Notes under the pieces: generated by a model
Seen by the model: only the letters and a program-made list of their open reading frames with translations
What the model was told of the DNA's origin: nothing
Database searches by the model: none
Made by a program: the position numbers and the translations under genes
Shown: piece after piece, positions 1 to 64,000 of the stretch
How the letters are laid out: every line of letters starts with the position of its first letter
Position numbering within the stretch: the stretch's first letter is position 1
Assembly: GCF_030811655.1 (NCBI RefSeq)
Contig: NZ_JAUSRE010000011.1
Location: forward strand, 1-64,000
DNA length: 64,000 nucleotides
Direction of reading: 5' to 3'
Source: Pseudarthrobacter enclensis
GTDB taxonomy: Bacteria; Actinomycetota; Actinomycetes; Actinomycetales; Micrococcaceae

Positions 1-94
1 ACTCAACCCACTCGGCAGTCTCTTCCGGATCACGATCAGGCAGCTGGTTAGTCAACCCGCTGAGGATATGGGAGGTATCTTCTCCTGCAGCCAC
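1..94 (-). CDS. aceE: Pyruvate dehydrogenase E1 (homodimeric type), N-terminal fragment
   Basis: Only the first 31 codons lie in the window; the gene continues past the left edge. Read leftward from a GTG at 92-94, the product begins with MAAGEDTSHILSGLTNQLPD, followed by RDPEETAEWVE. I recognise this as the start of actinobacterial AceE, the thiamine-diphosphate E1 component of the pyruvate dehydrogenase complex that decarboxylates pyruvate to feed acetyl-CoA synthesis. A purine-rich AGAGG lies 5 bases before the GTG and supports that start. The catalytic domains are outside the window, so the assignment rests on the N-terminus alone. A perfect inverted repeat 33 bp upstream may control it. 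Confidence 0.8.
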   Translation of the reverse strand, partial: MAAGEDTSHILSGLTNQLPDRDPEETAEWVE

Positions 95-126
95 GGCAGC
101 CTCTTTTCATCTTTGAATGCGTAGGC

Positions 127-153
127 AGTGTTTTCGTATGGTGAGAAAACACT
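127..153. promoter_or_regulatory. Inverted repeat upstream of aceE, possible operator
   Basis: AGTGTTTTC at 127-135 and its exact reverse complement at 145-153 are separated by 9 bases. The element is AT-rich against a GC-rich background. It lies 33 bp upstream of the aceE start and 70 bp before the oppositely directed dehydrogenase gene, so it could be an operator for either gene. I do not recognise the cognate regulator. Confidence 0.4.
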
Positions 154-222
154 TTTGCCATTCGAGATTAGGGAGGCTTGGACGTACGATGCAATTATGA
201 CTGGCCGAGCAAGGAGAACGCC

Positions 223-984
223 ATGAGTACCCCTGATCAGATCCGAAGAGTCGCCGTCGTCACCGGGGCCGGCTCCGGCATCGGCCGTGAGGTTGCCCGG
301 CAGATGCTGGCCGACGGCTACTGCGTCGTGCTGGCCGGCCGCCGGGAGGCGCAGCTCAAGGAAACGGCTGACGGCCACGCGGACGCGTTCGTGGTGCCCT
401 GCGATGTCACCCGGCCCGACGACGTCGAACGCCTCTTCCAGGCGGCGCTGCAGCAGTGGGGGCGTGTGGACGTGCTGTTCAACAACGCAGGCGTGTTCGG
501 CCCCGCAGCCAGTGTTGACGAGATCAGCCTGGCGGACTGGAATGCCACCCTGGCCGTAAACCTCACCGGGTCCATGCTTTGCGCCGCAGAGGCCGTCCGG
601 ACCATGAAGGAGCAGGAGCCGCAAGGCGGCCGGATCATCAACAACGGCTCCATCTCGGCCCACTCGCCCCGGCCGCGGACAGTGGCATACACGGTCACCA
701 AACACGCCATGACAGGGCTGACCAAGAGCATCGAACTGGACGGCCGCGAATACGGCATCACCTGCGGGCAGATTGATATCGGCAACACCGCCACGGACAT
801 CATGGACACCATCGGCGTGGGCTCGGGGGCGCTGCAGGCGGACGGCAGCCGGAAGGTGGAACCGATGTTCCCGGTGGCGGACGCGGCGCGGGCAGTGCTG
901 ATGATGGCGAACATGCCGGCAACGGCCAGCGTGGGCTCGGTGGTGGTCACCGCCGCCGGTATGCCGTTCATCGGCCGCGGGTAG
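223..984 (+). CDS. SDR family NAD(P)-dependent oxidoreductase
   Basis: A classical short-chain dehydrogenase of 253 residues. The cofactor motif VTGAGSGIGREVA lies near residues 14-26 and NNAG is typical of the Rossmann fold. The catalytic set is visible as Ser in NNGSISAHS and as YTVTK (Tyr and Lys). Its substrate cannot be told from sequence. The ATG at 223 is preferred because AAGGAG sits 6 bases upstream; a TTG at 178 would extend the frame but lacks a comparable site. It is transcribed away from aceE, stands alone, and is followed within 25 bp by a gene on the other strand. Confidence 0.85.
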   Translation: MSTPDQIRRVAVVTGAGSGIGREVARQMLADGYCVVLAGRREAQLKETADGHADAFVVPCDVTRPDDVERLFQAALQQWGRVDVLFNNAGVFGPAASVDEISLADWNATLAVNLTGSMLCAAEAVRTMKEQEPQGGRIINNGSISAHSPRPRTVAYTVTKHAMTGLTKSIELDGREYGITCGQIDIGNTATDIMDTIGVGSGALQADGSRKVEPMFPVADAARAVLMMANMPATASVGSVVVTAAGMPFIGRG

Positions 985-1007
985 GCACGCAAAGGGGAAG
1001 GCGCGGC

Positions 1008-1385
1008 CTACAGCGGGAGCAGGGCCGAGAGGTCGGCACGCAGCCCCGACGCCGCAACCTTGCCGGCCGCGACTGCGTCCGCCCAGTCAATCCTGCCGGT
1101 GACCATGGCGAGCCAGGTAGCGGCGTCGCACTCAATGACGTTGGGCGGGGTGCCGCGCGTGTGCCGCGGCCCCTCCACGCATTGGGTGACGCCAAACGGG
1201 GGCACGCGGACTTCCACCGAATTTCCCGGGGCACGCGCGGTCACCTCCTCAAGGGTGTACCGCACAGCCGTAGCCAGGACGGTGCGCGGCGGGGGCGCGT
1301 CCGACGGCGGTTGGGCAGCTTCCAGCCACGCCTTCAGCGCTGCTTTGCCTTCCTGGACGTCAATACGACGGCGGGCTACGGCCAT
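1008..1385 (-). CDS. Sterol carrier (SCP2-like) family protein
   Basis: A 125-residue cytoplasmic protein of the kind annotated in actinobacteria as sterol carrier family protein. It has an N-terminal helical segment (RRRIDVQEGKAALKAWLEA), a beta-rich middle (NSVEVRVPPFG) and a C-terminal segment WLAMVTGRIDWADAVAAGKV. The latter matches the SCP2 pattern in which a short loop precedes 'aG.v..sG'. These folds bind hydrophobic ligands, but the ligand and role here are unknown. It lies 37 bp downstream of the asparaginase gene on the same strand and is probably cotranscribed. No catalytic residues are apparent. Confidence 0.65.
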   Translation of the reverse strand: MAVARRRIDVQEGKAALKAWLEAAQPPSDAPPPRTVLATAVRYTLEEVTARAPGNSVEVRVPPFGVTQCVEGPRHTRGTPPNVIECDAATWLAMVTGRIDWADAVAAGKVAASGLRADLSALLPL

Positions 1386-1422
1386 GCGTTCAGTCTTTCC
1401 TTTTGTATCGGGGAGGTAAGGG

Positions 1423-2439
1423 TCAGTCCAGGAGCGCCGAAACCGCCGGGCCCAGCCGGATCTTGCCCACGGGGCGGCCGCCGCCGAGTACAGGTTCCAC
1501 CACCTTTTCCAGGGCGTTGGCCACGCCAGGAATTTCGATGGCCCCCGCTGCAGCGAGAAGGGTCAAGGCAACGAGCGAGGTGGCACGGACGTTGCCGTCC
1601 AGGATCTTGACGGCAACGGAAACACCCTGCGGCGTGGCCATGGCCAGGACACCCTCGGCGCCTATCTTGGCGATGATCTCCAGCTCGTCCATCACCACGG
1701 TGTTGGCTTCGCCCTGGCCCTGGACGGCCCATGGGTAGTCAAGCATTGAGGTGGCGATAGTGGCGGCACGGGCACTGAAACTATGGTCACCCGGAGCCTT
1801 GGCCAGCTGCGAGTACGCCCTGGCCAGACCCTTCAGGGATACGGCTGCCACGGGCGCGCCGCAGCCATCAATCCCCAAGTGCGCGATCTTTTCGCCGGTG
1901 TATTCCTCGATAACGGTGCGCACCCGCTGCTGCAAGGGGTGGTTCGGCTCCAGGTAGCTGTGCGTGTCCCACCCGTTCTCCGTGCAGGCCCAAAGGAACG
2001 CGGCATGCTTGCCGGAACAGTTGTACGCCAGCCGCGACCTGCCCTTTTCCGAGCGGACCAGCCAGTTCCGTGCCGTTTCATCCTGCGGCCAGGCTTCAGG
2101 ACACTGCAACTGGTCTTCACGCACTCCGGCCGCGTTGAGCATCCCGGCCACCACATCCATGTGGTCCAGGGAACCTGTATGGCTTCCGCAGGCGATGGCC
2201 ACCTGCGCGCCGCGCAGCGGGACTCCTGACTGCATGGACGCCAGCGCCTGGAACGGTTTCAGCGTGGACCGGGCGTAGATGGGAGTATTGATGTCGCCCA
2301 GCTCTGTCACGACCGACCCATCGGCGGACATGAGGACTGCGGAACCAATGTGGCGCGACTCCACAAAGCCGCTGCGTTCGATCACGGCCAGTTCGACGGC
2401 GGAGTCCACGGTGAAGGTTGCATGCGGATTATGCGGCAT
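1423..2439 (-). CDS. Asparaginase (L-asparaginase II / Rhizobium type)
   Basis: A 338-residue protein that hydrolyses L-asparagine to aspartate and ammonia. It belongs to the Rhizobium-type asparaginase II family rather than the E. coli AnsA/AnsB fold. Family landmarks are TPIYARSTLKPFQAL, IACGSHTG, YNCSGKHAAFLWAC and GIDGCGAPV, with Ser, Lys and Cys residues of the family active site in them. It has no signal peptide, so it should act in the cytoplasm. It is the first gene of a probable two-gene unit with the SCP-like gene. The ATG at 2437-2439 gives the normal family length. Confidence 0.88.
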   Translation of the reverse strand: MPHNPHATFTVDSAVELAVIERSGFVESRHIGSAVLMSADGSVVTELGDINTPIYARSTLKPFQALASMQSGVPLRGAQVAIACGSHTGSLDHMDVVAGMLNAAGVREDQLQCPEAWPQDETARNWLVRSEKGRSRLAYNCSGKHAAFLWACTENGWDTHSYLEPNHPLQQRVRTVIEEYTGEKIAHLGIDGCGAPVAAVSLKGLARAYSQLAKAPGDHSFSARAATIATSMLDYPWAVQGQGEANTVVMDELEIIAKIGAEGVLAMATPQGVSVAVKILDGNVRATSLVALTLLAAAGAIEIPGVANALEKVVEPVLGGGRPVGKIRLGPAVSALLD

Positions 2440-2495
2440 ACCGCCAGTCTATGGGCCACCCCGATACGGCACGGGCATCCTCTGCACACGACCAC

Positions 2496-2525
2496 CTACT
2501 GCACGGTGACCTACTGCACGGTGAC
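2496..2525. repeat. 15-bp tandem duplication spanning a stop codon
   Basis: The 15-mer CTACTGCACGGTGAC occurs twice, head to tail. On the minus strand each copy reads Val-Thr-Val-Gln-stop. The C-terminus and stop codon of the molybdopterin oxidoreductase gene are therefore duplicated, and readthrough would add only VTVQ before a second stop. Confidence 0.9.
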
Positions 2526-4106
2526 CATCACGGACTGCCAGCCGGAGGCGCCGTCTGGCACGGGATCCGCGCGCTTGTCCGTCTGGACTTCGCCGGTGCC
2601 GTCAGTGGCGCGCACTTTGATGTAGTGCGGGCCGGGCGTGGCGTCCCATTCGTAGGACCACTGGCGCCACGTGACCGTGGAGGCTTCGGTGGAAAGGGTG
2701 GTTTCCACCCAGTCGCCGTTGTCGATCTGGATCTCCACTTTGGCGATTCCCCGGGTCTGCGCCCAGGCGGTGCCGCCCACCGCCACTTTCCCTGCCGGAA
2801 CTTTGGCAAAGGACTTGGGCACCTCCACGCGCGCCATGGTCTTGATCGGACCGCGCTCGGACCAGCCGCGGTTGGTCCAGTACGCCTTGTTGTCGGCGAA
2901 GCGGGTGACCTCCAGGTCCACCACCCACTTGGTGGCAGAGACGAACCCGTAAAGCCCTGGGACCACCATCCGCACCGGGTAGCCGTGCTCCAGCGGAAGC
3001 GGCTCACCGTTCATGCCGATGGCCAGCATGGCGTCGCGGCCGTCCTGCAGGACCTCGAGGGGAGTGGAGGCGCTGAACCCGTCGATGGATGTGGAAAGCA
3101 CCATGTCCGCACCGTCTTTAGGCCTGGCGCGGGCCAGCACTTCGCGGATGGGCAGGCCCAGCCACTTGGCGTTTCCTGCCAGGTTGCCGCCCACCGGGTT
3201 GGACACGCAGGTAAGCGTCACGTGTGATTCGATCAGTTGGGCGTCCAGCAGGTCCTTGAACCTGAGGGTTACCTCCTGCTCCACCAGTCCGTGGACCCGC
3301 AGCTCCCAATCGTCAACGTTGATTTCGGGCACGCTCAGGGCCGTGTCGATCCGGTAGAAATCGTTATTGGGCGTCAGCCACGGCGTAACCCCCGGCACAG
3401 GGGACTGGACGCCTGCCGGCACCGCGGCTGCGGCCTTGGCCGGCGCCGGCAGCGAGAGCGCTTCGCGCGCCTTGGCGACGTTGTTTCGGGCGGCCCCGAG
3501 CAGCCGGCCGCCCGTTGCGGCGACGCCGGCGGCCACGGCAGTAATCCCGGCGGCAGTGAAGAAACCGCGGCGGCTGGTGCCGGCGCCCTGCCGCCGCGCG
3601 TCGTCGTCGGCTGCCTGGTCAGCCGGCGCTTCCGGCCAGGGCTTGGGCTCTTTCAACCGCCACACGGACGCCATAAGCACGCGCAGGACCACCAACCCGG
3701 CGATGGTCCCCAGCACGGACGGGATCGCGTCCACTGCGCTGACACCGGCGCGGGTTACCACGCAGGCAACGATCACGGCCCCCATGAATAGGACCCCCAG
3801 AACGCCCAGCGCCCACTTCCGATAGGCAACCACGCCAAGGACGCAGGCAAGTATCGCAATGGTCAGCCCCATCCCCACGAACAGCGCAGCCTTGTCGTTA
3901 GTGCCGAATGTAGCGACCGCAAAGTCCTTCAGCTTGGGCGGCGTGAAGTCGATGAACGTTGATCCCAGGGCGAAAAGCGGGGTTGCCCTGGCGGTGAAGA
4001 ACGCGCCGATCAGCTCCGCAACGGCAAGCACGACGGCGGCCGCCACCACGCCTGCCAGCGCGGCCATGGCGGTGGGGCCGGTAATCCTGTTCCGAAGCTT
4101 TGTCAT
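2511..4106 (-). CDS. Membrane-anchored molybdopterin-dependent oxidoreductase (sulfite oxidase family)
   Basis: A 531-residue protein of the sulfite oxidase/YedY-like family. Residues 1-150 hold four predicted membrane helices (about 13-36, 74-94, 98-119 and 128-148). A twin-arginine-like TSRRGFF at 177-183 precedes a fifth hydrophobic stretch, so the catalytic part should be exported and tethered. The molybdopterin domain includes LTCVSNPVGG, whose Cys300 is the expected molybdenum ligand, and HGYPVRMVVPGLYG. A C-terminal Mo-co dimerisation domain follows. The substrate is unknown; homologues act on sulfite or oxidised sulfur compounds. It is divergent from purD. Its last codons and stop are tandemly duplicated. 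Confidence 0.85.
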   Translation of the reverse strand: MTKLRNRITGPTAMAALAGVVAAAVVLAVAELIGAFFTARATPLFALGSTFIDFTPPKLKDFAVATFGTNDKAALFVGMGLTIAILACVLGVVAYRKWALGVLGVLFMGAVIVACVVTRAGVSAVDAIPSVLGTIAGLVVLRVLMASVWRLKEPKPWPEAPADQAADDDARRQGAGTSRRGFFTAAGITAVAAGVAATGGRLLGAARNNVAKAREALSLPAPAKAAAAVPAGVQSPVPGVTPWLTPNNDFYRIDTALSVPEINVDDWELRVHGLVEQEVTLRFKDLLDAQLIESHVTLTCVSNPVGGNLAGNAKWLGLPIREVLARARPKDGADMVLSTSIDGFSASTPLEVLQDGRDAMLAIGMNGEPLPLEHGYPVRMVVPGLYGFVSATKWVVDLEVTRFADNKAYWTNRGWSERGPIKTMARVEVPKSFAKVPAGKVAVGGTAWAQTRGIAKVEIQIDNGDWVETTLSTEASTVTWRQWSYEWDATPGPHYIKVRATDGTGEVQTDKRADPVPDGASGWQSVMVTVQ

Positions 4107-4204
4107 GTATATGGTTCGGAGCGGGAGGCGACCCGGATTGACCGGCGGGCAGGGAAGGACACAGCTTAGGAGCGGGAAGGGTGCACAAAGTACCCTTGGA
4201 GACT

Positions 4205-5521
4205 GTGAAGGTACTCGTCATTGGCCCCGGAGGCCGCGAACACGCCATTGTCCGCTCCCTGCTTGCCGACCCGAACGTGTCCGAGGTCCACGCGGCGCCG
4301 GGCAATGCCGGCATCAGTAAACTGGTCCCCACTTACAACATCAACGGCAACGATCCTGAGGCTGTAGCGGAGCTGGCAACACGGCTCGGCGTTGACCTTG
4401 TGGTGGTGGGCCCCGAGGCTCCGCTGGCAGCAGGCGTGTCAGATGCTGTCCGTGAAGCCGGAATTCCCGTCTTCGGTCCCAGCAAGGCCGCCGCCCAGCT
4501 GGAGGCCTCGAAAGCGTTCGCGAAAGAGGTCATGGCGGAGGCCGGCGTTCCCACAGCGATGGCCATGGTGGCCACCAACGCAGAGGAAGCAGCGTCGGCC
4601 CTGGATACATTCGGCGCGCCCTACGTGGTGAAGGACGATGGCCTGGCCGCCGGCAAGGGCGTGGTGGTCACCAAGAACCGCGACGAAGCCCTGGCCCACG
4701 CCCAGTCCTGTTTCGACGCCGGCGGATCCGTGGTCATCGAGGAGTTCCTGGACGGACCGGAAGTTTCCCTGTTTGTCCTGTGCGACGGCCAAAACACTGT
4801 GGCACTCTCGCCTGCCCAGGATTTCAAGCGCATCTTCGACAACGATGAAGGGCCCAACACCGGTGGCATGGGCGCCTACACCCCGCTTGAGTGGGCCCCC
4901 GAAGGCCTGGTGCAGGAAGTCCTTGACCGGGTGGCCCAACCCACCGTCAACGAGATGGCACGCCGCGGAACCCCCTTTGTCGGCGTGCTGTTCGTCGGGC
5001 TGGCGCTGACCTCTCGCGGCACCCGCGTCATCGAATTCAACGTCCGCTTCGGCGACCCCGAAACGCAGGCCGTTTTGGCCCGGCTCAAGACCCCCCTCGG
5101 TGCCCTGCTGATGGCTGCTGCCAAGGGCGAACTGGATAAGGCAGAAGAGCTGCGTTGGGCCAAGGAGTCCGCCGTCGCCGTCGTTGTGGCCGCGGAGAAC
5201 TACCCGGGCACGCCCCGCACCGGTGACCGGATCCGCGGGCTCAAGAAGGTGGAAGCCCTCGACGGCGTGCACGTCATCCACGCCGGGACCGCCCTGGACG
5301 GGAACGGCAAAGTGGTTTCCGCCGGCGGCCGCGTCCTGGCCGTTGTTGCCTTGGGCAGCGACCTGGTGGAGGCGCGCGAAAAGGCGTACGACGGCGTTGA
5401 GCTGGTCCAGCTGGAAGGCTCGCAATTCCGCAGCGACATCGCCCGCAAGGCCGCACGTGGCGAAATCAAGGTTCCGTATGGCGCCACCGGCTCACTGCCC
5501 ATCGTGAAAGCAAAGGCCTGA
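4205..5521 (+). CDS. purD: Phosphoribosylamine-glycine ligase
   Basis: GAR synthetase, the second step of de novo purine synthesis, joining phosphoribosylamine and glycine with ATP in the cytoplasm. It opens with the diagnostic MKVLVIGPGGREHAI. It has the ATP-grasp region (APYVVKDDGLAAGKGVVV, EEFLDGPEVSLFVLCDG), DEGPNTGGMGAYTP, and the metal-binding IEFNVRFGDPETQAVL. Starting at the GTG at 4205 gives 438 residues and the conserved N-terminus. A GTG at 4181 with AGGAG 8 bases upstream would add 8 residues and cannot be excluded. purC follows after one base, so the two are cotranscribed. Confidence 0.95.
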   Translation: MKVLVIGPGGREHAIVRSLLADPNVSEVHAAPGNAGISKLVPTYNINGNDPEAVAELATRLGVDLVVVGPEAPLAAGVSDAVREAGIPVFGPSKAAAQLEASKAFAKEVMAEAGVPTAMAMVATNAEEAASALDTFGAPYVVKDDGLAAGKGVVVTKNRDEALAHAQSCFDAGGSVVIEEFLDGPEVSLFVLCDGQNTVALSPAQDFKRIFDNDEGPNTGGMGAYTPLEWAPEGLVQEVLDRVAQPTVNEMARRGTPFVGVLFVGLALTSRGTRVIEFNVRFGDPETQAVLARLKTPLGALLMAAAKGELDKAEELRWAKESAVAVVVAAENYPGTPRTGDRIRGLKKVEALDGVHVIHAGTALDGNGKVVSAGGRVLAVVALGSDLVEAREKAYDGVELVQLEGSQFRSDIARKAARGEIKVPYGATGSLPIVKAKA

Positions 5522-5522
5522 C

Positions 5523-6461
5523 ATGAGTGAAACTTCCCAGAACCGCGGCTACGCCACCCAAACCCTTGACCTGGCCGGTTGGACGCACGTCTACTCCGGC
5601 AAGGTCCGCGACCTTTACGAGCCCGCTGACGCGTCAATCGTGCAGCGCCTGGGGCAGGACTGCGTCCTGGTGGTGGCCAGTGACCGTATCAGTGCCTACG
5701 ACCACGTCCTGTCCAGCGAGATCCCGGACAAAGGACGCATCCTTACCCAGTTGAGCCTCTGGTGGTTCGACCAGCTGGGCGTGGAACACCACGTGCTCGG
5801 TTCCACGGCGGAGGACGGCGTGCCTGCCGAGGTTGTGGGCCGGGCCATGATCTGCAAGAAGCTGGACATGTTCCCGGTGGAGTGCATCGCCCGCGGCTAC
5901 CTGACGGGATCCGGGCTGCAGGAATACAAAGCTTCCGGCACCGTCTGCAACATCCCGCTGCCCGAAGGCCTGGTGGACGGTTCACGGCTGGAGCACGCCA
6001 TCTTCACGCCGTCCGCCAAGGCGCTGATCGGCGAGCATGACGAGAACATCACCTACGACGCCGTCGTGGCGTTGGTGGGTGACGACATCGCGGCCCGCCT
6101 GAGCGAGCTGACGTTGAAGATCTACACGACGGCGGAGAAGATCGCCCGGGAGCGCGGCATCATCCTTGCGGACACCAAAGTGGAATTCGGCTACGACGCC
6201 GTCTCCGGGTCCATCACGCTGGGGGACGAGGTGCTGACCCCTGATTCCTCGCGTTTCTGGGATGCTGCCACCTACAAGCCGGGGCAGGCCCAGCCGTCCT
6301 ATGACAAGCAGTACGTGCGGGACTGGCTGACCTCGCCGGAGTCCGGTTGGGACAAGTCCTCTGACGCCCCGCCGCCGGCACTGCCCGCAGAAGTAGTGGA
6401 GCGCACGCGGAGCCGGTATGTCGAAGCGTACGAAAAGATCACGGGAAAGACGTTTTCGTAA
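5523..6461 (+). CDS. purC: Phosphoribosylaminoimidazole-succinocarboxamide synthase
   Basis: SAICAR synthetase joins CAIR and aspartate with ATP in purine synthesis. The 312-residue product shows SGKVRDLYEP near the N-terminus, VVASDRISAYDHVLSSEIPDKG, ARGYLTGSG and LADTKVEFGYD, all family hallmarks. The length is typical of the longer actinobacterial and yeast-like form. Its ATG follows the purD stop by one base, so translation is likely coupled. A strong two-way terminator begins 10 bp after its stop. Confidence 0.95.
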   Translation: MSETSQNRGYATQTLDLAGWTHVYSGKVRDLYEPADASIVQRLGQDCVLVVASDRISAYDHVLSSEIPDKGRILTQLSLWWFDQLGVEHHVLGSTAEDGVPAEVVGRAMICKKLDMFPVECIARGYLTGSGLQEYKASGTVCNIPLPEGLVDGSRLEHAIFTPSAKALIGEHDENITYDAVVALVGDDIAARLSELTLKIYTTAEKIARERGIILADTKVEFGYDAVSGSITLGDEVLTPDSSRFWDAATYKPGQAQPSYDKQYVRDWLTSPESGWDKSSDAPPPALPAEVVERTRSRYVEAYEKITGKTFS

Positions 6462-6470
6462 CCACGCTTC

Positions 6471-6515
6471 AAAAAGCCAGGTAAGCCCCCCATCTGCGGG
6501 CTTACCTGGCTTTTT
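6471..6515. terminator. Bidirectional rho-independent terminator
   Basis: An 18-bp perfect inverted repeat (AAAAAGCCAGGTAAGCCC at 6471-6488 and its complement at 6498-6515) has a 9-base loop and an A-run/T-run at its ends. It separates purC from the convergent regulator gene and can stop transcription from both sides. Confidence 0.92.
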
Positions 6516-6517
6516 GG

Positions 6518-7783
6518 TCAGCTGGCCTTGGCAGCAGCCGCGGCCCGCTTCTGCGCCAGCTTGATCTCAAGGATCGCGTCGAGCGCCTGCTGGACCCGGT
6601 CCTGTGCGCCGGCGGTGGCGAAGGCCTTTTGGGCTTCTTCGAGGTGCACCAGTGCTTCATCCGTGTCGCCTGTGGCCTTGAGTGACTTGCCCAGCAGGAG
6701 CGAGACCTCACCCGCCGTGTGCTTGCCCAGCGCGTCACGCTCTGTGTGGATCTCCCGCAACTTTTCGACGGCTGCGACAATATCCCCGGTCAAATACAGC
6801 CAGCGGGCGCGGATGAAGGCCACTTCCAGTTCGTCGCTCTTGGTTCCGCCAACGATGGAGAAGGCCAGTTCTGCCCGTTCGATGGCTGCCAGCGTTTCCG
6901 GCTCGACGATGCCCGATGAAAGCCGGACAGCGGCCGACGCCTTGTTGAAGCGCGCCCACAACTCAATGTCATTGGCAGGGGAGAGCAGGCGGGCTGCCCG
7001 CTCGTGATGCGTGACGCCCTCCGTGTAGTCGTGCCGCATGAAAGCCACGTTGCCGATGACCCAAGCGACTTCGCCGGCGAGCTGGGACATGGAATGCTCG
7101 TCCACCTGATCGAGCAGGGCCTGGCAGTACTTCCACGCCTCATCCAGCCGTCCGCTTTCAGCCAGGGCGCCGATCAGGATGCGGTGTGCGCCGATGAGGA
7201 CGGTTGAACCCCGGGGGAGGCCGGCGGACAGCCTGACGGCTTCCAGCGCATGCTCAACAGCAACAGACAGCTGGCCCTGGCCGTGGCAAACTGCGGCAAG
7301 CATTTGGCGGGCGCGGACGCCAAGACCAACAGACTCTGTTGCCATGGGGTGCTCAATGAGGCGTTCAATGATCTTCCGGCATTCCTGAAGGTCACCCTGT
7401 TTCATGAGGCACTCGGCCTGCATGTAGGTCATGTTCCACCAGGCGCTGGTGTTCTTGCCGTCCAGCGCAATTTGTGCCGCGTTTGCAGCGTGGCTGGCAG
7501 CCAGCGGGTAGTCACGCAGGTCCCACGCCTGACGGGCGTAGAGCCCGGCCAGGACGTATTCGGCGTCGCTAACTGAAATTGGCTGGCTCCAAGCCTCCAG
7601 TGCCTTGGGTGCCAACTCCAGCCTGCGTGCGAGTTCTTCAATAACTTCAGCCGTCGGTTCGCGGCGGCCGGTCTCTAGAAGCGAAATGTAGCTGGGTGAA
7701 TACAGGTCCTTGCCCAGTTCGGCCTGTGTCAGTCCACGCTCAAGGCGCTCCGCCCGGAGCTTTTCTCCGAATCCGTTGCCCAC
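6518..7783 (-). CDS. XRE-family regulator with TPR sensor domain (RRNPP-like)
   Basis: A 421-residue protein with an N-terminal helix-turn-helix at about residues 6-60 (EKLRAERLERGLTQAELG, SYISLLETGRREPT). The rest is all-helical and reads as tandem TPR repeats, for example NMTYMQAECLMKQGDLQECR and GKSLKATGDTDEALVHLEEA. HTH plus TPR is the layout of RRNPP receptors (PlcR, NprR, Rgg), which bind small imported signal peptides. The GTG at 7781-7783 is chosen for the strong AGGAGG 6 bases upstream; the longer frame runs through the intergenic promoter. A gene for a secreted repeat-bearing peptide lies divergently 128 bp away. Peptide sensing is inference; a TPR regulator of another signal is the alternative. 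Confidence 0.85.
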   Translation of the reverse strand: MGNGFGEKLRAERLERGLTQAELGKDLYSPSYISLLETGRREPTAEVIEELARRLELAPKALEAWSQPISVSDAEYVLAGLYARQAWDLRDYPLAASHAANAAQIALDGKNTSAWWNMTYMQAECLMKQGDLQECRKIIERLIEHPMATESVGLGVRARQMLAAVCHGQGQLSVAVEHALEAVRLSAGLPRGSTVLIGAHRILIGALAESGRLDEAWKYCQALLDQVDEHSMSQLAGEVAWVIGNVAFMRHDYTEGVTHHERAARLLSPANDIELWARFNKASAAVRLSSGIVEPETLAAIERAELAFSIVGGTKSDELEVAFIRARWLYLTGDIVAAVEKLREIHTERDALGKHTAGEVSLLLGKSLKATGDTDEALVHLEEAQKAFATAGAQDRVQQALDAILEIKLAQKRAAAAAKAS

Positions 7784-7820
7784 GCGTTTCCTCCTTCTGG
7801 ACACTGGGGCCGCCGAATGC

Positions 7821-7860
7821 TTGACAGGCCCTGTGGAAAATATTTTACAATGTGTGTCAA
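7821..7860. promoter_or_regulatory. Shared promoter/operator between TPR regulator and peptide gene
   Basis: TTGACA at 7821-7826 and its mirror TGTCAA at 7855-7860 bracket a 16-bp near-perfect palindrome, TGGAAAATATTTTACA (7834-7849), whose core AAAATATTTT is perfect. The rightward TTGACA has TACAAT at 7846-7851 (19-bp spacer) as a candidate -10. The leftward TTGACA could serve the regulator gene. A regulator bound to the palindrome would cover both promoters. The promoter assignment is by eye. Confidence 0.6.
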
Positions 7861-7911
7861 CAAGGACAGTGCTGGCTTTGTAACGAATCCGACTCGTATT
7901 GAGGAACTTAT

Positions 7912-8139
7912 ATGTTGAAGAAGATCGCAACCGCGGCCGCCCTGGCTGGGGCCCTGGCTTTTTCTGCGGCAGCTCCGGCTGTCCTGGCTTCAGGTTCCGT
8001 CGCCGATAATTCGGGTACGTCGGTAGCTATTGGCAACTGGCCTGACCCCGCTTCCGCGAAGGTCAAGAAGGACAAGAAGACCACTACCACCGACACAACC
8101 ATCATCACCTACATCGGCAACTGGCCCGATCCTGCATAA
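7912..8139 (+). CDS. Secreted small peptide precursor with duplicated IGNWPDPA motif
   Basis: A 75-residue precursor. Residues 1-26 form a classical Sec signal peptide (MLKKIATAAALAGALAF, ending PAVLA before Ser-Gly). The remaining roughly 49 residues carry IGNWPDPA twice, at 40-47 and at 68-75, the second ending exactly at the C-terminus. The copies are joined by a Lys- and Thr-rich linker (KVKKDKKTTTTDTT). Five of the eight codons differ between the copies, all synonymously, which suggests selection on the peptide rather than a recent DNA duplication. GAGGA lies 6 bases before the ATG. It is divergent from a TPR regulator, so I infer a signalling pro-peptide; an antimicrobial or structural role is not excluded. 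Confidence 0.82.
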   Translation: MLKKIATAAALAGALAFSAAAPAVLASGSVADNSGTSVAIGNWPDPASAKVKKDKKTTTTDTTIITYIGNWPDPA

Positions 8140-8170
8140 ACAGCTTCCTCACATCGGGAGGCGAGGGTAG

Positions 8171-8198
8171 GCCCCGGAGCAACAGCTCCGGGGCTTTT
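8171..8198 (+). terminator. Rho-independent terminator of the peptide gene
   Basis: GCCCCGGAGC (8171-8180), a 4-base AACA loop and the exact complement (8185-8194) are followed by TTTTCCCTTT. It begins 31 bp after the peptide stop codon, so the peptide gene is probably a monocistronic unit. Confidence 0.92.
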
Positions 8199-8235
8199 CC
8201 CTTTAAGGCCACAGGAAGACGCCTCACTGGGGGAC

Positions 8236-8271
8236 GAAAAAGAGGGCCTCCCCAAGGAGACCCTCTTTTTC
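8236..8271. terminator. Bidirectional terminator next to tRNA-Pro
   Basis: Sixteen-base arms GAAAAAGAGGGCCTCC and GGAGACCCTCTTTTTC pair with a single mismatch around a CCAA loop. The A-run and T-run make it usable in both directions. It lies 5 bp beyond the CCA end of the leftward tRNA-Pro and probably ends that transcript. Confidence 0.85.
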
Positions 8272-8276
8272 CATTA

Positions 8277-8353
<77 letters not shown>

Positions 8354-8446
8354 ATCCGCTGCAAAAGCAACTTTACAAGGATAGCCGATTCCGGGTCCCG
8401 ATGCGAAATCGTCGTCCAGAGAACCGGCACGCCGCCGGCCGCTGGT

Positions 8447-10273
8447 TCACACCAGCGAATCCTTCCATGCACCGTGCAGGTCCGCGAACCGTCCGCCGCC
8501 GCCGATCAACTCTTCCGGGGTGCCATCCTCCACGATCTGGCCGTCATGCACTACGAGGACGCGGTCCGCCGTTTCCACCGTTGAGAGGCGGTGGGCAATG
8601 ATCAGCGCTGTCCGCCGTGCAGCTTCCGTTCCCGCCAGCAGCCGGGCCAGGCCGGCCTGCACCAGTCGTTCCGAGGGGATATCCAGGGAGGATGTGGCCT
8701 CGTCCAGGATCAGGACCGCCGGTCGCGCCAGGAAAGCCCTGGCGAAGCTGATCAGCTGCCGCTGACCGGAGGAAACCCTGCCGCCACGCTTGTTGACGTC
8801 GGTGTCGTAGCCCTCCGGAAGTTCCAGGATAAAATCGTGCGCCCCCACCGCCTTGGCGGCCTCCTCAATCTCCGCGCGGGAGGCGTCCGGGCGGCCCAGG
8901 GCGATGTTGTCCGCCACAGAACCGCTGAAGAGGAACGCCTCCTGCGTGACCATGACGATGTTCCGGCGGAGGTCGCTGGTGGCGAGATCGCGGAGGTCAA
9001 CGCCGTCCAGGGTGAGCGTGCCGGAAGTCACGTCATAGAACCGGGCGATCAGTTTGGCCAGCGTTGATTTGCCGGCGCCGGTCTGCCCCACCAGCGCCAC
9101 GGTCTGGCCGGCCGGGATGTGCAGGTTCAGGCGGGGCACCACCAGGGGTCCGTCGCCGTAGCGGAATTCCACGCCGTTGAAGTCGATGCGGCCCGTGGCG
9201 GTGGGCAGGGCGACAGGGTTCTTCGGCGGCCGGACGGTGGGTACTTCTTCCAGGAGGCCCGAGACCTTTTCCAGGGCTGCCTGCGCGCTTTGGAAGGAGT
9301 TGTAGAACATGGCCATCTGGTCCACGGGCTGGAAGAACCGCTTGGTGGAAAGGATGAGGGCGAGAAGGACGCCGATGGCAAGGTCACCGCCCAGCACCCG
9401 AAAGCCGCCGAAGAGCAGCACCAGGGCAACGCAGACGTTGCCGATCAGCACCAGGCCGGGCTGGAAGATCCCGTTGAGGTTGATGGAGCGGACCGTGACC
9501 AGCCGGTAGTCCTCGGCGAGCTTCCCGTACCGCTCCGAGTTTTCCTTCTCCTTCCGGAAGGCCTTGACCGCGCGGATGCCGGTCATGGTCTCCACGAAGT
9601 GCACGATCAGCCGGGCAGAGACCACCCGGGACTCGCGGAAGGCGATCTGTGAGCGCTTCTGGTACCAGCGGGAGAGGAAGAACATGGGGACGCCCGCCGC
9701 CAGGACCAGCAGGCCGCTCCGCCAGTCCAGGGCAAAAATAGTGACGGCTGTGAAGGCCATGAACAGGATTCCCGAGGCGAGCGAGCTCACCCCGGAATCG
9801 AGGAGTTCGCGGAGCGCCTCCAGGTCAGAGGTTTGCCGCGCGATGATGCGGCCTGAAGTGTACTTTTCGTGGAACTCCAGGCTGAGCCGCTGCGTGTGCC
9901 GGAAGACGCGCACCCGCAGGTCCAGCAGCATCGCCTGGCTGAGACGGGCGGTGGAAGTGACGTACAGGGCGGTGAGTCCCGCCGTCGCGATGGCTGCCAG
10001 AAGGTAGGCGGCACCTGTGAGCACCAGCGGGAAGTTGTCCCCCGACCGGAGGGCCGGCAAGGCGTGGTCGATGCCGAACGCAATCAGGGCGGGCCCGGCT
10101 ACCCTTGTGGCCTGGGAGAGGACCACCATGGCGATGGTCAGCCAGAACCGTACCCGCACCGGGCGGATCAGCGAGCCCAGCAGGGCAAGCGACCGCCGTC
10201 GTACTGCCCTGCTGTCACTCCTGCTGAGGTGGGCGTTGTCTTCGTTGGCGGTGCCAAACGTCGCGGTGCTCAT
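8447..10273 (-). CDS. ABC exporter half-transporter, catalytic-site subunit
   Basis: A 608-residue fused membrane/ATPase subunit of a type IV ABC exporter. Six membrane helices occupy about residues 40-330. The nucleotide domain has Walker A GQTGAGKS, Walker [14 protein letters not shown] with the catalytic Glu, and the H-loop IIAHRLST. Its signature is VSSGQRQL instead of LSGGQ. With its neighbour, which has the reverse defect, it should form a heterodimer with one consensus and one degenerate ATP site, as in TM287/288 or BmrCD. Its ATG overlaps the upstream gene's stop by four bases, so the two are translationally coupled. The substrate is unknown; drugs, lipids or peptides are possible. 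Confidence 0.9.
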
Positions 10274-12078
10274 CGGGTCACTTCCTCAGCATGGTCCTCA
10301 AGCGCCGACAGTTCGGAGTCCAGGTCCCGGGGCTCCCGCTCCAGGCTGGCGATGACGTAGCGGTAGTGCTGGTTGTGCGCCAGCAGCTCCGTGTGCGTTC
10401 CGACGGCGGTGATGCGGCCGTCCTCCAGTAGTGCCACGCGATCGGCAAGGGCCACCGTGGACGGCCGGTGCGCGACGATCAGCGTGGTGGTGTCCTTCAG
10501 GACCTCGCGGAGGCGGGCTTCCACCAGCTCCTCGGTGTGGGCGTCCAGGGCGGACAGGGGATCGTCCAGGACCAGGACGCGTGGGCGGGCAGCGATGGCA
10601 CGGGCCAGGGCAATGCGCTGCCGCTGGCCGCCGGACAGGCTCAGGCCTTCCTCGCCTATCAGCGTGTCCACGCCCTCCGGGAGGGAGTACGCGAAGTGCG
10701 CCTGCGCCACATCGAGGGCCTCGTCCAGGACCTCCTCCGTTGGGGCCGGAGCACCCAGCAGGACGTTGTCCCGCACGGAATTGGAGAAGAGCGTGGTGTC
10801 TTCGAACGCTACGGCCACGATGCTGCGCAGCTCCTCGACGTCGAAGTCCCGGATGTCCACACCGTCAATGGTGATGGCGCCCGTGGTGACGTCATACAGG
10901 CGCGGCACCAGCTGGATCAGCGCACTCTTTCCGCTGCCGGTGATGCCCACCAAGGCCATGGTTTCGCCGGGAAGGATGTCCAGGCTGATGTCCTTGAGGA
11001 TGGGCTTGTCGGGCGCGTCCTCGAAGGCGAACGTTGCTTTGTCGAAGCGGAGTGCGCCTGAGAGTTGTGCGGGCCGGCGGGGTTCGGCGGGGCTGGTGAT
11101 GGTGTTCAGGGTATCCATCACTTCGTAATGGCGGTCGACGGCGGTCTTCGCCGTAAGTGCCATGGCCAGCAGCATGCCGGAGAATTCCACGGGGGAGGCA
11201 ATGACTGCCGCGGTGGCGAAGAACGCCACCAAGGCACCGATGCTCAGTTGCCCGCCGGCGCAGAGCATGACGCCCACCACCAGCGCCGTCCCCAGCGCAA
11301 GCTCGGGAAGCAGGGTGACCACCATGGTGAACGTTGCCTGGTGGCGCGCCTTGGCGATCTCAATCTGGCGCAGCTCCTCGGCCTGCTCATTGAAGTTCTC
11401 CAGGGCCTCCCGGCTGCGTCCAAAAGCCTTCAGCACGCGGATGCCGTGGACGGATTCCTCCACGGTGGTGGCAAGGTCGCCGGCCTGGTCCTGGCTGCGC
11501 CGGGCAACCTTGCTGAAGCGGGTGCGGAACCGGAAGCTGTTGATGGTTATGGGAACGGCGGCAGCGAGGAAGATCAGCGCCAGCTGCCAGCTCATGGCGA
11601 ACATGGCCACGATCCCAATGATCACGGTAAGCGTGGTGACCACCAGCATGATGGCGCCGAAGGCCATCCATCGGCGCAGGAAGTTCAAATCTGTCATGGC
11701 CCGGGACAGCAACTGGCCGGACCCCCACCGGTCGTGGAAGGAGACAGTCAGTTCCTGCAGATGGCCGTAAAGGGAGACGCGCATGCGGGTCTCCACGGTG
11801 GTTGCGGGGTTAATGACGAATTGCCGGCGCAGAGCCACCAGTCCTGCCTCTGCGATGCCCAGCACCAGGACGACGCCTGTGGATGTCCAGAGAGCCTGGG
11901 GTGAGCCGCCCGGCTGGAGCGCCGTGTTGACCAGGATGCGCAGCACCTGGGGGATAGTGAGGGCCACAACGCTTGCCAGGAGTGCGCACAGAAGCCCCAT
12001 CAGGAGCCTGGGGATGATGGGCCGGACGTGCGGATAAAGACGGCTGATGGATTGAAAGAATCGAGTCTGCTTGGCCAT
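10270..12078 (-). CDS. ABC exporter half-transporter, degenerate-site subunit
   Basis: A 602-residue partner of the next gene, with six membrane helices (residues about 20-315) and an ATPase domain. It has Walker A GITGSGKS, a perfect signature LSGGQRQR and H-loop IVAHRPST. Walker B is [12 protein letters not shown]: Asp stands where the catalytic Glu should be, so this ATP site should hydrolyse poorly. The two subunits complement each other as in known heterodimeric exporters. Overlap of four bases (ATGA) with the downstream gene indicates fixed stoichiometry. It is the first gene of the pair; its promoter should lie in 12079-12210, where I see no clear hexamers. Confidence 0.9.
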
Positions 12079-12213
12079 GCCCGCTTCTCAAGCTCTAAAA
12101 CGAATGTAGTTTTCCTCTGGCAGCCAGCCTATGCCATGGAGGGGGAGCACTCCCATGGATTACCGGGTCCACGCACGTCCCGCGCAGTTTTGCATCCGTA
12201 ATGCCGGATGTTT

Positions 12214-12257
12214 ATCAGATATGGTCCCAAAACCTCATTTTGGGGACCATATCTGAT
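12214..12257. repeat. Long AT-rich inverted repeat
   Basis: ATCAGATATGGTCCC (12214-12228) is repeated as a perfect reverse complement at 12243-12257. AAAA and TTTT add further pairing inward around a short loop. It starts 12 bp beyond the stop of the leftward phosphoesterase gene. It could terminate that gene, but no T-tract follows, and its base composition differs from its surroundings. The remaining intergenic sequence (12079-12268) shows no gene. Confidence 0.85.
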
Positions 12258-12268
12258 GGAGCGAGAGG

Positions 12269-13213
12269 TCAGTTGGCAGAGGTAAGGGTCAGCAGGACAG
12301 CCTCGGGTCTGCAGGCGATCCTGACCGGCGCGAAGCGTGAGGTGCCGATCCCGCCCGAGACGTTGACCGGCGTCGTGTTGCCGTTGCTTGACCAGTCGTT
12401 CAGGCCCTTTGCACGCCAGGTGGGAAGGTCGCAGTTGGCGACGACGGCCCCGTAGCCCGGGATGCATAGCTGTCCACCATGGGTGTGGCCGGCCAGCAGG
12501 AGGTCTGCACCGCTCTCGGTGAAGTGGTCCAGCACCCGCTGGTAGGGCGCGTGGATGACAGCGACCTTGAGGTGGTCGTTGGCGTCCTGGCCCACCGTTC
12601 CGCGGGGCCAGCCGGCGTACCGTTCACGGTTCAGGTGCGGATCGTCCACCCCGGAGAAATCGAAACGCATGCCGTTCAGGACCAGCGACTGGTGGCGGTT
12701 GGTCAGGTCCACCCACCCGCTCATGCCGAAGCCCGAACGCAGCCGCGCCCAGTCCAGGACAACCGGCTTCGGCTTCGCCTTAGACGGCCCAAACAGGTAC
12801 GACGCAGGGTTTTTGGGAGTGGGCGCGAAGTAGTCGTTTGAGCCAGGAACGAAAACACCGGGGAACTCCAGCAGGGGCTGCAGTGCGTCCAGGAGGGGGT
12901 CCACAGCCTTGATGTGGCTGAGGTTGTCACCTGTGTTCACCACGAGGTCCGGGCGGAGGTCTGCCAGCGATCGCAGCCAGTCGGCTTTCTTCCGCTGTCC
13001 CGGCACAAAGTGGATATCACTCAGGTGAAGGATCCGGAACGGGCCGCGGCCGGGCGGGAGGATGGGCAGGGTCTCTTCGCGGAGGACGAACTGGTTCTTC
13101 TCCCACAGGCCATACCCCAAGGCGGCCAGTCCCGCAGCGGCTCCGGCGCCTGCAGTAACGGCAAAGCCGCGCCCGATCGATCGGGCGCGGCTTGCCAGGC
13201 TATCGATGCTCAT
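12269..13213 (-). CDS. Metallophosphoesterase (calcineurin-like)
   Basis: A 314-residue enzyme with one N-terminal membrane anchor (about residues 18-36) and a calcineurin-like phosphoesterase domain. The dimetal motifs are all present in order: LSDIHFVPG, VNTGDNLSH, PGSNDYF and the final GHTHGGQ. The family includes YkuE-type lipid and nucleotide phosphodiesterases, and the substrate here is not known. It ends a leftward unit with the penicillin-binding protein gene 6 bp upstream; the same pairing is found in mycobacteria (ponA2 with Rv3683). This suggests a cell-envelope role, which remains inference. Confidence 0.88.
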   Translation of the reverse strand: MSIDSLASRARSIGRGFAVTAGAGAAAGLAALGYGLWEKNQFVLREETLPILPPGRGPFRILHLSDIHFVPGQRKKADWLRSLADLRPDLVVNTGDNLSHIKAVDPLLDALQPLLEFPGVFVPGSNDYFAPTPKNPASYLFGPSKAKPKPVVLDWARLRSGFGMSGWVDLTNRHQSLVLNGMRFDFSGVDDPHLNRERYAGWPRGTVGQDANDHLKVAVIHAPYQRVLDHFTESGADLLLAGHTHGGQLCIPGYGAVVANCDLPTWRAKGLNDWSSNGNTTPVNVSGGIGTSRFAPVRIACRPEAVLLTLTSAN

Positions 13214-13219
13214 GCGTGC

Positions 13220-15574
13220 TTAGCCTTTTCCCTTGGCATTGTTGCCGGTCCCGTTGGTGACCGGAGCCGGCGCCTGGGTGGCGGGAGCCTGGGTGGGCTG
13301 CGGTGCCGGGGCGGGGGCCTGGGTGGCCTGCGGTGCCGGTACAGGGGCCTGGGTGGTGGTCTGGGTAGTTCCATTGACCATGTTGCTCGGCGGTGCAGGG
13401 AACGGATTGGTGCCGTAGGCGGGAGCGATCGCAGACATGAAGTTGGAGAACATGGGACCGGCGATCATGTAGCCGTCAATGCCCTGGTAGAACTTGCCGT
13501 TGATCGTGACGTTCTGACCTGCCCGTGTCTGTCCCCCCAGTGGGTCGCCGAACCAAGCCGCGGTGGCCAGGCCGGTGGTGTGGCCAACCACCCAGGTGGA
13601 GCCGTTGAGGTTGGACGTACCGGTCTTGGCGCCAATGGGGAAGCTGGTCTTAGTGGAGATCCGGGGCCTGATCAGCGAACCTGAACCCTTGTTCAACACT
13701 TCCTGCAGCGCGTAGTTCACACCGCGGGCAACCTCCGGCTTGATGGCGTCACGGCAGTTGCTGGACTGCGCCGGGAGCTGTTTGCCGGTGCCATCGACTA
13801 CCGAGGTGATGGCAATGGGTTCGCAGTACTTTCCGTCATTCGCGAAGGTTGCAAATGCGCTGGCCATGGTGAGCGGCGACGTCTGGGTGGACCCCAACAG
13901 GTTGCCCAGCGTCATCATGTCCACCTTGGGGTTGGGATCCGCAACGTTGCCTGCGTTATCGAGGACGATGTTGCCATTCCCATCCGTCTGGGGGAGGCCG
14001 CTATGGAGTCCTACGGCATCGGCAATCTTCTGGATTCCACAGAAGTCCAGTTGGGCCGCGGAGGCGAACGTCACGGTGTTGATGGAGTTGTAGAGGCCCT
14101 CCAGGACCGTCAGCGGGCGGTACCACTGGGGCTCAGCGTTCTGGAGGTCATCCGCCGCGCCCAAGGACTTCTGCGCCGTGTTGTAAGCACCGTTGACCTT
14201 GCCGCAGGTGTCCCGCCAGGGGTAGCCAATCGGATAGACACGCTGGGCGGCGTTGACCACGGTATTCATGGTCTTGCCTTCATTGAGCCACTCTGCAAAG
14301 GTGAACGGCTTCATTGTGGAACCCGGCTGGAAGCCGCCCACGCCGTTAAGGTCGTTGCCGTCCTTGTCCAGCTTGTCCACGTTGAAGTTCAACTGGGAAT
14401 CGAAGCCCTGGCCCGGCAGGAACGTAGTGTTCTGGGCCATCGCAATGATTTTGCCGGTGCCGGGCTGGACCGACACCATCGAGGAACCCCACTTATCCGG
14501 ATTTGCCCCGGTGGCGGCAGCTACCTGCTCCTGGGCGGTGGCCTGGGCTTTGGGATCCAAAGTGGTGGTGATAGTGAGGCCGCCGCCGTAAATGACGTGC
14601 TGCCGTTGCGATTTGTCCGCACCATAGGCCGGGTTGTTTTCCAGCAAGTGGAGAATGTAGTCGCAGAAGTAGGGTGCCGTGGCGGCATAGGCACAGCCCT
14701 GCTTGGGCTGGGTCACCTTCGGTTGCACCGGTGTGGCCACAGCGGCCTGGTATTCCTCGGCGGTGATCTTGCCCTGGTCCTTCATCAGACCCAGCACCAA
14801 GTCGCGGCGCTGCTTGGACTTCTCGGGATTGGTGATGGGGTCAAATGCGGAGGGACTGTTGACCAGGCCGGCCAGGAGCGCTGCCTGCGGGAGCGTCAGG
14901 TCCTTGGCGGTGGTGCTGAAGAAGTAGCGTGAGGCGGCCTCGATGCCGTACGCGTCACGGTTGAAGAAGACGATGTTCAGGTAGCCCTCAAGGATCTGGT
15001 CCTTGCTGAACTCCTTCTCAAGGGCGATGGCGAGTTTCATTTCGCGCAGCTTGTCGCCCACGCCCTTGTTGACACCGTTGAGCTTAATCTGGTCCTCTTC
15101 ACCGGCGGCCGCGAGGTTGGCGTTGAGGACGTTGTTGACGTACTGCTGCGTAATGGTGGAAGCGCCCTGCTTGTTGCCGCGCACCGTACTTACCAGGGCG
15201 CGCAGGATGCCCGTGGTATCAACACCGCCGTGCTCGTAGAACCGGCTGTCCTCCACGGCGATGATGGCGTTCTTCATGTTCGGTGAAATCTGGTCCAGCG
15301 GAACCTTGGTGCGGTTCTCTGTGTAGACGCTGGCGATCTCGCTGCCGTCCGCGGCCAGGATCCGCGTGGTCTGGCTGGGCGGATCGACCTTCAGTTCCGC
15401 TGGAAGGGAATCGAAGAAGCTGATTGAACCGCTCGCCGCGCTGCCGGAGACGGCCGCGGCGGGGACCAGCAGGCCCGCTACGAGGACACCGCAAATCGCG
15501 CTCACACCAAGGAAGAGAAGGATCTTACCCAGTGTGGTGGCAGTGTCGAATAAGGGGTTGTTGCGAGTCGCCAT
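13220..15574 (-). CDS. Class A penicillin-binding protein (transglycosylase/transpeptidase)
   Basis: A 784-residue bifunctional peptidoglycan synthase. It has one N-terminal membrane anchor (about 17-40). A GT51 transglycosylase follows with EDSRFYEHGG (108-117) and GASTITQQ (137-144). The transpeptidase carries STMK (active Ser419), SIN (497-499) and KTGT (650-653). The last 60 or so residues are a Pro/Ala/Gln/Thr-rich tail ending NAKGKG; the PASTA domain seen in mycobacterial PonA2 is absent. The ATG at 15572-15574 puts the anchor at the N-terminus; a longer frame would run through the divergent DUF4177 gene. Probably ponA2-like by context. Confidence 0.93.
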   Translation of the reverse strand: MATRNNPLFDTATTLGKILLFLGVSAICGVLVAGLLVPAAAVSGSAASGSISFFDSLPAELKVDPPSQTTRILAADGSEIASVYTENRTKVPLDQISPNMKNAIIAVEDSRFYEHGGVDTTGILRALVSTVRGNKQGASTITQQYVNNVLNANLAAAGEEDQIKLNGVNKGVGDKLREMKLAIALEKEFSKDQILEGYLNIVFFNRDAYGIEAASRYFFSTTAKDLTLPQAALLAGLVNSPSAFDPITNPEKSKQRRDLVLGLMKDQGKITAEEYQAAVATPVQPKVTQPKQGCAYAATAPYFCDYILHLLENNPAYGADKSQRQHVIYGGGLTITTTLDPKAQATAQEQVAAATGANPDKWGSSMVSVQPGTGKIIAMAQNTTFLPGQGFDSQLNFNVDKLDKDGNDLNGVGGFQPGSTMKPFTFAEWLNEGKTMNTVVNAAQRVYPIGYPWRDTCGKVNGAYNTAQKSLGAADDLQNAEPQWYRPLTVLEGLYNSINTVTFASAAQLDFCGIQKIADAVGLHSGLPQTDGNGNIVLDNAGNVADPNPKVDMMTLGNLLGSTQTSPLTMASAFATFANDGKYCEPIAITSVVDGTGKQLPAQSSNCRDAIKPEVARGVNYALQEVLNKGSGSLIRPRISTKTSFPIGAKTGTSNLNGSTWVVGHTTGLATAAWFGDPLGGQTRAGQNVTINGKFYQGIDGYMIAGPMFSNFMSAIAPAYGTNPFPAPPSNMVNGTTQTTTQAPVPAPQATQAPAPAPQPTQAPATQAPAPVTNGTGNNAKGKG

Positions 15575-15611
15575 GTTTTCCACTTTACCGGCAAGGGCTA
15601 CGCTTTCTCTC

Positions 15612-15767
15612 ATGACCAAATGGGAGTACGCGACGATTCCGCTCATTATCCACGCCACAAAGCAGATCCTTGACCAGTGGGGGGAGGACGGCTGGGAGCT
15701 CGTCCAGGTAGTCCCGGGACCCGACGGCAACGGCCTTGTCGCCTACCTCAAGAGGGAGAAGCAGTAG
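15612..15767 (+). CDS. DUF4177 domain-containing small protein
   Basis: A 51-residue protein starting MTKWEYATIPLIIH and ending GNGLVAYLKREKQ. The central DQWGEDGWELVQVVP matches the DUF4177 pattern of a short 'G.dGWELv.v' strand. The family has no established function. It is too short to be convincing alone, but its position directly before the RidA gene (one base between stop and next ATG) is typical of actinobacteria. It is divergent from the PBP gene with only 37 bp between starts, so the promoters must overlap the PBP leader. Confidence 0.8.
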   Translation: MTKWEYATIPLIIHATKQILDQWGEDGWELVQVVPGPDGNGLVAYLKREKQ

Positions 15768-15768
15768 C

Positions 15769-16305
15769 ATGGGCACCACACCCGCAGAAGCCCAGTCCAG
15801 TGCCGCAACGGCGCCGGCATCCGCCGTCGAGCAGCGCCTCGCCGAACTTGGCATCACCCTCCCGGAGGTAGCCGCACCGGTGGCTTCCTACGTTCCCGCA
15901 GTGGTCTCCGGAAGCCACGTCTACACCTCGGGACAGCTGCCGTTCATCAACGGCAAACTCGAAGCTACGGGCAAGGTCTCCGCCGGCACCGAAGGGTTCG
16001 CGGACGAACCCACCGTTTCACCGGAGGATGCCCAAAAGTACGCCGCCGTCTGCGCCGTCAACGCCCTGGCCGCCGTCAAGAGCGTCATCGGAGACCTCGA
16101 CCGGATCACCCGCATCGTCAAAGTTGTGGGCTTCGTTTCCTCGGACCCGTCGTTCACGGGCCAGCCCGCCGTCGTCAACGGTGCGTCGGAGCTGCTCGGC
16201 CGCGTCCTCGGTGACGCCGGGCAGCACGCACGTTCCGCCGTCGGCGTTGCCGTTCTTCCGCTCGACTCTCCCGTAGAGGTCGAGCTCATCGCCGAATTCA
16301 GCTAA
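15769..16305 (+). CDS. RidA family protein
   Basis: A 178-residue member of the RidA/YjgF family, whose better-known members hydrolyse reactive enamine/imine intermediates. Visible family blocks are VVSGSHVYTSGQLPFINGK, a middle AALNALAAVKS-like helix (CAVNALAAVKSVIGDLDRI), VKVVGFVSSDPSFTGQP and the C-terminal LPLDSPVEVELIAEFS. The canonical catalytic Arg of true RidA (in a '.R.' context near residue 105) is not evident, so it may belong to a non-deaminase subgroup. It has an extended Ala-rich N-terminus. AGAGGGAG lies 10 bases before the ATG at 15769. It sits between DUF4177 and Nudix genes in one rightward run. Confidence 0.82.
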   Translation: MGTTPAEAQSSAATAPASAVEQRLAELGITLPEVAAPVASYVPAVVSGSHVYTSGQLPFINGKLEATGKVSAGTEGFADEPTVSPEDAQKYAAVCAVNALAAVKSVIGDLDRITRIVKVVGFVSSDPSFTGQPAVVNGASELLGRVLGDAGQHARSAVGVAVLPLDSPVEVELIAEFS

Positions 16306-16320
16306 GACCGGACACTTCCC

Positions 16321-17232
16321 TTGCCTCACCTCGCACGACGCCTTTTTGCACTTCCCCAGGACCTTGAAGGGGCAGCGCAAAGCTGGCTCGAACACGGCGA
16401 GCGGACCCCCCGGGCCGCCCGCTACGCCTCATCAGTAGTCCTTCTGCGTGATTCACCCACCGGCCTGGAGACGTGGCTGGGCTACCGGCCCGGCTCCTCG
16501 CCGCTGGGGGTCCTCGCCTTCCCCGGCGGCTCCCTTGACCCGGCCGACGACGAGCCCATGGGTTGGCTTGGCCCATCGCCCCAGCATTGGGCTGAACAGA
16601 TGGGAACTGACGACGTCGCGCTGGCCCGCCGCCACGTGGTGGGCGCCATCCGGGAGCTGTTCGAAGAAACCGGTGTGCTGCTGGCCGGTCCCGACATGTC
16701 CAACACGGTCGAAGCCACGTCCACGTCCGAGTGGATGCGGGCACGGGTGGCGGTCGCGGACCAGGAGAAGACGCTCGCCCAGGTCCTGGGCAAGCGCGGA
16801 CTCTCCCTGCGCACCGACCTGCTTAAATCCCTGGTCAACTGGCGCAGCCCTGACTTTGCACACCGGCGGTTCGACACCCGCTACTTCGCTGCCACCCTGC
16901 CGCCGGGCCAGGAGCCGTCGCTGTTGGAAGGCAAAGGTGTGTGGGGCCGCTGGGTGAACGCGGCGCAGGTGGTCCATGAACGGGACACCACCGCCCTCGG
17001 CGACGAGGCGGCCCAGGAGAACACCGTGGGCCGCACGCTGGGAGAGCTGCTGGTTCCCGGGTCCGAGATCATGCTCGAGAAAATGGCCGCGGCCAACGGA
17101 TGCATCGCGTACCTGAGCTACAAACGCAAGCCCCACGTTTACCAGGCGACACTGGTTAACGAGGACGGGAAGCTCATGCTCGAAGTCGAGGCTGCCAAAA
17201 CCGTAGCCGGAGACCACCAGCGCGAACGCTAG
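16321..17232 (+). CDS. Nudix hydrolase
   Basis: A 303-residue Nudix-family hydrolase, larger than usual. The Nudix box is split: AFPGGSLDPADDE (about residues 64-76), then an insertion of roughly 30 residues before VVGAIRELFEETGVLL (about 108-123), which holds the metal-binding REXXEE. This split form resembles the NUDT19/RNA-pyrophosphohydrolase-like group common in actinobacteria. The substrate cannot be assigned. TTG at 16321 is used as start because no ATG or GTG precedes the conserved region; the ribosome-binding site is weak. It ends the run that began with DUF4177 and is followed by a strong terminator. Confidence 0.85.
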   Translation: MPHLARRLFALPQDLEGAAQSWLEHGERTPRAARYASSVVLLRDSPTGLETWLGYRPGSSPLGVLAFPGGSLDPADDEPMGWLGPSPQHWAEQMGTDDVALARRHVVGAIRELFEETGVLLAGPDMSNTVEATSTSEWMRARVAVADQEKTLAQVLGKRGLSLRTDLLKSLVNWRSPDFAHRRFDTRYFAATLPPGQEPSLLEGKGVWGRWVNAAQVVHERDTTALGDEAAQENTVGRTLGELLVPGSEIMLEKMAAANGCIAYLSYKRKPHVYQATLVNEDGKLMLEVEAAKTVAGDHQRER

Positions 17233-17253
17233 GAGCCAGGTAGGTTCGGACAA

Positions 17254-17287
17254 CGAAAAAGGCCGCCCCTCGGGGCGGCCTTTTTCG
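17254..17287. terminator. Bidirectional terminator between Nudix and crp
   Basis: CGAAAAAGGCCGCCCC (17254-17269) and its exact reverse complement (17272-17287) form a 16-bp stem with a minimal loop. A- and T-runs at the base allow termination for both the rightward Nudix gene and the leftward Crp gene. Confidence 0.93.
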
Positions 17288-17308
17288 CTGCGTTCTATAT
17301 GCTGCGTT

Positions 17309-17986
17309 CTAGCGGGAGCGCTGGCGTAGGCGCTGCATGTCCAGGATGACCACGGCGCGGGCTTCCAGGCGCAGCCAGCCGCGCTGGACGAACTCGGCCA
17401 GGGCTTTGTTGACCGTTTCACGGGACGCGCCAACCAGCTGGGCCAGTTCTTCCTGCGTGAGCTCGTGTGCCACCAGGACGCCGTCGGTTGCGGGCCGGCC
17501 GAAGCGGTCCGCAAGATCCAGCAGGGCCTTGGCCACGCGGCCGGGGACGTCAGAGAAGACGAGGTCGGAGAGGGAATCGTTGGTGCGGCGCAGGCGGCGG
17601 GCCAGGGCCTGCAGCAGCTGGGCCGAGACCTCCGGACGCGTGCGCAGCAGGGTGTTCAGGCTCTCGTTCTTGAGCCCGGCCAGGCGGGTCTCGGACACCG
17701 CGGTGGCGGTGGCGGTGCGCGGGCTGGGATCGAAGAGTGCCATTTCGCCAAAGAGTTCGCCCGGGCCGAGGATGGCCAGGAGGGACTCGCGGCCGTCAGG
17801 GGAGGTGCGGCCGAGCTTCACCTTGCCGGAGACGATGAAGTACAGCTGGTCACCCTGGTCGCCTTCACGGAAAACGGATGCGCCGCGGGACAGGTCCACC
17901 TCGGTCAGTTCGTCCGTCAACAGCCGGAATGCGTCGTCGTCAAGCGTGGCGAAAAGTGGTGCTCGGCGCAGTACCTCGATGTCCAT
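17309..17986 (-). CDS. Crp/Fnr-family transcriptional regulator (GlxR-like)
   Basis: A 225-residue cyclic-nucleotide-responsive global regulator. The N-terminal cNMP-binding domain includes the phosphate-binding cassette GELFGEMALFDPSPRTATA (76-94), with the Glu, Arg and Thr expected for cAMP binding. The C-terminal winged helix has LTQEELAQLVGASRETVNKA (176-195). Length and sequence fit GlxR of corynebacteria and Crp (Rv3676) of M. tuberculosis, which control carbon metabolism and respiration genes. It is divergent from marP with a 196-bp gap, in which I could not find a convincing TGTGA-N6-TCACA box. Confidence 0.92.
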   Translation of the reverse strand: MDIEVLRRAPLFATLDDDAFRLLTDELTEVDLSRGASVFREGDQGDQLYFIVSGKVKLGRTSPDGRESLLAILGPGELFGEMALFDPSPRTATATAVSETRLAGLKNESLNTLLRTRPEVSAQLLQALARRLRRTNDSLSDLVFSDVPGRVAKALLDLADRFGRPATDGVLVAHELTQEELAQLVGASRETVNKALAEFVQRGWLRLEARAVVILDMQRLRQRSR

Positions 17987-18182
17987 GAAATCTCCTGAGT
18001 AAAAGTATCGGCTGTGGGCGCTTTTGCCATTGTTTCAGAATTTTCAAGGTTCTGTGACGAACTTGGCACGCGAAACACCCGCCGGCAGCTGACCGCAGGT
18101 GCGCCGGACCCCGCTGCAGCCCACAGAAGATTGTCAGCGGCCACCACTAGAATGGAGGTTCAACTGTAAATAAGGAGCCTTT

Positions 18183-19367
18183 GTGGTCGGCCTGACTGTC
18201 CTGGACATTGTCCTGATCCTGGCGCTGCTGTCATACCTGATCTACGGCCTCCGCAATGGGTTCCTGGTCACTGTCGGCGGCCTCGCGGGCTTTGCCGCCG
18301 GCGCCATCGCCGCCTTCTTTGCCGTCCCCCTTGTCAGCACATTCGTTGAGGACTCGGGGTGGAGGCTGACGGCGATCATCGCTGCCGCCGTCGTGCTGAT
18401 GGCGCTGGGACATGGCCTGGGCACCATGGCGGGGCGGCAGCTCCGCGGGGTGGTCCGGATGCGGCCGCTGCGGGCAGTGGACCGGCTGGTGGGCGGGGCG
18501 CTGAACCTGGTGGTGTCCGCACTGGTCATGTCCATGCTGGCATTCAGCGTCAGCTCACTCGGCGTGCCCGTGGTGTCACAGCAGCTGGCCGAGTCCAAGG
18601 TGATCCGCTTCATCGACGGGCTGACCCCCACGCCGGTCAAGGCCACCATGGCGCAGCTGCGGTCCACGGTGATCGGCAACGGCATCCCTACCCTGATCGA
18701 AGGGCTGGACCAGGGCCAGGCCGTCCAGGTCCCCAATACCAGCACCAACACTCCCGCGCTCAACAAGGCCGCCCAGTCCGTCCTGAGGATTGCGGGCACG
18801 GCGTACGAGTGCGGCCAGAACCAGACCGGCAGCGGCTTCGTGGTGTCCGCAGACCGCGTGGTGACCAACGCGCATGTGGTTGCGGGAGTTTCGCAGCCCG
18901 TGGTGGAAATGCCCGACGGCGGAGCGATGCCGGGGCGGGTGGTCTACTTCGACACCAAGCGGGACCTGGCCGTCCTGGCCGTGGACAACCTGCCCACCCA
19001 GCCGCTGCCGCTGAGCCGCGACCTGCCCGGCGGAAGCCAGGCAGCGTTCGCAGGCTACCCCCACGGCGGTCCCTTCCAGTCCAAACCTGCCACGGTCCAG
19101 GACATCGCCACCGTCCTGGTGCCTGACATTTACGGCAACAACCCCTCGCCCGAGGACATCTACCGCCTGGCCGGCGACGTACAGCCCGGGAATTCCGGCG
19201 GCCCGCTGCTCACCACCGACGGCCAGGTGGCCGGCGTGGTCTTCGCCAAGGCGACGTCGGACGCTGAAGTGGGATTCGCCATCACCATGAATGACGTGGA
19301 ACCCGTCGCAGAGCAGGCCCCGTCACTGTCCTCGCCCGTTTCCTCCGGGCAGTGCATCAAGAAGTAG
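18183..19367 (+). CDS. marP: MarP family membrane-anchored serine protease
   Basis: A 394-residue periplasm-facing protease. Residues 1-125 are a CvpA-like domain with four membrane helices. A chymotrypsin-like protease follows, with His231 in TNAHVV, Asp261 in KRDLAVL and Ser338 in PGNSGGP. Cys210 and Cys391 match in position the pair that forms a disulfide in M. tuberculosis MarP. There, MarP maintains acid resistance by processing a peptidoglycan hydrolase. The GTG at 18183 is supported by AAGGAG 5 bases upstream. It is flanked by Crp and aroQ genes. Confidence 0.93.
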   Translation: MVGLTVLDIVLILALLSYLIYGLRNGFLVTVGGLAGFAAGAIAAFFAVPLVSTFVEDSGWRLTAIIAAAVVLMALGHGLGTMAGRQLRGVVRMRPLRAVDRLVGGALNLVVSALVMSMLAFSVSSLGVPVVSQQLAESKVIRFIDGLTPTPVKATMAQLRSTVIGNGIPTLIEGLDQGQAVQVPNTSTNTPALNKAAQSVLRIAGTAYECGQNQTGSGFVVSADRVVTNAHVVAGVSQPVVEMPDGGAMPGRVVYFDTKRDLAVLAVDNLPTQPLPLSRDLPGGSQAAFAGYPHGGPFQSKPATVQDIATVLVPDIYGNNPSPEDIYRLAGDVQPGNSGGPLLTTDGQVAGVVFAKATSDAEVGFAITMNDVEPVAEQAPSLSSPVSSGQCIKK

Positions 19368-19378
19368 AACCCGCGTGG

Positions 19379-19843
19379 TTACAGGACCTCTGCCAGGTAG
19401 TCGATGGCGAGCTTGTAACCGAAGATTCCGGCGCCCACGATGACTGCGGAGCAAACCGGTGACAGGTACGAGTGGTGCCGGAACTCCTCCCGCTGGTGCA
19501 CGTTGGTGATGTGAACCTCGACGGCGGGAAGCTGGACGGCGGCCAAAGCGTCGCGCAGAGCCACGGACGTGTGCGTGAAGGCCCCGGCGTTCAGGACGAT
19601 CCCCTCTGCCGTGCCCCGTGCCGCGTGGATGGCATCAAGGAGGACACCCTCGTGGTTGGACTGGACGCAGTCCACGGCAAAGCCATGCTTTTCGGCAGCA
19701 GACGCCGCCAGCTGCTCCACGTCGGCAAGGGTGGAGGTGCCGTATTTCTCCGGCTCCCGGGTACCCAGCAGGTTCAGGTTGGGGCCATTGATGACCAGGA
19801 TGGTGCGGCGGCCGGTTTCAACGGTGGAGGAGGCTTCAGTCAT
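19379..19843 (-). CDS. aroQ: Type II 3-dehydroquinate dehydratase
   Basis: A 154-residue enzyme of the shikimate pathway that dehydrates 3-dehydroquinate. The signature block is near the N-terminus: [17 protein letters not shown], with the catalytic Arg and Tyr. [21 protein letters not shown] and [20 protein letters not shown] carry the substrate-binding Asn and catalytic His. Starting at the ATG at 19841-19843 gives the normal family length; the open frame further upstream overlaps the GH36 gene and is not coding. It is a lone gene rather than part of an aro cluster, and converges with marP. Confidence 0.94.
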
Positions 19844-19926
19844 GCCAGCAAATCTATCGGTTGCCCCCTGCCTGCCGCGCATTCTTACGCCGGGAATGCA
19901 CGGCGCGCAGGGCGGCGCGGCTGATC

Positions 19927-22140
19927 CTAGGCGGCCGTAACCTTCAGCAGCAGCGCGTGCTCGGGATTCAGGATGGGCATGGGCAGCCCCACTTCGGCAA
20001 GGAACTTGCCGCTTGCCACCGCGCCGTCGGCCAGCCAGGCAGGCGGCTGGACCTGGGTGAAGGTGTGCGGGTAGTCGGCGTCCTCCGCCGTCGGGAAGAC
20101 GGCCTCCACCCGGTAGGTGGCTGCCGGGTCGAGCCCCGGCAGGCCGATCCGGCCGGGGACTTCCGCTGCCGAGGTGCGGGTGCTGACCAGGGCGAACAGT
20201 GCCGCCGTCGTGCCTTCCGCGGTCGTCCCCTCCGCAACGACGCCGTGCAACAGCAATGCTTCGTCGGCGACGTCGGCGTTGACGCGGCGGCCGCTGTGGA
20301 TCAGGTCCCGGTGCTCCTTGTACAGCCCCACGACGCGGCGGAGCTCCTCGCGGTCCTTGCCCTGGACGCCCCGGATGTCCCATTCCATGCCGAAATGCCC
20401 GAACAGCGCCGTGATGGCACGGAAGGACAGATCGTGGGTGCGGGCGGTGGTGTGCGACGTGGTGGGGCCGATGTGGCTGCCCACCAGTTCCGGCGGAACC
20501 ACCGCGCCGGTCCAGCGCTGGATGGTCTGCCGCTCCAGCGCGTCGTTGCAGTCGGATGCCCAGATCCGGTCCGTCCGCTCCAGGATGCCCAGGTCCACCC
20601 GGGCGCCGCCGGAGGAGCAGCTTTCAATTTCGACGCCGGGATGGGCCTTCCTGAGCTCATCGAACAGCCGGTAGGCGGCCAGGGTCTGCGCGTGGACTGA
20701 GGGGCGGCCGGCGTGGCCGTGTTCGGTCAGGTCGCGGTTCTGGTCCCACTTCAGGTAGCTGATATTGTTCCCGGCCAGGAGGGCATCGATCCGGTCAAAG
20801 ACGTACTGCCACGCCTCGGGGTTGACCAGGTCGATGACGTGCTGGTTGCGCCATTCCAGGGGCAGCCGGCCGCCGTCCTTGTGCGGGGCAGCGGAGGGGC
20901 CCACTATCCAGTCCGGGTGTGCCCGGGCGACGTCCGAGTCCAGGTTGACCATTTCCGGCTCAACCCACAGCCCGAACTCCATGCCGCGGGATGTGACAGC
21001 CTCGATCAGCGGGGTGAGGCCTTCCGGCCAGACGGTCTCGTCGACGTACCAGTCACCCAGGCCGGCGTGGTCGTCACGGCGGCCACGGAACCAGCCGTCG
21101 TCGAGGACAAACCGTTCCACGCCAAGGTCGGCCGCGGATTCGGCCAGCTCGATCAGGGTGTCCAGGTTGTGGTCGAAGTACACCGCTTCCCAGGTGTTCA
21201 GCACTACCGGGCGTGGTTTGCCTGCGGGCAGCCCGGTGGACGCTGCGGGCAGCCCGGTGGACGCTGCGGGCAGGACGTGGTGGGCGCGGGAGCGGAACCA
21301 GCTGTAGAAAGCTTCGGTGATTCCGTCCAAACCGTGGTCCGAGTAGGCAGCAAACAGGGCGGGGGTGGTGTAGCTGCCGCCCGGCTCCAGGATGACCTCG
21401 GCAGGACCCAACAGCTCGGAGCCGCCGATCGTGGTCCGGCCGTCTCCGATGGTGTCCGCGAACTGTTCGTGGTTGCCACTCCAGGCCAGATGGGTGGCCC
21501 AGACCTTGCCGTGGCGGTTGCCGAAACCGCGGGTGCCCGCGGCGAAGAGCAGGGAAGAGTCGTGCCCGGTGCGGCCGTGCCGGCCGGTCCTGACCCAGGT
21601 TCCCTGCTGGATGCTGTGCCGCTGCGGGTGGCGTTCCCTGCACCACCGGCCGGTCAGGTCGAGGAGTTCGACGGCGTCCGGCGCCACGGGCAGGACGGTC
21701 GCCAGTTCATCGACCTGGAAAGGGGTGCTGCCCTCATTGGTGAGGGTGTGGCGCAGTTCCAGCAGGCCGCCGTCGTGGAGCGTCAGGTGGGACGAGACGC
21801 TCAGCCCGGCGTCGGCGTCGGCCTGCACAATGGTGGCGCCGGCACCTTCGGCGTTCACGGACGTGACGCGGAGGCGGGGCGAGAAATCGAAACCGGCGCC
21901 GCCACCCGTGATCCGATGCCCACGCAGGGCCGGGCGGCCGCGCCAGGACGAAGAGGCTTGGGGGAGGAGGCCGGCGGGGACGCGCGCGTCGATGGAGGAA
22001 TGCCCGACTGGTCCGCCGAGGACGCCAAGGTCCGGCAGCGCGGCACCGAGGTCCGCGCCCCAGTGGATGACCTCGGCCTCGCCGCTGTCGAAGCTGACCA
22101 GCAGGCTGGTGCCGGCGGAACGGAGGTGCAGGGGATCCAT
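19927..22140 (-). CDS. Alpha-galactosidase, GH36
   Basis: A 737-residue glycoside hydrolase family 36 enzyme that releases terminal alpha-galactose from melibiose- and raffinose-type sugars. The catalytic nucleophile Asp lies in [10 protein letters not shown] and the acid/base Asp in [10 protein letters not shown]. Other landmarks are [35 protein letters not shown] and [13 protein letters not shown]. An N-terminal beta-sandwich precedes the barrel. There is no signal peptide, so it should act on imported sugar in the cytoplasm. It is the last gene of a leftward operon with the ABC importer and a DeoR regulator. Oddities are an in-frame STGLPAA repeat and a TTAEG repeat near the C-terminus. 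Confidence 0.93.
21223..21273. repeat. 21-bp tandem repeat inside the GH36 gene
   Basis: A 21-bp unit (TGCGGGCAGCCCGGTGGACG plus C) occurs 2.4 times in tandem with no mismatch. It encodes the doubled heptad [14 protein letters not shown] in a surface-loop-like stretch before [10 protein letters not shown]. Perfect identity indicates a recent in-frame expansion. Confidence 0.92.
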
Positions 22141-22241
22141 AGGAGGTCTCTTTCAGCGTTCGGGTTGCGTTCTGACTTGTGACAAGAGGAAAAAAACCGG
22201 GATAGCGAGGATCCCGCAGTCCTGCGGCTGCCCTTAGCGTT

Positions 22242-23030
22242 TCAGGGCTGCCCGGCGATCCGCAGCCGGCTGACACTCTCCTCAAGGATGCGGCGTGCAT
22301 CGGCGGAAAGGCCGGCGTCGCTGATCACCTCGTCCGCCTCCTCAAGGGCGGCGATGGTGCTCATGCCCTGGGTGCCCCACTTGGTGTGGTCCGCCAGCAC
22401 AACGAGCTTGCGTGAGGCGGCCACGAACGCCCGGTCCGTCTCGGCCTCCAGGAGGTTGGGAGTGGTGAAGCCTGCATCGGGGTCCATGCCGTGCACCCCC
22501 AGGAACAGCAGGTCAAGGTGCAGCTGCTTCAGGGCCGCCGTCGCGATTGGTCCCACGAGGGCGTCCGAGGGAGTGCGCTCGCCGCCAATCAGGATCACGG
22601 TGGAGCCGAAAGGTGCACCGGCCGCTGCACCCTGGTGGAAGAGATCGGCGATGCGCACGGAGTTGGTCACCACCGTGATCCGGGGGCCCTTCACCAGTTC
22701 CTGTGCCAGTGCCCAGGTAGTGGTCCCGGCGCTGAGGCCCACCGCCATTCCCTCGTGGACCATCCCCGCGGCTTCGACCGCGATGGACCGCTTTTCGGCC
22801 GGAAACTGCGTGGACTTCAGCTCGAATCCGGGCTCATGGGTGGTGGCGCCGCCGGGAAGTTTGGCGCCCCCGTGGATCCGCTCCACCTTTCCGCTTTCCT
22901 CCAGGAGCTCAATGTCCCGGCGGACGGTCATGAGCGAGACCCCCAGCTGCTGGGCGAGATCTGACACGCGGACCACCCGTTCCCGCTGGACTGTGTCCAC
23001 GATGGCCTGGTGTCGTGCGGCGGGGAGCAT
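22242..23030 (-). CDS. DeoR/GlpR-family transcriptional regulator
   Basis: A 262-residue sugar-responsive repressor. The N-terminal winged helix reads VRVSDLAQQLGVSLMTVRRD (about 20-39), followed by the family motif VERIHGGAKLPGG. The C-terminal sugar-phosphate-binding DeoRC domain shows VGLSAGTTTWALAQEL, VVTNSVRIADLF, GGERTPSDALVGP and LADHTKWG. It lies inside the galactoside operon between the permease and GH36 genes, so it probably autoregulates the cassette. A TCGC-AAAA-GCGA site upstream of the first gene is a fitting operator. AAGGA precedes the ATG by 6 bases. Confidence 0.9.
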   Translation of the reverse strand: MLPAARHQAIVDTVQRERVVRVSDLAQQLGVSLMTVRRDIELLEESGKVERIHGGAKLPGGATTHEPGFELKSTQFPAEKRSIAVEAAGMVHEGMAVGLSAGTTTWALAQELVKGPRITVVTNSVRIADLFHQGAAAGAPFGSTVILIGGERTPSDALVGPIATAALKQLHLDLLFLGVHGMDPDAGFTTPNLLEAETDRAFVAASRKLVVLADHTKWGTQGMSTIAALEEADEVISDAGLSADARRILEESVSRLRIAGQP

Positions 23031-23088
23031 TGAAATCCTTTCAGGAGTGGATAGGGGGAGGTGCGTCCCCGTCAGTGTCCATCTTCAC

Positions 23089-24003
23089 CTACCCTTTGCT
23101 GGAACCCAGCGTCAGGCCCGCCACAAACTGCCGCTGCAGGAGGAGATAGATCACCAGCGTGGGGATGACGGTGATGACCGCACCCGCGGCAAGGAGGTTG
23201 TAGTTGCTCAGGAACTGTCCCTGCAGGTTATTGATGGCGGTGGTGATGGGGAGCCGGTTGCCGCTCTGGATGAAGAGGAGCGGCCAGAAGTAGTCGTTAT
23301 AGATGAAGATGACCTCAAGGGTGCCCAGCGCGGCGAACGCGGGACGGCAGAGCGGCATGATGATCTCGCGGTACTGCCGCCAGATACCCGCACCGTCCAC
23401 CAGCGCAGCTTCGGTCAGGTCCGGGGAGAGCGCCTTCATGTAGTTGGAGAGGACGAACGTGCAGAACCCCATCTGGAACGCGACGTGGATGGCGATTACC
23501 ACGATGTACGTGTTCAGCAGGTTGCCGGAGTCGCTGAACGAATACGGCACCTCCAGGTGTTTGGCCATCTCGAAGAGGGGCGCAGCCAGGACCTGCGGGG
23601 GCAGGAGGTTGCCGGCCGTGAACATGATCAGCAGGGTGATGTTGAATTTCCAGTTCACCCGGCTGACGGCGAATGCCATCAGGGAAGCAAGGAATAGCGT
23701 CAGAAGGACGGCGGGGACCGTGATGATGACCGAGTTCCAGAAATACGTGGCGAACCCGCCTTGGGTCCAGGCCTGGACGAAGTTGTCGAAGTTGAAGTCC
23801 CCCGCCACGCTGAAGTAGCCATGCTCGTTGGTGGAGGCAACGGGCCGGAGCGCGGTGAACAGGGCCCACCCCAGCGGAACCAGCCACATGACAGCCATGG
23901 CCACAAGGAAGATGTGTGTCCCGTAGTGGCGCTTGGGCCGGCTGCCGGAGCGGGACAGGATGGTGGTGTCGTTCCCGGCGGTGCGGGCAGTGGCAATGCT
24001 CAT
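23089..24003 (-). CDS. Carbohydrate ABC importer permease (MalG type)
   Basis: A 304-residue inner-membrane permease with six predicted helices. The EAA loop that docks to the ATPase is EAALVDGAGIWRQYREIIMP, in the second half. The C-terminus GLTLGSSKG is typical of MalG-type subunits. Its start overlaps the stop of the other permease gene by 4 bases and is preceded by AAGGAGA. No ATPase gene is in this operon, so a shared MsiK-like ATPase elsewhere must energise it, as is usual in actinobacteria. Confidence 0.92.
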   Translation of the reverse strand: MSIATARTAGNDTTILSRSGSRPKRHYGTHIFLVAMAVMWLVPLGWALFTALRPVASTNEHGYFSVAGDFNFDNFVQAWTQGGFATYFWNSVIITVPAVLLTLFLASLMAFAVSRVNWKFNITLLIMFTAGNLLPPQVLAAPLFEMAKHLEVPYSFSDSGNLLNTYIVVIAIHVAFQMGFCTFVLSNYMKALSPDLTEAALVDGAGIWRQYREIIMPLCRPAFAALGTLEVIFIYNDYFWPLLFIQSGNRLPITTAINNLQGQFLSNYNLLAAGAVITVIPTLVIYLLLQRQFVAGLTLGSSKG

Positions 24004-24965
24004 GATTGGTTCTCCTTGCCGAAGGTCCGGCTGAGGTAGAAGACGATGGGGACGAGCGAGATGACCAGGAGGACCACCGCCAGGGCGGACCCGACGCCGA
24101 TGACTTGTCCCTCGCCCACCAGGTTCTGGATCACCAGGGCGCTGAGCATTTCCAGGCCGTTGGTGCCGCGGTTGATGACGTATACGACGTCGAAGGCGCG
24201 GAGGGACTCGATGATGGTGATCACGACGATGACAATGTTGATGGGGCGCATGGCCGGGAAGACCACGCGGAAGAAGGTCTGTACGGCATTGGCGCCGTCG
24301 ATGGCTGCGGCTTCCTTCAGGCTCGGATCGACGCCCTTCAGCCCTGCCAAATAAAGGAGCATGACGTAGCCGGCATGCCGCCAGGTGGCTGCGATGAGGG
24401 CCGCCCAGATGTTGACCGAGGAGTCTCCGAACCAGTCCACGGCGTTCGGCGTGCCGGCGGTGCCCAGGAGGAAGTTCAGGAGCCCGTTGTCGCGCTGGTA
24501 GAAGAGCTGCCAGATGATGCCGATCAGGGCGAGGGACAGCATGACGGGCGCGAAGAAGATGCTTTGGTAGATCTTGCTGCCGCGGATGTTCTGGTCCAGG
24601 AGCACGGCCAGCAACAGGCCCAGCGGCGTGGCGATCAGGGCCAGGAAGAGAAGCCAGAGCATATTGTGCTGAACCGCGGGCCAGAACGGCGGGTAGTCCT
24701 GGGAGATGAATTGGTAGTTTTCGGCTCCCGCCGGACGGATGTCCGCCAGGTCCAGCCCGTTCCAGCGGGTGAAGCTAAGTCCCACGGACATCAGCGTGGG
24801 CAGCCAGACGAGGGCAAGTTCGATCAGGGTGGGGATGCCTACCATCAGGGACAGGACCAGTTTGTCCCGCCCGGACAAACGGCGGACGCGCCCTCCTTTG
24901 ATGGCGCGGGGGCGGGCAGGTTCCCGGGCTTCCGGCGGGATCAGTTCTTGTGCGGTGCTGCTCAT
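24000..24965 (-). CDS. Carbohydrate ABC importer permease (MalF type)
   Basis: A 321-residue membrane subunit with six helices following a basic cytoplasmic N-terminus (about residues 1-35). The ATPase-docking EAA loop is EAAAIDGANAVQTFFRVVFP. It pairs with the MalG-type subunit, whose start overlaps this stop codon by 4 bases. The gene lies 87 bp downstream of the solute-binding-protein gene on the same strand. The pair should carry an alpha-galactoside such as melibiose or raffinose, judged only by the linked GH36 enzyme. Confidence 0.92.
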   Translation of the reverse strand: MSSTAQELIPPEAREPARPRAIKGGRVRRLSGRDKLVLSLMVGIPTLIELALVWLPTLMSVGLSFTRWNGLDLADIRPAGAENYQFISQDYPPFWPAVQHNMLWLLFLALIATPLGLLLAVLLDQNIRGSKIYQSIFFAPVMLSLALIGIIWQLFYQRDNGLLNFLLGTAGTPNAVDWFGDSSVNIWAALIAATWRHAGYVMLLYLAGLKGVDPSLKEAAAIDGANAVQTFFRVVFPAMRPINIVIVVITIIESLRAFDVVYVINRGTNGLEMLSALVIQNLVGEGQVIGVGSALAVVLLVISLVPIVFYLSRTFGKENQS

Positions 24966-25052
24966 GGAAATCTTTCCCTTGCTGGGGCGTGGTGCAGGTG
25001 GGAAGGACGACGGCGGAAGTTCCCTGCCGCCGTCGGCCTCCCTTTGATGGGA

Positions 25053-26363
25053 CTACTGCGCTGCGTAAAGCGTCTTGGCCTGGGCCTCAAGGTTCTTGAC
25101 GTCCACGCTGCCGTCCTTGATGAAGCTCTGCAGGGCGGGGATCATCACGTTGTTGGCCATGGCCGGCAACGCGTCGCGGTCAAAGAACTGGCTGATGTAC
25201 TTGGCGTTCTTGATGGTGTCCGCGCACTTCTTGTTGAGTGGCGTGAACTTTGAGGTGTCCGCACCATTTGCGGTTGCGATATTCGAGTTGTCCACCTTGG
25301 CGTAGGCGTCCTGGGCCTCGGGTGTGCCGAGGAACGCCAGGAAGTCCCGCGCCGCCTTGTTGTCGCCGCCCTTCTTGGACAGCAGCAGGCCGTCGATGGG
25401 GGCTTCGACCGCATCGCGGCCTTCCATGGCAATTTCAGGGAAGGCAAAGAAATCGATGTCGGCGAGGACCGTGGGGTCGGTGAACTGCTGGGTGACGAAG
25501 GAACCAAGGAGGTACATGCCGGTCTTCTTCGCTTCCAGTGCCTTTGCCGCGTCCTGCCAGGTCTGGCCGAGTGCCGCCGGATCCTGGAACGGAAGGAGCG
25601 CCTTCCAGGTGTCAAAAACGGTGCTTACCTTCTGCTGGTCCCAGGATTCCTTGTGGGCGCAAAGGTCCACGTGGAACTGGTAGCCGTTGAGCCGCATGTT
25701 CAGGTAGTCGAAGGTGCCCATGGCGGGCCACCCGTCCTTGTCGGCGAATCCGATGGGGATGATGCCGTCGGCCTTCATTTTAGTGGCGAGCGTCTTCAGC
25801 GCGTCGAAGGTTGCCGGAACCTCATAGCCTTTTTCGGCCCAGAGGCTCTTCCGGTAGAAGAACCCCCACGGGTAGTTGTAGTTGGGAACGAAGTACATCT
25901 TCCCGTCGGGGCCGGTGGAGGCCTTCTTCAGCGCATCGGAGAAATTGCCGCCGATGGTCTGCCACACGTCGTCAATGGGGGCCAGGAGCCCCTTGCCGGC
26001 GTAGTACTGCATCCGGTAGCCGGCAAACCACGTGAAGGCATCGTCCGGTGAGCCCTGCAGGTAGGAGTTGATCTTGTTCTGGAAATCGTTGTGGGGGACA
26101 ACGTTGGTGGTGACCGTCTTGCCGGTTTTGGCGGTGAAGGCGTCGGTGACGGCCTGGTAGGCCCGCTTGGGGACGTCGTCCGAGGCCCCCGAACCGAAAG
26201 TCAGGCCGGACGATGCCGAACCCGTGGCCGAGGGGCCGCTGCCGCCCGTGCAGGCCGCCAGGAACGGGATGCCGGCAAGGCCTGCTGCCCCCACACCGAC
26301 GGTCTTGAGGATGGTCCGCCTGCTGGGCAATGCCGTGGCCGACGCATCGAACTTTGAAGGCAT
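25053..26363 (-). CDS. Sugar-binding lipoprotein of ABC importer
   Basis: A 436-residue extracellular solute-binding protein of family 1. The N-terminus has a twin-arginine-like SRRTILKTVG and a lipobox FLAAC-TGGSG, so it is exported and lipid-anchored at the membrane. The mature part has the usual features of the maltose-binding class, such as FPEIAMEGRDAVEAPIDGLL and AARDFLAFLGTPEAQDAYAK. The ATG at 26361-26363 has GGGAGA just upstream. It is the first gene of the galactoside operon, and its leader carries a putative DeoR operator. Confidence 0.92.
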   Translation of the reverse strand: MPSKFDASATALPSRRTILKTVGVGAAGLAGIPFLAACTGGSGPSATGSASSGLTFGSGASDDVPKRAYQAVTDAFTAKTGKTVTTNVVPHNDFQNKINSYLQGSPDDAFTWFAGYRMQYYAGKGLLAPIDDVWQTIGGNFSDALKKASTGPDGKMYFVPNYNYPWGFFYRKSLWAEKGYEVPATFDALKTLATKMKADGIIPIGFADKDGWPAMGTFDYLNMRLNGYQFHVDLCAHKESWDQQKVSTVFDTWKALLPFQDPAALGQTWQDAAKALEAKKTGMYLLGSFVTQQFTDPTVLADIDFFAFPEIAMEGRDAVEAPIDGLLLSKKGGDNKAARDFLAFLGTPEAQDAYAKVDNSNIATANGADTSKFTPLNKKCADTIKNAKYISQFFDRDALPAMANNVMIPALQSFIKDGSVDVKNLEAQAKTLYAAQ

Positions 26364-26422
26364 GTTCTCTCCCTTGAAAAAATAGCCGCGTGTGAGACAC
26401 CTCACATGGAATGACTATAACC

Positions 26423-26434
26423 TCGCAAAAGCGA
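26423..26434. promoter_or_regulatory. Putative DeoR operator before the galactoside operon
   Basis: TCGC-AAAA-GCGA is a perfect inverted repeat of the kind bound by DeoR/GlpR proteins. It lies 60 bp upstream of the solute-binding gene. It is adjacent to ACTATA (26414-26419), which reads TATAGT on the operon's strand, a plausible -10. Binding there would block transcription. The regulator is encoded within the same operon. Confidence 0.6.
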
Positions 26435-26495
26435 ACATGGAAGAACGTCAAGTAACATTTCTGACATCAAATTTTTTGAATCGTCACAAACAAAG

Positions 26496-26537
26496 TTGGC
26501 GCCGCCTTCCCCGTGATCACGGGTCAAGCGGCGCCAA
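26496..26537 (-). terminator. Two-tier palindrome downstream of acs
   Basis: TTGGCGCCGC (26496-26505) pairs with GCGGCGCCAA (26528-26537), and a perfect inner palindrome CCCGTGATCACGGG (26510-26523) lies between. It begins 33 bp past the acs stop on the minus strand, so it probably terminates acs, although the following T-run is broken. It also insulates the galactoside promoter. Confidence 0.7.
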
Positions 26538-26569
26538 TTAGGGCCCGATGGCGGAATACTAAGCCGATG

Positions 26570-28591
26570 TTACTTTCTGAGCGACTGTGCTATTTCCTGC
26601 ATGATCGTGGGGTCGGACAGGGTAGTGGCGTCGCCCGGATCCCGGCCTTCGGCGACGTCCTTGAGGAGGCGGCGCATGATCTTGCCGGACCGGGTCTTGG
26701 GCAGTTCAGGCACCACCAGGATGTTCTTGGGTTTGGCGATAGGCCCGATTTCCTTGCCCACGTGGTTGCGCAGTTCCTGCACCGTTTCGTCGCCGTTGTT
26801 TGCGGCATCGCCCCGGAGGATGACGAAGGCGACGACGGCCTGGCCGGTGGTTTCGTCCGTGGCGCCCACGACGGCGGCCTCCGCCACTGCCGGGTGGCTC
26901 ACCAGGGCGGATTCGATCTCAGTGGTGGAGAGGCGGTGCCCGGAGACGTTCATGACGTCATCCACCCGGCCGAGCAGCCAGATGTCGCCGTCCTCGTCCT
27001 TCTTGGCGCCGTCCCCGGCGAAGTACATGTTCTCGAACCGGGACCAGTAGGTGTCCTTGAACCGCTCGGGGTCGCCCCAGATGCCGCGGAGCATGGAGGG
27101 CCAGGGCTCGCGGATCACCAGGAAGCCGCCGTGGCCGTTGGGGACCGATTCACCCATCTCGTCCACCACGTCCACGGCGATGCCGGGCAGCGGCACCTGC
27201 GCCGAGCCGGGCTTGGTGGCGGTGACGCCGGGCAGGGGGGCGATCATCTGGGCGCCGGTTTCGGTCTGCCACCAGGTGTCAACGATGGGGGCCTTGTCCC
27301 CGCCGATGACCTTGCGGTACCACATCCAGGCTTCGGGGTTGATCGGCTCGCCGACCGAGCCCAGCACGCGGAGCGAGGTGAGATCGTACTTGGCCGGGAT
27401 GTCCGAGCCCCACTTCATGAAGGTGCGGATGGCGGTGGGGGCCGTGTACAGGATGGAGACCTTGTACTTCTCCACAATCTCCCACCAGCGGCCCTGGTGC
27501 GGGGAGTCCGGGGTGCCTTCGTACATCACCTGCGTGGCGCCGTTGATGAGTGGCGCATAGGTGACGTAGGAGTGGCCGGTGACCCAGCCGACGTCGGCCG
27601 TGCACCAGTACACGTCCGTTTCCGGGTGCAGGTCGAAGACTGCCCGGTGGGTGTAGGCGGTCTGGGTGAGGTAGCCGCCGGTGGTGTGCAGGATGCCCTT
27701 GGGCTTCCCGGTGGTGCCGGAGGTGTAGAGGATGTAGAGCGGGTGCTCGGAATCGTGGCCCACCGCGGTGTGCTCGGCCGATGCCGTGCCCACCGTGTCA
27801 GCCCACCAGTGGTCCCGGCCCTCCTGCCATGCCACGTCCTGTCCGTTGCGCTTGACCACCACGACGTTCTGCACGGTGTGGCCGTCGTGGGCAAGCGCGT
27901 CGTCGACAGCGGGCTTAAGGGGGCTTGGCTTGCCACGGCGGTAGGTGCCGTCGGCGGTGACCACCAGCTTGGCCTCCGCGTCGTCGATGCGCGAACGCAG
28001 GGCTTCTGCGGAGAACCCGCCGAACACCACGGAGTGGACCGCGCCGATGCGGGCGCAGGCCAGCATGGTGATGACGGCCTCGGGGATCATGGGCAGGTAT
28101 ACGGCTACGCGGTCGCCCTTGGCGACGCCCAGGGATTCGAAGGCGTTGGCGGCCTTCTTCACCTCCGTGGTCAATTCCGCGTACGTGTAGGTCCGGGTGT
28201 CGCCTGGCTCGCCCTCGAAGTAGATGGCGACGCGGTCCCCGTTGCCGGCCTCAACGTGCCGGTCCAGGGCGTTGTAGGCGGCGTTGAGCTCACCGCCCAC
28301 GAACCACTTGGCGAACGGCGGATCGGACCAGTCCAGGGCCTGCGTGAAGTCCTTGCTCCAGGTCAGCAGCTCCCGGGCCTTCTTGGCCCAAAAGGCCGGG
28401 CGGTCGGCATTGGCTTCCCCATACTCTGCTTCGGTGACAACCGCGTTGGCCGCGAATTCGGGGCTGGGCGGGAAGGCACGTGTCTCGTGCAGGAGGTTCG
28501 CAAAGGCGTCGCCCTGATGGCCTTGCTGATCTGCGGCCTGGGCGGAAGCGGACGGAACGGTGGCCGTGGAGCTGGGAGTGTCCTGGGACAT
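26570..28591 (-). CDS. acs: Acetate-CoA ligase (acetyl-CoA synthetase)
   Basis: A 673-residue AMP-forming synthetase converting acetate, ATP and CoA to acetyl-CoA. The phosphate loop is [11 protein letters not shown], with [10 protein letters not shown] and [22 protein letters not shown] as further adenylation motifs. Near the C-terminus the conserved [10 protein letters not shown] carries Lys637, the site acetylated by Pat-type enzymes in this family. The ATG at 28589-28591 is preferred because GAGG lies 5 bases upstream; an ATG six codons earlier has no such site. It is a single leftward gene with its own upstream region. Confidence 0.95.
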
Positions 28592-28997
28592 GTGAACCTC
28601 ATCATTCATAGATCTTTGCTGCGCGGGACGCCGCCGCGGCAGGACCCGCCGCTTGCACGGCGCCGGGCTCCAGCCGGGGCGGACGAACCGCAAAGAGCTG
28701 TTCCGCAACCAAGCCTAATGCTTGCCGCGCGCCTCTGTGCGCCGCGTCACAAATGCACCAGCGAGCGGCATTTTTTAAGCGGTGAATGGCGTCTTGATGA
28801 TGCCGCCGCCGGCCCCCGCGGCCTGTGCCAGGTAGTGATCAGCTTGGCTGTTGACTAGGCTGAGATGGAATTGTGACTTCACTTGGGACCGCTCCGGCAG
28901 CAGGCGAACAGTGCCTCGCCGGGTCCGGACCGCTTGTCAAGACGGCACAGTCTTCGGGTCCCGACAGGCCCGGTGCCGCCACGCTAAGGAGAGCAGA
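28592..28997. other. 406-bp intergenic region between acs and a membrane protein gene
   Basis: This gap separates two divergent genes and must hold both promoters. I see a short A/T stretch (CATTTTTTAAG near 28770), a TTGACT at 28851 without a good -10, and AAGGAGAG at 28986-28993 serving the rightward gene. No open reading frame or structured RNA stood out. Confidence 0.5.
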
Positions 28998-30443
28998 ATG
29001 AACCAGCAGAGCTTTGGGCAGCGATCGGGCCCGCAAACCGGGGCGGAGGCCGGTGGCCGCGGACCCGCCGCCGGGGGATCGGCACCGGCTGCCGCCGGCA
29101 CCGCAGCCAAGGGACAGGCTGCAGGGCAGAAGGCTGGCTCCGGAAAGCTCGACCCCAACGCCAACCAGGCCGTCCTCGGCCCGTTCACGGTCCGGGACCT
29201 TGCCGTCTTCGCCGGCACCCTGATCCTGTTTGTCGCTTCACTGCTGCCCCTGTTCGGTGCCAGGTACAACCTGTGGAACCTGAACAACCTGTTCTTCCTC
29301 GGACTGGGCATCATCCTGCCGCTGATCGCGAGTGCCCTTTTCGCCGCACGCCGCTTGGCACCCGCCACCAAAATCCGTGTGGGTTCGCTCTCGATCGACC
29401 AGTTCGCCTCCGTGGTGGCGTCCTTTGCGCTGGCCTTCTTCTTCCTTTCGGTGGCAGGAGCTTACGTGGCCAGCCTGCTCGTGGGCCTCGTAGGGTCCGT
29501 GGTCCTGTTCGCCGCCACGGTGCTGGGCCGTTTCCTGCCCTACCTGTCCGGCGACTTCAAGGACCGACCGGAAGCGCCGGCGCACCTCGTGGCCCGGGAA
29601 GCTGCGGTCCCCACCCGGAAGCCGCGGGCCCCCAAAGCGCCCAAGCCCGAATCCGGCTCCAACCAGTCAAAGGGTGGCTTCAAGGGCCCCGGTATCTTCG
29701 GGGGTGCCGGTGCCGGGTCCTCAGCCGTCCAGCCTGGAACTCCTGGACCTGGCCCTGAGCGCGACGGGTCCGCCCACATGCCCGCCACCGCAGCAGTGCC
29801 CGTAACCACCGCGGGGGCTGCCGGCGCTGCAACCGGCGCCGCCGGCAGCCATGCCCCGGCGGCCGAACCCGGGGCAGCAGCAGGCCACGCAACCGCGCAG
29901 CCGCCCACCCCGGCTTCGCCTGCGGCACCTTCGCCTGCGGAAGCTTCGCCCACCGCAGGCGCCCCCGCGCCGGCTGCCGCATCGCCCGTGTCAACCGCAC
30001 CCGAAGTCTCCGACCGGACACCCGACGTGGATGCCGGACCGCCCACCCAGGCAGCCGACGTCGTCCGCCCTGCTTCCGCACCCGCTGTGGAGGAGACCCG
30101 GCACGGGGACGTCCCGGCAGGCAACGCTCCGCAGCCGGCGTGGGAGCCGCCCGCTGCCACCGCCGTCCACCAGCAGGTCCGTGCAGATCAGCCCATCGGT
30201 GCAACAGTGGACCCGGCCGGACGGAACGACGATACTGATGGCCATCCAACCCACGAGGCCTTTTGGTTCGCCGTCGCACAGCACCGCACCGCGTTCGATC
30301 CCCGCACCGGCGCGCCTGCTTTCGTGATCGAACCCGGCGGGTGGGTGCTGGCGCTTGAAGACCGGGGCCATGAATTCCTGGTCCAGCACACTGACGGACG
30401 GCTGGGCGTCCTGCGCGACCTCAGTAACATCGAGCGCGGCTGA
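28998..30443 (+). CDS. Ala/Pro-rich membrane protein of unknown function
   Basis: A 481-residue protein I do not recognise. Residues 1-60 are Gly/Ala-rich, then four hydrophobic helices span roughly 68-190, including [20 protein letters not shown]. About 200 residues of Pro/Ala/Thr-rich, probably disordered sequence follow, with repeated PAxASP-like units. It ends in a compact conserved-looking domain ([47 protein letters not shown]). That layout suggests a membrane anchor with a cytoplasmic tail module. AAGGAGAG upstream fixes the ATG at 28998. The nth gene starts 4 bases after its stop, so they are probably cotranscribed. Confidence 0.82.
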
Positions 30444-30447
30444 CGCC

Positions 30448-31281
30448 GTGGCCGGGGTCCGCTCCAAAGCCGGCCAGGCCGCCGGGATGCCGGTGGTCTC
30501 GTCGGAGTCAGTCCTCGCCCTGAAGCGGCGCGCACGGCGCATCCACCGGGCCCTGGCCGAAAAATACCCCTACGCCCATGCGGAACTGGATTTCCGCAAT
30601 CCGTTCGAGCTGCTTGTGGCCACCGTCCTGTCGGCACAAACCACTGACGTCACCGTCAACCAGGTCACCAAGGTGCTGTTTGCGCGCTGGCCCAACGCGC
30701 GCTCGCTGGCCGAGGCGGACCCCGCCGAGCTTGAGACCATCCTCAAGCCCACGGGATTCTTCCGCGCAAAATCACGGAACGTCCTTGCGCTGTGCACCCG
30801 CCTGGTGGACGGCTTTGACGGTGAGGTCCCCGGCCGGATGGAGGACCTGGTCACGCTGCCCGGCGTCGGCCGCAAAACGGCCAACGTGGTGCTGGCCAAC
30901 GCCTTTGGCATCCCGGGCATCTCCGTGGACACGCATTTCGCCAGGCTGGCCCAACGGTTTGGATGGACGCAGTCCGGGGATCCCGTGCAGATCGAACAGG
31001 ACGTGGCAGAGCTGTTCGAGCGCAAAGACTGGACCATGCTGTCCCACCGCGTGATCTTCCACGGCCGCCGCGTCTGCCACGCCCGCAAGCCTGCCTGCGG
31101 TGCCTGCCCCGTTGCAACGTGGTGCCCCAGCTACGGCCTGGGGGAGACCGACCCCGTCAAAGCCGCCAAACTCCTCAAATACGAGCTTGCCCCCGGCAGC
31201 GAGGAACTGCTTGACCAGTACCTCGCTGAACAGCACAGGGCTGCCCAGATCAGGATGGCTTCGCAAAAGAGGGTTCCATGA
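30448..31281 (+). CDS. nth: Endonuclease III (DNA glycosylase/AP lyase)
   Basis: A base-excision-repair enzyme of about 277 residues that removes oxidised pyrimidines. The helix-hairpin-helix motif [18 protein letters not shown] contains the catalytic Lys, and [11 protein letters not shown] holds the catalytic Asp. The C-terminal [4Fe-4S] cluster motif is complete as C-x6-C-x2-C-x5-C in [17 protein letters not shown]. The GTG at 30448 is used; an ATG at 30487 would shorten it by 13 residues, and neither has a clear ribosome-binding site. Its stop overlaps the next Nudix start by four bases. Confidence 0.94.
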
Positions 31282-31955
31282 GCGCACGCCACGACCTGGC
31301 GGAGCTGGTCCGGCGGGCGGAATCCGGAAGGGCCGGCCCACCGGACCCGCGGTGGGCCGCACTCACTGTGGATGCTGCACGTGCCCGGAGGGCCGCCGTC
31401 CTGATGCTCTTCGGCATACTCGATGACGTCCCTGCTGAATCGGACAAACCGCTGGCGCCCGCAGACCTCGACGTGCTGCTCCTGGAGCGCGCGCACACTC
31501 TGGGGTCGCACCCGGGGCAGGTGGCGTTCCCCGGCGGCACCATCGACAGGGGCGAAACGCCCGTCGCGGCGGCGCTCCGGGAAGCCGAGGAGGAAACCGG
31601 GCTGGACTCGGAGGGCGTGGAGGTACTGGGCACGCTGCAGGACCTCGGACTGGCGCACAGCAACTTCCTGGTGACCCCGGTCCTGGGCTGGTGGCATTCC
31701 CCGTCGCCGGTCCGGGTGGTGGACTACGCCGAATCCTCACAGGTGTTCCGCATCCCGGTCCGGGACTTGCTGGACCCGGACAACCGGGTGATGGCCACCG
31801 TGCACCGGGCAGGCCGCACCTTCGACAGTCCTGCCTTCACCGTCAACGGGGTGGTGGTGTGGGGATTCACCGGGATAGTGCTGAGCGGCCTGTTCGACCA
31901 GCTCGGCTGGTCTGTCCCGTGGGACCGGAACCGGCTGCATCCCATCGGGGCCTAG
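31278..31955 (+). CDS. Nudix hydrolase, CoA pyrophosphatase type
   Basis: A 225-residue hydrolase of the NudL/Nudt7 type, expected to cleave CoA or acyl-CoA at the pyrophosphate. The CoA-specific segment [18 protein letters not shown] directly precedes a complete Nudix box (GX5EX7REXXEEXG, seen as [11 protein letters not shown]). A Leu/Ala-rich N-terminal region (residues 1-45) and [15 protein letters not shown] precede it. It is translationally coupled to nth through an ATGA overlap. The same nth-Nudix association occurs in mycobacteria. It converges with a small DUF1508 gene. Confidence 0.9.
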
Positions 31956-31958
31956 GTA

Positions 31959-32147
31959 TCAGGCCTGCTGGCGCAAGTCCACCACGATGCCGGTAGCCGC
32001 GTTTTCGCGCATGGCCCTGATGCCGTCGCGGAGGTGGTTCAGGGACTTGAAGGTTGGCGAAACCGCAACAGTGTTGCCCTCGGAGTCGGTGAGCCGCAGC
32101 CGGTACGATTCATCGCCTGCACGGTGGATTTCAAATCTTCCCGCCAT
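31959..32147 (-). CDS. DUF1508 (YegP-like) small protein
   Basis: A 62-residue protein consisting of one YegP/DUF1508 repeat: GRFEIHRAGDESYRLRLTD, EGNTVAVSP and FKSLNHLRDGIRAMRENA, ending in VVDLRQQA. The family is widespread, small and without a defined biochemical role. It stands alone on the minus strand, 3 bp from the convergent Nudix stop, and is downstream of the polymerase gene, with about 160 bp between them. The next 159 bp to 32306 hold no gene. Confidence 0.82.
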   Translation of the reverse strand: MAGRFEIHRAGDESYRLRLTDSEGNTVAVSPTFKSLNHLRDGIRAMRENAATGIVVDLRQQA

Positions 32148-32306
32148 GGACGGGGACCTCCCTGGATATGCGTCATTGCATCAGTGTGGACCGGTCTGCT
32201 TCAGTCGCCGCCTTTGACTGTAACGTCCGTCACCGGGCCCGTATAGCTACCACCGGGTAGGTTACTTTGCGTCTCGTGAATCCGGCAGCAGCCCCATCTG
32301 ACCCTG

Positions 32307-34043
32307 CTATTTGGCCAGGTCATAGGAGTCGACGACGGCGAGGCTGACCGGGAACTCCACGGGGATGGGGCCGAACAGGAGCTCCTTGGCAGCTTTGGCT
32401 GATTCTTCGATAGCCCTGATGCAGGGGTCCACGCTCGCCGACGGCGCATGCACCATCACCTCGTCGTGCAGGAAGAAGACCAGTTCAGGCCGCACACCTG
32501 CGTTGGAGCCCCCGGCAGCTGTCGTTTGGAAGGTGCGCAGCCGCCGTCGTAATTCTGCAAGCCAGCACGCCGCCCAGTCCGCCGCCGAGCCCTGGACCAC
32601 GAAGTTACGCGTGAAGCGGCCCCGCGACCGGGCGATCGACTCGGCCCGCCGCTGCTCCTCGGCCGTGGCCGACCGCTGGCTTTGGAACCAGCGCTCCGAC
32701 GGGGGAGGGCTGCTGCGGCCCAGCCTCGAGGTGACCGTTTGGCCTGCTTCGCCCGCCCGTGCCGCCCGCTCCACGAAGTCGACGGCGCGTGGATAGGTGC
32801 GGGCCAGCTGCGGCATCAGCCGGCCCGCTTCCCCGGACGTGGCCCCGTACATGGCTCCCAGCAGGGCCATTTTCGCTTTGGCCCGGTCCCCGCCGAAACC
32901 CTTGGCCGCGATCCCGGCGTAGAGGTCCTGGTCCCGGGCCGCCTCCGCCATGGTGGAATCCTTCGCGAGGGCCGCCAGGACGCGCGGTTCAAGCTGGGAT
33001 GCGTCGGCGACGATGAGCTTGTGGCCGGGATCGGCGTGCACGGCACCGCGGACCTGCCGCGGAATCTGCAGGGCACCGCCGCCGCGCGATGCCCAGCGCC
33101 CTGACACCACTCCACCCACCACGTACTCGGGGCGGAACCGGCCGCCGTCCACCCAGGCGTCAAGCCAGGACCAGCCGTTGGCCGTGTGCAACCGGGAGAG
33201 CTTCTTGTACTCGAGAAGCGGCTCGATGGCCGGGTGGCTGGACTCCCTCAGCTCCCACTTGCGGGTGCTCTTCACCTCGATCCCGTTGCGGTGCAGGGCC
33301 CGCATCAGGTCCTGTGGCGAATCCGGGTTGAGTCCGGGGGCGTTAAGCAGGGAACGCAGCTCCGCGGCAAGGGCTTCGAGCTTTTGCGGACGCTGGCCGG
33401 CAGGCGGCCGCGGTCCCAGGTGATCGGCCAGTATCTTTTCGTGCAGGTCCTCGCGCCACGGGACGCCTGCGTGCTGCATCTCCGCTGCCACCATCGCGGC
33501 CGCAGACTCCGCCGCCAGCAGCAGCTGCAGCCGGTTCCGTCGGTTTTCCGCCGTGTCCACGGCAGCCACGGCGGCCTGCTGGGCGGCATATTCGCCCCGG
33601 AGGTCCGCCAGGGACCAGCCAGGCGCGGTCCCGGCGGAGGGGGCGTCGAACAGTGCGCCCTGGTCTGCCGGGGGACGCGGCGGCAGCAGCGCTTTGGGGG
33701 GAAGCGCCGGGTCCTCCACGGGCACCCGCTCGCTGTTCAGGGCGTACTCCGTGTGGGCGCTGAACTGTGAAAACGCCAGGATGTTGCCGCAGAGGCTGAC
33801 GTCGTAGCACCGCTCCACCTCCACCCCGGAGGCGAGCAGCCGGGGGTACCAGTCCTGCGTGCGGCGCCAGATCCAGCGCGGCGGCTGGCCGCCGGGGCGC
33901 TGGGCTTCCATTTCGCGGACGACGGCGGCAAGGTCGCTCAGTGCCACCACTTTGGGTTCGGAGTTGGCTGGCTGGGTGCTGCCCGCCTGGGTCAGTTCCT
34001 GGATGGCCGCGCCGCGGGGGTGGGCGGCGAGCAGCAGGTACAT
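32307..34043 (-). CDS. Bifunctional 3'-5' exonuclease/DNA polymerase (family A)
   Basis: A 578-residue PolA-like protein lacking the 5' nuclease. The polymerase domain has motif A (VADASQLEPRVLAALA), a motif B-like KAKMALLGAMYGATSG and motif C (FFLHDEVMVH), so catalytic Asp residues are present. The N-terminal 200 residues take the place of the proofreading exonuclease, but I cannot find its DxE motif, so that activity is probably lost. The ATG at 34041-34043 (MYLLLAAHPRG) is chosen because upstream sequence overlaps the divergent pilus operon. It is an accessory polymerase beside the main PolI; its repair role is inferred. Confidence 0.88.
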   Translation of the reverse strand: MYLLLAAHPRGAAIQELTQAGSTQPANSEPKVVALSDLAAVVREMEAQRPGGQPPRWIWRRTQDWYPRLLASGVEVERCYDVSLCGNILAFSQFSAHTEYALNSERVPVEDPALPPKALLPPRPPADQGALFDAPSAGTAPGWSLADLRGEYAAQQAAVAAVDTAENRRNRLQLLLAAESAAAMVAAEMQHAGVPWREDLHEKILADHLGPRPPAGQRPQKLEALAAELRSLLNAPGLNPDSPQDLMRALHRNGIEVKSTRKWELRESSHPAIEPLLEYKKLSRLHTANGWSWLDAWVDGGRFRPEYVVGGVVSGRWASRGGGALQIPRQVRGAVHADPGHKLIVADASQLEPRVLAALAKDSTMAEAARDQDLYAGIAAKGFGGDRAKAKMALLGAMYGATSGEAGRLMPQLARTYPRAVDFVERAARAGEAGQTVTSRLGRSSPPPSERWFQSQRSATAEEQRRAESIARSRGRFTRNFVVQGSAADWAACWLAELRRRLRTFQTTAAGGSNAGVRPELVFFLHDEVMVHAPSASVDPCIRAIEESAKAAKELLFGPIPVEFPVSLAVVDSYDLAK

Positions 34044-34143
34044 CCTCCCATTCTGCCCTGTCCGGGGAGCGTCCGGATCCGGGTTGTCCACATAAGGGAT
34101 GTGCTCCCTTATCTGCGTTCCGCCCCCGCGGCAGAGTGGCTCC

Positions 34144-35358
34144 ATGAGCAGGCACCAGATGAACGCATCCCCGTCCCGGCCGGAGGGTCCGGGCGGCTCC
34201 TTGCCGCCGGGGGGAACGGCGGCATCTTCCCGCGGGAGTTTTCTGCCTGACAGCGGCGCCGGGGCCGGTGCTGCCTGGCTTCCGGATAGATCGGTTGCGG
34301 ATGGGACAGGCGGAGTCCTGCTGGTCAGCGCCTCCACCGTCCTCCGCGGCGAGGTGGAGCGGATAGTGGCGGCCGCAGGCGCCCACCTGCGCGTCGTCCC
34401 GGATGCGGTGGAGGCCGGACGCTACTGGGATGACGCCTCGGCTGTCCTTGTGGGCAGCGATATCAGGGAGCTTCCGCCGCGGCGGCGCACTCCCGCGGTA
34501 ATGGTGGGCCCCGCTGGCGAGGGCGACAGCCTGTGGCATCTCGCGGCTGCGCTGGGGGCGGAACGGGTTGCCGTGCTGCCCGATGCCGCCGCGTGGCTGG
34601 CCGACCACCTCAGCAGGTCGCGTTCACCTGGGCCCGGCGGCCTGGTCCTTGGCGTCATCGGCGGCTGCGGTGGGGCCGGGGCCACTACCGCGGCCATCTG
34701 GATAGCCCAGGCAGCGGCATGGCTGGGCGTCCGCGTGCTGCTTGTCGACGGCGACCCCTGGGGAGGCGGCCTGGAGCTGGCACTCGCGGCTGAGGAAACT
34801 CCCGGCCTCCGGTGGCCGGATCTCGCGGAAGCCAGGGGCAGCATCGACCCCCTGCAGCTTGCTGATTCCCTCCCTGTTGCCGGCGGCTTCTCCTTCCTGT
34901 CCTGGCCGGCCACCCGCGAGAAGCCGTTCCCGGTGGCGGCTGCCGCCGCGGCCGGTGTGCTGGATGCCGCCCGTCGCGGCTATGAGCTGGTGGTTGTCGA
35001 TGTGGGTCGGGGCGCGGCACCCATCCACACGGTGGCGTGGGACTGCGACAGGATCATGGTGGTGGTGCCGGCCCAGCTGAAGTCGGCCGTGGCGGCCGTG
35101 CGCATGCTGCAAGAGCTTCCCCCGGTGGAGGCGGCGCTGCTGGTGCGTGGGCGGACCGGCACCGCGCTGGACGGTGCGTTGATTGCCGACGCCGTGGGGC
35201 TGCCCGTGCAGGGCCGCATACCGGAACTGCGTGCGGTGGCAGGGGCCATGGAATCAGGACGACTGTTGGATCTGGGAAAACGGCGCAATATCCGGCGTTT
35301 CGGTGCAAACGTGCTCGACTGGCTCGGGGAGGACCTGCAGGCAGGGGAATTGACATGA
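34144..35358 (+). CDS. ssd: Ssd/CpaE (TadZ)-like ATPase
   Basis: A 404-residue protein of the ParA/MinD-related TadZ group, called septum-site-determining protein (Ssd) in mycobacteria. It has a low-complexity N-terminus, a receiver-like domain (about residues 50-150: GVLLVSASTVLRGEVERIVA) and a C-terminal P-loop domain. The Walker A is atypical: GGCGGAGATTAA lacks both lysines of KGGxGKT, as in other TadZ proteins. VLLVDGDPWGGG and ELVVVDVGRG are the remaining ATPase motifs. It would place the pilus machinery at the membrane. Its stop overlaps the next start, making it first in the Tad operon. ATG at 34159 is an alternative start. Confidence 0.85.
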   Translation: MSRHQMNASPSRPEGPGGSLPPGGTAASSRGSFLPDSGAGAGAAWLPDRSVADGTGGVLLVSASTVLRGEVERIVAAAGAHLRVVPDAVEAGRYWDDASAVLVGSDIRELPPRRRTPAVMVGPAGEGDSLWHLAAALGAERVAVLPDAAAWLADHLSRSRSPGPGGLVLGVIGGCGGAGATTAAIWIAQAAAWLGVRVLLVDGDPWGGGLELALAAEETPGLRWPDLAEARGSIDPLQLADSLPVAGGFSFLSWPATREKPFPVAAAAAAGVLDAARRGYELVVVDVGRGAAPIHTVAWDCDRIMVVVPAQLKSAVAAVRMLQELPPVEAALLVRGRTGTALDGALIADAVGLPVQGRIPELRAVAGAMESGRLLDLGKRRNIRRFGANVLDWLGEDLQAGELT

Positions 35359-36656
35359 TGCGGGTGCCGGGCAGTTCTACGGATGCTGCGGCCCGGAACG
35401 CGGTCGGTGCAGCAGGGGGCAGAGACGTTGGCGGGCGGCGCAGCGCACGCATCCTGGAAGCGAACCGGGCTGACCGCCGGGAACGCGTTACCGCCGGCAT
35501 TGGCAGGACGGTCGACCCGGGGCTGCTCGAATCCGTTCGTGAGTCGATGATGGCAGAGGCCGGAGCCGTGACGCCTTCCAGGGTGGCCGCAGCCGTCCAG
35601 GCTACCGGGAAGCTGTTGGGCACCTCGGGCTCGCTTGCCGCCGTGGAGCGGATCAGCGCCGAGCTCAACGGGCTGGGGCCGCTGCAGGAGCTCACCCGGG
35701 ACCCTGGCGTAACGGACATTTTCGTTAATGCTCCCGACTCCGTGTGGGTGGACCGGGGCCAGGGCATCGAACGCGTTCCCGTCCTGTTCGATGGGGAAAC
35801 GCAGTTACGTGCATTGGCCTGCAGGCTTGTGGCTGCAGGCGGGCGCCGCCTCGACGACGGTTCGCCCTGCGTAGATGTCAGGCTTGCCGGCGGTTACCGT
35901 GTCCACGCCGTGTTGCCGCCGGTATCCACATCCGGGACCCTGCTGAGTGTCCGGATCCGGAGGGAGCGCGTCTTCAGCATGGCGGAGCTGGCCTCGGGCG
36001 GCATGTTCCGAGGGGGAGTACAGGCGGTGCTGGAAGCAGTTGTGGCCAGGAGGCTCAGCTTCCTGGTCAGCGGTGCCACGGGCTCCGGAAAGACCACTTT
36101 GCTCTCCACGCTGCTGGGCCTCTGTTCGGCAGAGGAGCGGCTGGTGCTGATCGAGGATGCGTCTGAACTGAATCCTGTCCACCCCCACGTGGTCGCCCTG
36201 GAATCACGTCACGGAAACCTTGAAGGCGGCGGCGCCGTGGATCTGGGCGAACTCGTGCGGCAGGCGCTGCGCATGCGGCCGGACCGGCTGGTGGTGGGGG
36301 AGTGCCGCGGGGCTGAGGTGCGGGAACTCCTGACCGCCATGAACACGGGGCACAGCGGCGGCGGAGGCACCATCCACGCAAATACGGCGGCAGCAGTTCC
36401 GGCCAGGTTGAACGCCCTCGGTGCGCTCGCCGGCCTGGGCACCGAAGCCGTGCGGCTTCAGGCTGCCAGCGCGCTGGACGTCATCGTCCACGTGGGCAGG
36501 ACGGGGCGGGACAGGCAAGTCCTCTGCATTGGGCTGATTGACGACGGACCGGACGGCCTGACGGTGGTGCCGGCCCTGGGGAAGTCGGGTGCGCCCGGTC
36601 CCGCGTGGCCGGCTCTGGCCGCCCGGTTGGATATGGACCCCGAGGAGATTCTGTGA
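35355..36656 (+). CDS. tadA: TadA/CpaF-type secretion ATPase
   Basis: A 433-residue ATPase of the type II/IV secretion superfamily that powers Flp pilus assembly. The N-terminal region (LNGLGPLQELTRDPGVTDIF) is typical of CpaF. Walker A is GATGSGKTT at 240-248, and the Asp and His boxes follow (LVLIEDASELNP, GTIHANTAAAVPARL). The start ATG overlaps the TGA of the TadZ gene. It is followed with a GTG/TGA overlap by TadB. It is a cytoplasmic hexamer by family. Confidence 0.93.
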   Translation: MMRVPGSSTDAAARNAVGAAGGRDVGGRRSARILEANRADRRERVTAGIGRTVDPGLLESVRESMMAEAGAVTPSRVAAAVQATGKLLGTSGSLAAVERISAELNGLGPLQELTRDPGVTDIFVNAPDSVWVDRGQGIERVPVLFDGETQLRALACRLVAAGGRRLDDGSPCVDVRLAGGYRVHAVLPPVSTSGTLLSVRIRRERVFSMAELASGGMFRGGVQAVLEAVVARRLSFLVSGATGSGKTTLLSTLLGLCSAEERLVLIEDASELNPVHPHVVALESRHGNLEGGGAVDLGELVRQALRMRPDRLVVGECRGAEVRELLTAMNTGHSGGGGTIHANTAAAVPARLNALGALAGLGTEAVRLQAASALDVIVHVGRTGRDRQVLCIGLIDDGPDGLTVVPALGKSGAPGPAWPALAARLDMDPEEIL

Positions 36657-37450
36657 CCCTCCTCTTCAGCGGACTCCTGTGCAGCGCTGTGCTGCTGCTC
36701 CTCAAGCCGCCTCTGGATGCTGCTTCGAGGTTGCGGGCAGCAAGCGGCCGGCGCCTCGGGCCGCCGGTCTTACGGAAGGGCCGAAGGCTGGCACGGGCCA
36801 GGACGGCCGGTGGAAGAACGGCCAGGAAGCCGGGGCCGGGCCTGACCCTGATGGTGCAGCAGTTGGCTGCGCTGCTGAAGGGTGGACGGACGGCCGGGCG
36901 GCTGTGGGACGAGCTGTGGACCGTGTACGGCGCCGGGGGCGAAGACAGGCAGCGCATGAACGAGCAGATCCGGTCCGGGGCGCTGTCAGTGGGCTCAACT
37001 ACTGTCCTGGCATCGGCCCGGGCAGCCGCGGCAACAGGCGCGCCGGTTGGTGAGTCCATCCGGCGCGCGGTTTCCACCGTGTTTGCGGGCAGGGATGGGG
37101 AGGCCCGCACCTGGTTCCAGTTGGCTGCCTGTTTCGACATCGCTGAAGCCAGCGGTTGTCCACTGGCCGACGTGCTGACCCGTTTTGCGGCCCAGCTTGA
37201 AGCCGAGGAGGACTCGGACGCGGCCCGGCAAACAGCGCTCGCCGGGCCCAAAGCCACGGTCCGCCTCCTGACCTGGCTCCCCCTGATGGGCCTTGGACTC
37301 GGTGCGGCCCTGGGAGTGGATCCGCTGGCCACGCTGCTGGGAACACCCCTCGGCCTGGCTGCTTTGATGGGCGGAGTGGTCCTCACCCTGGCTGGCAGGG
37401 CCTGGTCCGCCCGTCTTGTTTCGGCCGCTGCGGGGGTATCAACCCCATGA
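36653..37450 (+). CDS. tadB: TadB-like pilus assembly membrane protein
   Basis: A 265-residue integral membrane protein of the GspF/TadB class. It opens with a hydrophobic helix (LLFSGLLCSAVLLLL). A cytoplasmic region follows with the T2SSF pattern (LMVQQLAALLKGGRTAGRLW, GAPVGESIRRAVSTVF, QLAACFDIAEASGCPLADVL). It ends with two or three helices. The GTG at 36653 overlaps the TadA stop and has GAGGAG 5 bases upstream. It works with TadC as the inner-membrane platform. It is followed by the next gene with an ATGA overlap. Confidence 0.85.
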   Translation: MTLLFSGLLCSAVLLLLKPPLDAASRLRAASGRRLGPPVLRKGRRLARARTAGGRTARKPGPGLTLMVQQLAALLKGGRTAGRLWDELWTVYGAGGEDRQRMNEQIRSGALSVGSTTVLASARAAAATGAPVGESIRRAVSTVFAGRDGEARTWFQLAACFDIAEASGCPLADVLTRFAAQLEAEEDSDAARQTALAGPKATVRLLTWLPLMGLGLGAALGVDPLATLLGTPLGLAALMGGVVLTLAGRAWSARLVSAAAGVSTP

Positions 37451-38049
37451 CACCGGGCTGGGCTCCGGGACTGTCGCTGTTCCTGCTGCTCGCGGCGGCC
37501 GCCTGGCTTTCCTGTTCGGACCAGGGACGGCCCCGGCAACGGTTGCGCCGGCTGCCCCGTCCGGGCCCGGGGATGAAGCTTCCCGGCAGCGCGCAGGGAG
37601 GGAACCCGGGCATTGGCTTGAACGATTCGGCCATGATGCTTGAACTCGTGGCGGCGATGCTTGATGCCGGAGCCGGCATTGGGCGTTCCCTTGAGCTGGT
37701 GGCCGGCTCGGCCGCACCCCAATACAGGGACGCCCTGCGGCCGGTGGTCTCAGCGCTGGCCATCGGAGCCGATTGGGATACAGCCTGGCGCAGCTCAGCG
37801 GTCCGCCGTCCGGAAATCCTGGAACTTCGGGACGCCCTCGGCTTCGCAGCGCTGACCGGGGCGCCGTCGTCCGCGATCCTGTACGCCCAGGCGGCAAGGC
37901 TTCGCCGGGAACGGTTCCGGGCAGCGGAAAAGCGGGCGGCGTCGCTCGGGGTGAAGCTGGTGGTTCCGCTCGGCCTCTGTTCGCTCCCTGCCTTCATCTG
38001 CCTGGGAGTGGTTCCGGTGCTGCTCGCCATGGTTCCATCCGGTACCTAG
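37447..38049 (+). CDS. tadC: TadC-like pilus assembly membrane protein
   Basis: A 200-residue membrane protein with an N-terminal helix, a T2SSF-type cytoplasmic core (MLELVAAMLDAGAGIGRSLE, RRPEILELRDALGFAALTGA) and two closely spaced C-terminal helices (VVPLGLCSLPAFICLGVVPV). It is shorter than typical TadC but similar to the short actinobacterial form. It is coupled to TadB by a 4-base overlap and ends the first translationally coupled group; 168 bp follow before the pilin gene, without another ORF. Confidence 0.85.
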   Translation: MTPGWAPGLSLFLLLAAAAWLSCSDQGRPRQRLRRLPRPGPGMKLPGSAQGGNPGIGLNDSAMMLELVAAMLDAGAGIGRSLELVAGSAAPQYRDALRPVVSALAIGADWDTAWRSSAVRRPEILELRDALGFAALTGAPSSAILYAQAARLRRERFRAAEKRAASLGVKLVVPLGLCSLPAFICLGVVPVLLAMVPSGT

Positions 38050-38217
38050 CAGACCTGGCATCTGCCTGCATCCGGACCCAACCCGTCCTCCACATCGAAG
38101 CAGGAACCAGGCTTTTCCACTTAGCGCACCTTGTGCCTTACCGGCGCCGGCCGGGCCGGGAAGAGTCAAAGCAGCCGGCAAAGACCGGCCACCGGCGAAC
38201 AACGGAAGGAAGACCCG

Positions 38218-38628
38218 ATGTCCATCAACCACCAACGCAACTACTTCGCAGGAACCTCTGCGCCCCCTGCTTCCTGGCAGCGTCCCACGCCGCGGAGTGG
38301 GCGGGTGCGCAGCGGCGCCGGCCCATACACCTTCGGACCGGAAAGTGTCCCGAACCGGAGCCTGGCGGACGCATCCGTCCCCGGCGCCGCGGCCGTGCCA
38401 GTGCCCGGCAACGTGGTGGAGCTGTATCCAGGATCCGCCGCAGTCCCGGCCGCGTCCCGCCGCAGGCGGAGACTTCCGGGATCAGAGGCGGGGATGGCCA
38501 CGGCGGAATATGCCATCGCCACCCTGGCGGCGGTAGGGTTCGCCGGGCTGCTCGTGTTCATTCTTCGCAGTGATGAGGTGAGGGGCTTCCTGCTCACGCT
38601 TATCCGCACCGCCCTGGCGCTGCCGTGA
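38218..38628 (+). CDS. Flp-type pilin (DUF4244) with very long leader
   Basis: A 136-residue protein of the DUF4244 family. Residues 88-98 read PGSEAGMATAEY. Cleavage after Gly92 would leave Glu at +5 and Tyr at +6, exactly the Flp prepilin rule. A single hydrophobic helix follows (IATLAAVGFAGLLVFIL) in a mature chain of 44 residues. The leader, about 92 residues, is Pro/Ala/Ser-rich and ends in five arginines; ordinary Flp leaders are about 20-30. No prepilin peptidase lies in the window. GGAAGGAAG upstream supports the ATG at 38218. I infer that this is the major pilin. Confidence 0.85.
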   Translation: MSINHQRNYFAGTSAPPASWQRPTPRSGRVRSGAGPYTFGPESVPNRSLADASVPGAAAVPVPGNVVELYPGSAAVPAASRRRRRLPGSEAGMATAEYAIATLAAVGFAGLLVFILRSDEVRGFLLTLIRTALALP

Positions 38629-39164
38629 CCCGTGGGGCCGGCTGGCCTTGTCCCTGGCGGCCCCGGCCGGGTGTGACCGGCTCGGTCGGGAGCAGGCACC
38701 TCGCTTTCGGCCAAAGAGCCGGTCTGCGGCGACACAGCGGAACAGCTGATCAAGCGATGGGCACGGCGGACGCGGACCGGGGTACGGTCACGGCCGAATT
38801 TGCTGTCGTGCTGCCTGCCGTCCTGGCGTTGCTGGCCATGCTGTTGGCCGGAGCCGCGGCGGGCATTACCCAGCTGCGCATCGAGGAAGGCGCCCGGGCC
38901 GGTGCCAGGGCCCTGGCCAGGGGTGATGGCCCGGCTGCGGTTGAACGGACGGTCCGGACACTCGCCGGCGGCTCAGCCGCCGCGTCTGTTGCCGCCGACG
39001 GCGAGTGGTTCAACATCACGGTCACCGACCGTGTCGCCGGGCCCTTGGGATCGGCCATTCCGTGGGTCCTCACCGCCCGCGCCTCAACCCGCAGCGAAAC
39101 GGCGGGGACGGGAGCCGGTGTGCCAGGTGGTGGCAGCGGCGTGACCGGTGGCGGGCTTAGATGA
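38625..39164 (+). CDS. TadE-like pseudopilin
   Basis: A minor pilin of the TadE family, expected to be membrane-inserted and part of the pilus. DRGTVTAEFAVVLPAVLALL has the same prepilin rule as the pilin: cleavage after Gly would place Glu at +5 and Phe at +6. The region after the helix (LRIEEGARAGARALARGDGP) matches the TadE pattern. From the GTG at 38625 it has 179 residues and overlaps the pilin stop. An ATG at 38757 would give 135 residues with a short nine-residue leader and is a realistic alternative. The C-terminus is Gly/Thr-rich. Confidence 0.8.
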   Translation: MTRGAGWPCPWRPRPGVTGSVGSRHLAFGQRAGLRRHSGTADQAMGTADADRGTVTAEFAVVLPAVLALLAMLLAGAAAGITQLRIEEGARAGARALARGDGPAAVERTVRTLAGGSAAASVAADGEWFNITVTDRVAGPLGSAIPWVLTARASTRSETAGTGAGVPGGGSGVTGGGLR

Positions 39165-39601
39165 GGAGGAATGGCTGGCCCCAAAACCCTGCTGGCGGGT
39201 GCTCCCGGAAAGCTGAACCCCGACGGCACCGCGGGAAAAGGCGGCGGCCGGAAAAAGGGGACGGGTGCGAGCGTGGGGCCGGGACGGTTCTGGCTGCAGG
39301 GGTTGCCCTCGTGGTCATGACCGCGATGGCAGTCATGCTCCTGCTGGTCCAGTCAGCCGTGCTGGCAAGCCGGGCGGCAGCGGCGGCAGACCTTGCAGCC
39401 CTTGCCGCAGCTGACGCTCTCCGTGGCATCAGCACCGGAGAGCCCTGCACGGTAGCCGCGGAGGTAGCTGCCCGCCATGCGGCCACGGTCCTCAGCTGTT
39501 CCGAGGGCCCGGGGCAGACAGTGGAGGTGCGGACCGGGCTGACCGGCAACCCCTTGCTGGGAACCGCAACCGGACATGCCCGTGCAGGACCTCCACCCTA
39601 G
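39161..39601 (+). CDS. TadE-like protein of the Rv3654c type
   Basis: A 146-residue protein with one hydrophobic helix (GTVLAAGVALVVMTAMAVML) followed by AAAAADLAALAAADALRG, as in mycobacterial Rv3654c. The Glu+5 pilin residue is absent. The ATG at 39161 overlaps the previous stop. The first 40 codons are rich in rare AGG/CGA-type codons and basic residues, while the +1 frame here (from an ATG at 39171 after AGGAGG) looks more gene-like but stops at about 39320. A frameshift near the GAAAAAGGGG run at 39251 may have altered the N-terminus. It is the last gene of the Tad operon. Confidence 0.72.
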   Translation: MRRNGWPQNPAGGCSRKAEPRRHRGKRRRPEKGDGCERGAGTVLAAGVALVVMTAMAVMLLLVQSAVLASRAAAAADLAALAAADALRGISTGEPCTVAAEVAARHAATVLSCSEGPGQTVEVRTGLTGNPLLGTATGHARAGPPP

Positions 39602-39655
39602 GGGCACACCGGGCAGCAGGGACATACTGCGCACCAGGGAGCCGCCGGGCAAGAG

Positions 39656-42031
39656 TCAGGTTGTGGCGTGCAGGCCCGCCGGCATGGCTTCCGTGGCGTC
39701 CTTGAGAAGGACGTCCAGCAGGGTCACAGCGGCCGCCTTGTCCAGCGGGTTGTTCTTGTTCCCACATTTGGGGGACTGGACGCAGGAGGGGCAGCCTGAG
39801 TCGCACTCGCAGGCATTGATGGCGTCCCGGGTTGCCCCCAGCCACACCCTCGCCTTGTCGAAACCCCGCTCAGCGAACCCGGCACCCCCGGGGTGCCCGT
39901 CATATACGAAAATGGTGGGCACCCCGGTGTCGGCGTGCAGCGCCGTGGAGACGCCGCCGATGTCCCAGCGGTCGCTCGAGGCAACGAGGGGCAGGAGGCC
40001 GATGGCGGCGTGCTCGGCGGCATGCAGGGCACCAGGGAACTGCGCCTCGATGAGCCCCGCTCCGGTGAGGGAGCGGTTATCCACCACGAACCACACCGCT
40101 TTGGTGAAGAGCTCGCGTGCCCCCAGTTCCAGCGGCTCTTCGCCAAGGACCTCATTGGAGATCAATGCCTTGCGCTGGAAGGAGACAACCTGGGTAGTGA
40201 CCTTCACATCGCCGAAGTGGACGGTAACGTCGCCCCACTGCATGGTCCGCAGGGTGTCCAGGACCTCGATCTGGGTCACGTCGCGTGCTGTGGTGTAGTA
40301 GTCCGGGTTCGCCCGGCGCACCATCACGCAGTGGTCGTCTTCGTTCAGGTCCTCAACCACGTAGGTGTCGCCCTGGTGGACATATACCGCGCCCGTATGC
40401 GCCTGGTAGTGGGTCTGCGGGGAGTCCATTGTTCCCAGGAGCGAGCCGGTTTCGGCGTCGACGATGCTGACCGGACCCCCGCCGTCGGCGCGCAGATTCA
40501 CCATACCCGCGGCGCTCTGCGAGTGCGTCCAGAACCACCCGGCGGGGCGCCGCCGGAGATAGCCCTGCGCCACCAGCCGGTCCAGGAGCATTTCGGCTGT
40601 GCCGCCGAAGAGGTCCAACTCAGCCGGTCCCAGCGGAAGTTCAGCGGCTGCCGCGCACAGATGCGGTCCGAGCACGTAGGGGTTGGACGGGTCGAAAACC
40701 GTGGCTTCCACCGACACGTCGAATATCGCTTCCGGGTGGTTCACGAGGTACGTGTCCAGCGGGTCGTCACTGGCCACGAATGCGGCCACGGCATCCTGAC
40801 CGGCGCGCCCCGCCCTGCCAATCTGCTGGAACAGTGATGCCCGGGTCCCGGGCCAGCCAGCCACCAGGACCGCGTCGAGGCCCGAGATATCTATGCCCAG
40901 CTCCAAGGCGGAGGTGCTGGAAACGCCCAGCAGCTGGCCGGAGCGCAGCGCTTTCTCCACAGCACGGCGTTCCTCCGGCAGGTATCCGGAGCGGTAGGCC
41001 GCCACGCGTTGGGGGAGGCTGGGGTCCACCTCGTCCAGGAGGCGCTTGGTGATGGCGGAAATGGTCTCGGCGCCCCGGCGTGACTTGATGAAGGCAATGG
41101 TGCGGATACGGGCGGACACCAGGTTGGCCAGCAGGTCAGAGGTTTCCGCCACGGCCGTGCGCCGTTCCTTGGCGCCGTTCTCCCCACGGACCTCTGTCAG
41201 CGCCGGCTCCCAGAGTGCCACCGTGGTGGCTCCATGGGGTGAACAGTCGCGGGAAACCGCCTTCACGGGTGCGCCGATAAGGCGAGAGAAGGACTTATCA
41301 GGCTCGGAAGCTGTGGCTGACGCTGCAATGAACACGGGTTCGGGAAAAGAGGTTCCCGCCCCGTAGTAGGCGCAGATCCGGCGCAGGCGCCGCATTAGGT
41401 TGGCCACATGCGATCCAAAGACACCGCGGTAGCTATGGGCCTCGTCGACGATGACGTAACGCAGCCGGCGGAAGAATGCTGCCCACCAGGCGTGGTTGGG
41501 AAGGATGCCAAAGTGCAGCATGTCCGGGTTGGCCAGGATGAAGTTGGCGTGGTCGCGGATCCAGCGGCGAGCGGCGGGATCAGTATCCCCGTCGTAGGTC
41601 TCAGCGCGGACGGTGGGCAGTCCCAGGGCACGGACCGCATTTAATTGGTCGGCGGCCAGCGCCTTGGTGGGGGAGAGGTAAAGGGTGACGGCGCCGTCGT
41701 CGTGGATTTTTCCAGGGTCCGCGAGCACCCGCAGCTCCGAACGGTGGATCGCGTCCAGCGCAGGCAACTGGTACGCCAGCGACTTCCCGGACGCGGTTCC
41801 CGTGGCCACCACAACGTGCTCGCCCCCGTGGGCTGCCTGGGCCGCGTCCACCTGGTGCCGGTACGGTTCCCGGATACCCAGGGACGCATACGCCTCCACG
41901 ATGTCCGGATGCAGCCACTCCGGCCATGGTGCGTGCACGGCCGCCCTCGCCGGGATGGTGCGGACATGACGCAGCTGTTCCGGATCCGGGCCGCGGCCCA
42001 GCAAAGGAATCAGCGAGTCATGGGGGTTCAC
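39656..42031 (-). CDS. DEAD/DEAH-box helicase with DUF1998 (MrfA-like)
   Basis: A 791-residue superfamily 2 helicase. The first half has Walker A GTASGKS, SPTKALAADQ, IVDEAHSYRG (DEAH) and SATASEP. The second RecA domain has QIGRAGRAG. The C-terminal DUF1998 domain ends with four clustered cysteines (CECDSGCPSCVQSPKCGN), a zinc-binding module. This is the architecture of B. subtilis MrfA (YprA), a mitomycin-damage repair helicase, and of M. tuberculosis Rv3649. No MrfB-like nuclease gene is adjacent. It converges with the Tad operon across 54 bp. Confidence 0.92.
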   Translation of the reverse strand: MNPHDSLIPLLGRGPDPEQLRHVRTIPARAAVHAPWPEWLHPDIVEAYASLGIREPYRHQVDAAQAAHGGEHVVVATGTASGKSLAYQLPALDAIHRSELRVLADPGKIHDDGAVTLYLSPTKALAADQLNAVRALGLPTVRAETYDGDTDPAARRWIRDHANFILANPDMLHFGILPNHAWWAAFFRRLRYVIVDEAHSYRGVFGSHVANLMRRLRRICAYYGAGTSFPEPVFIAASATASEPDKSFSRLIGAPVKAVSRDCSPHGATTVALWEPALTEVRGENGAKERRTAVAETSDLLANLVSARIRTIAFIKSRRGAETISAITKRLLDEVDPSLPQRVAAYRSGYLPEERRAVEKALRSGQLLGVSSTSALELGIDISGLDAVLVAGWPGTRASLFQQIGRAGRAGQDAVAAFVASDDPLDTYLVNHPEAIFDVSVEATVFDPSNPYVLGPHLCAAAAELPLGPAELDLFGGTAEMLLDRLVAQGYLRRRPAGWFWTHSQSAAGMVNLRADGGGPVSIVDAETGSLLGTMDSPQTHYQAHTGAVYVHQGDTYVVEDLNEDDHCVMVRRANPDYYTTARDVTQIEVLDTLRTMQWGDVTVHFGDVKVTTQVVSFQRKALISNEVLGEEPLELGARELFTKAVWFVVDNRSLTGAGLIEAQFPGALHAAEHAAIGLLPLVASSDRWDIGGVSTALHADTGVPTIFVYDGHPGGAGFAERGFDKARVWLGATRDAINACECDSGCPSCVQSPKCGNKNNPLDKAAAVTLLDVLLKDATEAMPAGLHATT

Positions 42032-42114
42032 CCCACCATTCTTTCATCCGGCGCCCAGCCGGAAGACAGCGGTTCGCCGATGGGAAAACCTGGGCGGCGG
42101 AACGGGCCGGCAAA

Positions 42115-42807
42115 TCAGCTCAGGGAAAGGTCCGTTCCATCGTGCGATGCCGAGAGCATGAGGACCTGTGCGACGGTGGTCCAGCCGAGATGCGAATAGA
42201 GTTTCTGCCCGTCAACGGATGCAAGCAGGAGCCCAGTCCGGACATCGTGGCCAAAAGCCTGGGCCGCAAGCGCACGCATGATGAAACTACCCAGGCCGCG
42301 GCGCTGGAACGCGGGCTGGGTGACGATCTTGTCGAACACCGCAGTATCGCCCACCACGAAAACGCGGCCGCTGGCAGCCACGGCGTCCCCGGACCGGACC
42401 TCGGCGTAGTGGACACCATCCTGCTCATAGGTGAAGAGCCTCAGGTCGTCGTCGGAAAGCCAGGGATCCTCGGCGTCCTGCGTCTCCATGTCCACGATCA
42501 TCATGGTCTGTGTATCCGAGGTGACATTGAGTCCGTGGCGGGCCGCCATGGCGGCATAGCGTGAGGGGCCGTTGGTGAGGATGGTCAACACGCGGGCCGG
42601 CGTTTCCGCTGTCCTGGCGGCCAGTGCGGCGAACTCGTCATCGGTGGGCTCGGACGCGAAGACTTCCCACTCCCCGGTCTTGTCGGTCCGGAGCGCGGAC
42701 GGAAAGCGGCCCTCGGTGGAGGTCCGGTAGCCGCGGCATCCGGCCCAGCCGGCAACCCATACTTCAAGCAGGCCAGTGATGTCTTCAACCATGGTTTCCG
42801 GACTCAT
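42115..42807 (-). CDS. GNAT family N-acetyltransferase
   Basis: A 230-residue acyl-CoA-dependent acetyltransferase. The conserved coenzyme A loop is VTQPAFQRRGLGSFIMRAL (Q/RxxGxG/A form RRGLGS), preceded by the central strand GRVFVVGDTAVFD and followed by VDGQKLYSHLGWTTV. The N-terminal 100 residues may form a second, degenerate GNAT lobe. Substrate unknown. The ATG at 42805-42807 is used; MVEDITG five codons later is possible. It lies just upstream of the helicase gene on the same strand and divergent from trhO. Confidence 0.85.
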   Translation of the reverse strand: MSPETMVEDITGLLEVWVAGWAGCRGYRTSTEGRFPSALRTDKTGEWEVFASEPTDDEFAALAARTAETPARVLTILTNGPSRYAAMAARHGLNVTSDTQTMMIVDMETQDAEDPWLSDDDLRLFTYEQDGVHYAEVRSGDAVAASGRVFVVGDTAVFDKIVTQPAFQRRGLGSFIMRALAAQAFGHDVRTGLLLASVDGQKLYSHLGWTTVAQVLMLSASHDGTDLSLS

Positions 42808-42938
42808 GGCAAGAACAATATTCCAGCCCGATCGCCAGCAACAGGGGGTGGTGAAGTGCTTATGCAATTGTGATCCGTACCCAGCCAGGGTCGTGGAGCC
42901 ATGCCGGCGGCGGCGGCCCAGACGGTACCCTTAAATAC

Positions 42939-43835
42939 GTGGCTTTAAACAAGATTGTGCTCTTTTACGGCTTTACCCCCATCGCTGATCCGGACGCAGT
43001 ACGGCTCTGGCAGCGTGCCCTCTGCGAGAAGCTGGGCCTGACGGGCCGCATTATCATCTCCAAGGACGGGATCAACGCCACCGTTGGCGGGGAAATTGGC
43101 GCCGTTAAACAGTACGTCAAGACCACGCGCGAATACTCCGGATTCAAGGGTATCGACGTGAAGTGGTCCGACGGCGGCGCGCAGGACTTTCCCCGACTCA
43201 GCGTGAAGGTGCGGGACGAGATCGTGTCCTTCGGGGCACCCGGGGAGCTCAGGGTCGACGGCAATGGCGTGGTGGGCGGCGGGACGCACCTCAAACCCCG
43301 GGAACTGCACGAGCTCATCGACGCCAGGAAGCAGGACGGCCAGGACGTGGTCTTCTTTGACGGCCGGAACGCGTTCGAGGCCCAGATCGGCCGGTTCAAG
43401 AACGCAGTGGTGCCGGACGTGGCCACAACCCATGACTTCATCAAGGAGCTGGACTCCGGCAAGTACGACTCCCTGAAGGACAAACCCGTAGTCACCTACT
43501 GCACCGGGGGTATCCGCTGCGAGGTGCTCTCCAGCCTGATGGTGAACCGCGGTTTTAAAGAGGTCTACCAGCTCGACGGCGGCATCGTGCGGTACGGCGA
43601 GGCCTTCAAAGACCAGGGCCTGTGGGAAGGCTCGCTCTACGTCTTCGACAAGCGCATGCACCTGGAGTTCAGTGAGGACGCCAAGACCATAGGCGTGTGC
43701 ACCCGGTGCTCCGCGCCCACCAGCAAGTTCGAAAACTGCTCCAACCCCAGCTGCCGCACTTTGACGCTGTACTGCGCCGAGTGCGCCGCAAGCCCCGAAA
43801 CACTGCGCTGCCCGGAAGGCTGCGCGGCAGCATAG
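42939..43835 (+). CDS. trhO: tRNA uridine-34 hydroxylase (rhodanese-like)
   Basis: A 298-residue member of the TrhO/YceA family, which makes 5-hydroxyuridine at the wobble position of tRNA. It has an N-terminal ferredoxin-like domain ([36 protein letters not shown]) and a rhodanese domain with the catalytic loop [11 protein letters not shown]-terminal Cys-rich segment ([19 protein letters not shown]) probably binds zinc. The GTG at 42939 gives the conserved start [11 protein letters not shown]. It is a single gene. Confidence 0.93.
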
Positions 43836-43861
43836 CAGCCGCCCCGGATGGAAATCCTTCC

Positions 43862-43922
43862 CGTCCGGCAGGCACGACAGAGGCGGGACGTGACGGGGCA
43901 GGCCTGACAGAGACGGGACATG
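43862..43922. repeat. Imperfect 30-bp tandem repeat
   Basis: GACAGAGGCGGGACGTG at 43876-43892 recurs 30 bp later at 43906-43922 with two transitions, and the preceding GGCAGG also matches. The repeat lies between trhO and the convergent lipoprotein gene. No function is evident. Confidence 0.7.
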
Positions 43923-43938
43923 GGAGGGGCGGAGCACG

Positions 43939-44502
43939 TCAGAGCCGGTGCACCCGGAACGCATAATTGGCTGCGGTCCTTGCCTCCAGCCTGACCGTCA
44001 GGACACTGTCCGTGGACAGGTAGATGACGTTCTCGCGGTTAATGCCGCACCTGAGGGCCAGGTCCACCAAGGTAAGGGTGTCGCTGCGCACCGTGAATGT
44101 GACGCGGCGCTGGCTCCGGCAGGCGATGGCCAGGATGTAGGTTCCGGTCCCCAGCACCGGCGACGAAAAACTCCGGACCTCCCCTGCGACCAGGAGTCCG
44201 GCATCGGCCTGGACCACGGGCCCGGTGCTGTCCGGGAGCGCACGGGACACCCAGTCGCCGAGTTCGGCGTCGCTGACAGGGTCCTGCTGCAGCGGGTCGC
44301 GGGAGAAGGCAGGAGCGGGCGCAACGCTGGCGGTGGCCTGCGCGTTGCCGGCCCGGCCGTCGTCGTACGTATATTCACAGCCAGCCAGTGCACCTGCCGC
44401 AAGCACAAGTCCGAGGGCGACGGCGGCAACCGGCTTCGGTGCCGGGCACGCCCGTGCTGCCCCTTGGGAAAGGGCCGCGGAGAGTCTCCGCCCGCTGGGC
44501 AT
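43939..44502 (-). CDS. Putative lipoprotein
   Basis: A 187-residue exported protein of unknown function. The N-terminus has a hydrophobic stretch (VAAVALGLVLAAGALAGC) ending in a lipobox, so Cys42 would be lipidated at the membrane surface. The mature part contains VQADAGLLVAGEVRSFSSP, GTYILAIACRSQRRVTFTV and LTLVDLALRCG. The pattern GxYxLxxACxS reappears in the neighbouring lipoprotein as GKYMVTAVCEG, so the two are probably distant paralogues. It lies 51 bp downstream of that gene on the same strand. Confidence 0.78.
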   Translation of the reverse strand: MPSGRRLSAALSQGAARACPAPKPVAAVALGLVLAAGALAGCEYTYDDGRAGNAQATASVAPAPAFSRDPLQQDPVSDAELGDWVSRALPDSTGPVVQADAGLLVAGEVRSFSSPVLGTGTYILAIACRSQRRVTFTVRSDTLTLVDLALRCGINRENVIYLSTDSVLTVRLEARTAANYAFRVHRL

Positions 44503-44553
44503 ACTTCGACTTTAAGCCCGCCCAGGCCGCCCGGCCATAGCCGGAGCGGCGGG

Positions 44554-45030
44554 TTATTGCGCCGGTGCCATCTGGTAGGCGTACAGCAGCGGCGCGTCCA
44601 CGCTGGAACCGCTGATTTGCACCCGGCCAGCCGCGGGAAGGGTGATCCTGGTGGTTTCCTGCCGCCCGTTGCAGGCTGCCCCGGCTTCCGCGACCGGCTT
44701 GCCGTCCAGCGATACGGCGAAGAAGGCCTTGCCCGTCCCCTCGCATACGGCCGTGACCATGTACTTGCCGGCTGGAACCCTGGCGGCCTCCCGAACGATG
44801 GGGTCACGGTTGAGGATCTTTCCCGAATCCTGGAGCACAACACCGGGCGCGGAGGTCGGCATGGCCGTTGCCCGCCACTTCGGAACATCCGCGTTTTCCA
44901 CAGAGTTGACCGGCGCGCAGCCGGCCACTGCAGCGCCGAGCGCCGTGGCAACCAGCATCAAAGGCAGAATGCGCCGGGCTGCTGCGGGGGCCTTGGGGGC
45001 ATGCGGCATGACGGGGAGGCGGGAAGGCAT
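44554..45030 (-). CDS. Putative lipoprotein, paralogue of its neighbour
   Basis: A 158-residue protein with a signal ending in the lipobox LGAAVAGC, after ARRILPLMLVAT. The mature domain has AARVPAGKYMVTAVCEGTGK, AFFAVSLDGKPVAEAGAACN and a C-terminal ISGSSVDAPLLYAYQMAP. I do not recognise a family. The shared 'GxYxxxxxC' strand and Cys placement tie it to the next lipoprotein downstream. The ATG at 45028-45030 gives a proper signal peptide; an upstream ATG adds nine residues. Divergent from the methyltransferase gene with 44 bp between. Confidence 0.76.
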   Translation of the reverse strand: MPSRLPVMPHAPKAPAAARRILPLMLVATALGAAVAGCAPVNSVENADVPKWRATAMPTSAPGVVLQDSGKILNRDPIVREAARVPAGKYMVTAVCEGTGKAFFAVSLDGKPVAEAGAACNGRQETTRITLPAAGRVQISGSSVDAPLLYAYQMAPAQ

Positions 45031-45074
45031 GGCTCCACCGTACCCCCGCCGGCACACCGGACTAAACTTGAGCG

Positions 45075-46712
45075 GTGCCTAGATCCCCTTACGAGTTCAC
45101 CGCCGGCAACACCCCCGACGCGCCCCGCAGCGACCTCCCGGAACTGCTGGCCGCGCTGGCCGCAGACCTGCGGCGCCTGGAGTACACGCTGGACGGCGTG
45201 GCCGGACTGCTGGGGCCTGCAGCCTCCGCGGCGCTGAACCGGGACCAGATCATCCCCGCGCTGCTTGCTGCCGAGCAGGCAGTAGGGAAGGACAAAGGTG
45301 CGGCGCCGCTTGCCGCCGTCGTCCGCCTGTGGCTCCTTGCCGAGCCGCAGGACCGGGAAACGCTCGACGCGGCCCTGCCCGGCACCGGCGCGGAAGGCCT
45401 GCTGAAGCTGGGCCTGGTGCAGCCCGTTCCCGGTTCGGACCTGCTGACCGCCAGGGCAGACCTGCGGCCCTACGGCTGGGACAAAAACGAAGACGGCAGC
45501 GGCGGCGCCGAGCTGTGGGTCGCCAGCGACCTTGCCGCCCACCAGCAGGCGGGCGTGCTGCGGCACGACCACGTCCTGGGCATCGGGCAGGCATCCACCA
45601 CCCTGGTGCAGACCACCATCCGCCGCCACACTGAGCGCGCCCTGGACCTGGGCACAGGCTGCGGGATCCAGGCCTTCCACCTGCTGCACCACTGCCAGCA
45701 CGTGACGGCCACTGACATCTCCGAGCGCGCCCTCGCCTACGCGCGGTTCAACATCCTGCTTAATGCCGGGCAACTTTCCGTCGACCCGGACCGCCTGGAG
45801 GACAGGGTGAGCCTGCGCCTGGGCTCCCTCCTGGAACCGGTGGCCGGCGAGGAATTCGGCCTGGTGGTCTCCAACCCGCCGTTCGTCATCACCCCGCGCA
45901 GCGCCGGCGAGGAGGCGTCGGGCCAGTTCACCTACCGCGACGGCGGCCTGCCGGGCGACGAGATCGTCGCGTCCCTCGTGGCGGACCTGCCCGGTGTCCT
46001 GGCGCCCGGCGGATGGGCGCAGATGCTGGGGAACTGGGAAGTCCCCGACGGCGCGGACTGGGACGGGCGGCCAAGGTCATGGGTGCGGCCGGGCACCGAC
46101 GCCTGGTTCATCCAGCGCGAGCAGGTCAGCCCGGAACAATACGCCGAAACCTGGCTGCAGGACGCCTCCGAGTCCCGGGACCGGAAGCACTACCGGGAGG
46201 CGTACGCCGCCTACCTCGCGGACTTCGCCGCACGGAACGTGGCCGGGATCGGCTTCGGCATGGTGTGGCTGCGCCGCCATGCTGACGGCGGGCGGGCCAC
46301 CATCAGCCGCTTCGAGGAAATCAGCTACCCCATCGAGCAGCCCATCGGCCCCCACCTGGGCGCCGCCGTCGAACGCAGCGACTGGCTCGCCGCGCACGAT
46401 CTTGCCCAAACGCACCTGCTCGTTGCCGACGACGTCACCGAGGAGCGCCACCAGCGTCCCGGCGCCGAGCACCCGGGGGTGATCCTGCTCAGGCAAGGTG
46501 CCGGCCTGCGCCGCACCAACCTGATGAGCACGGAGCTGGCCGGGTTTGTGTCCGCGTGCGACGGCGACCTCACCGCAGGACAGATCGCCGGTGCCTTGGA
46601 GGCCCTCCTGGGTGGAGAGGCCGGCTCATTCCAGCGCTCGCTGCTTGCCGATGTGGCCAACCTGGTGCGGGACAGGTTCCTCATTCCGGCCGCGTTTCCG
46701 GCCGAACAGTAA
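45075..46712 (+). CDS. Class I SAM-dependent methyltransferase (HemK/RsmC-like)
   Basis: A 545-residue protein with an N-terminal helical domain (residues 10-110, similar to DUF7059). A Rossmann methyltransferase core follows: ALDLGTGCGIQAF (motif I, about 193-205), TATDISERALAYARFN and VVSNPPFVI (motif IV). NPPF indicates an amino- or N-type target such as a nucleotide base or glutamine. A long C-terminal half includes TYRDGGLPGDEIV and a final helical region. The real substrate is unknown. A GTG start is used; it lies just upstream of topA, with 112 bp between. Confidence 0.85.
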   Translation: MPRSPYEFTAGNTPDAPRSDLPELLAALAADLRRLEYTLDGVAGLLGPAASAALNRDQIIPALLAAEQAVGKDKGAAPLAAVVRLWLLAEPQDRETLDAALPGTGAEGLLKLGLVQPVPGSDLLTARADLRPYGWDKNEDGSGGAELWVASDLAAHQQAGVLRHDHVLGIGQASTTLVQTTIRRHTERALDLGTGCGIQAFHLLHHCQHVTATDISERALAYARFNILLNAGQLSVDPDRLEDRVSLRLGSLLEPVAGEEFGLVVSNPPFVITPRSAGEEASGQFTYRDGGLPGDEIVASLVADLPGVLAPGGWAQMLGNWEVPDGADWDGRPRSWVRPGTDAWFIQREQVSPEQYAETWLQDASESRDRKHYREAYAAYLADFAARNVAGIGFGMVWLRRHADGGRATISRFEEISYPIEQPIGPHLGAAVERSDWLAAHDLAQTHLLVADDVTEERHQRPGAEHPGVILLRQGAGLRRTNLMSTELAGFVSACDGDLTAGQIAGALEALLGGEAGSFQRSLLADVANLVRDRFLIPAAFPAEQ

Positions 46713-46824
46713 GCCCCCTTATGCCCCCGTCTTTTCCACATGAATGCGCACGATTCCCCAAAATATGGTGAACTAGGCGAACATGGGCTCATCTGCCCCA
46801 GCAACCCTTTTCTGTAGGAGCACC

Positions 46825-49551
46825 GTGCCAAGCAAGGCCAAAACCGGCAAGAAACTCGTGATTGTGGAGTCTCCGGCCAAGAGCAAGACCATCGCCAAGT
46901 ACCTCGGCGAGGGCTTCATCGTGGAGGCTTCCATCGGTCACATCAGGGACCTGCCGCAGCCGTCCGAACTCCCCGCCGAGCTGAAGAAGACGTCGGTGGG
47001 CAAGTTCGCCGTCGACATTGAGCACGACTTCAAGCCCTACTACGTGGTCTCCCCGGACAAGAAGAAAAAGGTCACTGAGCTCAAGGCCGCGCTCAAGGAT
47101 GCCGACGAACTCTATCTGGCAACAGATGGGGACCGCGAGGGTGAGGCCATCGCGTGGCACCTGCTGGAAGTCCTCAAGCCCAAGGTTCCGGTCTACCGGA
47201 TGACCTTCGGTGAAATCACCAAGGAAGCCATCCAGCGCGCCATGGGCAACCTGCGGGACGTCGACCAGGACCTGGTGGACGCCCAGGAGACCCGCCGTGT
47301 CCTGGACCGGCTCTACGGTTACGAAATCTCGCCCGTGCTCTGGCGCAAGGTGGCGCGCGGCCTCTCCGCAGGGCGCGTGCAGTCCGTGGTCACCCGCATG
47401 GTGGTGGACCGCGAACGTGAGCGCATGGCATTCAAGGCCGCGTCCTACTGGGATCTGACCGGCCAGTTCGGCGCGGAATCAGGCTCCTTCAAGGCGAAGC
47501 TTGCCGCCGTTGACGGTGCCAAGGTGGCCACGGGCCGCGACTTCAATGACAACGGCGAGCTCACCTCCCGCAACGTTGCCCATCTCAACCAGGAACTGGC
47601 GACGTCGCTGGCGGCCGGGTTGCAGAACGCGGACTTCCGGGTGCGCTCGGTGGATACCAAGCCGTACACCCGCCGCCCCGCTGCACCGTTCACTACCTCC
47701 ACCCTCCAGCAGGAGGCCGGCCGCAAGCTGCGGTTCTCGTCCAAGAGCACCATGCAGATCGCCCAGCGGCTGTATGAAAACGGCTACATCACCTATATGC
47801 GTACGGACTCGTCCGCATTGAGCGACGAAGCCATCACGGCCGCCCGCCGGCAGGCTTCGGAACTGTATGGTCCGGAGTACGTCCCGCAGTCGCCGCGCGT
47901 GTACTCGAACAAGGCAGCCAACGCCCAGGAAGCACACGAGGCCATCCGCCCCGCAGGTGACTCCTTCCGGACACCGGCCCAGGTTGCCAAGCAGCTCTCC
48001 GGCGACGAGTTCCGGCTCTACGAACTCATCTGGAAGCGCACCGTCGCCTCCCAGATGGGGGATGCCAAGGGCTCGACGGCGACCATCCGCCTGGGTGCCG
48101 TGTCCTCTGACGGGCGCGATGCGGAATTCTCCGCCTCCGGTACCGTGATCACGTTCCCCGGCTTCCTTGCCGCCTACGAGGAAGGCAAGGACGAGACCCG
48201 CGGCGACGACGATTCAGACGAGGCGCGCCGCCTGCCCAACGTGGCCAAGGACGATTCCCTCACCGCCTCCGACATCCAGGCAGTGGGCCACGAAACGTCT
48301 CCGCCGCCGCGTTACACCGAAGCGTCCCTGACAGCGGAACTGGAGAAGAAGGGCATCGGACGTCCGTCCACCTACGCCTCCACCATCTCCACTATCCAGG
48401 ACCGCGGCTACGTCCGTAAGCAGGGATCCGCGCTGGTACCCAGCTGGATTGCGTTCTCGGTGATCCGGCTCCTGGAGCAGCACTTCTCCGACTACGTGGA
48501 CTACGAGTTCACTGCCGACATGGAAGGCGACCTGGACAAGATCGCCAACGGCCAGGAGGCCGGCGCGTCCTGGCTGCGGCACTTCTACTTCGGTGAGGGG
48601 ACCGATCCCGGGCTGCTGAGCATTGTCAACAACCTGGGCGAGATCGACGCCAGGGAAATCAACTCCATTCCCATCACCGACGAGATCACGCTCCGGGTGG
48701 GCAAGTTCGGCCCCTACCTGGAAAGCTCGGCCGCCGTGGTGGACCCCAAGACCGGCGAGATCGTTGAGTCGGCCCGCGCCAACGTCCCGGAGGACCTGGC
48801 CCCTGACGAGCTGACTGCCGCCAAGGCCATCGAACTGATGGAGACGGCGGCACCTGAGGAGCGTGTGCTGGGCACCGACCCGCACACGGGACACACCGTC
48901 GTGGCCAAGAACGGCCGCTACGGCGCCTACGTCACCGAAATCATCCCCGAGATGACCGAGGAAGAGCTGGCCAGCCAGCCGGTGGAGTACTACAAGAACG
49001 GCAAGCCCAAGCCGCCCAAGAAGCCGGTGAAGGCCAAGCCGCGTACGGGATCGCTGTTCAAGTCCATGACGGTGGAGTCCGTCACGCTGGACGAGGCACT
49101 CCAGCTCATGAGCCTGCCCCGCGCCCTGGGCGAGGACGCCGAAGGCAACCTCATCACCGTCCAGAACGGGCGGTTCGGCCCCTACCTGAAGAAGGGAACG
49201 GACTCCCGCTCCATCGGCTCCGAAGAGGAAATCTTCACCATCACCCTGGATCACGCCCTGGAGATCTACTCCCAGCCCAAGCAGCGCGGCGCCCGTGCTG
49301 CGGTGCCGCCCCTGGCCGAGTTCGGCCCGGACCCGGTGTCGGAGAAGAACATCGTGGTGAAGGAGGGCCGGTTCGGTCCCTACATCACCGACGGCATCAC
49401 CAACATCACCGTGCCCCGCGCCACCTCGCTGGAGGAGCTCACGCGGGAACAGGCAGTGGAACTGCTGGCGGAAAAGCGCGCAAAGGGTCCGGTCAAGCGG
49501 ACGGCAACCCGCAAAGCGCCGGCCAAGAAGAAGGCAACGGCCAAGAAGTGA
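46825..49551 (+). CDS. topA: DNA topoisomerase I (type IA)
   Basis: A 908-residue enzyme that relaxes negative supercoils. The Toprim domain has LVIVESPAKSKTI and DGDREGEAIAWHLLEV, and the active Tyr324 lies in GYITYMRTDS. The C-terminal half has actinobacterial repeats of the type GRFGPYLK/GPYITDG instead of zinc fingers. It ends in a Lys/Ala-rich tail (PAKKKATAKK) that aids processivity in mycobacterial and Streptomyces enzymes. The GTG at 46825 is chosen because TAGGAG lies 4 bases upstream; an ATG at 46783 would add 14 residues. It is followed by a hairpin. Confidence 0.95.
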   Translation: MPSKAKTGKKLVIVESPAKSKTIAKYLGEGFIVEASIGHIRDLPQPSELPAELKKTSVGKFAVDIEHDFKPYYVVSPDKKKKVTELKAALKDADELYLATDGDREGEAIAWHLLEVLKPKVPVYRMTFGEITKEAIQRAMGNLRDVDQDLVDAQETRRVLDRLYGYEISPVLWRKVARGLSAGRVQSVVTRMVVDRERERMAFKAASYWDLTGQFGAESGSFKAKLAAVDGAKVATGRDFNDNGELTSRNVAHLNQELATSLAAGLQNADFRVRSVDTKPYTRRPAAPFTTSTLQQEAGRKLRFSSKSTMQIAQRLYENGYITYMRTDSSALSDEAITAARRQASELYGPEYVPQSPRVYSNKAANAQEAHEAIRPAGDSFRTPAQVAKQLSGDEFRLYELIWKRTVASQMGDAKGSTATIRLGAVSSDGRDAEFSASGTVITFPGFLAAYEEGKDETRGDDDSDEARRLPNVAKDDSLTASDIQAVGHETSPPPRYTEASLTAELEKKGIGRPSTYASTISTIQDRGYVRKQGSALVPSWIAFSVIRLLEQHFSDYVDYEFTADMEGDLDKIANGQEAGASWLRHFYFGEGTDPGLLSIVNNLGEIDAREINSIPITDEITLRVGKFGPYLESSAAVVDPKTGEIVESARANVPEDLAPDELTAAKAIELMETAAPEERVLGTDPHTGHTVVAKNGRYGAYVTEIIPEMTEEELASQPVEYYKNGKPKPPKKPVKAKPRTGSLFKSMTVESVTLDEALQLMSLPRALGEDAEGNLITVQNGRFGPYLKKGTDSRSIGSEEEIFTITLDHALEIYSQPKQRGARAAVPPLAEFGPDPVSEKNIVVKEGRFGPYITDGITNITVPRATSLEELTREQAVELLAEKRAKGPVKRTATRKAPAKKKATAKK

Positions 49552-49556
49552 CTGCC

Positions 49557-49593
49557 GTGGTTGAGCGCGGGGCGCAGCCCCGCGCTCAACCAC
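49557..49593 (+). terminator. Hairpin after topA
   Basis: GTGGTTGAGCGCGGGGC (49557-49573) and its exact reverse complement (49577-49593) form a 17-bp stem with a 3-base loop, 5 bp after the topA stop. A T-run is missing, so termination may be weak or act by an L-shaped hairpin, as is common in actinobacteria. Confidence 0.8.
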
Positions 49594-49634
49594 CGGGGTT
49601 TGCATGCGCTTCGGTATCGTGATCGGCTAGTCGT

Positions 49635-50054
49635 ATGACTGAACAGCAGGGAATCGACGACACCAACCCGCTCAATGACCTTGAGGAGAAGCTCGCCACC
49701 GGCGGACAGCCCGATGCGAACCCCGTGGACGTCATCCTGTCGTTCCTTAACAGCGAGGTCTACATCATCAGCTCGGACACGGTGGAGGGCATCGACTCCC
49801 AGGTGGAGCCGCTGGTCCTGGCCAACGCCGACGGCGACCCCGTCCTTGCCGTCTTTTCGCACCCCAGCAGGGTGGACCAGCAGTACCTGGAGGCGGCTCC
49901 GAACGTGCTGGGCACCCAGGGGGCGGCCATCATCGCCAACATCGGCGATGAACTGGGCATGGTGATCAACCCGGGCGCAGCCTACGGCTTTGAGATCAAC
50001 CCGGAGGGCGTGGCCAATATCAGGCGCGACTTCAAGCGCGCTGACGAGCAATAA
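49635..50054 (+). CDS. SseB family protein
   Basis: A 139-residue protein matching the SseB N-terminal domain: NPVDVILSFLNSEVYIISSD, PLVLANADGDPVLAVFSHPS, and the C-terminal GMVINPGAAYGFEINPEGVANI. The family has no established enzymatic activity. It has no signal peptide or membrane segment. The Ppx/GppA gene follows 7 bp after its stop, so the two are probably cotranscribed and separate from topA. Confidence 0.82.
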   Translation: MTEQQGIDDTNPLNDLEEKLATGGQPDANPVDVILSFLNSEVYIISSDTVEGIDSQVEPLVLANADGDPVLAVFSHPSRVDQQYLEAAPNVLGTQGAAIIANIGDELGMVINPGAAYGFEINPEGVANIRRDFKRADEQ

Positions 50055-50061
50055 TGTCCCC

Positions 50062-51051
50062 ATGCGTCTAGGCGTCCTCGATATAGGGTCCAACACTGTC
50101 CATTTGCTCCTGGTGGATGCCCACCCCGGTGCACAGCCTGTCCCGTTCGCGTCGCACAAACGGCCGCTGTCCTTGGTGCAGTACCTTGAGTCCGATGGCA
50201 GCATCAGCGACGAGGGCCAGCACGAGCTGACCGAGTTCGTCCTGGAGGCCTGGGAATTCGCTGCCCGGCACAAGGCAGAGGACCTGCTGGCCTTCTGTAC
50301 ATCCGCCATCCGCGAGGCCACCAACGGCCCCGCAGTCCTGGCCCGGGTCAAGCATGAGACCACCGTGACCCTTCAGGAACTCAGCGGCAGCGAGGAAGCG
50401 TCCATGACCTTCTTTGCGGTCCGCCGGTGGCACGGATGGGGCGCCGGTCCCATCCTGAACCTGGACATCGGCGGCGGTTCCTTCGAAATGGCATTCGGCC
50501 AGGATGAACTTCCCGAGGTGGCCACCTCCGTTCCCCTTGGTGCCAGCCGCCTCACCAGGGACTGGCTCGCCGAGGATCCGCCGTCGGCCAAGAGTGTCAA
50601 GGAACTCCGGCGCTACATCCGGGCAACGCTCAAGCCCGCCGTCCGTGAATTCGACGGCCTGGGCCGGGCCAACGTGGTGGCCGGGACCTCCAAGACCTTC
50701 CGTTCCCTGGCCCGGATCGCCGGAGCCGCCCCCAGCGCCGAAGGCCCGTACGTCAAACGCGAACTGCATGCCTCGGACCTGGGCATTTGGACCCAGCGGA
50801 TCTCCGCGATGAGCTCCGAGGACCGGCTGCACCTTCCAGGTGTTTCAGAGGCCCGGGCCCACCAGCTGCTGGCCGGGGCATTGGTGGCCGAGGCTGCGCT
50901 GGAGATGTTCAAGTTCAAGAAACTGCGCATCTGCCCATGGGCACTTCGTGAAGGACTCATCCTCCGGCGCCTGGACCAGCTCGTGTTTTCCGGGCCGCTG
51001 GAGCCCGCTCCCCATGTGACCGCCGCGCCGTCGGTGGACGCGACAGTCTAG
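50062..51051 (+). CDS. Ppx/GppA exopolyphosphatase-type phosphatase
   Basis: A 329-residue phosphatase of the sugar kinase/Hsp70 actin fold. Hallmarks are LDIGSNTVHLLLVD at the N-terminus and LNLDIGGGSFEM about residue 135. SAIREATNG, VPLGASRLTRDWL and NVVAGTSKTFRSLARIAG are typical of actinobacterial Ppx2/Rv0496-like proteins. The substrates may be polyphosphate or (p)ppGpp; which is not decided by the sequence. The ATG at 50062 begins exactly at the phosphate-binding strand. It is paired with the SseB-like gene. Confidence 0.9.
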   Translation: MRLGVLDIGSNTVHLLLVDAHPGAQPVPFASHKRPLSLVQYLESDGSISDEGQHELTEFVLEAWEFAARHKAEDLLAFCTSAIREATNGPAVLARVKHETTVTLQELSGSEEASMTFFAVRRWHGWGAGPILNLDIGGGSFEMAFGQDELPEVATSVPLGASRLTRDWLAEDPPSAKSVKELRRYIRATLKPAVREFDGLGRANVVAGTSKTFRSLARIAGAAPSAEGPYVKRELHASDLGIWTQRISAMSSEDRLHLPGVSEARAHQLLAGALVAEAALEMFKFKKLRICPWALREGLILRRLDQLVFSGPLEPAPHVTAAPSVDATV

Positions 51052-51121
51052 CTACCTGCAAATCAGCGTTCCGGCAGGCGGTTGGCCGGCAACTGCAGTT
51101 TAAATGCGGAAGCACCGGGGC

Positions 51122-51192
51122 CGGCAACAGGAAAATGGGGGAAAACCTGTTGCCGTGCCACCGGTGCCCTGGCAGGCATCCCCATGCCTGCC
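51122..51192 (+). terminator. Two consecutive hairpins after the Ppx gene
   Basis: CGGCAACAGG (51122-51131) pairs with 51146-51155 around a 14-base A/G-rich loop. GGCAGGCAT (51171-51179) pairs perfectly with 51184-51192 around CCCC. Neither has a T-run. They lie in the 255-bp gap before proC, in which I see no other gene. Confidence 0.6.
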
Positions 51193-51306
51193 GCATCACT
51201 CGCACCCTCAATGAGGTAATAACTACGTTAGGACCCCAAGTTGTGCGCTGCCTGCGCTGAAGATGGGAGTTGCCTGTGAATGCGTACCAACTGCAATGAT
51301 GGAGGC

Positions 51307-52140
51307 ATGAGCAACCGAATCGCATTCCTTGGCTGTGGATCCATGAACGAAGCCATTCTTGGCGGCCTGCTGGAGGCAGGAACAGATCCGGGGGATGTGG
51401 TGGCAACCGTCCGCCGCGCCGGGCGCGCGTCCGAGCTGGCCGAGCGGTACCAGGGGATTACCGCCATCGCCGGCGAGGAAGAACCGGACAACAACCGGCA
51501 GGCCACCAAGGGGTCCGCCGTCGTCATCCTTGGCGTCAAGCCCGTTGGCATCGCTGACCTGGCCCGGGAGATCAGCCCTGCCCTTTCGCCGGACACCGTG
51601 GTGGTCAGCGTGGCGGCCGCCGTCTCCATCGCCCAACTGGAGGCCGCCCTCCCGGAAGGGCAGCCGGTCATCCGGACGATGCCCAACACGCCGGCAAAAC
51701 TGGGCCGCGGTGTGGTGTCCGTTTCGCCCGGCACCCATTGCACGCCTGAGCAGCTTCAAATGGTCAAGGACATCCTGCAGGGCGCCGGGACCGTCGTGGA
51801 GGTTCCGGAGGAACAGGTGGACGCGCTCTCGGCCATCAGCGGATCGGGTCCCGCGTACGCCTTCTACCTGGCCGAAGCCATGGCCTCGGCGGGCGAAAAA
51901 CTGGGCCTGGACCACGAGCTGTCGCTGCTGCTGGCCCGCGAAACCGTCGCCGGCGCCGGCCTCATGCTCGCCCAGCCCGGGGCGGACCCGGCAGCGCTTC
52001 GCAAAGCTGTTACCAGCCCCAACGGGACCACCGAACGCGCCATTGCCACCTTCGACGAACAGGGCATCCCGGCAATCATCGCGGCCGGCGCCAGGGCAGC
52101 AGCGGACCGGGCAGCGGAAATTACCAAGCAGCTCGGCTAG
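51307..52140 (+). CDS. proC: Pyrroline-5-carboxylate reductase
   Basis: A 277-residue enzyme making the last step of proline synthesis, reducing pyrroline-5-carboxylate with NAD(P)H. IAFLGCGSMNEAILGGLL is the dinucleotide fold. GVKP, RTMPNTPAKLGRGV and the signature ALSAISGSGPAYAFYLAEA with its C-terminal helices complete the family pattern. The ATG at 51307 matches the conserved start, though GGAGG sits only one base upstream; an ATG at 51280 has a better-spaced GGGAG and would add nine residues. A single gene. Confidence 0.93.
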   Translation: MSNRIAFLGCGSMNEAILGGLLEAGTDPGDVVATVRRAGRASELAERYQGITAIAGEEEPDNNRQATKGSAVVILGVKPVGIADLAREISPALSPDTVVVSVAAAVSIAQLEAALPEGQPVIRTMPNTPAKLGRGVVSVSPGTHCTPEQLQMVKDILQGAGTVVEVPEEQVDALSAISGSGPAYAFYLAEAMASAGEKLGLDHELSLLLARETVAGAGLMLAQPGADPAALRKAVTSPNGTTERAIATFDEQGIPAIIAAGARAAADRAAEITKQLG

Positions 52141-52184
52141 GGGTGTCGACGGGCTCAACCACCGGTGGTGGAGCCCGTCCTCAC

Positions 52185-52871
52185 TTACGGGCGGGCGGCG
52201 AACCGTTCCAGCAGGTCCACGTGGCCTGACACGATCAGCATGTCCCGCGAGGACACCTTGGTCTCCGGCCTGGCGTAGGTAAAGTCCTCACCCGGGGACT
52301 TCACGCCCACAATGGTCACCCCGTACTTGGAGCGGACCTTTGACTCGTCAAGGGTGAAGCCCACCGTTTCGCGCGGCGGGTACATCTTCACGATGGCGAA
52401 GTCGTCGTCGAACTCGATGAAGTCCAGCATGCGCCCGGAGACCAGGTGCGCGGCACGGACGCCGGCGTCGGCCTCGGGATAGATGACGTGGTTGGCGCCG
52501 ATCCGGGTGAGGATCTTGCCGTGGGACGGGGTAATGGCCTTGACCCAAAGATGTTCGATGCCGAGGTCCACCAGATTGACGGCGATCAGCACGGAAGACT
52601 CGATGGAGGTGCCCACGCCCACGACGGCGGAGCTGAACTCCTGTGCGCCGAGCTGGCGGAGTGCGTCGATGTTGGTGGCGTCGGCCTCCACCACGTGGGT
52701 CAGCAGCGGCGCCCATTTCTGCACCAGGTTCCGGTCCCGCTCGATGGCGAGGACTTCGCGGCCCTGCTTGACCAGCTGCTCGGCGGTGGACGATCCGAAG
52801 CGGCCCAGCCCGATCACCAGCACCGGGGCGTTGTGGGCGGGGCGCCGGGGGGCGTCTGTGGAACTAGCCAA
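52185..52871 (-). CDS. ktrA: KtrA/TrkA potassium uptake regulatory subunit
   Basis: A 228-residue cytoplasmic RCK protein that gates the KtrB potassium channel by binding nucleotide. The N-domain has VLVIGLGRFGSSTAEQLVK, EVLAIERDRN, VVEADATNID and WVKAITPSHGKILTRIGANH. A TrkA-C domain fills residues 140-228. The TTG at 52869-52871 is chosen as start because it overlaps the upstream ktrB stop by 8 bases, as in coupled pairs, and upstream residues are ktrB in another frame. The start is not certain. Confidence 0.88.
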   Translation of the reverse strand: MASSTDAPRRPAHNAPVLVIGLGRFGSSTAEQLVKQGREVLAIERDRNLVQKWAPLLTHVVEADATNIDALRQLGAQEFSSAVVGVGTSIESSVLIAVNLVDLGIEHLWVKAITPSHGKILTRIGANHVIYPEADAGVRAAHLVSGRMLDFIEFDDDFAIVKMYPPRETVGFTLDESKVRSKYGVTIVGVKSPGEDFTYARPETKVSSRDMLIVSGHVDLLERFAARP

Positions 52872-54297
52872 TGATCGGCCTCTCTTCGGGGTAGTGGTAC
52901 AACTGGCTGCGCTGGCGCAGGGCAAGCGCAGCGGCGAGGGTAACGGTACCCACACGGCCGGCGAACATCAGCACCGTGAGGACGTAGACCCCCGCAGGAG
53001 GCATTTCCGCGCTCAGGTTGGTGCTGAGCCCCACCGTAGCGAACGCGGAGATGGTTTCGAACAATACGCGGTCCAGCGACTGGCCGCTGATGTGGAGCAG
53101 CAGGAACGCCGATACGGAGACCAGGGTGGCGCCTGCGACGATGACCGAGATGGCAACGCGCATGCTGCCCTGTGGGATGGTCCTGCCGTAGACCTTGACG
53201 TCGGCGTCGCCGCGGGCCTCGGCGATGATTGCCAGGAACATCACGGCGATGGTGGTTACCTTGATGCCGCCTGCTGTTGACGCTGAGCCGCCGCCGGCGA
53301 ACATCAGGGCGTCGGTGAGCAGCATGGTGGTGGAGTCCATTTGGTTCTGGTCCACCAGGTTGAACCCGCCGGACCGCATCATCACGGAGGCAAAGAGGGC
53401 GTGCGTGATTTTGTCACCCACGCTCATGGAACCAATGGTCCGGGCGTTGTCCCACTCCATCAGGGCCCAAAGGAATGCCCCCGCAAACAGCAGGATCAGG
53501 GACACCTGGATGGTGAGTTTGGTGTGGAGGTTCCACTTCTTCCAGTTCAGCCCGTTCTGCTGCAAAACCATCACCACGGGGAATCCCAGGCTGCCCAGGA
53601 AGACTCCCACCATGAGGGGGATGAGGATCCACAGGTCTGTCTCGTAGGGCACGATGCCGTCCGAGTGCGGGGTGAAGCCTGCGTTGTTGAACGACGAGAT
53701 GGAGTAGAAGATGCCGTGCCAGACGGACTGCCAGAACGGCTCGCCCAAGGTGAGGAACCGAGGGACCAATGCGAGGGCCAGGACTGCCTCGATGACCACG
53801 GATGTGGTGATGACGATCCGCAGCAGGGTACCCACTTCGCCCAGCCGGCCGGCGTTGTTCATGGACTCGGCAGCGATGATCTTGCCGCGCACGCCCAGGC
53901 GTTTGCTGACCATCAGCGCCAGCAGGGACGCCAGCGTCAAAGTTCCCAAACCGCCGATGAAGATGCCCAGCAGGATCACCAGCTGGCCGAAGAAGGACCA
54001 GTGGGCGGCGGTGGACACGACGGTTAGGCCGGTGACGCAGACTGCCGAGACGGCGGTGAAGAGGGCCTCGTCGAGGGGAGTGGCGGTCCCGTCGGCCGCA
54101 GACACAGGCAGGGACAGCAGGAACGTGAACACGATGCATATAGTGGCGAACGCGGTCAGGGCCAGGCGGGCGGGGGACGTGTTGGCGATATCGTCTATGA
54201 AGTCGCGCAGCCGCGTGAAGATCCACAGGCCCTCCCGCTCCTGCGCCGGGGGGTGCCAGGTGGCCGGGGTGCGGGGCCTTGACTGGCTCTGCGTCAT
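52864..54297 (-). CDS. ktrB: KtrB/TrkH potassium uptake channel subunit
   Basis: A 477-residue membrane protein of the TrkH/KtrB family. It has four repeated M1-P-M2 units with the selectivity-filter glycines visible in TAVSAVCVTGLT, SSFNNAGFT, MRSGGFNLVD and SAFATVGLSTN. It takes up K+ (Na+-coupled in related systems). The N-terminal 30 residues are cytoplasmic and hydrophilic. The ATG at 54295-54297 gives a normal length. It is translated first, with KtrA overlapping its stop, and is divergent from the deacetylase gene. Confidence 0.93.
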   Translation of the reverse strand: MTQSQSRPRTPATWHPPAQEREGLWIFTRLRDFIDDIANTSPARLALTAFATICIVFTFLLSLPVSAADGTATPLDEALFTAVSAVCVTGLTVVSTAAHWSFFGQLVILLGIFIGGLGTLTLASLLALMVSKRLGVRGKIIAAESMNNAGRLGEVGTLLRIVITTSVVIEAVLALALVPRFLTLGEPFWQSVWHGIFYSISSFNNAGFTPHSDGIVPYETDLWILIPLMVGVFLGSLGFPVVMVLQQNGLNWKKWNLHTKLTIQVSLILLFAGAFLWALMEWDNARTIGSMSVGDKITHALFASVMMRSGGFNLVDQNQMDSTTMLLTDALMFAGGGSASTAGGIKVTTIAVMFLAIIAEARGDADVKVYGRTIPQGSMRVAISVIVAGATLVSVSAFLLLHISGQSLDRVLFETISAFATVGLSTNLSAEMPPAGVYVLTVLMFAGRVGTVTLAAALALRQRSQLYHYPEERPIIG

Positions 54298-54402
54298 GTG
54301 TGGCTTTTTCCTCGGTTGAAACGGCTTCCCCCAGTAGTAAACCACTAAAGCGCGGGTCATGGCCGGGAGGACGGCGGTGCGGGCTCGGGTAGCCTGTGAT
54401 TG

Positions 54403-55614
54403 ATGACATACCTGCCCGGCCTCAGCCAGCCCTCGCCGCCTACGGTGGTGGCGTGGAGTCCTGACATGACAGCCTACAACTTCGGCCCGGGGCACCCTAT
54501 GGCGCCGGAGCGGATGGACCTGACCGCCCGGCTGGCCCGCAGCCTGGGCCTGTTCGACCTGGAGCATGTTGACGTGGCGGCGCCGGAAGTGGCTTCCGAC
54601 GCCGACCTGCAGTCCGTCCACTCACCCGGCTATGTGGCTGCAGTCCGCAGGGTCAGTGCCGACCCCTCCCGGCCGGACGAATCCCGGGGGCTGGGCACTG
54701 AGGATGACCCCGCGTTTGCAGGCATGCACGAGGCGGCTGCCCGCCTGGCCGGCGGGTCGGTGATGGCGGCCCGGCGCATATTGGAGGGTACGGCCGTGCA
54801 TGCCGTGAACTTCGGCGGCGGCATGCACCATGCCGCCAGGGACCGCGCCAGCGGATTCTGCATCTATAACGACGCGGCAATGGCGGTGCAGAAACTGCTC
54901 GACGGCGGCGTACACAAAGTGGCCTATATCGATGTCGATGCCCACCATGGGGACGGAACGCAGAACATTTTTTGGGACGACCCGCGTGTCCTCACCATCT
55001 CGCTGCACGAAACAGGCCTCACCCTTTTTCCGGGGACCGGCTTTGCCAACGAAATTGGTGGCCCCGCAGCGGAGGGGACGGCCGTGAATCTCGCACTGCC
55101 CGCAGGCACCGCTGACGCCGGCTGGCTGCGGGCCTTCTACGCCGTGGTGCCGCAACTGGTGGGTGCTTTCGAACCGGAGGTCATCGTCAGCCAGCACGGC
55201 TGCGATTCACACCGCAGTGACCCCCTCACGCACCTCAACCTCAGCGTTGACGGACAGCGCGAGGCAGCGAACGCCGTCGGACATCTCGCCGAGCGCTACT
55301 GCGGCAGCCGCTGGATCGCGACGGGCGGCGGGGGCTACAACGTACTGGACGTGGTGCCGCGCGCCTGGAGCCACCTGGTGGCCATCGCCGCGGGACGCCC
55401 CGTGCCGCTGCGGACCCCGGTGCCCGGGGACTGGCGCCGGTACGTGGTGGAGAAGTTCGGCGTCGATGCTCCCGCGCTCATGGGGGACGAGGTGGAGCTG
55501 TGGTGGCGGTCGTGGGAGGTGGGTTTCGACCCCAACGACGCCGTGGACCGCACTGTCATGGCCACGCGCAAGGCCGTGTTCCCGCTGCACGGCCTGGACC
55601 CCTGGTTCGATTAG
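54403..55614 (+). CDS. acuC: AcuC-like histone deacetylase family protein
   Basis: A 403-residue zinc-dependent deacetylase of the class I HDAC/AcuC type. The catalytic landmarks are GGGMHHAARDRASGFCIYND (paired His), YIDVDAHHGDGTQ (metal-binding Asp-x-His) and SQHGCDSHRSDPLTHL, with a final GGGGYN. In Bacillus, AcuC deacetylates acetyl-CoA synthetase; acs in this window has the expected target lysine, but it lies about 26 kb away, so the link is inference. The ATG at 54403 is preferred to the TTG one codon before it. It is a single gene. Confidence 0.9.
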   Translation: MTYLPGLSQPSPPTVVAWSPDMTAYNFGPGHPMAPERMDLTARLARSLGLFDLEHVDVAAPEVASDADLQSVHSPGYVAAVRRVSADPSRPDESRGLGTEDDPAFAGMHEAAARLAGGSVMAARRILEGTAVHAVNFGGGMHHAARDRASGFCIYNDAAMAVQKLLDGGVHKVAYIDVDAHHGDGTQNIFWDDPRVLTISLHETGLTLFPGTGFANEIGGPAAEGTAVNLALPAGTADAGWLRAFYAVVPQLVGAFEPEVIVSQHGCDSHRSDPLTHLNLSVDGQREAANAVGHLAERYCGSRWIATGGGGYNVLDVVPRAWSHLVAIAAGRPVPLRTPVPGDWRRYVVEKFGVDAPALMGDEVELWWRSWEVGFDPNDAVDRTVMATRKAVFPLHGLDPWFD

Positions 55615-55689
55615 GTGCCGGTTCGCAGAAAGCGCGGACGGCCGAAATAGTTGATGCCTTTCGGCGTATATGTCGCTAGGGTGGGAGGC

Positions 55690-56319
55690 ATGGTGACAGA
55701 CGACGTATTTGCCGTCATAGCGGAATCCACCCGGCGGGACATCCTGGTGGCCCTCCGGACGGGGGACAAAGCCGTGGGGGAGTTGGTGGAGGAACTGGCG
55801 GCGAGCCAGCCCACCATTTCCAAGCACCTGAAAGTCCTGCGTGAAGCGCAACTGGTCAGCATGCGCGCCCAGGGCCAGAAGCGCTACTACGCCCTGAACC
55901 GGGGACCGTTGGAGGGCATCGCCAGCTGGCTGGAGACGTTCGACGTCGGCTCCGGCGCCGCGGCGGCCGCCTCAGCTGCTGCCACGGAAGCACCCGGGAA
56001 AGTGGCCGGCGGACCGGACCAGGCAGTCCCGGCCCACCTCCGGGAGGGTGTTGCGGCGGCAGCGTCGCTGCCCACCGCCGCGCGGCCCCAGGAACCGGCG
56101 CCCGCGCAACCTGCGGCGGCAACGACGGACGAAGTTCCGTCGGCCGTATTGGTGCGCGAAGGAGCGGAACTGAGTCCCGCCGTCGTGATTCCCGGTGGTA
56201 CCGCCGCCCCGTTGAGCGATGACACCGTTCCGCAGCAGATCGGCCGCACCGTTGGCCGTGCCGCCACCAAGGCCGCTGACCTGCTGGCCAACCTGCCGAA
56301 ATTCGGCCGGAAGAAGTAG
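55690..56319 (+). CDS. ArsR/SmtB-like winged-helix regulator with long tail
   Basis: A 209-residue regulator. Residues 1-85 are a typical ArsR winged helix (AESTRRDILVALRTGDKAVGELVEELAASQPTISKHLKVLREA in pieces), with the wing QGQKRYYALNRGPLEGIASWL. No Cys metal site is present in the recognition helix, so metal sensing is unlikely. The last 120 residues are Ala/Pro-rich, then QQIGRTVGRAATKAADLLANL. The tail's role is unknown. GGGAGG is 1 base from the ATG at 55690 and 4 from a GTG at 55693, so the start may be one codon later. Convergent with lldD. Confidence 0.85.
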   Translation: MVTDDVFAVIAESTRRDILVALRTGDKAVGELVEELAASQPTISKHLKVLREAQLVSMRAQGQKRYYALNRGPLEGIASWLETFDVGSGAAAAASAAATEAPGKVAGGPDQAVPAHLREGVAAAASLPTAARPQEPAPAQPAAATTDEVPSAVLVREGAELSPAVVIPGGTAAPLSDDTVPQQIGRTVGRAATKAADLLANLPKFGRKK

Positions 56320-56324
56320 CCCCT

Positions 56325-57662
56325 TTAGTTGCCCGGCAGCCGAACGTGGTCCGGGGTCAGCTCTGATATGCGGCTGGCGCCCAGCAGGGCCATGGTGCGG
56401 GCCATGTCCTTTTCCAGGATCTGCAGGGTCCGGTCCACGCCCGCGCGCCCACCGGCCATCAGGCCGTAGAGGTAGGCGCGGCCGATCAGGGTGAAGTCCG
56501 CGCCCAGGGCCAGGGCCGCCACGATGTCCGCGCCGCTCATGATGCCGGTGTCCAGGATGATGGCCGCATCGCTGTTGTCTGCGGTGAAGGCTTGCTTGAC
56601 CTCGGGGAGCAGGTGGAACGGGATGGGTGCCCTGTCGAGCTGGCGGCCGCCGTGGTTGGACAGCACCACGCCGTCCGCGCCGTGGTCCACCACGCGGCGG
56701 GCGTCCTCCACGGTCTGGATGCCCTTGACCACCAGCTTGCCCTTCCAGGTTTCGCGCAGCCAGTCAAGGTCCTCGAAGGTCAGAGTTGGATCGAACATGG
56801 AGTTGATCAGGTCCGCAACGGTGCCGGTGTAACGGGACAGCGAGGCGAAGGTCAGCGGCTCGTGGGTGAGGAAGTTGAACCACCAGGCCGGCCGGTAGGA
56901 GGCATCAAGCACGGTCTTGAGCGTCAGCGCCGGCGGGATGGTCATGCCGTTGCGGACGTCCCGGAGCCGGGCGCCGGCCACTGCGGTGTCCACGGTGACC
57001 ATGAGTGTGTCATTTCCGGCCTTGGCGGCGCGTTCGATCAGTTCCAGGGAGCGGTCCCGGTCCGTCCACAGGTACAGCTGGAACCAGTTGCGCCCGTTGG
57101 GAGCAGCCGCGGCCACATCCTCGATGGAAGCAGTGCCCATGGTAGACAGCGTGTATGGGATGCCGGCGGCCTCGGCTGCCTGCGACCCGGCATACTCGCC
57201 CTCGGACTGCATCATGCGCGTGAAACCGGTGGGGGCTATGCCGACGGGCAGCCGTGACGGCTTGCCCAGGATCTCCGTGCTGAGGTCGATGGCGGAGACG
57301 TTGCGCAGGATGCCCGGACGGAACTCGATGTCCAGGAACGCCTGCCGCGCACGGCGGAGGGTGATCTCGTCTTCGGCGGCGCCGTCAGTGTAGTCAAAGG
57401 GGGCCTTGGGCGTGCGGCGCTTGGCCATGGCGCGGAGCTCCCAGATGGTGCTGGCCCGCTTCAGCCGCGCCTCCTTGCTGAACTCCGGCTTCTTGAACTG
57501 CATCAGGGGCGCGAGGTCCGAGTACTTGGGGACGCGGCGCCTGAGTGCGTCGGGCAGGGCGGTCGACGACGGAGCCTTGGCAGGTGCCGGGGCTGTGGGG
57601 ACGTCCGTGGCATCCGGGGCCGGGGTGGCCTCGGGATTGTTGGGCTGAATGGTGTGCGTCAT
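56325..57662 (-). CDS. lldD: L-lactate dehydrogenase (quinone-dependent, FMN)
   Basis: A 445-residue FMN-dependent alpha-hydroxy-acid dehydrogenase that oxidises L-lactate to pyruvate, passing electrons to the quinone pool. The catalytic histidine is in [12 protein letters not shown]. Flavin and substrate residues lie in [40 protein letters not shown] and [19 protein letters not shown]. An Ala/Pro-rich N-terminal 60 residues are extra compared with LldD of E. coli. AGGAGGAGC precedes the ATG at 57660-57662. It is divergent from its probable regulator over paired operators. Confidence 0.92.
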
Positions 57663-57673
57663 TGCTCCTCCTA

Positions 57674-57709
57674 TGGTCCAACCACACTCTAGGTCATATG
57701 GTCCAACCA
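57674..57709. promoter_or_regulatory. Two LldR-type operators between lldD and its regulator
   Basis: TGGTCCAACCA occurs at 57674-57684 and again at 57699-57709, 25 bp apart. It fits the TnGTnnnACnA operator known for LldR in corynebacteria. The 15-bp units TATGGTCCAACCACA are identical. They lie in the 66-bp gap between the divergent starts and overlap any promoter there. Confidence 0.85.
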
Positions 57710-57728
57710 CATCAACTACTATTTGGAT

Positions 57729-58448
57729 ATGCGCACCCACCAGCTGGTCCTGCACTGGATCGAGGATCAACTATCGGCCGGCAACCTCGCCGTAGGGGGC
57801 AGGCTCCCGGCCGAGCGCGCCCTGGCGGAACAGCTCAAAGTCTCCAGGACCTCCGTCCGCGAGGCCATCCGGATTCTGGAAGCCATGGGCGCGGTGCGCT
57901 CCGGTGTTGGCTCCGGCCCCGACGCCGGGACGGTGGTGATCTCGGATCCCACGGCGGCGCTCGGCTCGGCCCTTCGGCTGCACGTGGCCACCCAGCACCT
58001 TCCCGTGGCGGACATCGTGCAGACCCGCGTCCTGCTGGAGTCCTGGGCCGCCGCCCACGCCCGCCGGGGTGCGCCCGAACTTGAGGAGGCGGCCGCACTC
58101 CTGGGCGCCATGGATGCCCCGGAAGACATCCCGGTGGGCGAGTTCCTGGCCCTCGATGTCCGGTTCCATCTGGCCCTGGCCAACGCCGCAGGGAACGCGG
58201 TGGTCAGCGCCATGATGGGATCGCTGCGGGAATCAATCCAGGGATACGCCGCCGAGCTGACATCCCACCTGCCGGACTGGGGTACCACGGCATCGCGTTT
58301 GCGCACTGAGCACCACGCCATCCTTGCTGCGGTCAGGAGCGGCGACGGCGCCAGGGCGGCGGAGCTGGTGGCTGCCCACATCGAGGGGTTCTACAAAGAG
58401 GCCGGGCTGGGCAGGGATAATCCCGCCCAGCCCGGCCGAGGGGACTAG
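57729..58448 (+). CDS. lldR: FadR/GntR-family regulator (LldR-like)
   Basis: A 239-residue regulator of the FadR subgroup. The winged helix is at residues 8-75: [20 protein letters not shown] with [15 protein letters not shown]. The C-terminal FCD domain carries the metal-binding Asp and His residues ([36 protein letters not shown]). It is divergent from lldD over two matching operators, so it is likely the lactate-responsive repressor, inferred from context and motif. The ATG at 57729 has no ribosome-binding site; the mRNA may be leaderless. Its stop shares CTAG with the convergent GH3 stop. Confidence 0.9.
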
Positions 58449-60940
58449 CGGACCTCGATTTCCAAAATCTGGAAGTCGTCTCCGGAGTGCCGGCCCACGA
58501 GGATCCGGAAGATGCCGGGCTCAAACTGCCAGCCGCCGTCGTAATGCGCGAAGGAGCGGGCCGGGATCCGGACTTCCACGCTCTCCGTGCCGCCCGGCGC
58601 CAGATGCGTTCCGGCGTGGCCGGCGAGCCAGCGGACGGGCCGCTCGACCGCGGAATCGGGGCGGTCCAGGTACACCTGCACCACTTCGCGGCCGGACCGG
58701 CTTCCGGTGTTTCGGACCGGAACGTGGACCGTCACGTCAGCGCCGGCCGGGACCGACTCGCGTGCGTGGGCCGTGCCGAGCTCGAAGGTGGTGTAGCCCA
58801 GGCCGTAGCCGAAGGGAAGGGCCGGGGCGGCACCGCCCGAAGCCTGCTGCTTCAGCCAGGCGCGGTAGCCGACGTGGATGCCCTCGGAGTAGACCACGTT
58901 GCCGTCAACCGGGTGGGTGTCCAGGACCGGGACGTCGGACAGGGCCGCGGGCCAGGTGGTGGGCAGGCGGCCGCCCGGTTCCTCGGCGCCCAGCAGGATG
59001 TCGGCGAGGGCCCGGCCGAATTCCTGGCCGCCGAACCAGCCCAGCAGGACGGCGCCCACCCGGTCCAGCCACGGCATAAGGACCGGTGAACCGGAGTTCA
59101 CCACCACCACGGTGCGCGGGTTCACGGCCGCTACCGCCTCCACCAGTTGGTTCTGCCGGCCCGGGAGGTCCAGGTCCTGGCGGTCGAAGCCCTCGGATTC
59201 GATGGCTGCGCTGGTTCCCACCACAACCACGGCTACGTCGGCGGTCCGGGCGGCCTCCACGGCCGCGTCGATCTCGGCCTGCGGGTCCTCCACCACCGTT
59301 TCCTCGCCCAGGAGGATGGCCGTGAAGGGGATGGCCTGGTTCGTGGGCAGCTCGTACACGGCCTCGATCCGGACCGCGTCTCCCGCGGCAGTGGTCACCG
59401 GGTGGACGGTCTTGGGCGGATCGAACAGGGCCGCGCCGAGCACGTCGGTGTCATCCTCGATCTCGCCGTTGAACACCTCGTCACCGTTCAGGGACAGCCG
59501 GATCCGGCCCACGGTGCCCACGCCCAGGTGGTGGACGCCCGCCCTCGGTGCGGTCCAGTCCGCTTCCATGCGGATGGCCGCGGTCCCCTCCGGGATGCCG
59601 ACACCGAACCAGATCAGGTGCGAGGCCAGACGGTCCTCGCCCGAGATTTCCGAACGATCCTCCGCCAGGAAGGTCACCCGCATGCCGGGCACTCCGGACA
59701 CGGGGTTGTGCAGCGAGGCTCGGGAGAAGGCCTGCAGGCCCTCTGCAACCTTGGCGCCGCGGGCGTAGCTCACGCTGACGCCCGGCAGCGCTTCCCGCAG
59801 GCCCTCAAGCGGCGAGACGTTCTGCTTGGGCATGACGGTGGCGCTGCCGCCGCCCTGCGTGCGTGCTTCCTCTGCATTGTGGCCGCTGACGGCCACGCGT
59901 GCCAGGGCCTGCGGATCCAGGGGCAGGAGGCCGTCCCGGTTGCGGACCAGGACGGCGCCACGGACCGCCACTTCACGGGCGACGGCGGCCGGGTTGAGGG
60001 GTGCCGGGAGCTCCGTCACGGCGGGGGAGACGCCGTCGAGGGAGCCCACGCGGGCGGCCAGCCGGAGGATCCTGATGACCTTTTCGAGGATGGCGGACCG
60101 GCTGACCCGGCCGTCATTCACGGCCGCCAGCAGCTTGGGGCCCCAGTGGCCCACCGGTCCCGGCATCTCCAGGTCCTGGTTGGCGTTGGCGGCTTCCACG
60201 GAGCGGACACCGGTCCAGTCGGAGACAACCACACCGTCGAAGCCCCACTCCGTGGACAGGGGAGTCTTCAGCAGCTCGTTTTCGCTGGCGGTGGTGCCGT
60301 TGATGGAGTTGTAGGAGCTCATCACCAGCCAGGCGCGCGCCTCGGTGATGGCGTCCTCGAAGGCTGCCAGGTAAAGCTCCCGCAGGGGCCGCTGGCCCAC
60401 CACCGAGTTGGAGGTGAAGCGCTCGGTTTCAGCCTCGTTGGCGAGGTAGTGCTTCGGAGTCGCGCCCACGCCCATCGACTGGACCCCGGCAACGTAGCCG
60501 GCGGCCATGGTGGCGGTCAGGCGCGGGTCCTCGCTCATGCATTCAAAGTGCCTGCCGCCCAGCGGTGACCGGTGCAGGTTGATGGTGGGGCCCAGGACGG
60601 CGTGGACGCCCTTGCGGCGGGCCTCCTGCCCCAGGACCTGGCCGTACCGGCGCGCCGTCTCCACGCTCCAGGTGGCGGACAGCGCGGACGACGACGGCAA
60701 GGACACCGAGTCGTGCCGCTCATCGAAGTCTTCGCCCCGGACACCGGAGGGGCCGTCGGACATGACGACGCGGGAGAGGCCGATGGAGGGCAGTGCATGC
60801 GTTGCCCAGACATCGGCGCCTGTCAGCAACTGGATCTGCTCCTCGAGGGTGAGGCGTTCAGCCAGTTCGCGGATGCGTGCCTCCGCATCCGGTGAGCCGG
60901 CCGCAGGCGCTGTGACGGCGGGGGAAAGTGTGGGATTCAT
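58445..60940 (-). CDS. Beta-glucosidase, GH3
   Basis: An 831-residue glycoside hydrolase family 3 enzyme. The (alpha/beta)8 domain contains MSDGPSGVRGEDF, HLANEAETER-like YLANEAETERFTSNS and the nucleophile Asp in GVVVSDWTGVRS. A second domain follows, with a PA14-like insert (about residues 410-560: FLAEDRSEISGEDR, GIPEGTAAIRMEADWTAP). A C-terminal fibronectin-like domain has FGYGLGYTTFEL. It has no signal peptide and is likely cytoplasmic. It starts immediately after the MFS stop with GGAG upstream, so it is cotranscribed with the importer. Cellobiose or another beta-glucoside is the probable substrate. Confidence 0.93.
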   Translation of the reverse strand: MNPTLSPAVTAPAAGSPDAEARIRELAERLTLEEQIQLLTGADVWATHALPSIGLSRVVMSDGPSGVRGEDFDERHDSVSLPSSSALSATWSVETARRYGQVLGQEARRKGVHAVLGPTINLHRSPLGGRHFECMSEDPRLTATMAAGYVAGVQSMGVGATPKHYLANEAETERFTSNSVVGQRPLRELYLAAFEDAITEARAWLVMSSYNSINGTTASENELLKTPLSTEWGFDGVVVSDWTGVRSVEAANANQDLEMPGPVGHWGPKLLAAVNDGRVSRSAILEKVIRILRLAARVGSLDGVSPAVTELPAPLNPAAVAREVAVRGAVLVRNRDGLLPLDPQALARVAVSGHNAEEARTQGGGSATVMPKQNVSPLEGLREALPGVSVSYARGAKVAEGLQAFSRASLHNPVSGVPGMRVTFLAEDRSEISGEDRLASHLIWFGVGIPEGTAAIRMEADWTAPRAGVHHLGVGTVGRIRLSLNGDEVFNGEIEDDTDVLGAALFDPPKTVHPVTTAAGDAVRIEAVYELPTNQAIPFTAILLGEETVVEDPQAEIDAAVEAARTADVAVVVVGTSAAIESEGFDRQDLDLPGRQNQLVEAVAAVNPRTVVVVNSGSPVLMPWLDRVGAVLLGWFGGQEFGRALADILLGAEEPGGRLPTTWPAALSDVPVLDTHPVDGNVVYSEGIHVGYRAWLKQQASGGAAPALPFGYGLGYTTFELGTAHARESVPAGADVTVHVPVRNTGSRSGREVVQVYLDRPDSAVERPVRWLAGHAGTHLAPGGTESVEVRIPARSFAHYDGGWQFEPGIFRILVGRHSGDDFQILEIEVR

Positions 60941-62275
60941 TTACTTGACTCCTTTGATGCGGGTGACGAGGACGGCGCCGATGATGCCGACGACGGCTCC
61001 GCCGATGAAGAGGGCCGGGTAGCCGCCGAGGGTGATCACCGGGAAGGCGATGGCGGGTACGAGGGACTGGGGCAGGGCCTGGGCGATATTGAAAACGCCG
61101 AACGTCTTGGCGTTCTCGCTCTGGCTTCCAGGGAGGAGGTCCGCGATGAGGGCCACGTCCACCGCACCAAAGCAGCCAAGGCCCAGGCCGGCGAGGGCCT
61201 GCCCCAGCAGGACCTGGTCCGTGGTGCTGCTGGTGGCAATGACCATCAGGCCCGCCATCATGATGATCGCGGAGGCAATGACCATGGCCTTGCGCTTTCC
61301 GATCCGGTCGCTGATCCAGCCGCCGCCGATGCTGGTCACCACGGTTCCCGCGGAGCTGACCAGGGTCGCCTGGAAAACGAGTCCCGGAACGGCGGTTTCT
61401 GCAACGTGGAGGTGGTCCGCGAAGAAGTAGGGCAGGTACAGCAAGCCGGCGCAGTAGCCCATGTAGACCAGGAACTTGGTGAACCAGGCCCACCCCAGGC
61501 CCGGGTAGGTGCGGGGGTTGAAGTAGAAGGAGCCTGCGATCTCCCGCAGGTTGAGCGGGGCAGGCTTTTCCGTCAGCACGCGGTCCTTGAAGGTGAAGGC
61601 GAAGACGAGGGTCACGGCGGTTCCCACCATGCCGGGGACCACGGCCATCTGGAAGGCGTTGTCGAACAGCTGGGCAAAGAACGCGGCGGCAACGAGGCCC
61701 ACCGGCAACGTCATCCCGATGAGGCCTGAGAGGCGGCCGCGCTCGGTGGGCGCTGTCTGGTCGGGGAGGGTGGCCACCAGGGCCGCCAGCGCCGCATTGA
61801 AGCTGAGCTGGGCGAGGACCCAGGCAACCAGGACTCCCGTCACGTTGGTGGCAGAACCCAGCAGCACCAGGGATGCCAGGCCTGCCAGCGAGCCGCCCAC
61901 AATCCATGGCTTGCGCATGCCGAAGCGGGATGTGGTGCGGTCACTGAGCCGGCCGAAAAAGGGGTTGGCCAGCAGTGCGATAAGGGCTCCGACGCCGGCA
62001 ACCAGGCTGAGCGCGCCGGCACGCGTTTCCGGGGTGGTGATTTCTGAAACTTTGATGGCCAGTACTACCAGGGCCGGGGCCAGGACGGCCATCCAGAGCC
62101 CGGCGCTGGCAATGGGCATGCCGATCACGTAGGCACGGGGTGTGCGGATTGGTGCCCCGGCGGGGACGGTTGAGGTGCTGGACGTTGAAGCAGTGCTGGG
62201 GTTTGAAACGGTGTTTGAGGGCGTTCCGCCGGCAGGCAGTCCTGCGGAATCCTCGCTGATGGTCTTGATGGCCAC
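60941..62275 (-). CDS. MFS sugar transporter (SLC45/GPH-like)
   Basis: A 444-residue importer with twelve predicted membrane helices. The characteristic loop 2-3 motif is LSDRTTSRFGMRKPWIVGG, and the second-half counterpart is WISDRIGKRKAMVIAS. The N-terminal 45 residues are Ser/Thr/Pro-rich and cytoplasmic. It lies directly upstream of the GH3 gene, so it likely brings in a beta-glucoside. The GTG at 62273-62275 is chosen because AGGAGG is 4 bases upstream; the longer open frame begins with a TTG without such a site. Divergent from a TetR gene over a palindrome. Confidence 0.88.
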   Translation of the reverse strand: MAIKTISEDSAGLPAGGTPSNTVSNPSTASTSSTSTVPAGAPIRTPRAYVIGMPIASAGLWMAVLAPALVVLAIKVSEITTPETRAGALSLVAGVGALIALLANPFFGRLSDRTTSRFGMRKPWIVGGSLAGLASLVLLGSATNVTGVLVAWVLAQLSFNAALAALVATLPDQTAPTERGRLSGLIGMTLPVGLVAAAFFAQLFDNAFQMAVVPGMVGTAVTLVFAFTFKDRVLTEKPAPLNLREIAGSFYFNPRTYPGLGWAWFTKFLVYMGYCAGLLYLPYFFADHLHVAETAVPGLVFQATLVSSAGTVVTSIGGGWISDRIGKRKAMVIASAIIMMAGLMVIATSSTTDQVLLGQALAGLGLGCFGAVDVALIADLLPGSQSENAKTFGVFNIAQALPQSLVPAIAFPVITLGGYPALFIGGAVVGIIGAVLVTRIKGVK

Positions 62276-62332
62276 GATGCCTCCTGACAAAAAAGTGACC
62301 CTCCGTTGGGTCCTGCAGAAGATGGTACCCGC

Positions 62333-62357
62333 AAAAACCTAGTGTGACTAGGTTTTT
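62333..62357. promoter_or_regulatory. Perfect palindromic operator, TetR type
   Basis: AAAAACCTAG (62333-62342) and its exact complement (62348-62357) are separated by TGTGA. The 25-bp dyad lies between the MFS and TetR starts, about 29 bp before the TetR ATG and 58 bp before the MFS start. A TetR-family dimer would cover both promoters. Confidence 0.82.
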
Positions 62358-62385
62358 TGAATTGGCGTTGAAATACACTGGCCTG

Positions 62386-62976
62386 ATGCCTTCATCAAAG
62401 CCGCGCGGCCAGTACGCCAAAGGCGCGGAACGCCGGGAACAGATCATCCAGACGGCCACGGACGTCTTCGCTACCGAAGGCTTTGAAGGCACGGCGCTCA
62501 AGCGCGTGGCAGAGCTGGTCGGGGTGAGGGAAGCAACCCTTTTCCATTACTTCCGGGGCAAGCAGGAACTCTTGACCGCCGTCCTGGCTGAGCGTGACCG
62601 GCGCAGCCTCGCGGCAATGGAAGCGGACCAGGCGGGGTTGGCGCTGATGGTGCGCTCCGCGGAACGGAACCGCCGCGAACCCGGGCTGACCACGCTGTAC
62701 GCCGTGGCATCCGCCACCGCCAACGATCCTGACCACGACTCGCACGCCTACTTCAAGGAACGCTACGCCGAGGTGGTCGGCGTGCTGGCGGCGGACATTG
62801 AACGCCGACAATCAGAGGGGGCGGCCCGCTCGGACCTGCCGGCGGAGGACCTGGCCCGCATGGTGGTGGCCGTCTCCGATGGCCTGCAGCTGCAGTGGCT
62901 CTATGACAAAGGCGTGGACGTGGCGGACGGCCTGCGCGATTTTATCGATGTACTCCTGAAACCGCCGCCCGCCTAG
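62386..62976 (+). CDS. TetR/AcrR-family regulator
   Basis: A 196-residue regulator. The helix-turn-helix is at about residues 10-60 (GAERREQIIQTATDVFATEG, LKRVAELVGVREATLFHYFR). The C-terminal ligand domain resembles TetR_C_6 (GLTTLYAVASATANDPDHDS, MVVAVSDGLQLQWLYDKGVD). It probably represses the MFS-GH3 operon and itself through the palindrome. TACACT at 62374-62379 lies 6 bases before the ATG, so a leaderless mRNA is likely. A GTG inside the palindrome (62344) is rejected. The effector is unknown. Confidence 0.9.
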   Translation: MPSSKPRGQYAKGAERREQIIQTATDVFATEGFEGTALKRVAELVGVREATLFHYFRGKQELLTAVLAERDRRSLAAMEADQAGLALMVRSAERNRREPGLTTLYAVASATANDPDHDSHAYFKERYAEVVGVLAADIERRQSEGAARSDLPAEDLARMVVAVSDGLQLQWLYDKGVDVADGLRDFIDVLLKPPPA

Positions 62977-62982
62977 CCCATA

Positions 62983-64000
62983 TCAGCCGTGGACTGTGGT
63001 CCGCGGCGCTTTCGCCGGTCCCGTGCTGGCCCGGACTTCCAGGCGCGGCTGGTACCAGCCGCCGGGAGGCTCGTCACCTTCCTTGCGGATCAGGGCCCGG
63101 AGCTGGCGCCATGCCTGCTCGCCCAGCTCGGTAATGGGCACCGCCCCGGTGGTGAGGGCCGGCGTCGTATACCTGGCAAAGGGGATGTCATCGAAGCCGG
63201 TCACGGAGATGTCGCCGGGAACCTCCAGCCCGCGCTCGTGCAGGCCGCTCATCAGGCCCATGGCCACCAGGTCGTTGAAGGCCAGGATTCCGGTGGCCCC
63301 GCTGGCCAGTACGGCATCGACGGCTTCATGGCCGGTGTCGAAATCCGAGCCGCCCTCCAGCATGGTTACGTCAACGTGCGGGTGGGCGGCCATGAACGCC
63401 TCCAGCCCCTTGAGCCGCATGTCGTTGGAGGCGCTCCCGTGCGGGCCTGCCAGGAAGGCCAGCCGCGCATGGCCCAGTTCCACCAGGTGCTCCGCAATGT
63501 CCTGGACGCCCTGGCCGTAGTCAACCACCAGGCTGGGAACGCCCGGCGCCGCGGTGGTCCGGTTGATCAGGACCAGGGGATGCAGCGACGGTGCGATCTC
63601 CTCCAGTTCGGCATCCGACATTCGCGGGGCGCACAGGACCAGTCCGTCGCACCGCCGGCGTGCCTCGCCGGCAAGGATGGACTCCTCGCTGGAAACTTCG
63701 AACGAGTCTGCGATGAGCACGCGGTAACCGTCCTGGGCTGCTGCCCGGCTCAGGCCGCGAAGAATGGCTTGGAACGTGGGGTTGGCCAGGTCCGGCACCA
63801 CGATGCCGATGGTGTCCGTTTTGCCAAGGGCCAGGCTGCGTCCCACCGGATTGGGCTGGTACTTCAGCTCCGCCGCAGCCGCACGTACCCTGGCAGCGAT
63901 TTCCGGATCCACGGTGAAATTCCCGTTCATGACCCGCGAAACGGTGGCATGGGATACTCCGGCCTTTACGGCGACATCCGCGATGCCGATCCGGCCGCTT
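62983..64000 (-). CDS. LacI-family regulator, 5' end outside the window
   Basis: At least 339 residues of a LacI/GalR-type repressor are present; the first few codons lie past the right edge. The helix-turn-helix is visible near the edge (IADVAVKAGVSHATVSRVMN). It is followed by the hinge region ELKYQPNPVGRSLALGKTD and a periplasmic-binding-type effector domain (TIGIVVPDLANPTFQAILRG, AFNDLVAMGLMSGLHERGLEVP, VTGFDDIPFARYTTPALTT). It ends 6 bp from the convergent TetR stop. It probably controls sugar genes further right or the GH3 unit; unknown. Confidence 0.93.
   Translation of the reverse strand, partial: SGRIGIADVAVKAGVSHATVSRVMNGNFTVDPEIAARVRAAAAELKYQPNPVGRSLALGKTDTIGIVVPDLANPTFQAILRGLSRAAAQDGYRVLIADSFEVSSEESILAGEARRRCDGLVLCAPRMSDAELEEIAPSLHPLVLINRTTAAPGVPSLVVDYGQGVQDIAEHLVELGHARLAFLAGPHGSASNDMRLKGLEAFMAAHPHVDVTMLEGGSDFDTGHEAVDAVLASGATGILAFNDLVAMGLMSGLHERGLEVPGDISVTGFDDIPFARYTTPALTTGAVPITELGEQAWRQLRALIRKEGDEPPGGWYQPRLEVRASTGPAKAPRTTVHG

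Follow-up and report, generated by a model that had tools for sequence, protein, structure and literature searches.

Does a divergent gene pair in Pseudarthrobacter enclensis encode a secreted peptide signal and its cytosolic receptor, after the manner of the RRNPP systems? The question is raised by positions 6518-8139 of the 64,000-nucleotide stretch of DNA that we analysed (the window). There, an initial annotation had described a 421-residue XRE-HTH/TPR regulator and a divergent precursor of 75 residues containing IGNWPDPA twice, once at its exact C-terminus, as well as a palindrome framed by facing TTGACA boxes between the two genes. The gene pair held exactly as claimed, the two copies of the octapeptide were confirmed at residues 40-47 and 68-75, and the palindrome proved to be TTGACA-N28-TGTCAA. 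The features of the locus are listed in Table 1.

Table 1. Features of the regulator-precursor locus (positions in the window)
Feature	Position	Strand	Details or basis
HTH-TPR regulator, proposed cytosolic pheromone receptor	6518..7783	-	421 aa, GTG start
Proposed peptide-specificity stretch of the regulator TPR domain, residues 127-202	7178..7405	-	columns co-changing with peptide positions 1 and 8
XRE-type HTH of the regulator, residues 5-64	7592..7771	-	Pfam: HTH_31 E 1.3e-11, HTH_3 E 5.5e-11
Inverted repeat TTGACA-N28-TGTCAA between the divergent genes, putatively an operator/promoter element	7821..7860		constant spacing, sole genomic copy
Precursor, Sec-like N-terminus at about residues 1-26	7912..8139	+	75 aa; sequence and homologues
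IGNWPDPA copy 1, precursor residues 40-47, proposed mature pheromone unit	8029..8052	+	sequence; selection contrasts
IGNWPDPA copy 2, precursor residues 68-75, exact C-terminus	8113..8136	+	sequence
Terminator-like hairpin downstream of the precursor	8169..8196	+	12-bp stem, strong; sequence

The GTG of the regulator is preceded by AAGGAGG, as judged by eye, and the protein matched TPR_12, TPR_14, TPR_2 and TPR_6 of Pfam above the cut-off. The precursor had no match in Pfam or PHROGs. Its two IGNWPDPA copies show five synonymous codon differences and no amino-acid difference; therefore, they are not a fresh duplication of DNA. By eye, the ORFs in positions 3000-12000 were named as purC, purD, an oxidoreductase-like ORF and two ABC transporters, and the genome carrying the pair encodes five SBP_bac_5 binding proteins of the Opp/Dpp type. 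An origin from a phage or plasmid was rejected, as the regulator had no match in a plasmid collection (E 1e-15) or a phage collection (E 1e-5).

According to the initial annotation, a true receptor-signal pair should always show an exported ORF with the motif beside the regulator, and the motif should covary with the TPR groove. Among 59 genomes searched, the full-length regulator turned up in every one of the 37 that belong to the same genus, at 80-100% identity. A divergent motif ORF with a signal-peptide-like start was present in 36 of these 37 loci, with GNWPDP in 35 and GIWPDP in one; the remaining orthologue (locus L041) has a degenerate SGNWPYPV and has lost the canonical motif. In a second set, which partly came from the same genomes and consisted of the best 80 of 298 relatives from a GTDB profile scan, an ORF with the motif xGxWP[DN]Px was divergent from the receptor in 80 of 80 named loci. 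These loci belong to Arthrobacter, Pseudarthrobacter, Paenarthrobacter and one unplaced Micrococcaceae genome, and three of them (L169, L174 and L187) possess only one motif copy, which is internal. Inspection by eye showed a Sec-like start in the precursors of the genus in both sets. The first expectation was thus fulfilled within the genus.

To what extent would such an arrangement be met by chance? Under the same rule, a divergent small ORF with a Sec-like start faced 50 of 55 orthologues versus 2 of 154 control genes of at least 300 aa, which were taken from twenty 20-kb stretches of related genomes, and the five orthologues missed by this strict rule still have a motif ORF. The precursor was also searched for in its own right, and its profile matched in 32 of 197 family genomes; all 32 have a match adjoining a receptor, as revealed by coordinates in 31 genomes and by a separate look in G102. 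Two stray matches were found besides these. One, in G002, is an ORF with IGNWPDPM four times that lies away from any known receptor; the other, in G163, is a GWWPN precursor like those of the paralogues, with no known adjoining receptor, its neighbour not having been inspected. Conservation of the motif beside unrelated genes, which the initial annotation had named as one result that would refute the pair, is therefore nearly absent.

The pattern of codon changes illustrated which part of the precursor is constrained. Among 124 distinct precursors, the motif stands at the exact end in 116, and the number of copies is one in 4 precursors, two in 66, three in 24, four in 28 and five in 2. Comparison of the first and last copies within a precursor gave 328 synonymous and 10 non-synonymous codon differences, and 4.23 non-synonymous changes would be possible for each synonymous one. 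Because the regular expression used in the search fixes positions 2, 4, 5 and 7 and mostly 6, free tests are confined to positions 1, 3 and 8, and the fair figure is 92 synonymous to 10 non-synonymous differences at those three positions. Of 120 precursors, 118 have the same residue at position 1 in the copies compared and 112 at position 8; shuffled data gave 57 and 80, respectively. Moreover, the copies change in concert, as shown by SGNWPNPM, which occurs twice in L222, and GIWPDPM, which occurs twice in L022. Between species, the N/S values of the 66 two-copy precursors were 0.45 for the motif, 0.66 for the leader and 2.80 for the spacer. The species in these counts, and in the covariation counts below, are not independent of one another. 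The unit under selection is the eight-residue motif and not the spacer.

The covariation analysis started from 142 precursors, which collapsed to 124 distinct DNA sequences and then, with the pair of the window included, to 120 receptor-peptide rows; this set leaves out any precursor that lacks the motif or a start resembling M[FLI]KK[IL], for example L041 and L174. At peptide position 1, Ile was accompanied by Leu at receptor residue 132 in 73 of 73 rows. Val at this position (33 rows) was accompanied by Trp132 in 31 and Tyr132 in 2. The 13 rows with Thr all had Leu132, together with Gln167 in 11 of them and with Thr or Val at residue 164 in 10. Eight branches of the receptor tree carry a change of position 1, and on these branches fall all five changes of residue 132, 5 of the 7 of residue 167 and 5 of the 8 of residue 127. 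The column counts were confined to columns that change at least three times on this tree. Residues 111-215 contain 48 such columns, of which five co-change with position 1 at p <1e-3 (all branches being weighted equally); residues 1-110 contain 21 and residues 216-421 contain 86, and none of these reaches that level. Outside the specificity stretch, residue 275 has just two changes on the receptor tree, both of them co-changes (p 0.00099). Position 8 pointed to receptor residues 184-202 with weaker support than position 1, the corresponding column counts being 1 of 48, 0 of 21 and 0 of 86. All 94 rows with Met8 have Ala or Val at residue 202, and 12 of the 15 rows with Ala8 have Ile202. The exchange of size seen in Ile1/Leu132 versus Val1/Trp132, and in Met8/Ala-Val202 versus Ala8/Ile202, might reflect direct contact, although there are no binding data, and Phe8 with Ile202 (2 of 2) runs contrary to the size rule.

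A tree that is independent of the receptor was available in the purC and purD genes, for 76 of 81 loci in which both were long enough. On this tree, residue 132 co-changes with position 1 in 7 of 7 cases and the focus falls on the same stretch; for position 1, 16 of 43 columns in residues 111-215 and 7 of 69 in residues 216-421 reached p <1e-3. The best columns, residue 195 for position 1 (8 of 9) and residue 164 for position 8 (7 of 13), blur the division into two contact sites. We consider it likely that the covariation is real and that exchange of receptor-peptide segments by recombination forms part of the signal. The importance of the stretch is surer than the assignment of any one residue to either end of the peptide, which is inferred. 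In a structure model of the regulator (mean pLDDT 80.8; blocks of 72-95 over residues 71-420, HTH below 50), the helices in and around the stretch are 112-129, 132-144, 152-168, 172-186 and 194-209, and the co-changing residues lie on or next to 112-129, 152-168 and 194-209. These three predicted helices might line the inner groove, a placement that is inferred. The second expectation, that the motif covaries with the TPR domain, was accordingly met within the genus, most densely in residues 111-215, with the location in the groove remaining an inference.

The intergenic inverted repeat was also conserved. Its spacing was ungapped in 21 aligned loci (of 25 chosen), down to 68% receptor identity. 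The exact pattern is present as one copy per genome in 13 genomes of the genus, always adjoining the receptor, and among 6 genomes outside the genus a single copy was found in one, at unrelated sequence. A unique element beside the receptor fits autoregulation of the pair, which is inferred from sequence alone. A consensus scan of the intergenic region found no sigma-70 promoter on the TTGACA boxes, and the notion of two promoters at these boxes is therefore unproven. We also considered whether the pattern could reveal a wider regulon, and this was rejected, since the exact pattern is single-site in each genus genome and names no further target.

How does the pair compare with known systems? 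A 2023 survey (PMC10075063) lists five criteria for RRNPP(A) systems. First, the propeptide, at 75 aa, falls within the required 10-100 aa. Second, the receptor, at 421 aa, falls within 250-500 aa. Third, it contains TPRs, as shown by the Pfam families and by a TPR superhelix in the structure model. Fourth, the genes are direct neighbours, divergent and 128 bp apart, and this layout recurs in both locus sets described above (36 of 37 and all 80). Fifth, Sec export is a prediction from sequence alone: the precursor passed only a rule of our own making, which asks for a basic N-terminus, a hydrophobic stretch and an A-x-A-like site, and its leader is conserved. The absence of a DNA-binding domain, which is the criterion for the Rap type, is not met by the HTH-bearing regulator.

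A profile of 30 family members found PlcR (2qfc) in the PDB with an E value of 2.3e-8, in a single alignment that runs across the HTH and the TPRs and spans residues 4-210. Four designed repeat proteins outscored PlcR in this search through repeat likeness, and with the regulator sequence by itself the match to PlcR was limited to the HTH (E 0.084). The profile match is compatible with common descent with PlcR, but the HTH and TPR are both common domains, and there is no tree with RRNPPA receptors. Fold comparison returned TPR superhelices generally. Rap structures were among them, namely 4gyo, which contains the pheromone (Z 22.7 over 322 residues, rmsd 5.0), and 8rst (Z 22.5), and eukaryotic LGN/Pins domains ranked above Rap. 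Such matches are generic, and many unrelated TPR proteins scored better than Rap, so that the fold by itself carries little weight. PlcR was not among the displayed rows of this comparison, which excludes nothing.

The nearest likeness is to PlcR-PapR, the RRNPP(A) system of the Bacillus cereus group, in which an XRE HTH and TPR receptor is likewise directly adjoined by a small exported precursor. The PapR signal is located at the C-terminus, as it is in the Arthrobacter-group precursor. The Arthrobacter-group pair differs in being actinobacterial, in its divergent genes, in carrying one to five signal copies and in its xGNWPDPx peptide code, and PlcR is a chain of 293 residues (2qfc) versus 421 aa for the actinobacterial receptor. 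Rap-Phr systems resemble the pair insofar as Rap structures are among the fold matches, with no sequence relation shown, whereas the regulator described here has a DNA-binding HTH. The pheromones Phr3T and Phr105 of Bacillus phage Rap/Phr systems are repeated and more conserved than the intervening sequence (PMC11343458), a likeness shared by the repeated units of the Arthrobacter-group precursor. Gamma-butyrolactone signalling is also cell-density signalling in the same phylum (PMC4748050). It uses a synthase and an unrelated receptor, unlike the gene-encoded peptide proposed here.

Taken together, the gene layout, its conservation, the selection on the octapeptide, the peptide-receptor covariation and the profile relation to PlcR are shown by these data, and the receptor-signal interpretation of the initial annotation is supported. 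It is very likely that the pair represents a PlcR/PapR-like signalling module of the RRNPP type in an actinobacterium, with secretion, processing, re-import and binding still being inference. Re-import and binding have indirect support only, from the covariation and from the importer genes in the genome. Under this scenario, the 75-aa precursor would be exported through Sec, and both of its IGNWPDPA copies would be cut out by proteases. The octapeptide would then accumulate outside the cell, re-enter through an importer of the Opp/Dpp type and bind the TPR superhelix of the regulator across those repeats that lie at about residues 112-209. Residue 1 of the peptide would probably lie near residues 127, 132 and 164-167, and residue 8 near residues 196 and 202. 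Binding would alter the action of the HTH on DNA, at least at TTGACA-N28-TGTCAA. The binding itself and its exact contacts, the direction of regulation and any targets beyond the pair are inferred from sequence alone.

Three rival explanations deserve consideration. First, the precursor might be an exported effector, for instance an antimicrobial or envelope peptide, that is merely controlled by the regulator, with the TPR domain sensing something else. Small exported repeat proteins can be effectors, and no precursor was found beside many of the regulator's relatives. However, the covariation ties residues 1 and 8 of the peptide to specific positions of the TPR domain, which is unexpected for an effector that the receptor does not touch, and selection acts on the eight residues and not on the spacer; this explanation is very unlikely. 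Second, the receptor might bind the precursor or its fragments inside the producer, without any extracellular phase. Some motif ORFs have no evident leader (L131 and L320), which favours such self-sensing. However, the Sec-like leader is conserved at the N/S value given above and is visible in the genus precursors, so there is very little to recommend this scenario. Third, the idea that the signal is a modified, RiPP-like peptide instead of the plain octapeptide rests on the sole and weak NCBIfam match of the precursor, to a RiPP precursor model in the leader region (E 0.11; 13.1 bits versus a cut-off of 95), and is very improbable; no modification-enzyme gene was noticed among the ORFs of 3000-12000, which were named by eye without a search.

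The signalling reading meets its main difficulty in the wider family. There, receptor matches were found in 169 of 295 genomes at E 1e-3, of which 25 were weak (E 1e-3 to 1e-5). Variants of the precursor signal with a WP core include GIWPNS, VGNWPDAVAP five times, PGNWPD, TGNWPN, VWIWPDS, VGDWPH repeats and VGEWPH. In other genera, a divergent precursor was present beside only 22 of 57 HTH-type receptors by the strict rule. In a tree of 94 hand-picked receptors, no adjoining precursor was found for 34 of the 66 HTH-type receptors, 14 of which form one well-supported clade, and the presence of the precursor requires nine changes. In this sample, the evidence for counting L123 and L131 as precursor-bearing is weak, and the HTH end of L097 is broken. 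When the orphan loci were searched with other motifs, lengths and strands, the precursors of L094 and L138, initially missed, were recovered; beyond that, just two short leaderless candidates emerged, those of L123 and L131. Linkage between receptor and precursor is therefore not universal in the wider family. The initial annotation had held that regulators commonly lacking an adjacent repeat peptide would argue against the pair, and in this wider sample the objection is partly upheld. The orphan receptors, which are common outside the genus, might have lost their signal, might respond to a peptide from another gene or might have a precursor that we did not recognise.

More distantly, a search of the class found matches at E 1e-15 or better in at least 32 of 394 genomes, 4 of them in Micrococcaceae, the family of the window; the tally is a lower bound because no more than four candidates were scored per genome. 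After a fragment (L255) was dropped, a divergent Sec-like ORF was found by the strict rule in 16 of 25 distant loci, one of which (L237) looks spurious. Several of these distant precursors have WP-like ends (GGSWP three times, DIEWP, DIGWP, DISWP and GWGWPG), and others end in or near CC (NWPKCC, GGIWCC, HPPTCC and AEPCC). In a genus with large genomes (g77), which we take to be Streptomyces, 5 of 27 loci passed the strict rule, one of them dubiously, with L285, L286 and L293 dropped from the 27, and an ORF with the motif [DEGN]I[DEG]WP was seen in 11 of 30 loci. A pairing in these distant relatives is conceivable, and the evidence is no more than suggestive.

A second match was detected in 17 of the 37 genus genomes, 38-48% identical and aligning only from the TPR part onward, and Pfam found no HTH in the one such paralogue tested (L043). 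The genome carrying the IGNWPDPA pair lacks this HTH-less paralogue. In the 94-receptor tree, the 28 HTH-less receptors form one clade, which implies a single HTH change. A Sec-like ORF with a WP motif faces 27 of the 28, and the remaining one is cut by a contig end. Their precursor motifs (IGWWPN, PGWWPD, KIGDWPN and VGNWPD) are often repeated, and tandem receptors face distinct precursors, with IDDWPH and VGNWPG twice, or IDNWPN and VGNWPD four times (L135/L137). This recurrence of the layout in the HTH-less branch favours the signalling reading of the pair. The layout resembles that of Rap, but the adjoining genes encode GGDEF-EAL proteins: such a gene occurs within flanks of about 3 kb in 17 of 17 HTH-less loci of the genus, 8 of which also have a GAF-histidine kinase, and within the fetched stretch in 5 of 8 HTH-less loci of other genera. 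No GGDEF-EAL gene was seen in any of the 37 HTH orthologue loci, for which the flanks were only 1.5 kb. The HTH-less loci are most naturally understood as encoding a Rap-like receptor whose target would be a c-di-GMP enzyme, an interpretation that is unproven. On a bolder reading, which in our judgement has as much against it as for it, actinobacteria would have a broad peptide language to themselves, made up of PlcR-like TPR receptors and exported precursors with xGNWPDPx, GWWPN, GDWPH, GGSWP or D-I-x-WP cores or double-cysteine ends, in which one loss of the HTH gave rise to receptors that act on the GGDEF-EAL protein encoded beside them; cyclic di-GMP would then be set directly by a peptide quorum signal.

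In the published surveys consulted, the RRNPP(A)-type family is described from Firmicutes only, and repeated pheromones are already known from Phr3T and Phr105. A 2022 survey of 13,513 complete bacterial genomes reported matches in Firmicutes genera (PMC9765709), and the 2023 survey dealt with Firmicutes only and described actinobacterial signals as typically small molecules made by enzymes (PMC10075063). An older review mentions cyclic or modified peptides in actinobacteria (PMC4748050). The strings 'Actinobacteri', 'Actinomycet' and 'Streptomyces' do not appear in the main texts of PMC12700828 (2025) or PMC9765709. Among the open-licence PMC papers returned by our searches, no title or abstract start described an RRNPP-like peptide system in actinobacteria, which does not prove absence, and the NWPDPA motif gave only an unrelated match, on sensor coils. 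If the proposed module is real, quorum sensing by linear peptides and cytosolic receptors would extend to a second phylum and to common soil bacteria, and it would offer a readable receptor-peptide code, in which residue 132 is set against peptide residue 1 and residue 202 against residue 8. The HTH-less branch would, in that case, link a peptide signal to c-di-GMP.

For some distant actinobacterial HTH-TPR regulators, the neighbouring gene was a small, predicted exported ORF ending in CC, such as NWPKCC, GGIWCC or HPPTCC. The HTH-TPR genes of genus g77 at loci L282, L287, L294 and L295 adjoin short ORFs with D-I-D-WP, D-I-G-WPKR or E-I-E-WP at or near the end, and a clear leader is mostly absent from these ORFs.

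In addition, no adjacent precursor was found beside any of the 14 HTH-TPR receptors of one clade, which is nested among precursor-bearing receptors. The regulator at L131 and the receptor at L123 each have a very short ORF upstream that lacks a leader and terminates in VGDWPD or GIGDWPHAA; these two ORFs might be decayed or leaderless precursors.

One genome, G002, also carries a receptor-unlinked ORF with four Arg-flanked copies of IGNWPDPM, in which no Sec leader is evident. Its signal is identical to that of the linked precursor of the same genome (L012), and it is conceivable that this ORF is a second emitter of the signal.

Relatives of receptors and their small ORFs in other genomes
Feature	Loci	Coordinates	Strand	Arrangement	Genome
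CC-ending ORF	L236, L246, L247, L249, L250			upstream, divergent
CC-ending ORF	L242, L253			downstream, convergent
IGNWPDPM x4 ORF	L322 (L320, same place)	9524-9994	minus		G002
Precursor-less HTH-TPR clade	L098, L100, L101, L104, L110, L112, L114, L115, L117-L120, L124, L134
HTH-less TPR paralogues	L042-L058, L129, L133, L135, L144, L145

Paralogues that retain only the TPR part were accompanied by their own WP-motif precursor in 27 of 28 cases, with export inferred from a Sec-like leader. Tandem pairs of HTH-less receptors face a distinct precursor each at L135 (IDDWPH and VGNWPG x2) and L137 (IDNWPN and VGNWPD x4), and could represent parallel signalling channels. A GGDEF-EAL gene adjoins the HTH-less paralogue in all 17 loci from the same genus and in 5 of 8 others, with a GAF-histidine kinase gene additionally nearby at part of the loci. 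The combination of HTH-less receptor, WP precursor and GGDEF-EAL gene raises the possibility that the peptide switches cyclic di-GMP.
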